From a virus: a stretch of DNA of 38,483 nucleotides. The notes under the pieces were generated by a model. It saw only the letters and a list, made by a program, of their open reading frames with translations. It was not told where the DNA came from and made no database searches. The number at the start of each line of letters is the position of its first letter. Within the stretch, counting starts at the first letter, position 1. The stretch spans positions 1-38,483 of the IMG/VR virus record IMGVR_UViG_3300022693_000980; one strand, 5' to 3'. Both the position numbers and the translations under genes were made by a program. This document shows positions 1-38,483 of the stretch, piece after piece.

Positions 1-144
1 AGCGTGCCTTTGGTGCCAAGAAATTCGACATTAATAGAACCTGTTGCAAGTGGCAAGCAAAATGTTATATTGAAATTTGGTGGAGACACAGATTCATGGC
101 TTGAAGTTGCAGACTATAGAGGCTTTACGTATTGGACGGCAGAG
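1..144. repeat. Terminal direct repeat, left copy
   Basis: These 144 bases recur exactly at 38340-38483. The repeat starts and ends inside the tail-fibre-assembly gene, and joining the two copies restores that gene in frame. This is what the overlap of a circularly closed assembly looks like. It fits a headful-packaged, circularly permuted genome (expected from the P22-like terminase and portal) better than a true short terminal repeat, though the sequence alone cannot exclude the latter. Confidence 0.95.
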
Positions 145-639
145 ATGGGCGAGGAGACTGTTATTGAAATAGGCGATCTTGTTCCTGATAACGCGACTTT
201 GTTCGATCCAGAAAACGAAATAATTATTTTAGATGATGATACTAATTTATGGCGGGTTAGAACAGATAATGATGATTTAAAGGAATATAGAACGCAATCT
301 ATCGAGAATAACAGAGCAAAAGCGGGTGAATTAATAGCGGCATTTTTCAATACGGATTACGGCACTAATAAAATGCGAGACAAACAGTTTCTTTATTTTA
401 TACGCTATCTTGAATTAAGGGAGGGCGAAGATGATCAGGCGTATATTCTCTCTAATGAAGAACGGGAGCAGATAAAAATGATAAGAGACTTAAAAAACGA
501 TATTAGGGCGATAAGAGACGTTGAAAATGAAAACGCCGATCTTATTGAAGTCGCCGTCAGCATTGAGAAGATTAATGATCTTGTCAATGCCATTGAATGG
601 CCAGATCCAATACATGATCCTCTTATAAAGATTCAGTGA
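1..639 (+). CDS. Tail fibre assembly chaperone (Tfa-like), 3' part of a gene crossing the contig ends
   Basis: This is the larger part of a gene that begins at 38259. Joined across the circle it encodes 239 residues, beginning MPFIYHYDEKGF. Tfa-family proteins (Caudo_TAP) fold and trimerise the fibre encoded just upstream and are usually not part of the virion tip. The call rests on its place directly after the tail-fibre gene, the acidic N-terminal half, a helical region near residues 155-225, and a short C-terminal tail with WPDP. The GTG at position 4 is an internal valine codon, not the start. It is the last gene of the rightward late operon. Confidence 0.72.
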   Translation, partial: SVPLVPRNSTLIEPVASGKQNVILKFGGDTDSWLEVADYRGFTYWTAEMGEETVIEIGDLVPDNATLFDPENEIIILDDDTNLWRVRTDNDDLKEYRTQSIENNRAKAGELIAAFFNTDYGTNKMRDKQFLYFIRYLELREGEDDQAYILSNEEREQIKMIRDLKNDIRAIRDVENENADLIEVAVSIEKINDLVNAIEWPDPIHDPLIKIQ

Positions 640-673
640 TGATATATCGGTAACATGACCTTAAGGAGATATT

Positions 674-745
674 ATGGCAGCTAGAAAACAGAAAAGACTA
701 CATAAAAAAATACCTAATAAAAAGTCCTGCCATCAAGCATTTTAG
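674..745 (+). CDS. Very small basic ORF, 23 aa
   Basis: The ATG is preceded by a good ribosome binding site (AAGGAGATATT), and the ORF encodes a very basic 23-residue peptide (MAARKQKRLHKKIPNKK...). It follows the tail-fibre-assembly gene and its end overlaps, on the opposite strand, the end of the leftward gene at 714-1394. It may be a genuine tiny gene or a truncated leftover; no family recognised. Confidence 0.35.
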   Translation: MAARKQKRLHKKIPNKKSCHQAF

Positions 746-1394
746 ACATTAAAGAGGATGGTGTATCTAGGGTCGACCAATCCGGCACAACTTGGTGTAA
801 CACACCCCTAAACGCTTTCATGCATCCGGCGTATTTTACTTCCCTGCCCTCAAGGCACACATACGACGTTAAAGGAAGATTGCGCCCAGTGTCCAACTTA
901 ATCCACTTCCTAAGTGTTTCTCTTGGCCGTATTTCGATCTTTCCTGACTTACCAATGGGTACGTAAGCCTCATTCCTAATAATCACCGCTATACCCGTTA
1001 CAGGAAGTCCTAGCAAAGACATTATTTTAGCTATAAACGGAGACTTATCACCGTAATAGAAAGCAATCTGTACAGTGTCAGATGGAGGATCGGAAGGTAC
1101 CCGTTCAGGGCGGCGATAAATCCAGAATACTAACATGCCAAATAATACGGCTTCTGTAGCAGCATATTCAGCAAAGAACGTAATCTCTATTGAGCCTGTT
1201 ATAAAAACCCATCCGTAGAATAGGGCTAATAACAACCACATACCTCTTTTAATTCCTAAATATCCGCATCCTGCAACGATTACCATTTCAAGATGAACAT
1301 AGTTAATTAACAGATAGTCATCTTCAAAGGCTAGAATTACCTCTAATATCCCAATAACAGGCAACAGAATAATAAGTGGCGTTTGCTTATTCAT
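714..1394 (-). CDS. Unknown membrane protein with soluble C-terminal domain
   Basis: The 226-residue protein has three to four hydrophobic segments in about residues 5-95 and then a basic-to-mixed soluble domain (about 105-226). The domain contains VQIAFYYGDKSPFIAKI, two spaced cysteines (VCLEG and AGCMKAF) and a conserved-looking end (PDWSTLDTPSSLMSKML). I do not recognise the family with confidence. A papain-like or permuted NlpC-type fold is conceivable but unproven. It ends the leftward operon, and its ATG overlaps the stop of the upstream 35-residue gene (ATGA). Its convergent position next to the tail-fibre genes suits an accessory envelope function such as superinfection exclusion; that is inference. 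Confidence 0.7.
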   Translation of the reverse strand: MNKQTPLIILLPVIGILEVILAFEDDYLLINYVHLEMVIVAGCGYLGIKRGMWLLLALFYGWVFITGSIEITFFAEYAATEAVLFGMLVFWIYRRPERVPSDPPSDTVQIAFYYGDKSPFIAKIMSLLGLPVTGIAVIIRNEAYVPIGKSGKIEIRPRETLRKWIKLDTGRNLPLTSYVCLEGREVKYAGCMKAFRGVLHQVVPDWSTLDTPSSLMSKMLDGRTFY

Positions 1395-1498
1395 TCATAT
1401 CGGAGATATGACTCGGTTAGAAATCTATCATAGTGATAGCCTGTTAATCTTCTCGCCACTTCTTGTTTAATGGTTGTCCCGGTGAGTTCCGCTATCAA
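1391..1498 (-). CDS. Small protein, 35 aa, TTG start
   Basis: The frame beginning at the TTG encodes (M)IAELTGTTIKQEVARRLTG... and ends ...ESYLRYE. Both ends tile perfectly: the TTG overlaps the stop of the upstream gene (TTGA) and its own TGA overlaps the ATG of the downstream gene (ATGA). An AGGA lies about 10 bases upstream of the TTG. This double 4-base overlap is strong evidence for a translated, translationally coupled gene. Function unknown. Confidence 0.6.
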   Translation of the reverse strand: MIAELTGTTIKQEVARRLTGYHYDRFLTESYLRYE

Positions 1499-1803
1499 TT
1501 GTTTATCATCCTAGATGACTTGGTGTAAAATTCAATCCTTGCGTGCAACACTCTAAGGGCGTGCATCAAATGTTCTTCGGTTACAGTTTCAGCGTAAAAG
1601 AACAATCCGTCGTCCTCCGCCTGGTTATCTACGAGTGTTTGAATTGAATCAAAAGCCTCACGCATGCGCTCGTTATCTTCTTTTGTTGCTGTGAGTTCTT
1701 TTTCTAATTTCTTATCAAAATCTGTATTAACAACTGAGCTATTCGGCCATCCATTGTTTTTGGGTATACATGCTTCATCTGTTAAAGGTGTATTGCTCAT
1801 CAT
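1495..1803 (-). CDS. Phage accessory protein with coiled coil (Ea22/Ead-like type)
   Basis: The protein has 101 or 102 residues; two adjacent ATGs (1803 and 1800) are possible starts. The N-terminus MSNTPLTDEACI followed by VNTDFDKKLEKELTATKEDNERMREAF is typical of small phage accessory proteins in which an opening TPLTDEA segment leads into a heptad-rich helix. The middle is a predicted coiled coil (about 28-55). It lies in the leftward operon and its start overlaps the stop of the upstream coding remnant (GGATGATG). The molecular function of such proteins is unknown. Confidence 0.65.
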   Translation of the reverse strand: MMSNTPLTDEACIPKNNGWPNSSVVNTDFDKKLEKELTATKEDNERMREAFDSIQTLVDNQAEDDGLFFYAETVTEEHLMHALRVLHARIEFYTKSSRMINN

Positions 1804-1980
1804 CCTTCCTGTAATTGTTCGAGGTATTCCTCAAGCTTATCTTTATAAAACTGAAGGGCTAACCAATTAAAATACCCTGATCGTGAACTGACAACACTGC
1901 CAAATCAGTATTTTTATTCGATTTGGCAGTGTTGTCAGTACTGTAGTAGCTCTTAAAAAAGACTTAAATTCCTCAATCAC
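1800..1980 (-). pseudogene. Small leftward gene apparently interrupted by a palindrome
   Basis: Reading leftward, a GTG at 1980 opens a frame MIEEFKSFLRATT that runs into the palindrome at 1939-1887. Beyond it, in another frame without any start codon, a natural-looking coding stretch reads SGYFNWLALQFYKDKLEEYL...EG and ends in a TGA overlapping the next gene's ATG. The simplest reading is one small gene of about 40 residues split and frame-shifted by the palindromic insert. Codon-level coupling of the C-terminal part supports former coding function. Confidence 0.4.
1887..1939. repeat. Perfect inverted repeat, 20-bp arms, 13-base loop
   Basis: The left arm ACTGACAACACTGCCAAATC (1887-1906) and the right arm (1920-1939) are exact reverse complements around an AT-rich 13-base loop. 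It has no T-tract on either side that would make it a classical terminator. It lies between two coding fragments of the leftward operon. It may be a small palindromic insertion element, or an RNA hairpin acting as a processing or stop signal. Confidence 0.9.
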
Positions 1981-2023
1981 CCTCTATTGATAATTGTTTA
2001 TTCATCTTTTATTTCTCTCATGA

Positions 2024-2155
2024 TTAAACAGGCTCATAGTTTAGTACGAAGATGTCGGGCTTACATGGGTATCGCTCACCTTTATCAGGCGTGATTCGCG
2101 GGTCTTTTAAATCAAATATTTCTTCCATTAATGCCTTCTCTTTTAATTCACTCAT
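2024..2155 (-). CDS. Small protein, 43 aa
   Basis: The ATG at 2155 encodes MSELKEKALMEEIFDLKDPR...CKPDIFVLNYEPV and ends at a TAA at 2024. A GAGAAGG sequence lies just upstream, closer to the ATG than usual. The composition is that of a soluble protein, and the frame sits between two leftward genes with the same orientation. No family recognised. Confidence 0.55.
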   Translation of the reverse strand: MSELKEKALMEEIFDLKDPRITPDKGERYPCKPDIFVLNYEPV

Positions 2156-2187
2156 ACCTTCTCAACTTATTCCCCGTTCAATGGTTA

Positions 2188-2556
2188 TCATTGTTTATCC
2201 TTTAAATCATCCGGTAATAAATTTTTTACACCAGCTAAGCCACCACTTAACATAAGGATCACGCCTTCAACAGTATCTTTATCTATTCTTTTGCCTTGCT
2301 CTATTCCATATTGAAATGCAGTTATCAAGACATTGTCTATTAGGTCAACGCCTTGGTCTTCTAAATTCTCAGCCAAGCAGTCTCTGCTAAACCTCACGTC
2401 CGGCTGAATCACATCACCAAAAACACGACACCCTTTATAATCAAAAGATAAATCAACGCCATCTTTCTGTTTGTAGGATTTTCTTAGTATTCCTGCCAAA
2501 GGTGACAATAACTTATCAATGTCTGCTGTATCGCCATCTTTATTCCAATTCTTCAT
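2188..2556 (-). CDS. Hypothetical phage protein, 122 aa
   Basis: A soluble, mostly helical protein beginning MKNWNKDGDTADIDKLLSPL. Its ATG overlaps the stop of the upstream gene (ATGA at 2553-2556), so the two are translationally coupled. A hydrophobic helix near the C-terminus (VEGVILMLSGGLAGVKNLL) could be buried rather than a membrane span. No known domain recognised; part of the leftward accessory operon. Confidence 0.65.
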   Translation of the reverse strand: MKNWNKDGDTADIDKLLSPLAGILRKSYKQKDGVDLSFDYKGCRVFGDVIQPDVRFSRDCLAENLEDQGVDLIDNVLITAFQYGIEQGKRIDKDTVEGVILMLSGGLAGVKNLLPDDLKDKQ

Positions 2557-2885
2557 CCTTCCTCTCCTCCTCTGGCTGGGGTAGGTAGTTCTTTCGAAGA
2601 CGGTAGCTCACTCCAAAAATCAACCTCCCCCTCGTTAACATAAATAGTTGTATATTCATCCCAGTTATCTTGTTTCTCGTACCATCCTTCCTGTAAATAA
2701 TATATACCGTCTTCCTCACGATATTTAACACATAAGCAAGGATCATCTTCTGATGGAAAACTATATTGCTCAACGAAACACCCAACAATCAGTCTGCGAT
2801 TACCATGACTGTTAACGTAAGTTGCTAAAACAAATTTCCCATTTTCCGGCATATGACAATTAATACTAATCCCCCCCCCCCACAT
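2553..2885 (-). CDS. DUF551-like protein with a G11 tract at its 5' end
   Basis: The 110-residue frame contains MPENGKFVLATYVNSHGNRR, followed by VGCFVEQYSF, WDEYTTIYVNEGEVDFWSELP, a layout typical of DUF551-type phage proteins (an N-terminal PE-G-FVLA strand and a terminal W-LP). The annotated ATG at 2885 reads straight into 11 consecutive Gs. A better start, ATG at 2917 with GGAG nine bases upstream, is out of frame by one base and would be in frame with 9 or 12 Gs. The true N-terminus may therefore be MSDVNCTSLEVC..., with the G run either miscounted or phase-variable. Confidence 0.65.
   Translation of the reverse strand: MWGGGISINCHMPENGKFVLATYVNSHGNRRLIVGCFVEQYSFPSEDDPCLCVKYREEDGIYYLQEGWYEKQDNWDEYTTIYVNEGEVDFWSELPSSKELPTPARGGEEG
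2871..2881. repeat. C11/G11 homopolymer
   Basis: Eleven consecutive Cs on the plus strand (Gs in the coding sense of the DUF551-like gene) fall in its first codons. Tracts this long slip easily during replication and are also often misread by sequencing. Confidence 0.95.
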
Positions 2886-2939
2886 ACCTCTAAAGATGTA
2901 CAGTTAACATCACTCATTACATAGATCTCCAATTCATGA

Positions 2940-3173
2940 TTATAATGCTACGTTATGTGCGCTATAGGCAACTAAACCGGCGATAGAAATCGTTATCCCT
3001 ATGACAAAGTAATAATATAGGACTACAATTTCAAATAGAAGGATCATTGTTTTCTGTTTCTTTTTATTTTCCTTATCATCTAAATGCTCTGAAATTGTAT
3101 ATGTAGATATACCAAGTATAATAATCGCTCCAAGTAGTGCAAAAAGTACTATCGCTGAATATATTGATAACAT
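2940..3173 (-). CDS. Small membrane protein, two TM segments
   Basis: The 77-residue protein has a TM helix at about 5-27, a charged loop (EHLDDKENKKKQK, about 29-41) and a second hydrophobic span at about 43-72. By the positive-inside rule the loop faces the cytoplasm and both ends lie outside. It sits in the leftward operon upstream of the DUF551-like gene. No family recognised; such small membrane proteins in phage early regions often alter host envelope functions. Confidence 0.6.
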   Translation of the reverse strand: MLSIYSAIVLFALLGAIIILGISTYTISEHLDDKENKKKQKTMILLFEIVVLYYYFVIGITISIAGLVAYSAHNVAL

Positions 3174-3178
3174 AATTA

Positions 3179-3373
3179 TTACTCTCCCATTGGGATGACT
3201 AAAAAGTTATTCTCTGCACAGATACTGCTGTAATCAGAGTTAAGCAACACAATACCGCCTTTACCTTCGCACTTATCGACAAAACTCTTATTGTCATTGA
3301 AATCTTGAGCTTTCAACATCATGAAGAATATGACCATTAAAAAACCAACCGCCATTGCTAAAATTTCTCTCAT
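3179..3373 (-). CDS. Small exported or membrane-anchored protein
   Basis: The 64-residue protein starts with a hydrophobic signal or anchor helix (about 4-20) followed by a soluble tail with two cysteines (DKCEGKGG and SSICAENNF) that could form a disulphide in the periplasm. Small phage proteins of this pattern are common. Its ATG overlaps by four bases the stop of the upstream, apparently frame-shifted gene, and it is followed after five bases by the next membrane protein. Confidence 0.6.
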   Translation of the reverse strand: MREILAMAVGFLMVIFFMMLKAQDFNDNKSFVDKCEGKGGIVLLNSDYSSICAENNFLVIPMGE

Positions 3374-3476
3374 ACTACGCTCCTGATATATTCATCTACG
3401 TTATGTTTAATCACTTCGAATTCGATTACCCATACACCTGGTATTCGCCTACCTTTATGGCTGGTTTTTTAGTCAT
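3370..3476 (-). CDS. Small gene needing a -1 frameshift at an A6 run
   Basis: The ATG at 3476 follows a good ribosome binding site (AGGGGAAAATA). The zero frame stops after 16 codons. After ATG ACT AAA AAA, slipping back one base gives MTKKTSHKGRRIPGVW... ...EYIRSVV (35 aa), whose TGA overlaps the next ATG (ATGA), as other genes of this operon do. Either the A6 run is a slippery site, or one A is missing from the sequence. Both the start signals and the end overlap argue that the shifted frame is the real product. Confidence 0.5.
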
Positions 3477-3578
3477 TATTTTCCCCTAATAGTTAATTGA
3501 TATGTGTTTAATCTTTTTATCCGAAATAAGATTTATTAATTACTCAAATGTGGCCTTATCATAATTATTTAAAATTAA

Positions 3579-3710
3579 TTACCGCATGGCTTCTCTTTCA
3601 ATCTTGCCTCGGTGCGCTTTTTTTGCCTTTTTAGCATCTTCTTTCTTACGTTCAGATTCTTCTCGTTCAGCCTTTAATTTTTGTTCACGCTCAAATCTTT
3701 TCTCGTTCAT
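3579..3710 (-). CDS. Small highly charged helical protein, 43 aa
   Basis: The ATG at 3710 lies 13 bases after the RecT stop, with AAGG at a suitable distance. It encodes MNEKRFEREQKLKAEREESE...KKAHRGKIEREAMR, almost entirely Lys, Arg, Glu and Ala, so one long charged helix. Short charged helical proteins next to recT are common in phage recombination operons, but a function cannot be assigned. Confidence 0.6.
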   Translation of the reverse strand: MNEKRFEREQKLKAEREESERKKEDAKKAKKAHRGKIEREAMR

Positions 3711-3722
3711 CCTTTGCCGCCT

Positions 3723-4880
3723 TTATGTTTGCAAGTCTTCACTATTACGTTTGTCTGCTACTATTGAATTAAGTATTTGTTGATGTTCTGGCGTTAGTCT
3801 TGTCAGTACAAAGTTTAGTGTCCATTGACTATAATCCTCAACAATTTCAGTTACACCATCATCATCGCTTGAATCAATTAATTCACGGAGGATATCGATT
3901 GATGCGTTTAACTGTCTTGCAGCTTCGTTACTTTCTTCTACTTTTGCCTTATTCCATGAACCAATTTTTCCTCTTGGTGGCTTTTCTACTATCCCATCAC
4001 CTATATGTAGTTGTGCTTCTGGGTCAAGAGAACACATTAAAGTATATAAATTCAGACTATCTTCATCATCAATGCACCGTTTAAATTCCAGCAATTCTTT
4101 ATTTGTGTAAGACGCTAGCAATGGCGGCGCTTTATCGAATTCAATGCCCTCATGTTCGTTTATAACGTCGATAGCCTGGCCTAATTGTTCTGTGCCCTTT
4201 GAAGGAGGAAGTGTCTTGAAAGCGCGTTTTATGACGGTTTTCTTGACCATTTCAGTGTAATACTTGACCCAGACATTATTATCATAAGTCCATCCACCTT
4301 TTTGAATGGCTGATTTGTACGCCTCTGAATCATCTCGTATTTTATTTACATCGGTAATGGGCATAGTTTCTACCAGTACGCCGCCGTCCATTAATAGCGC
4401 CATTGCATAAACGCCTTTTAATTCGCCTCTGTCTCCAAACGGATCGGCTGTGAATTTAGGTGCCTCATGGAAACCGTGATATTCAAAGTCATCGCTCTCA
4501 TATATTAACTCAGCCTTAACCGCTTTAATTATTCCTGTGTCAGTAGCAAGTTTTATTAAACCCCTATAAGAAATATCCAAACAAATTGTCATTTCCTTCT
4601 TTATTTTTCGAGGCACTAAGTAAGCGTATTGCATTGCGGGATTAAGGGAAATGCCGATTGCCGCAACATTAGAGATAGCAGACTGTAAACTATCTGGATT
4701 TAGTCTCGCAGCGTTCAGAGTGTAATCGTTCTTGATTAATTGCTGTTTGGCGAATTCACATTCTTTGACAAAATCAAGGCGGTTAAAGCAATTTTCATTT
4801 AGTTTAGTGAATTGTACTTCCTGCCTACCAATAAAGGCTGTGACATTTTCAACAACTTCACTTACCTCTAATTCACTCAT
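3723..4880 (-). CDS. recT: RecT-family single-strand annealing recombinase
   Basis: The 385-residue protein matches RecT: an N-terminal region, then the core at about 45-245 with LNPDSLQSAISNVAAIGISLNPAMQYAYLVPR, CLDISYRGLIKLATDTG, KGVYAMA, and YYTEMVKKTVIKRAFKTLP. RecT proteins anneal complementary single strands during phage recombination. The extra C-terminal part (about 260-385) is acidic and helical. No RecE-type exonuclease was seen beside it; the nucleases at 10330-10954 are of other families. It belongs to the leftward early operon, about 400 bases from its promoter. Confidence 0.9.
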   Translation of the reverse strand: MSELEVSEVVENVTAFIGRQEVQFTKLNENCFNRLDFVKECEFAKQQLIKNDYTLNAARLNPDSLQSAISNVAAIGISLNPAMQYAYLVPRKIKKEMTICLDISYRGLIKLATDTGIIKAVKAELIYESDDFEYHGFHEAPKFTADPFGDRGELKGVYAMALLMDGGVLVETMPITDVNKIRDDSEAYKSAIQKGGWTYDNNVWVKYYTEMVKKTVIKRAFKTLPPSKGTEQLGQAIDVINEHEGIEFDKAPPLLASYTNKELLEFKRCIDDEDSLNLYTLMCSLDPEAQLHIGDGIVEKPPRGKIGSWNKAKVEESNEAARQLNASIDILRELIDSSDDDGVTEIVEDYSQWTLNFVLTRLTPEHQQILNSIVADKRNSEDLQT

Positions 4881-4949
4881 AAATAGTTACCCCGTGATTT
4901 AAATGACTGGTTTATGTGGTTATCTGTGTTAGTGGCTTCCATAAGATTG

Positions 4950-5261
4950 CTACTGGTTCTCATCTATCATTTCTTCCATGATGTTCCAAGGTACTTCGTT
5001 TGAGATGTCGGTATCACCTAAATAAACCGCTAAATCACCATCATAATCACGTATCCGTATGGTTGATTCGAACATCCCAAATACCGTACCGTCAAACTCT
5101 GCTAATAACGTGTAAGAGGGCTTTTTAACCAGTTTAGGCGCTCGTTTATGGGTTATATCGATTCCTGCCTTACAGCCAGCCACATAAACAGCATTGATAT
5201 TTTTTACTGTATCATCAAAATTACTATTTAAATCACCCTCTAAGCTAAGTATATGGTTCAT
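4950..5261 (-). CDS. Hypothetical protein, first gene of leftward operon
   Basis: The 103-residue protein starts at an ATG 10 bases after a clear ribosome binding site (CTGGAGAT), directly downstream of the leftward promoter. It is mostly beta-rich in the second half (YTLLAEFDGTVFGMFESTIRIRDYDGDLAVYLGD) and lacks an HTH, so it is not an obvious repressor despite occupying the place where a CI-type gene often lies. No family recognised. Confidence 0.65.
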   Translation of the reverse strand: MNHILSLEGDLNSNFDDTVKNINAVYVAGCKAGIDITHKRAPKLVKKPSYTLLAEFDGTVFGMFESTIRIRDYDGDLAVYLGDTDISNEVPWNIMEEMIDENQ

Positions 5262-5286
5262 TTTTTATCTCCAGTTGTGTATTTAC

Positions 5287-5315
5287 AATATAGACGTTCG
5301 TTATGAACGCGTCAA
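5287..5315 (-). promoter_or_regulatory. Leftward sigma70-type promoter
   Basis: Read leftward: TTGACG (5315-5310), a 17-base spacer, and TATATT (5292-5287), about 25 bases before the start of the 4950-5261 gene. Spacing is ideal and both hexamers match five of six or better, so this should drive the recT operon. Confidence 0.8.
5295..5309. promoter_or_regulatory. Palindromic operator within leftward promoter spacer
   Basis: CGTTC-GTTAT-GAACG is a perfect 5+5 palindrome lying entirely between the -35 and -10 of the leftward promoter. A related half site (GAACG) occurs at 5326-5330. A repressor bound here would block leftward transcription; the Cro-like protein at 5405 is the natural candidate. 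Confidence 0.6.
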
Positions 5316-5335
5316 CTATATATTTGAACGAATCT

Positions 5336-5351
5336 AACTATTTTAATAGTT
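5336..5351. promoter_or_regulatory. Palindrome overlapping rightward -35
   Basis: AACTATT-TT-AATAGTT is a perfect 7+7 palindrome whose right end covers the first bases of the rightward -35 box. In addition GTCAACTAT (5311-5319) and ATAGTTGAC (5346-5354) form a larger inverted pair, placing the two -35 regions in mirror symmetry. Confidence 0.55.
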
Positions 5352-5377
5352 GACATTATTATTTTAACCTCTATTAT
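5350..5377 (+). promoter_or_regulatory. Rightward sigma70-type promoter
   Basis: TTGACA (5350-5355), a 16-base spacer and TATTAT (5372-5377); transcription would begin near 5384, about 20 bases before the first codon of the Cro-like gene. It is the start of the rightward early operon. Confidence 0.8.
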
Positions 5378-5404
5378 ATAGGCTTACAAAAAGGAGAAAC
5401 GAGC

Positions 5405-5617
5405 ATCCAAACACTTAAACAGCTTCGTAAGCGGCTAAAAGCTTATAAAAAAAGGAGCCGATATACCTGGCGTGATATTTCCTTAATTAGTGACATTGGG
5501 ATCGACTGGTTAAAGAAGTTCTCTAGCGGTACTGGCGATGATTACCATCATGCATACTTATTGAAGCTATGGAAGTTCCTTGAAAGAAAAGAAAAACATT
5601 TAAGTAAAAATAAATGA
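5405..5617 (+). CDS. Cro-like small HTH DNA-binding protein with apparent ATC start
   Basis: The 70-residue product reads QTLKQLRKRLKAYKKRSRY, then TWRDISLISDIGIDWLKKFSSG, a helix-turn-helix of the phage type T-W-x-D/E-I..G-x-x-x-x-W-L-x-K-F-x-x-G. No ATG, GTG or TTG is available upstream or in the N-terminal half. AAGGAG (5391-5396) sits exactly eight bases before an ATC, which is therefore the likely start; a G-to-C error in an ATG is the alternative. The stop overlaps the next gene (ATGA). As the first gene of the rightward operon beside the operators it probably represses one or both early promoters. Confidence 0.65.
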   Translation: MQTLKQLRKRLKAYKKRSRYTWRDISLISDIGIDWLKKFSSGTGDDYHHAYLLKLWKFLERKEKHLSKNK

Positions 5618-6330
5618 AATGGTTTAAGCATGATAGTAATGCAAATAATGACCCGAAATTAAAAAAAGTATTAATGAAGTATGGGGCAGACGGGTACGCG
5701 TTGTACTGGTATTGCCTTGAGTTGATAACCGAGCCTATAGACAAGGCTCATATTACTTTCGAATTAGAGCATGATGCTGAGATATTGGCTAACGAGCTAG
5801 GTATTGACACGCTACGTGTGGAGCAAATAATGAAGTATTTTGTTACTCTTAAATTATTCGAGATTAGTCCAGAAAATAAACAGATTACATGTATGAAGTT
5901 AGCAAAAAGACTTGAGTATTCGGCCGTGAAAAATCCGGCATTGAAAGAAATACAAAATATATTGTCAGAGACAATCCCGGACAATCTCGGACAATCTGTG
6001 CCAGATAAGACTAGATTAGATAAGACTAGATTAGATAAGACTATAAAAGAAGATACAAACCTATTGTTTACGGAATTTTGGTTGTTATATCCACGAAAAG
6101 AAAACGGAAAAAAGGCTGAGATTACTTTCAATCGGTTGTCTGGTAAAAACCAGCTGCTGGCAATTAACGACATTAAGACCAGGTACAAAAATACTGAAAG
6201 AAAGTTTATTCCGCTTCCAACAACTTATCTGAACGGAGAAAGATGGGACGATGAGCTACCAAACAACACTAAACAAACCCAGATACAGAAGACGATCCAT
6301 GCCTTCAAAAAACATCTTGAAGATAGTTGA
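5614..6330 (+). CDS. Replication initiation/organiser protein (DUF4373-type N-terminus)
   Basis: The 238-residue protein begins MKWFKHDSNANNDPKLKKVLMKYGADGYALYWYCLEL, the signature of the Lin1244/DUF4373-like N-terminal domain of phage replication proteins. A polar linker with repeated DKTRL units (about 131-143) leads to a C-terminal domain with FWLLYPRKENGKKAEITFNRL, as in DnaT/replisome-organiser-like proteins that bind the origin and recruit a helicase loader. Its start is coupled to the Cro-like gene and its end overlaps the next gene by about 30 bases, as expected for an initiator-loader pair. Confidence 0.75.
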   Translation: MKWFKHDSNANNDPKLKKVLMKYGADGYALYWYCLELITEPIDKAHITFELEHDAEILANELGIDTLRVEQIMKYFVTLKLFEISPENKQITCMKLAKRLEYSAVKNPALKEIQNILSETIPDNLGQSVPDKTRLDKTRLDKTIKEDTNLLFTEFWLLYPRKENGKKAEITFNRLSGKNQLLAINDIKTRYKNTERKFIPLPTTYLNGERWDDELPNNTKQTQIQKTIHAFKKHLEDS

Positions 6331-6811
6331 AACAGAACTGTTTAAAACAGTATCGATCTGTTTAATCGAGATGCAGGAACGACGTTTGGACTTTACACCG
6401 CGCCCTGAGGACATGCCCTCGACAGCTGAGATAATGACCAAAGATCTATTCCGTGATGGGTACACTGATGATGATTGTATTCGCATCAGAGACGCAATCA
6501 ATTTGGCAGGCAGAAACTACCCACGATTCCCTACTTTGTTTCACGTAAAACAATTTATAAAATCAACAACTCGAATAGAATACGAAAAAGAAGAATCAAC
6601 CAAAAAAATCGAAATGAGTGACGAGGCGAGGGAGAAGGAGCGCCAGAAAAGGATCGCTAATAAAAATAAGGCGATGAAGGAAATAAATAAAATTCTTAGT
6701 AAAAAAACAGATCTAGAAAAAAAGATTAGCAATGAAGATAATTCGCGACGCAAAGGTGTTCAAAATTTTATTAAAAGACACCTACACGATGAGGATGCGA
6801 AAGATGGATAA
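6299..6811 (+). CDS. Possible replication helicase loader (lambda P-like position)
   Basis: From ATG 6299 the product is about 170 residues; an upstream in-frame ATG at 6251 would add 16 residues but would overlap the initiator gene much more. The N-terminal half (VSICLIEMQERRLDFTPRPED...FRDGYTDDDCIRIRDAINLAGRNYPRFPTLFHVKQFIK) resembles the helical N-terminal region of lambda P-type or related loader proteins. The C-terminal 80 residues are a very charged helix. Position after the initiator supports the role, but no ATPase motif is visible and the call is an inference. Confidence 0.5.
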   Translation: MPSKNILKIVETELFKTVSICLIEMQERRLDFTPRPEDMPSTAEIMTKDLFRDGYTDDDCIRIRDAINLAGRNYPRFPTLFHVKQFIKSTTRIEYEKEESTKKIEMSDEAREKERQKRIANKNKAMKEINKILSKKTDLEKKISNEDNSRRKGVQNFIKRHLHDEDAKDG

Positions 6812-7001
6812 TATATACCAAGAAGATACGGAAAAATTATCAGAAAAAGCAGCGTTATAACAAATGTTAGAAGCTTACATAAGACTAGAAGAATTAGGTT
6901 GTAAGGAAGCTAGTTACTGTCCGAAAGACGGAAGATTTTTTATAGAAACAGGAGAAGACAGATTGAAGGATCAAGATGGCACTTCATCCTTGACATCATA
7001 A
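6804..7001 (+). CDS. Small gene with an in-frame TAA at 6858-6860
   Basis: One frame reads MDNIYQEDTEKLSEKAAL, then TAA, then QMLEAYIRLEELGCKEASYCPKDGRFF...SLTS. The part after the stop has its own ATG (6864) without a recognisable ribosome binding site and encodes 45 residues. Before the stop, the ATG at 6804 overlaps the previous gene. Both halves look like coding sequence and together make a 65-codon gene, so either a point mutation (for example GAA to TAA) split it, or two tiny coupled ORFs exist. Function unknown. Confidence 0.5.
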
Positions 7002-7023
7002 CTATCAGTACCTATACTTAATT

Positions 7024-7158
7024 ATGACAAATAAAGCCGACACAACTTATAGAATTAAGCAACATCAAAAAGGTTTAAAGCAGTTTAAGCGTTGGATAAA
7101 GCCCGGTCTATTCGAGAGAGTTGACAAGTACATTAAAAGAATCAGTAAAGGAGAGTAA
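7024..7158 (+). CDS. Small basic protein, 44 aa
   Basis: The product reads MTNKADTTYRIKQHQKGLKQFKRWIKPGLFERVDKYIKRISKGE. The pattern of a basic start, a K-R-W-I-K-P core and a closing helix recalls short phage proteins of antitoxin-like or RHH-like appearance, but no family is certain. Its last codons (ATCAGTAAAGGAGAG) also supply the ribosome binding site of the next small ORF. A degenerate relative is found at 8922-8993, before the second alanine-repeat gene. Confidence 0.55.
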   Translation: MTNKADTTYRIKQHQKGLKQFKRWIKPGLFERVDKYIKRISKGE

Positions 7159-7159
7159 A

Positions 7160-7249
7160 ATGATCGTTATACGGAAGATAGTTATAAGTCTTATTCTCCT
7201 ACTGAAACGTTTGATAGCGGATACGCAAGTATTTAATATTTCAGGTTAG
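7160..7249 (+). CDS. Small hydrophobic peptide, 29 aa
   Basis: ATG 7160 has an excellent ribosome binding site (AAAGGAG) at good spacing and encodes MIVIRKIVISLILLLKRLIADTQ..., a basic start with one hydrophobic helix. It could be a small membrane peptide. It ends where the 19-base direct repeat begins. Confidence 0.4.
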   Translation: MIVIRKIVISLILLLKRLIADTQVFNISG

Positions 7250-7260
7250 ATAACTAGAGG
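7242..7260 (+). repeat. 19-bp direct repeat, copy 1
   Basis: CAGGTTAGATAACTAGAGG occurs here and again exactly at 8129-8147. Each copy ends in AGAGG close to a start codon, and together they bracket the first alanine-repeat gene. Confidence 0.9.
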
Positions 7261-7269
7261 GAAGTGATA

Positions 7270-8127
7270 ATGATAAACGCATATCATAACAAACAATCTG
7301 TGAAAGACATGTTTATTAATCGCATGTTCGCGCACATGGATGCTGATGAATTAGTTAGAGGGGTTGGTTGGGAAACAAATGGCACATCGAAAGGATGTGC
7401 TGTTGGCTGCACCTTAGATAGCTATGTACATTCTGCTTATGAGTCTGAAATAGGGTTGCCCGAATGGGTGGCTCATCTTGAAGACAGGCTGTTTGAAGGT
7501 GTGAGCTATGAATACTCAAAATATTTTCCACTTAAATTTTTAAAAGTCATTTCTGTCGGCACATCTGAACACGAGTTTGATAAAATCAAAGCTAGGTTTT
7601 TAGTTTTTATTCTTAAGGGAAATATTGATCGTGTTGAGAAATTAGATTTATCATTCGAATTAAACAGTAGGGTTATTGATGCGATTAATAAATGCCTGTC
7701 CGTTCAAGAGCAAGCCTCTATCACAGGTAAAATAGATGAGAGTGCGGAGAGTGCGGCGTGGAGTGCGGCGTGGAGTGCGGCGTGGAGTGCGGCTAGGAGT
7801 GCGGCTAGGAGTGCGGCTAGTGCGGATAGTGCGGCTAGGAGTGCGGCTAGTGCGGCTAGGAGTGCGGCGTGGAGTGAGGCGAGGAGTGCGGAGAGTGCGG
7901 CTAGGAGTGCGGAGAGTGCGGCTATTAGTGCGGCGGAGAGTGCGGCTAGGAGTGCGGAGAGTGCGGCTAGGAGTGCGGAGATTGCGGCTAGGAGTGCGTC
8001 GTGGAGTGCGGAGATTGCTGATAGGAGTGCGGCTATGAGTGCGGCGGAGAGTGCGGCGGAGAGTGCGTATGAAAAATATGCTGATTACTTTATAGAGTTA
8101 TTAAATAATTCCAAAGCGTTTGAGTAA
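7270..8127 (+). CDS. Alanine-repeat protein A (paralogue of 8990-9856)
   Basis: From the ATG at 7270 (GAGG nine bases upstream; a GTG at 7264 is a less likely start) the product is 285 residues. The N-terminal domain (about 1-155) shares MxxAYHN, GT-KGCxVGC, PEWVxxLxDRxxEG and FDxxKxxFLxFxL with the paralogue. Residues about 157-265 are a low-complexity array of four-residue units S-A-A-W/R/E. The end, SAYEKYADYFIELL, is again shared with the paralogue. The array is presumably one long alanine-rich helix or stalk joining two conserved ends; the two close cysteines could bind a metal. Function unknown. GC-rich GCG codons contrast with the surrounding AT-rich DNA. Confidence 0.75.
   Translation: MINAYHNKQSVKDMFINRMFAHMDADELVRGVGWETNGTSKGCAVGCTLDSYVHSAYESEIGLPEWVAHLEDRLFEGVSYEYSKYFPLKFLKVISVGTSEHEFDKIKARFLVFILKGNIDRVEKLDLSFELNSRVIDAINKCLSVQEQASITGKIDESAESAAWSAAWSAAWSAARSAARSAASADSAARSAASAARSAAWSEARSAESAARSAESAAISAAESAARSAESAARSAEIAARSASWSAEIADRSAAMSAAESAAESAYEKYADYFIELLNNSKAFE
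7741..8067 (+). repeat. Tandem 12-bp coding repeat (SAAx units)
   Basis: About 27 imperfect copies of a 12-base unit such as AGTGCGGCTAGG or AGTGCGGCGTGG, with occasional 6- or 9-base slips that keep the frame. Mutations between W, R, E and S codons are single-base changes in the fourth codon, as produced by repeated slippage and unequal exchange. Confidence 0.85.
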
Positions 8128-8128
8128 A

Positions 8129-8147
8129 CAGGTTAGATAACTAGAGG
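8129..8147 (+). repeat. 19-bp direct repeat, copy 2
   Basis: Exact second copy of CAGGTTAGATAACTAGAGG (first at 7242-7260). It follows the stop of the first alanine-repeat gene by one base and supplies the ribosome binding site for the next gene. Confidence 0.9.
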
Positions 8148-8148
8148 T

Positions 8149-8412
8149 ATGACGACAAACCTTATGCTGCCTAAAGTTGTTCCTATATCCCCTCTGCCTG
8201 AATGGTTAGATGCTGAGTTATGGAATGATTTTATAAGCTATAGAAAAGAAATAAAGAAGCCGATGACACCAACGGCTATAAAAAGGATGTTGATGCGATT
8301 AGGGAGACTTGTTGAAGTGGGAGTACATATTCAGACAATGATTGAAAACAGTATAAATAGTGGTAAGTGGTCTAATGTTTATTTTGTAAAAGATGAGAAA
8401 GCAGATGAATAA
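8149..8412 (+). CDS. Phage protein resembling DnaT/replication-protein C-terminal module
   Basis: The 87-residue protein contains LPEWLDAELWNDFISYRKEIKKPMTPTAIKRML, LGRLVEVG and a terminal SINSGKWSNVYF. This LP-W...F..YR.EI.KP.T...L..L..L...G....I..SI..GW..V pattern is well known as the C-terminal module of phage replication proteins and also occurs alone. It probably mediates protein-protein or DNA contact in replication. The AGAGG two bases upstream of the first ATG is very close, so the start could also be the second ATG (MLPKVV, 8164). Confidence 0.65.
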   Translation: MTTNLMLPKVVPISPLPEWLDAELWNDFISYRKEIKKPMTPTAIKRMLMRLGRLVEVGVHIQTMIENSINSGKWSNVYFVKDEKADE

Positions 8413-8911
8413 CGCAACATCAATAAATCAGAACAGTGGTAATTCAGAATACTTCACCCCGATTAATGTCGTCGAAGCCGCAAGGGAAGTGATGGGATGT
8501 ATTGATCTTGATCCTTTCAGTTCAGCAGAAGCGAACAAAAGAATAAAAGCTGCTGCTTACTTCTCAAAAGAAGTTGATGGGCTAAGTAAGTGTTGGTTTG
8601 GCAATGTCTGGATGAACCACCCTTATGGTAGAAAACTCAATAAGGATTGTATCAGGATGTTAATTAAATCTTATTATCACGAGAACATTAGCCAGGCTTG
8701 TTGCATCACCTTCGCCGCAACATCTGAAAAATGGTTTCAGCCTCTTTTATATTTTCCTCAATGCTTCCTGCATCCAAGAACAAATTATTACTTTCCTGAC
8801 GGAACGCTTAAAAAAGGCGTAACTAAAGGGAGTTGTGTGACCTATTTGGGTGACAACATAGATAAATTCATTAAAGTATTTGACGGAAAGTTTGGCAAAG
8901 TAAAGATATGA
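8405..8911 (+). CDS. Phage DNA N6-adenine methyltransferase (Dam, PF05869-type)
   Basis: The protein shows YFTPINVVEAAREVMGCIDLDPFSSAEANKRIKAAAYFS, DGLSKCWFGNVWMNHPYGRKL, matching phage N6-adenine methyltransferases. DLDP is motif I-like. The catalytic motif IV, usually D/N-P-P-Y/F, reads NHPY here, so activity needs checking. The start at 8405 (MNNATS...) overlaps the previous stop; an in-frame ATG at 8393 would add four residues. Such enzymes methylate phage DNA, often to escape host restriction. Length 168 is typical. Confidence 0.8.
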   Translation: MNNATSINQNSGNSEYFTPINVVEAAREVMGCIDLDPFSSAEANKRIKAAAYFSKEVDGLSKCWFGNVWMNHPYGRKLNKDCIRMLIKSYYHENISQACCITFAATSEKWFQPLLYFPQCFLHPRTNYYFPDGTLKKGVTKGSCVTYLGDNIDKFIKVFDGKFGKVKI

Positions 8912-8921
8912 CCGTAAAGGT

Positions 8922-8993
8922 GTGGACAGATGGGTAACGAACTACCGTGTGAACAAGCATATTAAACTAATCAGCAAAGGACAAAAGAAATGA
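8922..8993 (+). pseudogene. Remnant related to the 7024-7158 small gene
   Basis: A frame from GTG 8922 reads VDRWVTNYRVNKHIKLISKGQKK and its TGA overlaps the next ATG. The end (K-x-I-K-x-I-S-K-G) matches the end of the 44-residue protein (KYIKRISKGE), and both lie a short distance upstream of an alanine-repeat gene. It appears to be the worn-down copy left by duplication of the two-gene module. Confidence 0.4.
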
Positions 8994-9856
8994 CAACCGC
9001 ATATCATAACAATCCAGAAGAGAAAAAACGTGCTGTTAAACGCGCCATTCATCACAAAGAGGCTGCCATGTTGATTAGTGGCACATATGGAGAATTTGAT
9101 GGTAAATTCAAAGGCTGTTCTGTTGGCTGTGATGCCTATGATATCACTGGCGCGGTACAAATATCTCCCCACTTGATTACGGCTAAATATTTTGGGTTCC
9201 CTGAATGGGTGGAAAGACTAAGGGATAGAATTTACGAAGGGTTGCCCCAAGCTAAAAAAGATGGTTGGCATGTTTCTTTAAAAAATGCGACCCCTGTCGG
9301 TTTTGACGAGAAAGGATATGAGATGGTAAAAGCTAAGTTCCTTATCTTTGTTTTAAATAGTATTTTAGAGTTGCTTTCCGATAGTCTTTATGAAGAAAAA
9401 AACGATGTTATAAAGCTGGCGAACGAGTCTAAGGCGGTATGGGCTAATTATTTAAAAACAGGCGTTTTAGATCGCGTCGCTGCCGCTACCTCTGCTGCTG
9501 CCGCTTACGCTACCTCTGCCGCTGCAGCTTACGATACCTCTGCCGCTGCCGCTTCCGATGCCGCTTACGCTACCTCTGCCGCTGCAGCTTACGATACCTC
9601 TGCCGCTTCCGATGCCGCTTACGCTACCTCTGTTGCTGCAGCTTACGCTGCCGATGCCGCTTACGCTACCTCTGCCGCTGCAGCTTACGCTGCCGCTTAC
9701 GATACCGCTGCCGATGCCGCTTACGCTACCGCTGCCGCTGCCGCTTACGCTACCGCTGCCGCTTACGCTGCCGATGCCGCTTACGCTGACGATGCCGCTG
9801 CTAAGGCATATGAAAAATATGCAGATCATTTTATTCAACTGCTGACTAATGCATAA
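8990..9856 (+). CDS. Alanine-repeat protein B (paralogue of 7270-8127)
   Basis: The 288-residue product has the same plan as protein A: a conserved N-terminal domain (MTTAYHNNPEEKKRAVKR, GKFKGCSVGC, FPEWVERLRDRIYEGL, GFDEKGYEMVKAKFLIFVL), an alanine-rich array (about 164-272) and the closing AYEKYADHFIQLL. Here the array is built from A-A-A-Y, A-T-S and D-A-A-Y groups written with GCC/GCT codons, unlike the GCG-rich S-A-A-R/W of protein A, so the two arrays expanded independently. A good RBS (AAAGGAC) precedes the ATG. Unknown function. Confidence 0.75.
   Translation: MTTAYHNNPEEKKRAVKRAIHHKEAAMLISGTYGEFDGKFKGCSVGCDAYDITGAVQISPHLITAKYFGFPEWVERLRDRIYEGLPQAKKDGWHVSLKNATPVGFDEKGYEMVKAKFLIFVLNSILELLSDSLYEEKNDVIKLANESKAVWANYLKTGVLDRVAAATSAAAAYATSAAAAYDTSAAAASDAAYATSAAAAYDTSAASDAAYATSVAAAYAADAAYATSAAAAYAAAYDTAADAAYATAAAAAYATAAAYAADAAYADDAAAKAYEKYADHFIQLLTNA
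9479..9804 (+). repeat. Alanine-coding tandem repeat, second array
   Basis: Imperfect repeats built from GCCGCTTACGCTACCTCT-like and GCTGCAGCTTACGATACC-like blocks, arranged as a larger unit that recurs about every 42-60 bases. PstI-type CTGCAG hexamers mark several unit boundaries. The region is GC-rich compared with its flanks. Confidence 0.85.
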
Positions 9857-9941
9857 AGTCGTTTCTATAGCCGCTGCCTCTGCCGGTACCGCTTACGATG
9901 CCGCTGCCGCTGCTAAGGAGTATTTAGAATGTTTTCAATGA
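9849..9941 (+). pseudogene. Remnant of a third alanine-repeat gene
   Basis: An ATG overlapping the stop of protein B opens a frame MHKVVSIAAASAGTAYDAAAAAKEYLECFQ. The DNA again consists of GCCGCTGCC/GCTTACGAT units, and the AAKEYLECF ending recalls the AYEKYADxFI ending of both paralogues. It is therefore either a deleted further copy or the displaced tail of protein B after an internal frame change. Confidence 0.45.
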
Positions 9942-9997
9942 TCCAGAAAAGAGAGATAGCAGATAAAATATGGCGAGAAAGACCAGGAACAGATTAA
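9938..9997 (+). CDS. Tiny ORF, 19 aa
   Basis: The ATG overlaps the stop of the preceding remnant (ATGA) and the frame encodes MIQKREIADKIWRERPGTD. No clear ribosome binding site apart from possible coupling. It may be part of a once-longer protein; weak evidence. Confidence 0.25.
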   Translation: MIQKREIADKIWRERPGTD

Positions 9998-10011
9998 TCT
10001 GCAAATAAAAA

Positions 10012-10329
10012 ATGACCAAACTTAGCGAACAGCATTTTAAATCCTTACATGTGTACTGTAAAAAACTAGCAGAAGCATTAAACGATGCTGGATATGATTT
10101 TAAAAAGTTCCTTGAAGTTGCTGAATATAAGCTTGATGTGCCTTGGACGAAGGATTTAGTAAAAGAACAGTTATGGAGAGTAGTACAAGTAGCTCAAACG
10201 GAGAAGCAAAGCACTACAGAGATTATTCCTTATGAAGCACTTCAAATATACGAAATCGTGAACAGTCGGGTCGCAGAATTAACAGGTGTGTCTGTTGAGT
10301 GGCCGAATGAAAAAAACAGGAGAGATTAA
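10012..10329 (+). CDS. Conserved phage early protein, upstream of nuclease genes
   Basis: The 105-residue protein (MTKLSEQHFKSLHVYCKKLAEALNDAGYDFKK..., PWTKDLVKEQLWR, STTEIIPYEALQIYEIVNSRVAELTGVSVEWP) belongs to a family common in siphovirus and podovirus genomes next to NinB/NinG/RusA-type genes, with the typical STTE..-..-..IY..-N...A...G..V..P end. The biochemical function is not established; location next to the YbcO-type nuclease suggests recombination or DNA processing. One base separates its stop from the next ATG, so they are co-translated. Confidence 0.65.
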   Translation: MTKLSEQHFKSLHVYCKKLAEALNDAGYDFKKFLEVAEYKLDVPWTKDLVKEQLWRVVQVAQTEKQSTTEIIPYEALQIYEIVNSRVAELTGVSVEWPNEKNRRD

Positions 10330-10662
10330 ATGAATCCTAAACAAAAGCGCATAGCATCCCCTAAATGGACTCAATCATCCCAAGACCAGCCCTGTACCTT
10401 TAACCTGCCTGATATCTGTTCTTATGACCCCGAAACGACCGTTTTCTGCCATGCCTCAAGCAATACTAAGGGAATGGGGATTAAATCAGACGATATTTGG
10501 GGGGCAGATGGATGTTATAAATGTCATTTATTGGTTGATAATATAGCCAATTTTTACAAAGCAGGATTTACACGAGAAGACCATCTAATGTTTTGGAGCA
10601 GGGCTATTCATCAAACATTAAGGAATCGATATGAAAGAGGGGTTTTAATTGTTAAAGCATAA
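10330..10662 (+). CDS. YbcO-type (DUF1364) putative nuclease
   Basis: The 110-residue protein matches YbcO/DUF1364: CTFNLPDICSYDPETTVFCHASS, KGMGIKSDDIWGADGCYKCHLLVD. Probable metal-binding and catalytic residues are C22, C30, H41, C62, C65 and H66, arranged like an HNH/treble-clef nuclease. These proteins replace NinG or RusA in the recombination cluster of lambdoid phages. It directly precedes a second nuclease-like gene with which it overlaps by 14 bases. Confidence 0.82.
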   Translation: MNPKQKRIASPKWTQSSQDQPCTFNLPDICSYDPETTVFCHASSNTKGMGIKSDDIWGADGCYKCHLLVDNIANFYKAGFTREDHLMFWSRAIHQTLRNRYERGVLIVKA

Positions 10663-10954
10663 ATTCAATGCAAAGCCAACAACGATCAATGGGATTCGTT
10701 TCGACTCCAAGAAAGAAGCTAAATATTACATTGAATTATTAATTAGAAGAGATCAGCTAAAAGAGATTGTTTTCTTTTTAAGGCAGGTTCCTTTTCATTT
10801 GCCAGGAAACGTGAAATATGTAGTAGATTTTCAGGAATTTCATGCAGATGGAACAGTGCATTTTATTGATGTTAAAGGCATGAAGACAAAAGACTTTATT
10901 ATGAAAAAGAAGATGGTTGAAGATTTATATCCAGTAGATATAGAGATAGCATAG
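10649..10954 (+). CDS. DUF1064 PD-(D/E)xK nuclease-like protein
   Basis: The 101-residue protein reads KFNAKPTTINGIRFDSKKEAKYYIELL ... VDFQEFHADGTVHFIDVKGMKTKDF, the DUF1064 pattern. E23, D60, D74 and K76 (D-x-K) fit a PD-(D/E)xK active site as in small phage Holliday-junction-resolvase-like enzymes. The start is a TTG at 10649 with AGAGGGG upstream, which agrees with the family's usual short basic N-terminus; no ATG is available. With the YbcO-like gene it forms a DNA processing pair. Confidence 0.78.
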   Translation: MLKHKFNAKPTTINGIRFDSKKEAKYYIELLIRRDQLKEIVFFLRQVPFHLPGNVKYVVDFQEFHADGTVHFIDVKGMKTKDFIMKKKMVEDLYPVDIEIA

Positions 10955-10984
10955 AAGCATTAACTAAGATATAGGAGATGGATT

Positions 10985-11326
10985 ATGGTTGGTTTAAAAA
11001 AAGACATAGCTTGTAGTGCAAAGAAATCAATAGAAAAATTAAAATTAATAATAGAATTAGGCTCTAAAGAATCAATTAAAACAACATCGGATGGTAATAT
11101 TATATACAAGTTAATCGGTTATGATGGGGTTGAAAGGGCAAAAAAAACTATAGAAAATCTTATGCGTCCTTGGGGTAAAGATGAATTACAGAAGGTATTA
11201 AAAAATATAGAAGAATTGGACAAGAGACTTCATGTGTTTCTTGCCAAGCAAATAGAATCCAGAATCAGCACCTCATTACTAAAAAAGGCAAAAATGGCGA
11301 AGATAGATATGCATTATGGACAATAA
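10985..11326 (+). CDS. Hypothetical helical protein, 113 aa
   Basis: ATG 10985 follows a good ribosome binding site (TAGGAGATGG). The protein is basic and helical (KKDIACSAKKSIEKLKLIIELG..., VERAKKTIENLMRPWGKDELQKVLKNIEELDKRLHVFLA). No motif recognised. It lies between the nuclease pair and the NusG-like gene. Confidence 0.6.
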   Translation: MVGLKKDIACSAKKSIEKLKLIIELGSKESIKTTSDGNIIYKLIGYDGVERAKKTIENLMRPWGKDELQKVLKNIEELDKRLHVFLAKQIESRISTSLLKKAKMAKIDMHYGQ

Positions 11327-11359
11327 AACACATTGGCTTTGTTTTATGAACGAGAAACC

Positions 11360-11839
11360 ATGAAATGGCTAGTTGTACATCTTCGCGCTGACCGGGAATA
11401 CCAAGCTAGAGATGAGTTAGAAAATCACTATCCAGGAAAGGTTTATTTGCCGGAAGTAGAGCGAGATAGACGGCGCAAAGGGAAGAATAAAAGCATTATG
11501 GAGCCGTTATTCCCGGCCTATTTATTTCTAAAGGTAGGGGACGACGAAGATTGGTCGATGGTAACTAAATCACGTAATACTATAAAAATAGTTAAATTTG
11601 GTGATTATGCGCCATGCGTTGATGATAATTTTATTAATGATTTTATGCATTACGATAGAACGATGAAGGTAGATTATGAGAAAGGGGATGCGATATTTAT
11701 CAATAGTGAAGCATTCATAAACGTACCGGCTATAGTAAAATTGCCAGGAAGGGAGAGAATTGGAGTACTAGCGGATATTCTAGGAGTTAAACGTACTTTG
11801 ATGGTTAATAGAACAGAATTAAGCATAGAACCTATATAG
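11360..11839 (+). CDS. NusG/RfaH-family transcription factor (phage antiterminator candidate)
   Basis: From ATG 11360 the 159-residue product starts MKWLVVHLRADREYQARDELE, followed by VYLPEVERDRRRKGKNKSIMEPLFPAYLFLKV, IVKFGDYAPCV and a C-terminal KOW-like segment (KGDAIFINSEAFINVPAIVKLPGRERIGVLADILG). The EPLFPxYLF motif and overall length (RfaH 162) place it with the NusG paralogues RfaH/LoaP. These bind the RNA polymerase clamp and suppress pausing and termination. An upstream TTG start at 11333 is unlikely. Placed at the end of the early genes, before lysis and structural genes, it is a good candidate for an antiterminator of late transcription. Confidence 0.82.
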   Translation: MKWLVVHLRADREYQARDELENHYPGKVYLPEVERDRRRKGKNKSIMEPLFPAYLFLKVGDDEDWSMVTKSRNTIKIVKFGDYAPCVDDNFINDFMHYDRTMKVDYEKGDAIFINSEAFINVPAIVKLPGRERIGVLADILGVKRTLMVNRTELSIEPI

Positions 11840-11848
11840 GATAATATT

Positions 11849-12151
11849 ATGGATTTTAAAAAATATTTAAACGCAGTAGCTTATATTGCCGAAAGTGATA
11901 TTGAAGATGATTGTAAAGAAATGCGCTCTGAGCTTGAGAAAATGGATAAAGAACTAACAGACCTCAAAGAATTGATTGGGGAGTGCAAACCCTACTTAGA
12001 CAGGATAGTTGATTCCCATATTGTTAGTACTCTTGCAAATACTGACTCATTAGTGGGGAAGTATAAGAATGACGTAGATATTATCCTCAATAAAATAAAG
12101 GAGATGACTATATGTCAACAATTAGTTGGCAAATCATTTTTGAAAAGTTAA
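11849..12151 (+). CDS. Hypothetical helical protein, 100 aa
   Basis: An acidic helical protein (MDFKKYLNAVAYIAESDIEDDCKEMRSELEKMDKELTDLKELIG...). Its ribosome binding site is weak (AGGATAATATT). The last 13 codons overlap the start of the next gene. No family recognised. Confidence 0.55.
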   Translation: MDFKKYLNAVAYIAESDIEDDCKEMRSELEKMDKELTDLKELIGECKPYLDRIVDSHIVSTLANTDSLVGKYKNDVDIILNKIKEMTICQQLVGKSFLKS

Positions 12152-12519
12152 CCAAATTGTACTCTTTAAGAAATAACTGGGATGGTGAAGGTGCAATCTC
12201 TCCAGATTATGATTCAGTAGGGAGCGCCGATAGATATCTAAGAAATATGTATCAACAAGATGAACTTGCGCCTACGAATATTTCTGCTTCAACTGACGGA
12301 GTAATCGTTATTGAGTTTCAGTATGATGATGGGTATACCGAAATTGAATTTTGCTCACCTACAAAAGCAGAATGGATGAAGGTTGAAGGTGAAAACGAGC
12401 CTGAATATGGCCATCTAAATATTAATCCAAATTACGTTTTTGCAAGTTATTCTCCTACACAAACACCATACTCTGCATTAATTACTGCGTCTGTGTCTAA
12501 GGAGAAAATAGATGAATAA
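12112..12519 (+). CDS. Conserved hypothetical protein (LRNNWDGEGA family)
   Basis: The 135-residue protein has LYSLRNNWDGEGAISPDYDSVGSADRYLR, APTNISASTDGVIVIEFQYDDGYTEIEF, a pattern seen in many small bacterial and phage proteins (an N-terminal helix with NWDGEGA and a following beta region that looks like W-[DG]-x-LxIEF). Their function is unknown; several are encoded beside toxin-antitoxin or phage accessory genes. GGAGATGACTAT precedes the ATG. Confidence 0.65.
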   Translation: MSTISWQIIFEKLTKLYSLRNNWDGEGAISPDYDSVGSADRYLRNMYQQDELAPTNISASTDGVIVIEFQYDDGYTEIEFCSPTKAEWMKVEGENEPEYGHLNINPNYVFASYSPTQTPYSALITASVSKEKIDE

Positions 12520-12601
12520 ATCATTAAAACAATTTCTATCATTGATATATATAATTAAATCAATTAAACTAAATAGAGTTGTGTCAAAATCCACGCTTTA
12601 G
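12512..12601 (+). CDS. Small peptide, 29 aa
   Basis: ATG 12512 is preceded at seven bases by a perfect AAGGAG and overlaps the end of the previous gene. The product MNKSLKQFLSLIYIIKSIKLNR... is amphipathic with a short hydrophobic stretch. Good initiation signals, unknown role. Confidence 0.4.
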   Translation: MNKSLKQFLSLIYIIKSIKLNRVVSKSTL

Positions 12602-12632
12602 ATTACTAGCGGTGGCTGCCGGTTGCCTGCCT

Positions 12633-12661
12633 TTGACAATGGCTGAATTAATTGGCATAAG
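12633..12661 (+). promoter_or_regulatory. Candidate promoter before the lysis region
   Basis: TTGACA (12633-12638), 17-base spacer, CATAAG (12656-12661). The -35 is perfect and the -10 matches four of six bases. It lies about 40 bases upstream of the endolysin start in an otherwise non-coding stretch (12602-12701), so it may start the lysis transcript. Confidence 0.5.
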
Positions 12662-12701
12662 GCGGTACAACTCCCCCTAAATAAAGTGACAGGAAAGAAT
12701 A

Positions 12702-13094
12702 ATGCCTAGATATTCGCGTTCTTCTCTTAATAATATATCAACTTGTCATGCAAGGTTGCAAAAAGTATTTTCTAAAATAATTCAGGATTTCGACAACACG
12801 ATATTACAAGGCCATAGGAACGAGCAAGACCAAAATAAAGTCTTTGACGAAGGCAAATCCCAACTTCAATGGCCTAACGGTAATCACAACGCCACACCCT
12901 CAAATGCAGTAGACGCTATCCCTTACCCTATCGACTGGAACGACAGAGAAAGAATGTCTTACTTTGCCGGGCAAGTTATCGCCACAGGGCGAGAAATGGG
13001 AATAGAAATACGTTGGGGCGGGGATTGGGCGCAAAGTACTATTTTGTCTGATAATAGCTTTGATGACCTTGTGCACTTCGAGTTAGTCTTATGA
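12702..13094 (+). CDS. Endolysin, M15-type L-alanyl-D-glutamate peptidase
   Basis: The 130-residue protein is a complete peptidase M15C/VanY-like endolysin: GHRNEQDQNKVFDEGKSQLQWPNGNHNATPSNAVDAIPYPIDW, followed by WGGDW and DLVHFEL. Zinc ligands are likely H62, D71 and H125, with D122 or E127 in catalysis. Such enzymes cut the stem peptide of gram-negative peptidoglycan. There is no signal peptide, so release depends on the holin-like protein at 14184. A distance of 40 bases separates it from the candidate promoter. Confidence 0.88.
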   Translation: MPRYSRSSLNNISTCHARLQKVFSKIIQDFDNTILQGHRNEQDQNKVFDEGKSQLQWPNGNHNATPSNAVDAIPYPIDWNDRERMSYFAGQVIATGREMGIEIRWGGDWAQSTILSDNSFDDLVHFELVL

Positions 13095-13183
13095 TATTAC
13101 GCTGCACAAAATGCAACGAAGATAATCAGAAAAAGAATAACCTTTATTGGCCTAATTCATTTGATGATTTAGTCAACTTTTAA
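13091..13183 (+). CDS. Small CxxC peptide ending like the endolysin
   Basis: The ATG overlaps the endolysin stop (ATGA). The 30 residues read MILRCTKCNEDNQKKNNLYWPNSFDDLVNF. A Cys-x-x-Cys suggests a Com-like zinc finger start. The end, NSFDDLVNF, nearly repeats the endolysin end NSFDDLVHF. It may be a leftover from recombination between endolysin alleles rather than a functional gene. Confidence 0.4.
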   Translation: MILRCTKCNEDNQKKNNLYWPNSFDDLVNF

Positions 13184-13205
13184 ATTATCTAATTGACCCT
13201 ATTTA

Positions 13206-13214
13206 TGTTATAAT
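13206..13214 (+). promoter_or_regulatory. Extended -10 promoter
   Basis: TGTTATAAT is a perfect extended -10 element (TGn plus TATAAT) in the 70-base gap before the next gene; the -35 region is poor, as is usual for this class. The start of transcription would be near 13221. Confidence 0.5.
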
Positions 13215-13253
13215 TAAATTGCTCAATGTCGAGCTTATCAATAGGTGATAATT

Positions 13254-13532
13254 ATGAATAAAACCCTCCATAATAGAGACATATCAGGCGCTAAACAAAA
13301 TGTTAAAGATATCAATGTATTTGGCAACGGCGATCTATTTAAGTTAATCAGCAAAGCCTCATCCAAAGATGAGGGGTGGATGAAGTCAACCAAAGCAATG
13401 TATATTGATGGAGTTGGCTGCATAGTGCAGGTGACAACGCAGCAAGGTGACAATGTTGCGGAGGCACTCACTTTTGTTCCAGGGGCACGAATTGAAGGTG
13501 AGAAACAAGATCGGCGCATAGTCTCTATTTAA
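13254..13532 (+). CDS. Conserved hypothetical phage protein, 92 aa
   Basis: The ATG at 13254 has AGGTGA at good spacing (an ATG three codons upstream is less well placed). The protein (MNKTLHNRDISGAKQNVKDINVFGNGDLFKLISKASSKDEGWMKSTKAMYIDGVGCIVQVTTQQGDNVAEALTFVPGARI) resembles small phage proteins found near lysis genes, where the KSTKAM-I-GVGC-VQVTTQ-GD-VAEA segment is conserved. Biochemical role unknown. Confidence 0.65.
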   Translation: MNKTLHNRDISGAKQNVKDINVFGNGDLFKLISKASSKDEGWMKSTKAMYIDGVGCIVQVTTQQGDNVAEALTFVPGARIEGEKQDRRIVSI

Positions 13533-13582
13533 ATTTAATAGCCCGGACGGAAACTGAAGGGCTTTGAATTAGTCCGTGAATA

Positions 13583-13602
13583 GCCTCTAGGGAGGCAGGA
13601 GG
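13583..13602 (+). promoter_or_regulatory. Hairpin next to Shine-Dalgarno
   Basis: GCCTC-TAGG-GAGGC forms a perfect five-pair stem immediately before AGGAGG (13597-13602), the ribosome binding site of the 13611 gene. GCCTC could alternatively pair with GGAGGC of the Shine-Dalgarno itself, hiding it. A translational switch for the lysis cassette is possible. Confidence 0.35.
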
Positions 13603-13610
13603 CGTGTATT

Positions 13611-13811
13611 ATGCGCCGCTACCTTATTATATTGTTAGTTATCGCCACATCCCTTGTGGTACCAAGCCCTATGGTTAGGATAACAGGTCATGGAATAACA
13701 GACCATGGCATGAAAAATAAAATTATGGGAATGATTCCAGTTCAAGTTCCAGGAACAATATCAAACGAAGCATTCGGAAAGAGAATTATCCTTAATTATC
13801 AACCATATTAA
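13611..13811 (+). CDS. Small secreted or membrane-anchored protein in lysis region
   Basis: The ATG has a very strong ribosome binding site (AGGAGG, eight bases). The 66-residue protein starts MRRYLIILLVIATSLVVPSP, a short basic end and hydrophobic helix, and continues with a polar segment (HGITDHGMKNKIMGMIPVQVPG). It could be a secreted peptide or a one-TM membrane protein. Two bases separate it from the next gene. No family recognised; cassette position suggests a lysis accessory. Confidence 0.55.
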   Translation: MRRYLIILLVIATSLVVPSPMVRITGHGITDHGMKNKIMGMIPVQVPGTISNEAFGKRIILNYQPY

Positions 13812-13813
13812 AT

Positions 13814-14182
13814 ATGCTTGAACTATACGAACCTCCTGCCTATACAGCAGCAGATGTAAAGACACGTAAATTAGTTTGTAATGGTTGTGGTGCAGCCGGG
13901 GCAAAGTTTGATTTTGTTCCTGATAAAATATGGGGTTTATCAATTACCCCCGCATGTGATATCCATGATTGGATGTATCATTTTGCTAAACCGGATATTA
14001 AGGATAAAGTTAATGCAGACAGGATATATATGAATAATATGTTAAGAATAATCGAGAAAAAAGGCGGGTGGTTAAAGGGTTGTCGACGGAATAGAGCGTT
14101 ATTTTACCTTAAGATGGTTGAAAACTTTGGTGGACCTGCCTTTTGGGAAGGCAAAAATAAGCCTATATTAACAGAGCCTTAG
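13814..14182 (+). CDS. Phospholipase A2-like phage protein
   Basis: The 122-residue protein has KLVCNGCGAAGAKFDFVPDKIWGLSITPACDIHDWMYHFA. The C-x-x-H-D (C48, H51, D52) recalls the active-site His-Asp of phospholipase A2 enzymes, with C22 and C25 as possible disulphide partners. The C-terminus (RRNRALFYLKMVENFGGPAFWEGKN) is typical of a phage family found beside holin and endolysin genes. It may aid lysis by attacking host phospholipids. There is no signal sequence. The motif is visible; the enzyme activity is inferred. Confidence 0.6.
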   Translation: MLELYEPPAYTAADVKTRKLVCNGCGAAGAKFDFVPDKIWGLSITPACDIHDWMYHFAKPDIKDKVNADRIYMNNMLRIIEKKGGWLKGCRRNRALFYLKMVENFGGPAFWEGKNKPILTEP

Positions 14183-14183
14183 A

Positions 14184-14444
14184 ATGGAAAAAGAAACAGA
14201 AACAGCCAAATGGCACCTCCGCAAAGAGGTATCAATAACTCATCTCATAACAACTGTTTTTGTAATTTTCGCTGTTATGAAATTTGGTTATGACATGTCA
14301 GAGAGCGCGGCGGTTCTGGAAGAAAAAGTAAGGCAAAATACTTTTTTAATTGCTGAGTTAAAAACAGACCTAAAAAGTGACTTAAAAGGCATTCATGGCA
14401 AATTAGATAGGCTAATAGAAAGGGGGTTAGTAATAAATAACTAA
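14184..14444 (+). CDS. Holin-like protein with one TM segment
   Basis: The 86-residue protein has a charged N-terminus (MEKETETAKWHLRKEVSITHL), one TM helix (about 21-37) and a C-terminal helical coiled coil (LEEKVRQNTFLIAELKTDLKSDLKGIHGKLDRLIE). This build, with W..RKEVS..HL..T before the helix, is common in one-TM holins and holin-like proteins of gram-negative phages. It sits in the lysis cassette, one base after the PLA2-like gene, and overlaps the lipoprotein start by one base. Confidence 0.68.
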   Translation: MEKETETAKWHLRKEVSITHLITTVFVIFAVMKFGYDMSESAAVLEEKVRQNTFLIAELKTDLKSDLKGIHGKLDRLIERGLVINN

Positions 14445-14609
14445 TGAAACTATTAAATACTAAGTTAGTTATGGGTTTCTCTAAGCAGATACTACTACTA
14501 ATTTTTGCTTTATCAGTCGTTGGTTGCGCTAATAACCCCAACAGAGCGTGATGTACTTATATTGACGGTGCCGATCGTCGCAAGAGCTTTTGTAATAAAT
14601 ATAAAATAA
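14444..14609 (+). CDS. Rz1/o-spanin-like lipoprotein with a frame break at CCCC
   Basis: The start overlaps the holin-like gene. The zero frame encodes 35 residues: a signal peptide and lipobox (LLLIFALSVVGC, cysteine 28) then NNPNRA and stop. Skipping one C of the CCCC run (14537-14540) gives CANNPTERDVLILTVPIVARAFVINIK, a 54-residue lipoprotein that reads naturally and resembles short outer-membrane spanins. Either a +1 shift on the CCC proline codon, or an extra C in this sequence, is implied. Spanins fuse inner and outer membranes at lysis; no separate Rz-like partner was recognised. Confidence 0.55.
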
Positions 14610-14610
14610 T

Positions 14611-14641
14611 TTGAGCGATTTATTGTAAATAGTGTTATGCT
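14611..14641 (+). promoter_or_regulatory. Candidate promoter for the XRE-ImmA gene
   Basis: TTGAGC (14611-14616) and an extended -10 TGTTATGCT (14633-14641) at 19-base spacing lie in the otherwise featureless 14610-14712 gap. Spacing is long, so confidence is modest. A short ORF (ATG 14673, 15 codons) overlaps the ImmA start. Confidence 0.35.
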
Positions 14642-14712
14642 ACGACCTTCCAACTGAAGGTGCAATGATTCGATGATTACAGAAGACCAAGCAATAGAGC
14701 AAGACGCGGTCG

Positions 14713-15801
14713 ATGAATAATAGAGGTGTCTTAAACCCTGAAATGCTGCTTACAGCACGTAATTATAAAGGGTGCAGTCAGACTCAATTAGCGGGGAAAT
14801 GTAAAATTTCTCAAGCGTTTTATAGTAAAATAGAAAGCGGCGTGTCTATTTTAAACAGTGATGATTTATTGATTGAAAAGTTATCGTCAGAGCTTGGTTT
14901 CCCTCAATCATTTTTCTTTAAAAATGCGCGAGCATTAGGAGTTCCTGCAAGTTTTCATGAGATGTACCGGAAGCCAAAATCTGTAAGCGGCAAGAAGACA
15001 CTATCCAAAGTATCTGCTGATCTAACAATAAGAATGCTGTGCGTGTCGAAACTTCTTGATTCTATCGAGATAGAACCAGAGCTTCAATTACTGCAATATG
15101 ATGTAGAAGATTACGGAAATGATGGTGCCGCAGTTGCAAGAATGGTGAGGCTGGATTGGCTGGTTCCAGACGGGCCTATTAAAAATCTTACTGAGCTTGT
15201 TGAAAAAGCAGGAATCATAGTTTTCCCTTCATACTTTTCTGCTCCGAGGGTTGATGGCGTTACTGTGAATGTTTCCGGCTTGCCTCCAGTCATATTTCTT
15301 AATAATGTAAGCCCATCTGATCGAACACGATTTTCTCTTGCCCATGAGCTTGGCCATGTCATCATGCACAAACAAATGTCAGGAACTATGGAAGATGAAG
15401 CCAATGCTTTTGCATCGGAATTACTTATGCCAGAAAAGGAAATGAGGACAGAATTTAGTAATAGGATTGATTTGAAAGAGTTGGCAAGACTAAAGAGGAT
15501 AAGAAGAGTGTCGATGGCAGCTTTATTGTACAAGGCGAGCCATATGGGGAAACTGACTAGCAACCAATCCTCTTATCTATGTAGGCAAATATCGAAGTAT
15601 AGAGTTGATGAGCCAGAATCAAACAAATTTGAGAAAGAAGCGCCAAATACTTTAAGTAGCATATTAAAACTTTTTGTGGAGAAACTTGACTACTCGACGA
15701 AAGATTTTTCGGAGGCGTTTGACCTTTGGGATGATATGACAAAAATCGTTTTAGAAAATCTTCTGCCGCGAGAACGGAAATTAAAACTAGTCGTTGGATG
15801 A
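14713..15801 (+). CDS. XRE-family regulator fused to ImmA/IrrE metallopeptidase
   Basis: The 362-residue protein begins with an HTH_XRE domain (about 8-62: MLLTARNYKGCSQTQLAGKCKISQAFYSKIESG). A middle region follows, and then an ImmA/IrrE peptidase core with RFSLAHELGHVIMHK (HELGH near 211-215) and the downstream EANAFASELLMP helix holding the third zinc ligand. ImmA proteins cut repressors of mobile elements and set off induction, for example in ICEBs1. A separate small regulator that it might cleave is not evident next to it. It may regulate the phage, or act as one half of an HTH-peptidase defence or TA-like unit. The ribosome binding site is weak. Confidence 0.85.
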   Translation: MNNRGVLNPEMLLTARNYKGCSQTQLAGKCKISQAFYSKIESGVSILNSDDLLIEKLSSELGFPQSFFFKNARALGVPASFHEMYRKPKSVSGKKTLSKVSADLTIRMLCVSKLLDSIEIEPELQLLQYDVEDYGNDGAAVARMVRLDWLVPDGPIKNLTELVEKAGIIVFPSYFSAPRVDGVTVNVSGLPPVIFLNNVSPSDRTRFSLAHELGHVIMHKQMSGTMEDEANAFASELLMPEKEMRTEFSNRIDLKELARLKRIRRVSMAALLYKASHMGKLTSNQSSYLCRQISKYRVDEPESNKFEKEAPNTLSSILKLFVEKLDYSTKDFSEAFDLWDDMTKIVLENLLPRERKLKLVVG

Positions 15802-15832
15802 TTGATTATTACTTTTCGATATAATAAAATCC

Positions 15833-15876
15833 TTATGTCGAAAACATAGATAGAATTTGACATAAACCTATAGGTT
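15833..15876. promoter_or_regulatory. Inverted repeats between ImmA gene and 15881 gene
   Basis: TTATGTC (15833-15839) and GACATAA (15859-15865) are exact complements with a 19-base loop, and AACCTATAGGTT (15865-15876) is a perfect 12-base palindrome ending four bases before the GTG start. They could be an operator for the neighbouring XRE-type protein or an RNA structure covering the start. Confidence 0.4.
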
Positions 15877-15880
15877 AAGA

Positions 15881-16156
15881 GTGTCAGGAAATCACGCAAG
15901 AGCTTTCAAGAATAAGCAGATACGCCAAGAGGAGCTTAGGGAGAAATTAGCAGCCCAATGTGGTGTTCAGCATGCTCTTAATTTGATTGAAAAAATAGAA
16001 GGGTCAACAGAACCCTTTGACCTTCAAAAGTATAAGGCATCCTTTGACTGTAGAATGAAGCTAATAAACAAATATTTACCCGAACTCAAGGCCACTGAGA
16101 TTAGTGGGGATGTTGATAAACCATTGAGGGTTTCGCTGCTAGAGTTTGATGAGTAA
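15881..16156 (+). CDS. Conserved hypothetical phage protein, 91 aa, GTG start
   Basis: The protein (MSGNHARAFKNKQIRQEELREKLAAQCGVQHALNLIEKIEG...FDCRMKLINKYLPELKATEISGD) belongs to a widespread phage type with the pattern RQEELREKLAAQ and RMKLI.KYLP-LK-TE. Relatives are often annotated as terminase-small-like or simply hypothetical. The real terminase small subunit here is more likely the gene at 23623. GGT in the palindrome before the GTG is the only visible ribosome binding site. Confidence 0.6.
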   Translation: MSGNHARAFKNKQIRQEELREKLAAQCGVQHALNLIEKIEGSTEPFDLQKYKASFDCRMKLINKYLPELKATEISGDVDKPLRVSLLEFDE

Positions 16157-16229
16157 AATAATAGCGGTTGTCTATTCTACGCTGTTTGTCTTAGCTTTAA
16201 GTTTTGCGCTGCACTGTCTTTCTACATAA
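16149..16229 (+). CDS. Small TM peptide, 26 aa
   Basis: ATG 16149 overlaps the end of the preceding gene and encodes MSKIIAVVYSTLFVLALSFALHCLST, a single hydrophobic helix. Coupled translation is plausible. Whether it is expressed is uncertain. Confidence 0.35.
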   Translation: MSKIIAVVYSTLFVLALSFALHCLST

Positions 16230-16315
16230 GCACTTATCCACAATTTTTATTTATAATGTAACGCCATATTAGGCCAACCAAAGAAACTGTTAGACTAACA
16301 GAAAAGGAGATGATT

Positions 16316-16546
16316 ATGGCTAGACCCGAGTACGTCCATACAGATATTGAGATTGCATCAATTGCGATAGGACAACTTACCGATGTTGAAGAAGGTTTAT
16401 CAGTGTTAACCGATGATATTGAGAAATCTCTTTTAACTTTAAGAGAAATAAAGAATCGTCTTGACCGGGAAATCAGGATGTCCAGTAAATACTGGCAAGA
16501 TAATGTGGCTCGTGAGAAGCCTCTTGAGAAGAAAAGATATGAATAA
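16316..16546 (+). CDS. Small helical protein, 76 aa
   Basis: The ATG at 16316 (MARPEYVHTDIEIASIAIGQL) has AAGGAG at seven bases, while the ATG at 16310 abuts the same AAGGAG and is too close. The protein is helical and charged (ILTDDIEKSLLTLREIKNRLDREIRMSSKYWQ). No family recognised. Confidence 0.55.
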   Translation: MARPEYVHTDIEIASIAIGQLTDVEEGLSVLTDDIEKSLLTLREIKNRLDREIRMSSKYWQDNVAREKPLEKKRYE

Positions 16547-16599
16547 ATCTGACAAGGCTTTTGAGAAGTGGGATGTACTAGCACGCCCGCATGAACACC

Positions 16600-17034
16600 A
16601 TGACCACCGTTGCTTTTGACGGAGATACCCTTGCGACAGACAGTCGATGCGTAGGGGATTATATTGATGATAATGTTAAGAAGTTATTTTTGGTTGGCGA
16701 AACGTTTTATGCTGTAGCCGGTAGTCTCACGGAGGTGTTAGCCTTTATTAACTGGCGAGAGAGCGTCCACATAGATTCTGAGAAGACTAACGAGAAGCCT
16801 AATATACAGAGCGATATCAGCGTGATTGAAGTGGTTGGCGGCGATGTTTTTTTTTGGGAAAAAAATTGTGTTCATGTGCCGTGTTCCGTCCCGATTGCCA
16901 TTGGTTCTGGTGCATCCTTTGCGATGGCCGCGATGTTATGTGGCAAAACTGCAATTGAAGCAGTGGAGATTGCAAAAAAATTAGATGAGAACAGTGGCGG
17001 GGAAGTGCAGTTTGTGCGTGTAAGTGGGCACTAA
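16600..17034 (+). CDS. HslV/proteasome-like Ntn-hydrolase of phage
   Basis: From ATG 16600 the 144-residue product begins MTTVAFDGDTLATDSRCVGDYIDDNVKKLF, with VGETFYAVAGSLTEVLAFINW and IAIGSGASFAMAAMLCGKTAIEAVEIA, the signature of phage-encoded HslV/proteasome-beta-like Ntn-hydrolases. The threonine after the initiator Met would be the nucleophile once Met is removed. Such proteins are common near tail and head genes but no phage substrate is established. An ATG three codons upstream (16591) is possible, but would bury the threonine. Confidence 0.72.
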   Translation: MTTVAFDGDTLATDSRCVGDYIDDNVKKLFLVGETFYAVAGSLTEVLAFINWRESVHIDSEKTNEKPNIQSDISVIEVVGGDVFFWEKNCVHVPCSVPIAIGSGASFAMAAMLCGKTAIEAVEIAKKLDENSGGEVQFVRVSGH

Positions 17035-17136
17035 TGGATACAAAATGAAACAACACGTTATAAATCGCTACAAAAAGTGATTATTTTTAATAAATAGTCT
17101 ATATTTAGCACTAAATTATAGTGAGCACTAACTAAC
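17035..17136. promoter_or_regulatory. AT-rich leader with GAGCACTAACTAAC motif
   Basis: No gene is present. TATAGT-like elements precede GAGCACTAACTAAC (17123-17136), which directly abuts the next ATG. A one-mismatch copy, GAGCACTTACTAAC, follows the promoter before the scaffold gene at 27573-27586. Confidence 0.3.
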
Positions 17137-17526
17137 ATGGCCAAGATACCAGTAATCCGACGTGGCGAGTCGTTACCTTTTGAATTTGATAGGGGCGGGA
17201 AAAGCATTGATGGCTATGTTTGCACCATCTCCGTCAAGCAATACCCCGATGATATACCTAGCGTTAGTCGGGTGGTGGAGCCTACAGATGACGTTTGGTC
17301 TGGATTTTTAACTCATACCGAGACTGCTAGCTTAGGTATTAATGGCTTATGGATAATTCATGCAAGGCTTGTGCGATCAGAAACAGATCAAGAGGAGGCT
17401 GAGCCAGTTCGATTTAACATCTCCCAGTCTTGGGACGAAGATGAGATTATATTTGACCCAAGTTGTTTTATCACTGTGGTCGACTCCGATAGTGTCAACC
17501 ACGTTGTCCCGTCAACTGTCGTCTAA
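17137..17526 (+). CDS. Beta-rich phage structural protein
   Basis: The 129-residue protein (MAKIPVIRRGESLPFEFDRGGKSIDGYVCTISVKQYPDD..., LWIIHARLVRSETDQEEAEPVRFNISQSWD) has the IRRGESLPFEFDRGG and YVCTI.VKQ strands of a small Ig-like or adaptor fold, seen in phages just before fibre genes. It is likely a head or tail decoration or an attachment base. No normal ribosome binding site precedes the ATG; only GAGCACTAACTAAC is there. Confidence 0.5.
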   Translation: MAKIPVIRRGESLPFEFDRGGKSIDGYVCTISVKQYPDDIPSVSRVVEPTDDVWSGFLTHTETASLGINGLWIIHARLVRSETDQEEAEPVRFNISQSWDEDEIIFDPSCFITVVDSDSVNHVVPSTVV

Positions 17527-17540
17527 GGGGTATATTATTA

Positions 17541-19142
17541 ATGGCAGATTATGAGATTTTATCGTTAAATCCAACGGCTCAAGTCGAGGAGCCTACCGCG
17601 CAGATAGTCTCACCGACGGCAACAGACAGAGGTAAGTTGGTGCCAGGCGCATTAATCTCTGGCGTACCCGACTCAGCCTCAGCAGAGGGATGGTCTATTG
17701 ATACACCGTTGTATACGGCAGCAGGTGCAAAGTTACTGGTTATAAAGAACAATGGTGTCGAGCAGTTTTCAATCGATTTAAATGGGGCATTAGATGGGCA
17801 GTTATTGTCCAACGCGCCCGATGGGCCAACGTCCGTAGCTTGGACATTGGACGGGCCGGACTATACAGATGCTGGCTCAAAGTTGTTCTCGTTAAAAAAT
17901 AACGGTGTAGAGAAATTCTCCGTTGATTTAAACGGAATACCGACATTCCCTGGCAGTAGCAGCGTTGTCCCGGCCAATCAGATTGTTATTAATCAAGAGT
18001 CTGATTTTGCAAATCAGGACGCCACAACAATCACGCTCGAAAACGGCAAGGTATATTTGTTTGGCGAGAGTGTAACGACATTTAAACGATTTATAATCAA
18101 CGCCGGTGATGGTGTGACATTGACGGGTACTGGTTTGCTCGCGCCTACCCTGACGTACGCGGGTACTGGGGATATGTTTACGGTCACTGATGCTGCTTTT
18201 GAGATAATCTCGTTAAGAATGACCAGTCCACTTGCGGCACAAACATTTGTATTGACCGCGCCGAGTTCTGTCAATACACAAAGTTTTAACCTGAGTTACT
18301 GTATTTTTGAGCAAGCCAATAAGCTTGGTACGTTAACGAATCTTAATTCGATTGTTATCCGTGATATATCGTTCCAGGTACTTTTGGACGGGTTTAGTAT
18401 GATTGAGACAGGGAGTGTCGATCGGAGTTTATTTAGTTTTGCCGAGTGTATCATGGTGGGTGTTTCTGCCTCAGCAGTTTTATTTGACTTAACCGATGTT
18501 ACTTACATTAGCATTTTGTTTCGCAATGCTTCTTTATTCGCAGCTGTACCCGGGGTTGTCGGTATATCCGGATTAATTGACAGTGGTAATGTGCCCGTTG
18601 GTACTCAGGGCGGGATACAGAGTATCCAGTTTTTAGGGCAAATCACGCCCTTGGTAAATATAGATCCAATGGATTTACGTTGGGAGGTGACTGACTCATC
18701 GCCCATCTCTAATAGTACACGGTCGGTTGATGCTTATTTGAGTGCGACACAAAACGTGGTTATTGGTACACAAAGTGCTTTTGTCCCTATTGGTGGGACT
18801 AATTGGCTAACCGACGTTAATGACCGTTTTACCGTGGATACCGATGGCTTAATAACTTATGTCTCCCCTATCCCCTCTAAATGCCAGGTCTTAATGTCTT
18901 CCTCACTTGCCAAAGATGGCGGAGGAGGAGGAGAGCAGATTGATCTCGCGATAGCGATAAATGACACAGTGATTGTCAAAACGATAACCAGCACTAAAAA
19001 CTCAGATCCGTCGTCCTTAACAAGCATAGGATTATTTGACCTTAGCGAGACGGATACGATACAGGCTTACGTAACAAACCAGGATGGGACTACTGATATC
19101 GATGTATTTTCTTGCTCAGTAATTATCATCAACGGATTCTAG
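17541..19142 (+). CDS. Fibre- or spike-like surface protein, 533 aa
   Basis: The ribosome binding site is AAGGGG. The N-terminus carries two imperfect 34-residue repeats (GWSIDTPLYTAAGAKLLVIKNN..., AWTLDGPDYTDAGSKLFSLKNN...FSVDLNG), then a region with regular short strands typical of a beta-helix (residues about 150-390) and a beta-rich C-terminus (IDLAIAINDTVI, VTNQDGTTDIDVFSCSVII). Fibres with such N-terminal NNG repeats are attached to virions of several podoviruses. Receptor unknown. A GGGG run (DGGGGGEQ) hints at a flexible joint at about 456-462. Confidence 0.6.
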   Translation: MADYEILSLNPTAQVEEPTAQIVSPTATDRGKLVPGALISGVPDSASAEGWSIDTPLYTAAGAKLLVIKNNGVEQFSIDLNGALDGQLLSNAPDGPTSVAWTLDGPDYTDAGSKLFSLKNNGVEKFSVDLNGIPTFPGSSSVVPANQIVINQESDFANQDATTITLENGKVYLFGESVTTFKRFIINAGDGVTLTGTGLLAPTLTYAGTGDMFTVTDAAFEIISLRMTSPLAAQTFVLTAPSSVNTQSFNLSYCIFEQANKLGTLTNLNSIVIRDISFQVLLDGFSMIETGSVDRSLFSFAECIMVGVSASAVLFDLTDVTYISILFRNASLFAAVPGVVGISGLIDSGNVPVGTQGGIQSIQFLGQITPLVNIDPMDLRWEVTDSSPISNSTRSVDAYLSATQNVVIGTQSAFVPIGGTNWLTDVNDRFTVDTDGLITYVSPIPSKCQVLMSSSLAKDGGGGGEQIDLAIAINDTVIVKTITSTKNSDPSSLTSIGLFDLSETDTIQAYVTNQDGTTDIDVFSCSVIIINGF

Positions 19143-19152
19143 GAGGATTTAA

Positions 19153-19473
19153 ATGAGTAAAACAGAATTTGACCAATCCATTATATTTACCCTAAAAGGG
19201 CATGAGGGTTCGTATCAATCGGTACCCTTTACCGGTACATCAGCAACAAGCGCGTCGATACAGGGCGGGATAAGACCTGTGTTTGTGCTCTTGTATGCAG
19301 ACCAAAACTGCCATGTTCGTTCTGTCGACCCCGCTTCGAGTGCCGTTGCCACCGTAACAGATACGTTTTTGCCCGCCAATGTCCAGGTACATTTTTCATT
19401 CGAACCCGGGACTAAAGTGAGTGTTATTAGTGATGGGGTTGACGGTACCCTGCATGTCTCCCCGGTGTCATAA
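19153..19473 (+). CDS. Small beta-rich structural protein, 106 aa
   Basis: A perfect AGGAGG includes the previous stop, so the two are coupled. The protein (MSKTEFDQSIIFTLKGHEGSYQSVPFTGTSATSASIQGGIRPVFVLLYADQNCHVRSVDP...) is almost all short strands, as in small jelly-roll head-decoration or adaptor proteins. No specific family is recognised. Its place between two large surface proteins suggests it binds one of them to the virion. Confidence 0.5.
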   Translation: MSKTEFDQSIIFTLKGHEGSYQSVPFTGTSATSASIQGGIRPVFVLLYADQNCHVRSVDPASSAVATVTDTFLPANVQVHFSFEPGTKVSVISDGVDGTLHVSPVS

Positions 19474-19482
19474 ATAAAATAA

Positions 19483-22400
19483 ATGTATCGCTATAGTTAT
19501 ACCTACGGCTCAGGCGGTGATGTTGCTGCTGACCTACCGATTAAAACTGGCCTGCAATTATGGTTAGATGGGGCCGACGAAAGCACGATTACTAAAGCTG
19601 TCGATAACACTGTTAGTTTGTGGGAGGACAAAAGCATCAATAATAATGATGCCACACAAGTTGTGGGAGGAGACCAACCCTTTTTTATAGCAAACGCAAT
19701 CAATAACAAAGGCGGTATAGATTTTAGTCCGCAAGTTAATTCTAAGTCCTTCATGGATTTAACGTCTGCCATAAATGGTGGCGACTTGACAGCAATCTGT
19801 GTTGTTGAGATAACAGCTATATCTTCAGCGGGTGTTATTTTAGCATCCGCCACCGTGAACAATCAGATTTTACGGTTTTATGATGATACCGGCACCTCGT
19901 CTACAATTGTTTCATACGATGGTGTAACCACAAATCTTTTTGTTTTCAGCGAATCGTTTATTGGCACCCCTGCTTTTCTTATTACAGAATTTAATAATAC
20001 TGAGTCTTTAAATAAACTATACCTTGATGGCGACTTTCTTCAGAGTGTTACTTATGACAATAGTATTAACGTTGGCAGTGTAGCGCGATTAGCTGGCGGT
20101 GCTGCCACTCAAGAAGTAAAGATAGGCGAAATAATTGTTTACGATCGCATATTAGAATTATCTGAGTTACAACAAATATACAACTACATAACCCAAAAGT
20201 GGGGCATCACAATAACCCCTAACATTACAAATGTTGCAGGCAATGTACTGTGGCTAGACGGTCAAGATGATACTAAGCTTACCGATGTCGGCGGCGGTGA
20301 AATTAGTGACTGGGAAGATAAAAGCGGACTAAGCCATGATGTTACTCAGAGTGTTTCTTCTAGTCGTCCGATATTAATTCCAAACTCAATCAACGGACAT
20401 CAAGCATTAGAGTTTGATGGCGAGGATGATTTTCTTGAAAACACATCTTTCCAAGATTTTAATGAAGTCAGTGTTTTTGCAGTTGCTAACTATCGTGATG
20501 TTAATACGGTTAATGAAATTATTTTAAGCATAACAGATGGTACGGCTATTTCTAATGGACCTACTCTTTTTCGTACCTTTGGGGCAACTACAGCCTTTAC
20601 TAACAATGGTCTTAGCGATGGGATAATAGATCCTATTATTACGGATAAGGCGCGTATTTATACAGGTATTTCTAATGGAATAACACAACAGCTCTATATA
20701 GATGGAACATTAAAAGGAAGTTCAGAGTCAACAATTAGAATTAATCTAAACACCATAAACATAGGCCGTATTATGTCTGGTAGTGGCTCGCATTTAACAG
20801 GCCCCATCGGTGAAATTTTTATTTATAATCGCGCACTTCCTGATTCAGAACGTATTTTCATTATTAATTATTTAGCAAATAAATGGGACATCACTGTTTT
20901 TAATAATGATATTTCAAATAATATTATGTGGTTGGATGCAGTTGATAAAACAAGTGTGTCCCTTGTTGGCAGTGATGTTGTAGCTTGGCTTGACAAGAGT
21001 GGGTCAGGCCATGACGTAATACAAAATACGGGTAGCAAAAAACCGCAACTCGAAGATGCAGAAGTTGATGGTGCTATAAATGAAATGCCGACCGTTGTGT
21101 TTGATGGTGTTGACGATATTCTTATTAGCACATCGTTTCCAGATATAACAGAACTAACGATTATAGCCGTTGTACGATATGACGCTCCTGGTACTGACGT
21201 TCACGCCATTGAAATTACCGAATCGACAGTAGAAAACGACGCGATATTATTATATAACATAAATTCTAAGTCAGCCTTTGCTACCATGAGTAACGGAGGA
21301 ACTAGAATTGAAATAGAAAAGGATGAGGCTCAACAACTTCATGTTTATACGGGAATTGTTGAGGCTCCTAACATGGAGTATTACGTTGAGAATATTTTGA
21401 TAGGGAGTGCTGCTGTTGGGACATATACTTTCCCGTTAGACACTCTGTCTGTAGGGGGGAATTCATTTGGCGGAGTCAACTTAGATGGTGCCGTCGGCGA
21501 AATATTTGTATATGACCGTAAACTTAATACGACTGAACTAGAACCCGTTATCACGTATTTAGCCGACAAATGGGGCATAGTAAAACCGACAAACATTCCT
21601 AATAATATACTCTGGTTAGATGCAACAGATAGTACAACGATTACAGAAACAGATGGCGCAGTAAGTCAATGGAACGACAAGAGTGGTTTAGATAATCATG
21701 TAGTGCAAGCGACAGGAGCGAGCCAACCAAATTCAAAAGTATCAACTATTAATGGTCTAGCTTCTATTAAATTTGATGGCGTTGACGATGATCTTATTAA
21801 CACTTCATTTCCTAATATAAATACATATTCAATTTTCATAGTTGGAGAATATGTAGGTACTACAGTTCAAACACTTCTAGAATTATCAAATGGCATTACT
21901 TCGTTCACAGGTGTTGTCTTTGATTACTTGCTAGGTACACAATCCTCAGTAACTACATCGGATGGCGTTCTTGTTGGTGTTGATCTTTTAGAAACGCCGA
22001 AGCTACGTATTTACACCGCTATATTAGATGGTGCTGATTTAAAATATTATGTTAATAGTGTCTTGCAAGACACGGATTCTGCTGGCCCTATTCCAGCTAC
22101 GATTAGTGATTTAACAATAGGTTCTCTTATGGGGATTGATTTCTTAAAAGGATCTATTGGTGAAATTGCGATATATGACCGTGCATTATCTGATACGGAA
22201 AAAGATTATATACTTGATTATTTATCTGAGAAATGGGCTATTTTAGATCCAACACGTATTCAAGGAAATGTATTGTGGTTAGATGCGGCTGATGATGTGA
22301 CTATAACTGAGACAAGTGGCGACGTGAGTCAGTGGGACGATAAGAGTGGGTTAGGAAATAACGTATTACAAGCTACACCAGCAGACCAGCCTAACTCTGA

Positions 22401-23619
22401 GCTAAATACGATTAATGGTATTCCTGCTATTGATTTTGATGGTGCAAACCATGAATTAAAAATGACCACCTTTCCTGCGCTAACTAAATTTTCTGTGTTT
22501 GTTGTTGCTAGGTATGACTCAGTTGGTGCAAACCAAACTATCTTCGAGTTATCGCCAACAGTTGGCTCAAATAACGGGGTAAAGTTTTACTATAATGACG
22601 TAGCTAACGCTTCTAGAGTTTTAGTTGAGGAAGCAGGAGAACAAAAAATAGTAAGCCGAACAGAAGATGCAAAATTACATATTTATGCGGCGACACTCGA
22701 TGGTTTTAATTTGCGTTACTATCTTGATGAGTTTGATTCCGAGGTAGCGACAATAGCGTCGGGAATATTAAGTAATACAATCGCTAATTTAGTCGTGGGC
22801 GGACTTAACGATACTTCATCACAGAAGTTAAAAGGCACTATTGGTGAGATTATTATTTATGACAGGTTACTTTCAGAATCAGAAAGAGAAACTCGGTTTG
22901 ATTATTTAGAAAGGAAGTGGTCTGTTTTTGATGTGCCCAGCGTTACCAGCAAAGTTTTATGGTTGGATGCGAGTGACAGTTCTTCGATAACAGAAACAGC
23001 GGGGGATGTAGAGCAGTGGGATGATAAAAGTTTTACTGGCAATGATTTAATACAATTAACAGCGTTAAATAAACCGACTATACAGTCAGGTTTCATAGCA
23101 CCTGGAATAAATACCCTTTCTTTTGATGGGGTAGATAGTTTTCTGGTGGCCGCTGGTTTTACAATAACGAACGATATGACGATATTTTGTATAGCCAAGG
23201 TTATTGCTACTATAACAAATTCAGATTCCATACTCTCTATTGTTGGTTCTGATGTTCAGCTCGATGCTGGATCTAATGCAGGTGAGTTTTTTGCACGACT
23301 TTTTTCATCTGGGTCAGATCCTTCAAGCTCACCAATAGATCTTATCAATAAAAATATATTAATAACCTATAGAAATGATACCTCTGCTGATACGTTAGAG
23401 CTGAGAATAAATGGGGTGCTTATAGACAGCGAAGTAAGTTTTACTGCTATTGCGTCCACTAATTCATTATACCTCGGTCAGAATCGTGGCGGATTTACCA
23501 TGTTGGACGGAGATATAGGCGAAATCATTATCGCTAATACCGATCTGCCGGACAGCACTATTTTAGAGATAGAAAATTACCTCAGTAATAAATGGCGCAT
23601 ACCTTTGATTGGGATATAA
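19483..23619 (+). CDS. Giant surface protein of six tandem LamG-like domains
   Basis: The 1378-residue protein consists of six repeats of about 225-240 residues, starting near 22, 254, 479, 708, 929 and 1157. Each opens with N-V-L-W-L-D-G/A, continues with W-(D/E)-D-K-S-G and ends with GEIIIYDR-L...YL--KWGI, the order of a LamG/concanavalin-like jelly roll. Such domains bind sugars, so it is probably a capsid- or tail-attached adhesin. There is no signal peptide, no catalytic domain and no clear ribosome binding site before the ATG. Location upstream of the terminase, apart from the tail genes, is unusual. Confidence 0.75.
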   Translation: MYRYSYTYGSGGDVAADLPIKTGLQLWLDGADESTITKAVDNTVSLWEDKSINNNDATQVVGGDQPFFIANAINNKGGIDFSPQVNSKSFMDLTSAINGGDLTAICVVEITAISSAGVILASATVNNQILRFYDDTGTSSTIVSYDGVTTNLFVFSESFIGTPAFLITEFNNTESLNKLYLDGDFLQSVTYDNSINVGSVARLAGGAATQEVKIGEIIVYDRILELSELQQIYNYITQKWGITITPNITNVAGNVLWLDGQDDTKLTDVGGGEISDWEDKSGLSHDVTQSVSSSRPILIPNSINGHQALEFDGEDDFLENTSFQDFNEVSVFAVANYRDVNTVNEIILSITDGTAISNGPTLFRTFGATTAFTNNGLSDGIIDPIITDKARIYTGISNGITQQLYIDGTLKGSSESTIRINLNTINIGRIMSGSGSHLTGPIGEIFIYNRALPDSERIFIINYLANKWDITVFNNDISNNIMWLDAVDKTSVSLVGSDVVAWLDKSGSGHDVIQNTGSKKPQLEDAEVDGAINEMPTVVFDGVDDILISTSFPDITELTIIAVVRYDAPGTDVHAIEITESTVENDAILLYNINSKSAFATMSNGGTRIEIEKDEAQQLHVYTGIVEAPNMEYYVENILIGSAAVGTYTFPLDTLSVGGNSFGGVNLDGAVGEIFVYDRKLNTTELEPVITYLADKWGIVKPTNIPNNILWLDATDSTTITETDGAVSQWNDKSGLDNHVVQATGASQPNSKVSTINGLASIKFDGVDDDLINTSFPNINTYSIFIVGEYVGTTVQTLLELSNGITSFTGVVFDYLLGTQSSVTTSDGVLVGVDLLETPKLRIYTAILDGADLKYYVNSVLQDTDSAGPIPATISDLTIGSLMGIDFLKGSIGEIAIYDRALSDTEKDYILDYLSEKWAILDPTRIQGNVLWLDAADDVTITETSGDVSQWDDKSGLGNNVLQATPADQPNSELNTINGIPAIDFDGANHELKMTTFPALTKFSVFVVARYDSVGANQTIFELSPTVGSNNGVKFYYNDVANASRVLVEEAGEQKIVSRTEDAKLHIYAATLDGFNLRYYLDEFDSEVATIASGILSNTIANLVVGGLNDTSSQKLKGTIGEIIIYDRLLSESERETRFDYLERKWSVFDVPSVTSKVLWLDASDSSSITETAGDVEQWDDKSFTGNDLIQLTALNKPTIQSGFIAPGINTLSFDGVDSFLVAAGFTITNDMTIFCIAKVIATITNSDSILSIVGSDVQLDAGSNAGEFFARLFSSGSDPSSSPIDLINKNILITYRNDTSADTLELRINGVLIDSEVSFTAIASTNSLYLGQNRGGFTMLDGDIGEIIIANTDLPDSTILEIENYLSNKWRIPLIGI

Positions 23620-23622
23620 ATC

Positions 23623-23961
23623 ATGGCAGGAAACACAGGAAACATTGGCGGACAGTTAGGGAACCGAAACTCAGCAAAAGGACGCGAGTGGTCTGATGCT
23701 GTCCGAAAGGTGGCAAACGAAGAATGTCCAAAAAAACGAAGAAAGCGACTGATTAATATTGCCTACACGCTTATCGAGATGGCGGAAGGTGGAAACATGT
23801 CAGCGATTATTGAGATAGGTAATCGATTAGATGGGAAACCTATGCAATCAATCGAGGGAGATTTTAAACAAGAAATTACGAAAATCGAACGTGTTATTGT
23901 GAAACCGGATGATATTGAGACGGTTATCGAACAGAATGGCATTGAAACCGAACAGCGATGA
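23623..23961 (+). CDS. Terminase small subunit candidate
   Basis: The 112-residue protein (GGQLGNRNSAKGREWSDAVRKVANEE, NIAYTLIEMAEGGNMSAIIEIGNRLDGKPMQSIEGD) follows the common GGQxGNxNxxKGRxW and ALxGDxxAIxEIxDRLDGKPxQ pattern of small phage proteins encoded immediately before the large terminase. It is therefore the likely DNA-recognition subunit, although shorter than typical TerS. Its last four bases overlap the terL start (ATGA). Confidence 0.7.
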   Translation: MAGNTGNIGGQLGNRNSAKGREWSDAVRKVANEECPKKRRKRLINIAYTLIEMAEGGNMSAIIEIGNRLDGKPMQSIEGDFKQEITKIERVIVKPDDIETVIEQNGIETEQR

Positions 23962-25208
23962 ATGAATCGATATTACAGATACCAACAGCGAGTGTTTTAG
24001 AGCCGCTAACCTTTCCGAGTCGCTATAAAGGTATCTACGGCGGTCGTGGTTCATTAAAATCACACTTCTTTAGCGAACTGGCTTGCGATTATGCCGTGCA
24101 TCGACCTGGGCTTAGGTTGGTTTGTGTACGTGAGGTACAGAAATCTCTTAAAGAATCAGCAAAACGACTTATTGAGGATAAGATTTCTTACCTTGGCCTA
24201 GACGGGTTTAGGATTTTTAATGATCATATCGTAACCCCTGGCAACGGTTTGTTTCTATTTCAAGGCTTGCAAGACCATACTGCTGAATCCATAAAATCAT
24301 TAGAGGGATTTGATGTGGCTTGGGCCGAAGAGGCGCAAACGTTGTCGAGTCGGTCATTAGAATTTCTTAGGCCAACGATTAGACAAAATGAATCTGAACT
24401 ATGGTTCGGCTGGAACCCGAGAAGCGCATCCGATCCTATTGATAAATTTCTACGCGGTATAAATATACCAAATGACGCAATCGTGGTTAGAACCTCTTAC
24501 AAAGATAATCCCTGGTTTCCACAAGTGCTCGAAGAAGAAAGGCGGTTCGATTTAAAAAATAATCCAGATCGTTACGCGCATATATGGTTAGGAGAATACG
24601 AGCCTAGTGTAATCGGTGCAATATGGGATAGACAAACGCTGCATGTTAATCGACGGGAAGAACATCCATTATTAAGCCGGATTGTTGTTGCAGTAGATCC
24701 GGCAGTTTCAAATACAGAAAATAGCGATGAACACGGTATTATTGTTATCGGGTTAGGTCAAGATCAGAGAGGCTATGTTCTTGATGACCTTTCCATGAAA
24801 GGTGGCCCTCAAGAATGGGCCGCCCGTACAGTCGCCGCCTATGACAAATGGGACGCTGATTGTGTTGTAATTGAAATAAACCAGGGTGGTGATATGGTCA
24901 AACATACACTGCAAACAGTACGTGATTCTTTGCCAATACGCGAGGTGAGAGCAACACGCGGAAAACATGTTAGAGCTGAACCTATAGCATCCTTATATAC
25001 ATTGGGTCGTATCTCGCATGTAGGCACATTCGAGGAGCTAGAAAATCAAATGTGTCAGATGACAGCAGCGGGATATAGCGGTAAAAATTCGCCTGATAGA
25101 TTAGATGCGCTGGTATGGGGGATTTCTGAACTTTTCCCACGCATGAGAAAGAAAGAAGAGCCGTTTAAGCATAAACCAGCTCTCGATTTAGTAAGGATGA
25201 AAAGATAA
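23958..25208 (+). CDS. terL: Terminase large subunit
   Basis: The 416-residue motor protein shows Walker A GGRGSLKS (28-35; the usual GSGK glycine is a leucine), Walker B FDVAWAEEA (118-126), coupling motif GWNPRS (151-156), and a C-terminal RNase-H-like nuclease with acidic positions in VVAVDPA (D247), CVVIEINQGGD (E306) and SPDRLDAL (D383). It packages DNA into proheads and cuts the concatemer. The P22-like portal that follows argues for headful packaging. It ends exactly where the portal start begins (TAATG). Confidence 0.9.
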   Translation: MNESILQIPTASVLEPLTFPSRYKGIYGGRGSLKSHFFSELACDYAVHRPGLRLVCVREVQKSLKESAKRLIEDKISYLGLDGFRIFNDHIVTPGNGLFLFQGLQDHTAESIKSLEGFDVAWAEEAQTLSSRSLEFLRPTIRQNESELWFGWNPRSASDPIDKFLRGINIPNDAIVVRTSYKDNPWFPQVLEEERRFDLKNNPDRYAHIWLGEYEPSVIGAIWDRQTLHVNRREEHPLLSRIVVAVDPAVSNTENSDEHGIIVIGLGQDQRGYVLDDLSMKGGPQEWAARTVAAYDKWDADCVVIEINQGGDMVKHTLQTVRDSLPIREVRATRGKHVRAEPIASLYTLGRISHVGTFEELENQMCQMTAAGYSGKNSPDRLDALVWGISELFPRMRKKEEPFKHKPALDLVRMKR

Positions 25209-27298
25209 TGTCCGATGATATTTTAAAAAAATACTTAGCCGATCTTGAACGTGATGCTGATGCGATGCAAGAACAAAGTTTCGAAGCTGAAAGTGATGTG
25301 GTTTTTGTAAGTGTCACGGGCGGCATGTGGGAAAATTTCTCAGAAGATATATTTGATAAACGCATAAAAATGGAATTCAATCTGGTTGCGCCTTACGTAA
25401 ATCAGAAAATAGGTCAGTGGAATCAAAACCGCGTTAGTGTGGAATTTAAATCAGATTCATTAGGCACAACAGATGACGATGCAGAATTAATTAACGGGAT
25501 ATATCGTGCCGATTTCAGAGAGAACTCAGGGAAAATGGCGATAGATAATGCCGTGCATGAAGTAATGAAATGCGGTTATGGCTGTTTTAAATTAATGGCT
25601 GAATTTGAAGATGAAGAGGATATTGATAATGATCTACAAAAGATAGTCTATGCGCCAATTTATAACGCCTATCAAACAGTTTTCTGGGAGGCCAATGCCA
25701 AAAATATAGATAAAAGTGATGCTACTATATGCCATGAATTAATTCGGTTTACCAAAGAGGCATACGAAGAGACGTGGCCCGACGCTTCTTTTACGTCCGC
25801 CTACGAACCATCAAATATAGGGTTCGCACATACACATAACAGTATTAACTCAAATATATCTGATTCAATATTTATTGCTAAACGATATGAAGTTATAAAG
25901 AAAAAGGAAAATATTTATAAGTATTTCGATCTAGAAGAAAAGAAAGTTGTTCTCTTTAACGAAGTAGAACATAAGCTAAAACAAGAAGAATTAGAAAGTT
26001 CTGAATTAGAAGGCCTAGGTATTAAACGATTTAAATTCAAAAATAAACGTCATTTTATTAAACAACATATAGAAACGACATTGTTTAATGGCAAAGAGAT
26101 TTTAGAAAAAACAAAACGCATTGCGGGAAAGTTTATCCCTATCATACCAATGTACGCCTACCGGACTTATGTTGATGGAACAGAACATTACCAGGGCTTG
26201 GTTCGCGCTTTAAAAGATCCGGCTAGAACCTATAATGCGCAGGTATCCCAACTGATCGAAAATGCAGCGAGTACAGGACAGGAAATACCAATAGTTGCGC
26301 CTGAACAAATAGAGGGCTTTGAAGAAGAGTGGTCTAACAAAAATCAAAAAGCTTTTTTGTACGCTAACCCACTGCGTGATGACGATGGAAAAATAGTTCA
26401 GGCAGGTATAGCAAGTTATTTAAAGCCAGCACAATTAGACCAGTCAACAACTACGCTACTGCAAATAGTTCCTGGGTTTATGCAAACGATAACCGGTGGC
26501 GCACCACAAGACATAGTCGATAAAAATATGACCGGTAAATTATTTCGAGCTATTCAAAAACGTGAGGATATGAACACGCAAATTATTTATGACAATATTT
26601 CTAACTCTATTCAATGGTCAGGAAAAGTGTACAAGGATATGGCCTTAGACGGCATCTATACCCTTGAAAGAATGGTGACGATATTAAGTCCAGAAGGTGT
26701 CGAAGGACGTAAAATTTTACAAGAGAAAATATTCGATAATGAGACAGGAGGAACAAAAAAAACTAATGATTTAAATAATAAGAAGTTCAGAGTCTACGCT
26801 GATATAGGCCCGCAATATGAATCTGTTAGAGAGGAAACAGTAGAAACATTAAAAGGAATGCTAGAAGTATTAAAGGGAATAGGCCAAAAAGGAGAAGCTT
26901 ATATTAGCCCGGCAATATCAACGATTATAGAAAACATATCCGGCTCAGGTTTAGGCCCAATTAAAAAGCTAAATCGACAGCAAATGATATCGCAAGGTTT
27001 GATTGAACCTGAAACAGACGAAGAAAAACAACAATTAGAACAAATTCGTCAGAAAGCTAAATTAAATCCCAATCAAGATCTAATTAAAGCTGCTGCGAAT
27101 CAAGCAAACGCTGAAGCGAGAGAGCGTGATTCTAAAACGCTAGTCAATGCAGCAGACGCAAATCTCAAGCAAGCGAAAGCACAAGAGGTGATTTCTAATG
27201 TTAGCGCGAATGAAACTAAAGCGAAGAACGAAACTGCGAAAAACCTATTAGAGATAAGGGAACAAGTGTTTGAGAATGTGCAGGAATTGCCATTATAA
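25208..27298 (+). CDS. Portal protein, P22 gp1-like
   Basis: The 696-residue protein has the features of P22-type portals (P22 gp1: 725): an N-terminal YVNQKIGQWNQNRVSVEFKSD region, the loop SQLIENAASTGQEIP, PQDIVDKNMTGKLFRAIQKREDMNTQIIYDNISNSIQWSGKVYKDMALDGIYT, and a long C-terminal helix (about 600-690) rich in Ala, Gln and Asn comparable to the P22 barrel. Twelve copies form the ring through which DNA passes. Its stop is followed after 25 bases by a hairpin pair and a terminator. Confidence 0.85.
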   Translation: MSDDILKKYLADLERDADAMQEQSFEAESDVVFVSVTGGMWENFSEDIFDKRIKMEFNLVAPYVNQKIGQWNQNRVSVEFKSDSLGTTDDDAELINGIYRADFRENSGKMAIDNAVHEVMKCGYGCFKLMAEFEDEEDIDNDLQKIVYAPIYNAYQTVFWEANAKNIDKSDATICHELIRFTKEAYEETWPDASFTSAYEPSNIGFAHTHNSINSNISDSIFIAKRYEVIKKKENIYKYFDLEEKKVVLFNEVEHKLKQEELESSELEGLGIKRFKFKNKRHFIKQHIETTLFNGKEILEKTKRIAGKFIPIIPMYAYRTYVDGTEHYQGLVRALKDPARTYNAQVSQLIENAASTGQEIPIVAPEQIEGFEEEWSNKNQKAFLYANPLRDDDGKIVQAGIASYLKPAQLDQSTTTLLQIVPGFMQTITGGAPQDIVDKNMTGKLFRAIQKREDMNTQIIYDNISNSIQWSGKVYKDMALDGIYTLERMVTILSPEGVEGRKILQEKIFDNETGGTKKTNDLNNKKFRVYADIGPQYESVREETVETLKGMLEVLKGIGQKGEAYISPAISTIIENISGSGLGPIKKLNRQQMISQGLIEPETDEEKQQLEQIRQKAKLNPNQDLIKAAANQANAEARERDSKTLVNAADANLKQAKAQEVISNVSANETKAKNETAKNLLEIREQVFENVQELPL

Positions 27299-27322
27299 CA
27301 CGGTAACAATACTATCAATTTC

Positions 27323-27376
27323 CCTTAGGGATCAGTCCTAAGGCCATATCGGCTCCCGAGGGAGCCTTTATTGTTT
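27323..27376 (+). terminator. Tandem hairpin terminator after portal
   Basis: CCTTAGG/CCTAAGG (27323-27343) forms a stem with a seven-base loop. It is followed by GGCTCC-CGAG-GGAGCC (27351-27366) and TTTATTGTTT. The second unit is a good rho-independent terminator separating the terminase/portal transcript from the scaffold-coat block. Confidence 0.75.
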
Positions 27377-27531
27377 ATAGCTCATCCTTCTGCCAAACCC
27401 AGCATTTAAGCGGCCTTACGCGAATATTCACAAGACAGCTTGAAGGGTAGCCCCCTAGCTAGTTCATAATTGTTACGGAAAACCCATAAAGACAGGCAGC
27501 TGGCACACCCTCCGTAAATAGGTCATTAAAT
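27377..27531. other. Non-coding stretch upstream of scaffold promoter
   Basis: Between the terminator and the promoter no ORF over 25 codons with a start signal is evident in either direction. CTAGCTAG and a loose GTTACGGAAAAC...CTCCGTAAAT complement are the only structures seen. It may hold a packaging or regulatory signal; nothing conclusive. Confidence 0.4.
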
Positions 27532-27560
27532 TTGACTATAACTGATTATCAGACTATAGT
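27532..27560 (+). promoter_or_regulatory. Strong promoter before scaffold and coat genes
   Basis: TTGACT (27532-27537), 17-base spacer, TATAGT (27555-27560). The spacer holds the palindrome CTGAT-T-ATCAG (27542-27552), an operator-like site. It would supply abundant scaffold and coat mRNA. Confidence 0.75.
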
Positions 27561-27592
27561 AATAATGTAAGCGAGCACTTACTAACTTACAT

Positions 27593-27614
27593 TTGTCCAT
27601 TTTATTCTGGACAA
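27593..27614 (+). promoter_or_regulatory. Leader hairpin
   Basis: TTGTCCA / TGGACAA is a perfect seven-base stem with an eight-base AT loop in the 5' leader of the scaffold transcript. No T-tract follows, so an mRNA-stabilising or regulatory role is more likely than termination. Confidence 0.4.
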
Positions 27615-27683
27615 AATATCTTACCGAAAGAGTAAAAATCGGGGCCATTAGGCAAACTCTGAAATACCAATTGAGGAAAATTT

Positions 27684-28487
27684 ATGGGTGATGTAGCGGA
27701 AAACACAGCGGAACTTGATACTGATTTTGAGGAAACAATTAATCCTGATGGATCAGAATCGAACGAAGATGGGGATGAGGGTACGCAACCCGAGAAAAAA
27801 TTTACTCAAGAACAAGTAAACAGCATTATTTCTGACCGTTTGTCTGCAAGAAAAGACAAAAGCGCAAAATCAGGAAATCAGGAAATTGAGCGATTAAAGC
27901 AGGAAAACGAAGTTTTTCGTGTTGCGATGGCACAATCTAAAGATAAGGAGCTAAAAGAACCTAGTCCTGATGATTATGATGACAATGAGTATGATCCTGA
28001 ATTTATTAAAAAAAGTAAGGATTATAAATCCCATGTCATGCAAGAAGAGGTTAAGCGCCAAGTTTCGCAAGCAGTAACAAACGAAAGGGAAGTCAGTAGC
28101 CAGAATGAAACAGCACGTTTGTTGGAAGATAATCAAAGGAAACATTATGAACGTGTAAAAAAACGAGATGTTAATGAATACATTAAACGTGAAGATGTTG
28201 CGATTGATATTTTCGGACAAGAAAATATAAATCACTTTATTAACACATTTGATAATTCTGAGGACATTTTATTTTATCTTGGAACGACGGCTAATCGTGC
28301 AGAATCTGAACGTATAGCGGGGTTATTTAAAACAAATCCTATCTTGGGTATATCTGAAATTGGCGGGATTCGAAAGACGTTAAAAATCGAACCTGATATT
28401 AATGACGCGCCAGAACCCGATAGCAACATTAAGGGTATGCCGTCCTCAAAGAAACAGAGAGGGCCGGCCGGCGCAAAATACACATAG
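27684..28487 (+). CDS. Scaffolding protein (P22 gp8-like position)
   Basis: The 267-residue protein is acidic and mostly helical with an acidic start (ENTAELDTDFEETINPDGSESNEDGDEG) and FTQEQVNSIISDRLSARKDK, typical of scaffold proteins, and a basic C-terminus (SSKKQRGPAGAKYT) that in P22 gp8 binds coat. It directs assembly of the coat into proheads and is then released. It is preceded by GAGG and by the strong promoter at 27532. Confidence 0.78.
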   Translation: MGDVAENTAELDTDFEETINPDGSESNEDGDEGTQPEKKFTQEQVNSIISDRLSARKDKSAKSGNQEIERLKQENEVFRVAMAQSKDKELKEPSPDDYDDNEYDPEFIKKSKDYKSHVMQEEVKRQVSQAVTNEREVSSQNETARLLEDNQRKHYERVKKRDVNEYIKREDVAIDIFGQENINHFINTFDNSEDILFYLGTTANRAESERIAGLFKTNPILGISEIGGIRKTLKIEPDINDAPEPDSNIKGMPSSKKQRGPAGAKYT

Positions 28488-28499
28488 GTGTTTTAAACA

Positions 28500-29777
28500 A
28501 TGGCTAATAATTTTGACAGTAATTTTACAAACAAACTTATGCGTGTGTTTCTGGAGAAATTTGAAACATCGCGTGTACTCACCCGAAATATAGATACACA
28601 ACTGCTAGACGGTAAATTTGACTCTTCAACGGGCGATACCGTGTTTTTTAAACGGCCTACCGACTACACGTCATTTAGAAACCCAACGGGTGACCTGACC
28701 GCAAGCACAGCGGATGACATTACAACCGGCAAAGCTGCCGGTGTAGTACAACCCTATTTTACCGTGCATGTTGATTTTGACGAGGCTGACCAGGCTTTAA
28801 AGATGGATCAGCTCGACGAGCTTTTGGCACCTATGGCAACGCGAATTGTCACTGATTTAGAGCTGGATTTTGGCGCGTTTATGCTGAAAAATGCGGGCCT
28901 AATCGCAGGCACTTTTGGCACGGCAGTCACTACCTGGTCAGATGTGGCAGAAGCAAGCGCAGTCATGAAGTCACACGGCATACCATCAGATATGATGTGG
29001 ACATACGCGGTCAATCCATTTACACAAACCACTTTATCTGATGTACAGCGATCACTCGGCGCAGGCGGTGTTGCCGGAGATTTAGTCTCTACTGCTCATA
29101 AAAAAGCGACGATTTCCTCAGACTTTGCAGGAATGGAGGTCATGTCAAGCACGGCACTTTCCAGCTTTACAACGGCGGCGGCAACCCGTGCAGGAACGGT
29201 CGATTCCAATCCAGATGTTACCTACGTCACGGCCAAAGACACAATGACACAGACCATTGTCGTAACAGGCTTAACCAACACTCAAGTTTATAAAGCAGGG
29301 GAAATCATGCAAATACCTGCTGTGAATAGGCTTAATCTGTCTACTCGTAAGGTTATTTTAGATGCGGCCGGCGGCAGCCTTCCTTGGACAGGTACGCTCG
29401 TTAATGATGTTACAGTATCCGGCACAGAGGGGACGTTTACGGTCACTGGCCCTGCAATATTTGATAATGTGGCAGGGGCAACAGCCCATAATACAGTTGA
29501 CGCTGCTATAGTTGCAAATAATGCGGTAACGTTTCTAGGTGCCGATGTAACAACGTATCAGCCAAATCTATTTTGGCATAAACAGGCTTTTTCATTGGGC
29601 TCTGTCCCTATTAAAAAGCTGTTTTCAACCGATACGCTGGGAACAACGGAAGATGGGCTGCAATTTAGAGTATCTAAAGGGTCGGATTTCATAACCAACT
29701 CACAGCAGATAAGGATCGATTTTAGACCTGCTTATTCAGTGCTTAATCCGTTCTTTGCGGGTCAGGGCTGGGGTTAA
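28500..29777 (+). CDS. Major capsid protein, P22 coat-like
   Basis: The 425-residue protein is of the P22 gp5 kind (430 aa). It starts MANNFDSNFTNKLMRVFLEKFETSRVLTRNIDTQLLDGKFDSSTGDTVFFKRPTDYTSFR, has a helical region (EADQALKMDQLDELLAPMATRIVTDLELDFGAFMLKNAG) and the telokin-like I-domain region near 225-340. The HK97-fold shell protein self-assembles on the scaffold. A terminator-like hairpin follows, so coat can be made in excess of later proteins. Confidence 0.9.
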   Translation: MANNFDSNFTNKLMRVFLEKFETSRVLTRNIDTQLLDGKFDSSTGDTVFFKRPTDYTSFRNPTGDLTASTADDITTGKAAGVVQPYFTVHVDFDEADQALKMDQLDELLAPMATRIVTDLELDFGAFMLKNAGLIAGTFGTAVTTWSDVAEASAVMKSHGIPSDMMWTYAVNPFTQTTLSDVQRSLGAGGVAGDLVSTAHKKATISSDFAGMEVMSSTALSSFTTAAATRAGTVDSNPDVTYVTAKDTMTQTIVVTGLTNTQVYKAGEIMQIPAVNRLNLSTRKVILDAAGGSLPWTGTLVNDVTVSGTEGTFTVTGPAIFDNVAGATAHNTVDAAIVANNAVTFLGADVTTYQPNLFWHKQAFSLGSVPIKKLFSTDTLGTTEDGLQFRVSKGSDFITNSQQIRIDFRPAYSVLNPFFAGQGWG

Positions 29778-29788
29778 TTATTTTTCTT

Positions 29789-29815
29789 CCTGCCTTGGAT
29801 TCGTTCTGAGGCAGG
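29789..29815 (+). terminator. Attenuator hairpin after coat gene
   Basis: CCTGCCT and AGGCAGG (29789-29795, 29809-29815) form a perfect seven-base stem, followed only by TTGTTG. The weak T-tract implies partial termination, reducing transcription of downstream genes relative to coat. Confidence 0.55.
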
Positions 29816-29833
29816 TTGTTGATGAGATCTAAT

Positions 29834-30283
29834 ATGAGCTCAGGAACAGAGATAGTTAAAAAAGCCCTGCAAAAAATAGGGCAGCACTCTCAGATCAGTC
29901 CTGCCAACCCAGTCTCAATAGAGAATGGTGTTGATGTCTTAAATTCACTTATGCAACTTTGGTTATCGCAAGGTATTGATTTAGGAATCGTCCCTATTCT
30001 CGAGCCAGGCAATGATATTAATGAGCCTATGGATTCGACCCAAGTCATTATCAATAGCTTAGCACTTGAATTAGCACCCGATTATGATGATGGCAATTCG
30101 AATGTTTCAGAAACATTAAAAAACAATGCTAGGCGTGGTTTTTCCAGACTTAGTGGGCTTTACCGCGTCAAAGTTATCCCTGATAAGATAATTTCAAGCA
30201 CAACGCCGTTAGGCGCAGGGAATTCACTTAGGTGGCGATTTAATCGTAACTTTGCTGGTAGAGATGCCACGGTGAAAAACTAA
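29834..30283 (+). CDS. P22 gp4-like tail accessory/head closure protein
   Basis: From ATG 29834 the product is 149 residues (MSSGTEIVKKALQKIGQHSQISPANPVSIENGVDVLNSLMQLWLSQGIDLG...); in-frame starts a few codons earlier (TTG 29816, ATG 29822) are possible. The helical start and DSTQVIINSLALELAPDYDD segment are those of gp4, which extends the portal and gives the tail needle its seat, and which in P22 also has a muramidase activity. A three-base gap leads to the gp10-like gene. Confidence 0.72.
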   Translation: MSSGTEIVKKALQKIGQHSQISPANPVSIENGVDVLNSLMQLWLSQGIDLGIVPILEPGNDINEPMDSTQVIINSLALELAPDYDDGNSNVSETLKNNARRGFSRLSGLYRVKVIPDKIISSTTPLGAGNSLRWRFNRNFAGRDATVKN

Positions 30284-30285
30284 TC

Positions 30286-32085
30286 ATGCGCGTTCCCTTC
30301 CCAAAAGGCCTGGAAGGTATAAGCAATTTACCGCGAACGAAAAGATCGCTATTGAATTGCTATAACAATGGCCAGGGCAACGTTGTGTCGAGGCAGGGCA
30401 TATCACTGTTGAGTAATCCGGGCGGCGTTGCACGCGGCGGTTTCACGTGGAATGGGGAATTATATAATGTTTACTCACAGCAGCTAATAAAAGTAACGGA
30501 TACCGGAACGGGTGCTACAGAGGTCATAGGTATAATTTCGGGTTCTGATGTGATTCGAACCGCGACTGGTTTTAATGATGCGGTTATTGTTGTTAAGGGC
30601 GGTAGCATTTACACGCTAAGCAATTCTACGGTACAAATTTCTATTATTAGCGTGATTGACGTAAGTTCTTTAGCGGAGTTTATTCATTTCGGCACAGGCC
30701 CGGATGTCGGTAACACAGTGACATTGTCGGGGTTTTCAAGCTCTTCTTATAACGTTACCGGCATTGTAACGGCATTGGCAAACAATCCAGCAACGTTAAC
30801 GGCAATCACAAGTGTTACCGATAATAGCGGAATAGCCGTGTTTAATTACTCTGGATCGAGTCCAGCCATAGGCGAAACCGTAACAATATCGGACTTTATA
30901 ACAAATACTTTGTATAACACGATAGGCATTGTTACCTCGGCGACAGGAATGTCGTTTGAAATCAGCTCTATTTCTTTCGGAAGCGATGAAACCGGTTCTT
31001 TTGTTATTGCTAGCACGTTCCAGATAGATGAAATTTCCTTTATAAGTGACGATACAGGCTCTTTTGCGCTTGTTTTATCCGATATATCATCAAACCCTGA
31101 GTTTGTCCCGTGTAACGATGTGACGCATATAAATGGTCGATTTGTTTATATTCCGTCCTCAGGCGATCCAGCATTTTTCTCCGATGTGGGCGTTGCGGGT
31201 TCGGTACAGCCGTTAAGTTTTTTCGATGCCGAAGAATTGCCGGACAAGAATAATGCTGTTTTTAACGGGAAAAACACACTTTATATTTGTGGGACAGATT
31301 CAATTGAGTTATTCAGGGACGTAGGCAGTACGCCTAATGTATTTGTTCGTGTCACAGGCGGCAGAATATTGAATGGATTCATCGGCGGATTGTTGGAGTA
31401 TAACAATACGTTTCTTTTTATTGGCCGTGAAAAAGACCAAGATCGAGGCATATACGCCATTGCTGCGGGTTCTGCACCTAAAATATCAAATGAGGCCATC
31501 GATACTATACTTTCTGATTATACCATTGAAGAATTAAGTAACGCTATCACGGGACGTATTAAACATCATGGTAATGATATTGCAACCTTTACTCTCGCTA
31601 GAGACTCGTTTGCTTTTTTTGGAGGAAATTGGTTTATATTAGAGACGATTGAGGATGATATAAGTCGCCCTTGGTCAGCGGGGTTTATTACCCAATTTAA
31701 AGGAGATTATTACACTGCGTTCAGCGATAGACTGGGTAAATTTGGTGATGTGAATAATGATTATGGTTCCAAAATAACAAAGCGTATGAACATCGGATTA
31801 GAGCAGGAAGACGGGAATAATTTTTCATTCCAGAGTCTGGAATTAGGGATATCTCAGGGTTTCAATGATTCGGTGGGTTCGGTGGGTTTAAGAACAAGCG
31901 ACGATAATGTTATTTACAATGATTTTTCATTTGAAAAGACCGGAGACATTGGCGAGTATGGCCAGAAATTAATTTGGAGTTATCCCGGTGGGTTAGGTAC
32001 ATATCCGGGTTTCTTTGGTGCAGAAATTTATACTACAGATGATATAAATTTTAGCGCAGATCATCTTATTTTAAATAATAAATAG
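30286..32085 (+). CDS. P22 gp10-like packaged-DNA stabilisation protein with an inserted beta domain
   Basis: The 599-residue protein (P22 gp10: 472) begins MRVPFPKGLEGISNLPRTKRSLLNCYNNGQGNVVSRQG and later has SRPWSAGFITQFKGDYYTAFSDRLGKFGDVNNDYGSKITKRMNIG, the conserved gp10 pattern of a beta-propeller-like tail hub. Residues about 120-264 are extra and contain two related units (GPDVGNTVTLSGFSSSSYNVTGIVTA and SPAIGETVTISDFITNTLYNTIGIVTSA), probably a decoration domain inserted on the surface of the hub. It closes the head with gp4 before the needle is fitted. Confidence 0.78.
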   Translation: MRVPFPKGLEGISNLPRTKRSLLNCYNNGQGNVVSRQGISLLSNPGGVARGGFTWNGELYNVYSQQLIKVTDTGTGATEVIGIISGSDVIRTATGFNDAVIVVKGGSIYTLSNSTVQISIISVIDVSSLAEFIHFGTGPDVGNTVTLSGFSSSSYNVTGIVTALANNPATLTAITSVTDNSGIAVFNYSGSSPAIGETVTISDFITNTLYNTIGIVTSATGMSFEISSISFGSDETGSFVIASTFQIDEISFISDDTGSFALVLSDISSNPEFVPCNDVTHINGRFVYIPSSGDPAFFSDVGVAGSVQPLSFFDAEELPDKNNAVFNGKNTLYICGTDSIELFRDVGSTPNVFVRVTGGRILNGFIGGLLEYNNTFLFIGREKDQDRGIYAIAAGSAPKISNEAIDTILSDYTIEELSNAITGRIKHHGNDIATFTLARDSFAFFGGNWFILETIEDDISRPWSAGFITQFKGDYYTAFSDRLGKFGDVNNDYGSKITKRMNIGLEQEDGNNFSFQSLELGISQGFNDSVGSVGLRTSDDNVIYNDFSFEKTGDIGEYGQKLIWSYPGGLGTYPGFFGAEIYTTDDINFSADHLILNNK

Positions 32086-32093
32086 ATATTATT

Positions 32094-32390
32094 ATGACTA
32101 GTATTGTCTCAAAACCTGATCATGGTGCGTTGATAGGAACAGCGGTGAAAGACTCCGTGTTTATTTCAGAACAAATGCAAACTTATTTTGATGATATCAC
32201 TGAAAAATTAAATATTAATTTATTAGGAGAGGCCGTTATATTACCTTCGTATACCGTGTTAACGGTGCCCAATGCCTTGAAAAACAGCAATGGTGTTATT
32301 ATCGTTTCTAACGAAGTGGGTGGACGAACATTGGCCTCGAGTGATGGTATAGATTGGCGAAGGGTATCAGATGGTACTGTCATTTCTTGA
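32094..32390 (+). CDS. Small protein in place of the gp26 tail needle
   Basis: The 98-residue protein has a helical N-terminal half (SIVSKPDHGALIGTAVKDSVFISEQMQTYFDDITEKLNINLLGE) and an end VLTVPNALKNSNGVIIVSNEVGGRTLASSDGIDWRRVSDGTVIS, a motif frequent at the C-terminus of small phage structural proteins. In P22 the gene at this place is the 233-residue needle gp26; this protein lacks the long heptad helix. It may be an alternative plug. Confidence 0.55.
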   Translation: MTSIVSKPDHGALIGTAVKDSVFISEQMQTYFDDITEKLNINLLGEAVILPSYTVLTVPNALKNSNGVIIVSNEVGGRTLASSDGIDWRRVSDGTVIS

Positions 32391-32396
32391 TCGAAA

Positions 32397-32780
32397 TTGA
32401 TTAAGCGAATATTTGATTATCGAAAGATAAAAAGGCTTACGCCTTGGCAACCGGTCATCTCGAGTAAGGTTATCTACCTGATTGATGAGGGACAGGGTTT
32501 GTGGATGTTTCACGAGCACCTTGATGGTTTAATGATACATGTTGAAATGCATATTAATTGTCGCGGAAAAGAAGCGATAAGGCGAGGACGTAATGCAGTT
32601 AAATGGGTGTTTGACAATATGAAAGCGAATACTCTTTACGCTAGGATACCGAAAATAAATAAGCTGGCATGTCACAATGCACGGCACGGGGGAATGGTCT
32701 TTACGCACGAAGAGGATGGCATCCGATATTTTAAAATAACTAAAGATAGATTTATGAGATATATTTATGGGAATTCTTGA
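32397..32780 (+). CDS. GNAT-like protein at P22 gp14 position
   Basis: The 127-residue protein (TTG start, weak ribosome binding site) has VIYLIDEGQGLWMFHEHLDGLMIHVEMHINCRGKEAIRRGRNAVKWVFDNMKANTLYARIPKINKLACHNARHGGMVF, a GNAT N-acetyltransferase-like fold: a beta strand with MHVEMH, an R-G-K-E-A loop that would hold the cofactor phosphate, and the following helix. In P22 the equivalent gp14 assists head assembly. Its activity is unknown. The end overlaps the gp7-like start by 14 bases. Confidence 0.65.
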   Translation: MIKRIFDYRKIKRLTPWQPVISSKVIYLIDEGQGLWMFHEHLDGLMIHVEMHINCRGKEAIRRGRNAVKWVFDNMKANTLYARIPKINKLACHNARHGGMVFTHEEDGIRYFKITKDRFMRYIYGNS

Positions 32781-33600
32781 TGGTATTGTGGGAGGCTCTG
32801 ACGCTGGCAGCCAGGGATCGGTTGTTGAACAGCAATTCAATCAACAAGCGATTGATGAATTAGCGCGGCAATTTAATATCACGCAGGAGAACGTTGATCC
32901 TTTTATATCCGCGGGGACGGACGCACTCGGGGACGTTATTGAGGGAACTAGTGCGTCGGGATTAGATGCACGATTAGCGGAAATATTTAACACAGATATT
33001 TTTGGATCGCTTACTGAGGAGCGAACACGTGCAGTGCAGAATCAATTATCGTCAGGCGGTTTAACACGGTCGGGTGGTGCATTGTTGGAAGCGGCGAGAG
33101 TCCCTACGGATATCGGATTGGCAATAGAACAGCTATTAACGAGCAGGTCAACTAATTTAGCGGGATCGGGACAAAATGCGGCAATAGGTTTGGGTTCTAT
33201 AGGGGCACAAAACGCGACATCGATTGCTAATTTGCTGTCTGCTTCTGGCGTTGCCGGTAGTTCTGGACTTGTTACCGATGCGCAAGCAGATGCCGCCTCT
33301 AGTCAAAACTTATTAAACACTGCCGCAACGGTTGCTTCGGCGTTCATTCTGTTTTCCGATCCAAGTTTAAAAGAAAACATTGAAGAGATTGGCGCAATTA
33401 ACGATCTTACTTTATATCAGTGGGATTGGGTAGAAGCGGCAAAAGGGTCAATTATAAAAGATTCTATGGCGATTGGTTTTATGGCTGATGAAGTGAAAGA
33501 AAAATACCCTAGATTTGTGGGTGAGTATGGCGGGTTTATGGTCTTAAATTACCTTGGTCTTCTTAATAATTTGGAAAACCTAAATAAGGAAGCTGCATAG
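32767..33600 (+). CDS. gp7-like ejection protein with self-cleaving S74 chaperone domain
   Basis: The 277-residue protein sits where P22 gp7 (229 aa) does. Its N-terminal part (1-195) contains helical repeats rich in Ala, Ser and Gly (LSSGGLTRSGGALLEAARV, IANLLSASGVAGSSGLV). From residue 197 it has SDPSLKENIEEIGAINDLTLYQWDW...MGFMADEVKEKYP-like sequence of the peptidase S74 intramolecular chaperone. The catalytic Ser197 and Lys202 are present five residues apart. The domain is expected to cut itself off after the trimer or complex folds. Confidence 0.78.
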   Translation: MGILDGIVGGSDAGSQGSVVEQQFNQQAIDELARQFNITQENVDPFISAGTDALGDVIEGTSASGLDARLAEIFNTDIFGSLTEERTRAVQNQLSSGGLTRSGGALLEAARVPTDIGLAIEQLLTSRSTNLAGSGQNAAIGLGSIGAQNATSIANLLSASGVAGSSGLVTDAQADAASSQNLLNTAATVASAFILFSDPSLKENIEEIGAINDLTLYQWDWVEAAKGSIIKDSMAIGFMADEVKEKYPRFVGEYGGFMVLNYLGLLNNLENLNKEAA

Positions 33601-33601
33601 T

Positions 33602-35044
33602 ATGGCAACTTTGAGAAATGTCGATGGGCGAACATTAGTTCCTAATACTGGGTCTGCGATGCAGACTCTTTTAAATGCGTTTGCTCAGAAGAAACAACAG
33701 GAATCAGAAGCTCAGGATCAGGCTGACATAGCAAAACAGATAGAAGATCTTCTTGCGCAGCCATCGGGTGACGTTATCGATGAAACGCTAGAGTCCGGAA
33801 CTGTTATCGATGAGTCAGGGGCTTTGGGGAAAAGTCAGCGAGAGAAATTAATAAAACTAATACCGATGATTGGTTCTCAAGCTTCTAATGCGATTTTATC
33901 AATACTTGATAGTCGTGATGATAAGCGGATACAAGCTCTACAAACAGATTTAGATCAAGGTGCACGCGAGGCCTTTAAATTACAAAATCAGCCAGATTTT
34001 GAGAGTAAACGTCGTCTATTGACGAGCATGTTGATTGATACGGTGTCAAAAGGAGGGAACACAGATAAGCTCCAGGGTCTATTGAAGATGGATGAAGATC
34101 AATTAGATCTGGAAATTCTCTCACAGATGACCTCTGTGGATGTAATACAGAAGATAGCTCTGGAACGCTCTAAGCCTAAAGAAACGTTTACGCCTGTTAG
34201 AGATGCACAAGGGAGTATTATTGGGCAAATATCGAGTTTAACGGGGAAGGCGGTGAGCGATCCGAGGGCACAGACACCTTTAACGAGTATTGGCAAAGCA
34301 AGAAAAGACCTTAGAGAGGGTTTAATTTCCAAAGAAGATTTTAATGCCTTAAAAAAAGCCCCTGGTGAAAAATTCAAGACTAATGTAGGAAAGCTTATAA
34401 ACGATAAACAAGTAGCGGTTGATATTTATGGCGAAGGGAGTGAACAAGTTAAATTTATCAATGACGCTATTCAGGCTGAATCAGAAGGAGACGGTGCTAG
34501 CTTAAGCGATGTTGCGGGCATACGAAAAGAATATACCAAGTTATCGGGTGATTTTATTTCTCTTCGGGATGCAATTGGAAAAGTAGAACAATCCGCTCAA
34601 ACGGTATCGGCGGCGGGAGACTTGGCGTTAATATTTAACTTTATGCGGATACAAGACCCAAGCTCAGTCGTACGAGAATCAGAATTTGCAACGGCACAAG
34701 CAGCAACAAGTTTGCCAGGCAGAATTGGCGCGGGTGCACTACGTGTTGTTAATGGTGAACGAATGATACCTGAGCAAAGGAAAGATTTTGTCGACACAGC
34801 AAAACGTTTATTTGAATCGCAGCGTGTCCAACAGGCAAGTCTTATGGAAAGTTTTCGTAATATTGCTGAACGGCAAGGGATTAATTCTGATGACGTTGTG
34901 ATTGATTTTGATACGGTTGGACAAGTTGCTAACATTGCACCAGTCGCGCCTATTGTTGAGACACCTGATGAAGATGTTACTGAGCCTGTAGCCACGCCAA
35001 TAAATTTAGATTTGGCATTAGATAACATATTAAATGCACTGTAA
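33602..35044 (+). CDS. gp20-like DNA ejection protein
   Basis: The 480-residue protein (P22 gp20: 471) is almost wholly helical with charged coiled-coil stretches (QKKQQESEAQDQADIAKQIED, KEYTKLSGDFISLRDAIGKVEQSAQTVSAAG) and has PSSVVRESEFATAQAAT and GERMIPEQRKDFVDTAKRLFESQR, a common segment of such podovirus ejection proteins. It is packed in the virion and released into the host to form part of the trans-envelope channel. No catalytic motif is seen. Its stop overlaps the next start. Confidence 0.65.
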   Translation: MATLRNVDGRTLVPNTGSAMQTLLNAFAQKKQQESEAQDQADIAKQIEDLLAQPSGDVIDETLESGTVIDESGALGKSQREKLIKLIPMIGSQASNAILSILDSRDDKRIQALQTDLDQGAREAFKLQNQPDFESKRRLLTSMLIDTVSKGGNTDKLQGLLKMDEDQLDLEILSQMTSVDVIQKIALERSKPKETFTPVRDAQGSIIGQISSLTGKAVSDPRAQTPLTSIGKARKDLREGLISKEDFNALKKAPGEKFKTNVGKLINDKQVAVDIYGEGSEQVKFINDAIQAESEGDGASLSDVAGIRKEYTKLSGDFISLRDAIGKVEQSAQTVSAAGDLALIFNFMRIQDPSSVVRESEFATAQAATSLPGRIGAGALRVVNGERMIPEQRKDFVDTAKRLFESQRVQQASLMESFRNIAERQGINSDDVVIDFDTVGQVANIAPVAPIVETPDEDVTEPVATPINLDLALDNILNAL

Positions 35045-37161
35045 TGGCTCTAACTCTTGAACAAGTTTCTAAAATGACCAAAGCGCAAGCTAAAGAAGAG
35101 CTTATGCGTAGGCATAATATTACTACGGAGGAAGAATTTAAAAAATTAAGATTACGATTACGCTCTGAACGGGTTGAGCAACATGAACAAGCAAGAAGAG
35201 AAGAAGAGGAGGAACAGTTAGCAAAAGAAAACAGAATAAAAAATCTTCAAGAAGTAGCAAATAGAGACTTAATAGATGGATTACCGACTCCCCTTAGAAA
35301 AGAATTTGATGAAGCATTAAATGCCGGAAAAATATCGTCACCTGATTTCCCTGGTTCAAGACTAATAGAACCCCTTGGCGCAGTAGCAACGGGGATAGCT
35401 TCACAAATCGGTTCAGGGCTTGCCGGAGCAGTAACAGCACCTTTTCAAGGTTCTGAAAAGGCCACTCAAAACATTAAAGATATCCAGGAAAAATTTACGT
35501 TTTCACCCAAAACAAAAAGTGGCCGCGCAGGCTTAAAAACATTGGGTGATTTAGTACAAAGCGCAACGGACATCATTAATTTTCCTATCTCAGGGTTAGC
35601 GGGGTTAGCCGAACTTACCACTGGACAAGGTCTTGACCAGGCAGACAGTACAGTTTCATCTATACAAGAAAGAGGGGTAGGTGAGACATTAGGAGACCGT
35701 ATTTTGGAAGAAACCGGAAGCCCTTTACTTGCAGCAGCTGGAGAAACATTGCCAGAAGCAATTTTATTGGGAATGGGCGTAAAAAAGATTCCTGGCGCAA
35801 AACCGAAAATAGGCGTATCTGAGGCAAAGAATATCGATGAGGTTTTAAAGGCCGGGAAAGCCAGAAATATAGATGTATTAACTTCTGATATATTCCCACC
35901 GAAGACTATTTTTAAGCGTTTAGCACAACAATTTGCAGAACGCATACCTGTTTTAGGTACTGGTGGAAAACGTGCTAAACAACAAGCGCAGCGCATTAAA
36001 GCGTTAGAGGAACTTGATTCGTCACTTCCCAGTGTTAATCCTGAATCTATTTTTGAAAGTTTGCAAAAAAGCGCAGATAAGAAAAAAATAGCGGCCGGAA
36101 ATAGAATAAATAAAATCACAACAGACTTAAATTTTATAGGGAATACCCAAACCGGTCCTATTCCTGTTGCCAATTCAATTAAAAACATAGATAAAGCAAT
36201 TGACAGATTAACCTCTGTCGGGAAATTGCCCGATGCATCTCTTTTAAAAACGCTGGAAGAATTAAAAATCACAGCAAAGGAAGCCGGTCTTGATTTTAAA
36301 ACTTTAAGGGAATTTAGAACAGATGCGCGATCGATAGTGGATAAAGTAGACCCTGTTGGGCGTTCTCAATTGCGATCGAGTGATAAAGCTACGATGGATA
36401 AGGTCATAAGCGGCATAACAAGAGATCTCGATGATTATGTTCTCCAGCAGTTAGGCACTGAAGGACTACGAAGGTATAAACATGCTGATAATATTTATCG
36501 CCAAGAAGCCAGAAAATTAACAAAATCACGTCTGAAAATTATTTTAGATAAAGGCGATCTAAAACCTGAACTTGTTAATAATTTATTATTTAGTTCTTCG
36601 CCTTCAGAAATAAATTTATTATTTAAAAATCTTGATACACAAGGACGCCAACATGCACGAGTGGCTTTATACCGTAGAGCATTGGAAAATTCGGCAAAAG
36701 GAAATGGACTAAGCCCCTCAAAATTTATAACGGAACTTGATAAATTAAAAAATAATTTTAATGTTTTTTTTAGAGATGGGGGGAAAGCAGAATTAAATGG
36801 CTTGAGGCGATTATTAAAATCCACACAAAGAGCCTCAGAAGCCGGAGTAGTAACCCCAACTGGGCAAGCAACGCAGTTTTCTATTGCGACGGGGGCAACC
36901 GCAGGGGCCGCAGTGGGCAGCAATGTTGCGCTTGCAAGCTTATTCTTAGCGGGAACAGTTGGTTTAAGTGCAAGAATTTTCAACTCATCAGGTGTTAGAG
37001 ACATGTTGATAAAATTAGGAAAGTCGAAAAAAAGAAGCACTTTAGAAGCCGACTTATTAAAATCTATCCCGATTGCTATCGAACAATCAAATCAGACGCT
37101 AGCGCGCGAAAATGAAAAAATAAAACAAGCTCCCAACGTTAATACATCACGGGAATTATAG
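35044..37161 (+). CDS. gp16-like DNA ejection protein
   Basis: The 705-residue protein (P22 gp16: 609) has charged helices at the start (TEEEFKKLRLRLRSERVEQHEQARREEEEEQ), then a glycine- and alanine-rich weakly hydrophobic segment (about 115-145, GSGLAGAVTAPF) and another near the C-terminus (GATAGAAVGSNVALASLFLAGTVGLSARIF, about 615-650) that could insert in a membrane. Large helical proteins with such segments at this place help DNA cross the inner membrane. Follows gp20-like with overlapping stop/start (TAATG). Confidence 0.65.
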   Translation: MALTLEQVSKMTKAQAKEELMRRHNITTEEEFKKLRLRLRSERVEQHEQARREEEEEQLAKENRIKNLQEVANRDLIDGLPTPLRKEFDEALNAGKISSPDFPGSRLIEPLGAVATGIASQIGSGLAGAVTAPFQGSEKATQNIKDIQEKFTFSPKTKSGRAGLKTLGDLVQSATDIINFPISGLAGLAELTTGQGLDQADSTVSSIQERGVGETLGDRILEETGSPLLAAAGETLPEAILLGMGVKKIPGAKPKIGVSEAKNIDEVLKAGKARNIDVLTSDIFPPKTIFKRLAQQFAERIPVLGTGGKRAKQQAQRIKALEELDSSLPSVNPESIFESLQKSADKKKIAAGNRINKITTDLNFIGNTQTGPIPVANSIKNIDKAIDRLTSVGKLPDASLLKTLEELKITAKEAGLDFKTLREFRTDARSIVDKVDPVGRSQLRSSDKATMDKVISGITRDLDDYVLQQLGTEGLRRYKHADNIYRQEARKLTKSRLKIILDKGDLKPELVNNLLFSSSPSEINLLFKNLDTQGRQHARVALYRRALENSAKGNGLSPSKFITELDKLKNNFNVFFRDGGKAELNGLRRLLKSTQRASEAGVVTPTGQATQFSIATGATAGAAVGSNVALASLFLAGTVGLSARIFNSSGVRDMLIKLGKSKKRSTLEADLLKSIPIAIEQSNQTLARENEKIKQAPNVNTSREL

Positions 37162-37164
37162 CTC

Positions 37165-38250
37165 ATGTCCGCATTTATATCAGAAAACACACAATTCACT
37201 GATGATTCAGGCGCGCCTATTGTTAACGGTAAAATATACATTGGCTCTTTTGGTGATGCGCCAGAAACCAACTTGATTACCATTTATGCGAATAGAGAGT
37301 TAACAATTGTGTTGGCTAATCCGCAATTAACAGATGGCACGGGAAGAAGTATCAACAAAATCTGGATACCAGGACGTTATTCTGTCCTTGTGAAAAATTC
37401 GAATGGTGTGCAGAAATACATTGATTTAAATGCGGGACAAACGCCCGAGACAGGCATAAGCACTTTAACGAATGTTCAGTTTTCTGACGACATTATCGCG
37501 GAAGGATCTACAACGATTACTGATTTAGTAGATAAAGAAATATATGTTTTTAAAGCACTCTTTGATAATGCCTCTGCCGTAACATTAAAGATTGATTCTA
37601 TAGCGGCTAAAGACGTTGTTAAATACGGCACTACACCGCTAATTTCTTCTGATATTATTGCCAACGAAAATATATTCGTTGAGTACAATTCTTTTGTTGA
37701 TCATTTTAACTTAATTTCTACCCTGCCTTTGTTGTCACAGGGCAATGTCGGTGACATATTAACATCATCCGGCTTGGATGCCAGTTGGCAAGAACTTGTT
37801 GGGGTTGAGGTCGGCACCATACTTCAATGGCCGACGGATATTGTGCCAGAAGGATACCTTGAATGTGACGGGTCTTCTATCACAACCGCGACCTTTAACG
37901 ATTTGTTTAATATAATTGGTGATATTTATGGCACCATTGCGGCCGGGGTATCTTTTAATCTACCTGATTATCGTGGTGAATTTTTTCGAGGATGGGACCA
38001 TGGTTCTGGCGTAGACCCAGATGCGGCAAACCGAATCGATCGCGGTGATGGCCAAGATGGTGATTTTGTTGGCACGAAACAGAATGATGAGTTAGAGTCA
38101 CATACCCATACAAGAGGTGGGCTTCAAAACTTTTCAACTGGTGGTGGTACAAATGGCGTCAGTCAGACCGGCGCAGATCTTACCGGTCCAACCGGCGGAA
38201 ATGAAACTCGTCCTCGAAATATATATATTATGTATATCATCAAATTCTGA
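37165..38250 (+). CDS. Tail fibre with P22-type head-binding domain and phage collar domain
   Basis: The 361-residue protein begins (1-100) like the P22 tailspike head-binding domain: ENTQFTDDSGAPIVNGKIYIGSFGDAPETNLITIYANRELTIVLANPQLTDGTGR...YSVLVKNSNGVQKYIDL. After a linker it has the tail-collar domain (about 215-300: GTILQWPTDIVPEGYLECDGSSI...LPDYRGEFFRGWDHG) and a HTHTRG-type tip ending in RPRNIYIMYIIKF. There is no spike endorhamnosidase: the fibre binds a receptor rather than cutting O-antigen. It is followed by its chaperone. Confidence 0.85.
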   Translation: MSAFISENTQFTDDSGAPIVNGKIYIGSFGDAPETNLITIYANRELTIVLANPQLTDGTGRSINKIWIPGRYSVLVKNSNGVQKYIDLNAGQTPETGISTLTNVQFSDDIIAEGSTTITDLVDKEIYVFKALFDNASAVTLKIDSIAAKDVVKYGTTPLISSDIIANENIFVEYNSFVDHFNLISTLPLLSQGNVGDILTSSGLDASWQELVGVEVGTILQWPTDIVPEGYLECDGSSITTATFNDLFNIIGDIYGTIAAGVSFNLPDYRGEFFRGWDHGSGVDPDAANRIDRGDGQDGDFVGTKQNDELESHTHTRGGLQNFSTGGGTNGVSQTGADLTGPTGGNETRPRNIYIMYIIKF

Positions 38251-38258
38251 GGTAAAAC

Positions 38259-38483
38259 ATGCCATTTATTTATCATTATGACGAAAAAGGATTTAATAGA
38301 AATCTGAAAACAGTGGCTAAGATGTCGCCTAAGGACTCAAGCGTGCCTTTGGTGCCAAGAAATTCGACATTAATAGAACCTGTTGCAAGTGGCAAGCAAA
38401 ATGTTATATTGAAATTTGGTGGAGACACAGATTCATGGCTTGAAGTTGCAGACTATAGAGGCTTTACGTATTGGACGGCAGAG
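38259..38483 (+). CDS. Tail fibre assembly chaperone, 5' part (continues at 1)
   Basis: ATG 38259 with GAGGT seven bases upstream starts the gene whose main part is at 1-639 (MPFIYHYDEKGFNRNLKTVAKMSPKDSS, then VPLVPRNS...). Bases 38259-38339 supply the first 27 codons. The rest duplicates the beginning of the window. Confidence 0.72.
   Translation, partial: MPFIYHYDEKGFNRNLKTVAKMSPKDSSVPLVPRNSTLIEPVASGKQNVILKFGGDTDSWLEVADYRGFTYWTAE
38340..38483. repeat. Terminal direct repeat, right copy
   Basis: Exact copy of bases 1-144. See the left copy for what it implies about genome topology. Confidence 0.95.

Follow-up and report, generated by a model that had tools for sequence, protein, structure and literature searches.

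Among described phage proteins, members of the Imm5_like family (PF21805, a putative immunity protein) share with W1 and W2, the two proteins considered here, an alanine array followed by a short C-terminal cap. Their head sequences differ, however, from those of W1 and W2, with no PF21805 match at an E value of ≤10 in the window (the whole stretch of 38,483 bases that was analyzed, IMG/VR record IMGVR_UViG_3300022693_000980; GC content, 0.40) or in ten relatives, and the common alanine-rich helical C-terminal part is a resemblance of modules rather than a sign of membership. Proteins with a W1/W2-type head (27 to 43% identity) are encoded by the Xanthomonas phages KPhi1 (K1pha_60), phiXaf18, XapPhi1-6, and BsXeu269p/3, where they are annotated as hypothetical or not at all. 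The KPhi1 and XapPhi5 proteins, which were read, have an array in the same serine-containing dialect as W1 (S dialect) and a C-terminal segment, as in W1; the cap motif has diverged in the Xanthomonas phage proteins (WIEERDALFASL). Further afield, a domain homologous by profile to the whole W1/W2 head forms the N terminus of a 935-aa S9-family peptidase encoded on Xanthomonadaceae chromosomes (151 columns; probability, 98.1; E = 6.6e-14). This homologue differs in its fusion to a β-propeller/S9 hydrolase, in the lack of an alanine array, and in the replacement of both cysteines of the head by serine; a domain scan found Peptidase_S9 only in the chromosomal homologue and in neither W1 nor W2.

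The W1/W2 stalk would work like Alacoil coiled coils, honeybee silk, and alanine-rich helical antifreeze proteins, in an analogy that implies no sequence relation. Alacoils and alanine-rich antifreeze proteins are close-packed alanine-rich helices. Silk coiled coils are characterized in the same way (PMC12284834). The literature searched, which covered few subscription papers, yielded no description of the W1/W2 head family.

Organization of the locus

The left of the window is an early-type region, and terminase and other structural-type genes lie on its right (terminase relatives were found). W1 and W2 are most likely accessory proteins encoded in the early region of a tailed phage. Both ORFs are intact on the plus strand: W1 at 7270 to 8127 (285 aa, with an in-frame GTG at 7264) and W2 at 8990 to 9856 (288 aa) (Table 1). 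Upstream of W1 is a replication-initiator-like gene at 5614 (Lin1244_N, PHROG 270), the interval between W1 and W2 holds an O-like replication fragment at 8149 (PHROG 678) and a Dam-like methylase at 8393, and to the right of W2 is a gene at 11333 that, from reading of its sequence, we take to encode a NusG-type factor.

The original prediction described two proteins with shared conserved ends and unrelated repetitive middles. Both ends are indeed present, as KGCAVGC/KGCSVGC and AYEKYADYFIELL/AYEKYADHFIQLL in W1/W2, and the middle parts are tandem repeats in two dialects, S-A-A-W/R/E and A-A-Y-A-A-D, which give TRF scores of 335 and 314 and a GC content of 0.59 to 0.60 versus 0.37 to 0.40 in the N-terminal domains. 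The codon words of the W1 array are AGT GCG GCG TGG, AGT GCG GCT AGG, and AGT GCG GAG. The third stub predicted downstream of W2 is an array end that matches the end of the W2 array. The decayed copy of the preceding small gene that had been proposed at 8922 to 8993 is supported only as a remnant, and not as a whole copy, by a 41-nt similarity of 8952 to 8993 to 7124 to 7163 (score, 43; maximum, 34 in 300 shuffles). Two copies of a 19-bp direct repeat, which the original prediction did not mention, bracket W1; going by 100 shuffles, chance would give none. Recombination between them would excise W1 cleanly, which suggests, without proving, that the gene is a cassette.

Table 1. Sequence features of the W1-W2 region of the window
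Feature	Position	Strand	Remarks
19-bp direct repeat, copy 1	7242..7260	+	Exact; just before W1, covers stop of preceding frame and leader with Shine-Dalgarno-like AGAGG
W1 head domain, residues 1-155	7270..7734	+	Polar residues H22, C43, C47, H54, D72, E76
W1 alanine array, S dialect	7738..8064	+	SAA[W/R/E] and SA[W/R/E] units; predicted antiparallel hairpin 157-211/217-284
W1 C-terminal cap AYEKYADYFIELLNNSKAFE	8065..8124	+	Sequence and AlphaFold2 model
19-bp direct repeat, copy 2	8129..8147	+	Exact; just after W1, before ORF at 8149
Remnant just before W2	8952..8993	+	Resembles end of small ORF 7024-7158 plus adjoining downstream bases
W2 head domain, residues 1-161	8990..9472	+	Polar residues H22, C43, C47, H61, D79, E83
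W2 alanine array, Y dialect	9476..9805	+	Hexamers GCCGCT, TACGCT, ACCTCT, GCAGCT, TACGAT; third bases mostly alternate NNC NNT
W2 C-terminal cap AYEKYADHFIQLLTNA	9806..9853	+	Sequence
30-codon stub, third array end with broken cap	9849..9941	+	Overlaps W2 end; 79% over 61 nt to 9758-9818

A widespread family of early phage proteins

W1 and W2 belong to a real and widespread coding family of phage early regions for which, as predicted, none of the libraries tried has a curated description, and its architecture is well supported. The N-terminal domains of the two proteins are 31% identical over about 150 aa (E = 1.5e-18 with the W2 domain as the query), and a head profile of about 140 columns, which includes both of them, matches them at E values of 5e-45 and 1e-37. 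A single-sequence scan of viral data found no relatives; tblastn retrieved 11 Xanthomonas phage records with the W2 head and, with the W1 head, a plasmid-end gene of Roseomonas that lies close to one of the Lar family. A profile of five heads recovered at least 127 relatives on IMG/VR viral contigs, 80 of which were kept, and six more in species genomes; a few prophages are in the family. Scans of the window proteins and of 56 heads against Pfam, NCBIfam, and PHROGs gave no match over the head, and none of the homologues found has a known function. Matches to PHROGs 3416, 18326, and 8332 concern chiefly the array and the helix preceding it, are partly compositional, and were set aside, as were three weak chromosomal matches (L105, L106, and L109) whose printed orientation did not read as a head.

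Occurrence in bacterial genomes is patchy. A family-level search was positive in 8 of 297 genomes, among which the seed genome (G002) and one other (G064) read as phage type and at least three hits as chromosomal homologues, and a class-level search was positive in 2 of 385, the seed genome included. The class search around an alphaproteobacterium also gave a 255-aa homologue without an array in a small genome (E = 4.8e-11).

Nearly all of the relatives read consist of a head, then an array, and then a cap. The proposal that homologues keep both ends thus holds for nearly all intact relatives and fails for a member without array or cap (L074), the truncated second copy of locus L064, and distant chromosomal homologues with a nonrepetitive middle. 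One natural short member, L032, has two repeat units only. At 19 of 86 loci the contig stops within the gene on its 3′ side, as expected if the repeats break assembly; because the search required a head, any comparison with 5′ ends would be biased.

In a tree of 56 heads, W2 groups with a Xanthomonas-type clade (support, 100/86) and W1 falls in the other large clade (100/96); the approximately unbiased (AU) test, over only 105 columns, rejects the two as sisters (p = 0.019). Their placement in different deep clades contradicts a recent duplication of one module, and the term "duplicated" in the original prediction is misleading. Two copies reside together in 6 of 90 loci, the window included, and by eye locus L012 has one copy of the W1 type and one of the W2 type.

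Conserved residues of the head domain

Across the 56 aligned heads, H22, C43, C47, P64, L70, D72, E76, and G77 (W1 numbering) are invariant, and H54 is kept in 55. All six polar residues, the His/Cys/Cys/His set plus Asp/Glu, are present in both window copies. When compared with a zinc-type HCCH arrangement, as read from the sequence alignment, the two cysteines and two histidines are invariant or nearly so, and this conservation suggests that the six polar residues might form a metal-binding (probably zinc) or catalytic site. The serines in place of both cysteines in the S9-fused head are what would be expected for residues of a functional site rather than for residues required by the fold.

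Foldseek found no match for the head in the PDB at an E value of ≤0.001, and VIA-align rows covered mainly residues from 99 onwards, with common helical arrangements at most. The match in BFVD was to one uncultured-phage protein that lacks functional annotation (E = 2.3e-10). A PDB sequence search with the head profile gave a single match, which was judged to be due to chance.

Gene neighborhoods and possible function

The neighbors of family members are early genes. Within three genes, they encode primase, DnaB- and Dda-like helicases, RecE/RecT/Bet/Erf, NinB, SSB, DUF2800, and, by our reading of their sequences, presumably DUF2815-like proteins; repressors and one Tad3 are also among the neighbors. 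None of these is constant, with the most frequent neighbor family present in 10 of about 87 loci. The suggestion that W1 and W2 form a system with partners is therefore unsupported, since the neighboring genes range over replication, recombination, and repressor functions and no obligate partner was found among them.

On the basis of the patchy bacterial occurrence, the presence of several divergent copies in one phage, and the conserved polar site, we tentatively propose, as a possible reading held with low confidence, that W1 and W2 are host-directed early accessory proteins in which the head acts and the hairpin described below serves as a length-tolerant stalk. The target of the head would then be a host factor, and the role of the protein would be host takeover or counterdefense. 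The mostly replication- and recombination-related neighbors fit a role in DNA metabolism equally well. Under such a role, W1 and W2 would be accessories of phage replication or recombination, with the head binding DNA or a replisome or annealing protein and the stalk spacing or oligomerizing it. The primase, helicase, RecE/RecT/Bet/Erf, NinB, SSB, DUF2800, and DUF2815-like neighbors favor this, as does the window itself, where W1 and W2 follow the initiator and flank the O-like fragment and the Dam-like methylase. We nevertheless consider it rather unlikely, given that no neighbor family is kept across loci and that the arrays are near neutral (mean charges of −2.6 and −5.4 per 100 residues), which does not indicate a DNA-binding surface.

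Predicted structure of the alanine-rich stalk

An AlphaFold2 model of W1 built from 60 sequences (mean pLDDT, 88.8; pTM, 0.78) has helices at 157 to 211 and 217 to 284, and the turn between them at 211 to 215 has a pLDDT below 50. The model of the short member L032, with its two repeat units, is likewise confident (pLDDT, 92.4; pTM, 0.86). The lengths and order of the helices, together with the model confidence, lend good support to the W1 array being a predicted antiparallel α-helical hairpin whose cap helix returns to the head, although AlphaFold may be prone to draw hairpins for alanine-rich sequence. Both ends of the predicted hairpin lie at the head, so that added units would only lengthen it; for this reason, the host-directed reading assigns it the part of a length-tolerant spacer or bulk module.

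In the S dialect, whose commonest units are SAAE, SAAR, SAAW, SAE, SAR, and SAW, units of three or four residues have a mean spacing of 3.63 and the bulky residues a period of 3.66. Judged from sequence alone, helical periodicity exceeds that of shuffles in 28 of 34 S-dialect arrays (p ≤ 0.01). It is significant in only 1 of 23 Y-dialect arrays, and the case for a helix there rests on composition. The idea that three- and four-residue units are ordered to even out the helix phase was unconvincing, as only 15 of the 25 arrays gave values under the median of their shuffles.

Rapid change of the arrays

The head is under purifying selection, with pN/pS values of 0.12 to 0.22 in four informative pairs, and thus has the coding-like substitution pattern that had been put forward as a test of the N-terminal domain. 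The arrays, whose alignments are uncertain, have pN/pS values of 0.76 to 7.5; values near 1 also fit plain relaxed constraint. Array indels of 21 and 9 nt separate four contigs whose heads agree to within 1 in 400 nt. Between L030 and L034, whose heads share 94% identity, there are a dozen array indels, and every one inside the alignment has a length divisible by 3. Together with the W1 model, these indels and the contrast in selection bear out the predicted length-variable, freely evolving helical stalk between conserved ends. The stalk changes quickly in length and composition as short units are gained or lost in frame, next to a conserved head. The original idea of a stalk is a reasonable one, with its setting of a distance or valency a conjecture.

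Within an array, most alanine codons end in the same base (median, 0.95), more purely than in neighboring long ORFs for 64 of 68 arrays (p < 0.001; the background is three long ORFs per locus taken without gene calling, which makes individual p values rough), and the third position is the least variable one in 60 of 68. The Tyr/Asp codons of Y arrays agree in their third base with the alanine codons (r = 0.93). Array GC3 tracks that of the genome loosely (ρ = 0.59), with 18 arrays deviating by more than 0.35. On the head tree, the alanine third base requires a minimum of 21 changes over 55 rows and the dialect 8 over 48. Exact matches to the W1 word AGTGCGGCTAGGAGTGCGG and the W2 word GCCGCTTACGCTACCTCTGCCGCT were found nowhere else in 2.9 million viral contigs, which favors local amplification over transfer. 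We read the arrays as local amplifications of a few codon words under protein-level selection for an alanine-rich helix; they would be rebuilt locally rather than copied between phages. An origin from pure GCN triplet repeats fails for AGY serine and for GAG glutamate in GCT arrays.

Selection against RNA or single-stranded DNA hairpins in the alanine codons might also make the third bases uniform, and every Y-dialect array tested has less structure than its random synonymous recodings. In the S dialect, where NNG codons prevail, the average stability of the arrays equals or exceeds that of random recodings (mean MFE per codon of −1.57 versus −1.46). Hairpin avoidance is rejected there, and as the general cause of third-base uniformity we regard it as very improbable.

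A simpler view of the arrays is that they are tolerated slippage products, the head alone being important and the helix growing and shrinking with little function. In line with this are their range of about 29 to 212 residues, pN/pS values close to 1, in-frame indels that separate almost identical contigs, codon words that are nearly uniform, and the few members without an array. It is made unlikely by the retention of array and cap in nearly all intact members and by the recurrence of two dialects with different codon words (serine as TCN or AGY) and with an S spacing kept near 3.63; this recurrence and spacing make the protein-level pattern appear selected, as the reading of local amplification under such selection supposes.

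Alanine arrays behind other heads

Two common array words each matched at least 120 viral stretches. Among the matches listed, 107 array proteins had an intact start and a usable N-terminal part, and 43 of them carry the head found in the window; the others fall into BLAST-linked clusters of 50, 6, 4, and 3 and one singleton, in proportions that reflect a sample set by the two words and not population frequencies. The cluster of 50 includes Imm5_like proteins and, being formed by single linkage with some members of a different look, may hold more than one family; the PF21805 cutoff was passed by 6 of 12 other array carriers that were chosen. Both dialects occur with the window's head and also in the cluster holding Imm5_like proteins and in a CVEAA-type cluster. 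Similar arrays stand behind four or more further N-terminal clusters, so the W1/W2 family does not have this kind of stalk to itself. As judged from sequence comparison, the presence of such arrays on several unrelated phage N-terminal clusters, Imm5_like included, is new here.

This distribution bears on whether the alanine hairpin is an assembly module that, by side-by-side packing, gathers early proteins with different heads into a cluster or fiber. Alanine-rich helices pack closely, as in Alacoils, which counts in its favor, as do the sharing of both dialects by the window's head, the Imm5_like-holding cluster, and a third N-terminal domain and the occurrence of two to four array genes in a row at 22 of 252 loci (by a permissive screen in which some shadow frames are counted). 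Most sampled loci have a single array gene, though, and natural members with two repeat units (L032) or no array (L074) exist, so that we think assembly distinctly unlikely. The more general idea that early phage proteins commonly carry alanine-rich hairpin arrays as a module, rebuilt repeatedly behind unrelated heads (at least five clusters in one sample) in the same two dialects with local codon words, such that heads with different targets share a stalk or coassembly principle, is for now doubtful.

The W1/W2 family is a frequent type of early phage protein that has neither a name nor a Pfam, PHROGs, or NCBIfam model for its conserved head. In its arrays, silent third bases are near uniform and amino acid-changing positions are variable, the reverse of ordinary genes, and beside the conserved head the stalk changes unit by unit; the family is therefore suited to asking how proteins cope with repeats that change fast. 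If the arrays on Imm5_like and other heads share one purpose, a single experiment would inform many phage genes, many of them perhaps host directed.

Relatives of the head domain in cellular genomes

The conserved N-terminal head domain of the window's two array-bearing proteins, W1 and W2, is homologous to the N-terminal domain of an S9-type peptidase encoded on Xanthomonadaceae chromosomes (L112:2702-5509; also in L107, L108, and L110), although both cysteines of the phage head are replaced by serines in the peptidase. On reading the sequence, we take the gene upstream of the peptidase gene to be ABC transporter-like and the one following it, on the opposite strand, to be aroA-like. A further head homologue of 255 aa (L111:1393-2160), which lacks an array, is found in a small genome (1.5 Mb) that came from a class search centered on an alphaproteobacterium.

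Genomic context of W1 and W2

The leaders of both W1 and the O-like replication fragment at 8149 come from the 19-bp repeat that flanks W1; this repeat looks like a gene-cassette border. The NusG-type-like ORF, so named because on reading its sequence we find it to resemble these transcription factors, is possibly the antiterminator of the phage.

Additional features of the window
Feature	Position	Context
19-bp exact direct repeat, CAGGTTAGATAACTAGAGG	7242-7260 and 8129-8147	two copies, W1 between
ORF, NusG-type-like	11333-11839	downstream of W2
perfect tandem repeat, 15-bp unit, 2.7 copies	6003-6043	within replication-initiator-like gene

Alanine arrays and their variation

The same alanine arrays are common to the window's family and Imm5_like (PF21805) phage proteins (L183, L169, L240, L238, and L246), the latter arrays having been recovered by searches with two common array words. 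Another array-bearing phage N-terminal domain displays a CxEAAxxYA..HSDxPxCV-type motif (L256, L274, L192, and L126). Elsewhere, two to four array-bearing genes lie close together in runs (L315, L301, L303, and L343), all with arrays of the Y dialect (A-A-Y-A-A-D) and N-terminal domains other than the window's head. Within the head family, four contigs (L073, L075, L076, and L077) encode practically identical heads with arrays differing by in-frame indels of 21 nt and 9 nt, and are a natural example of varying array length.
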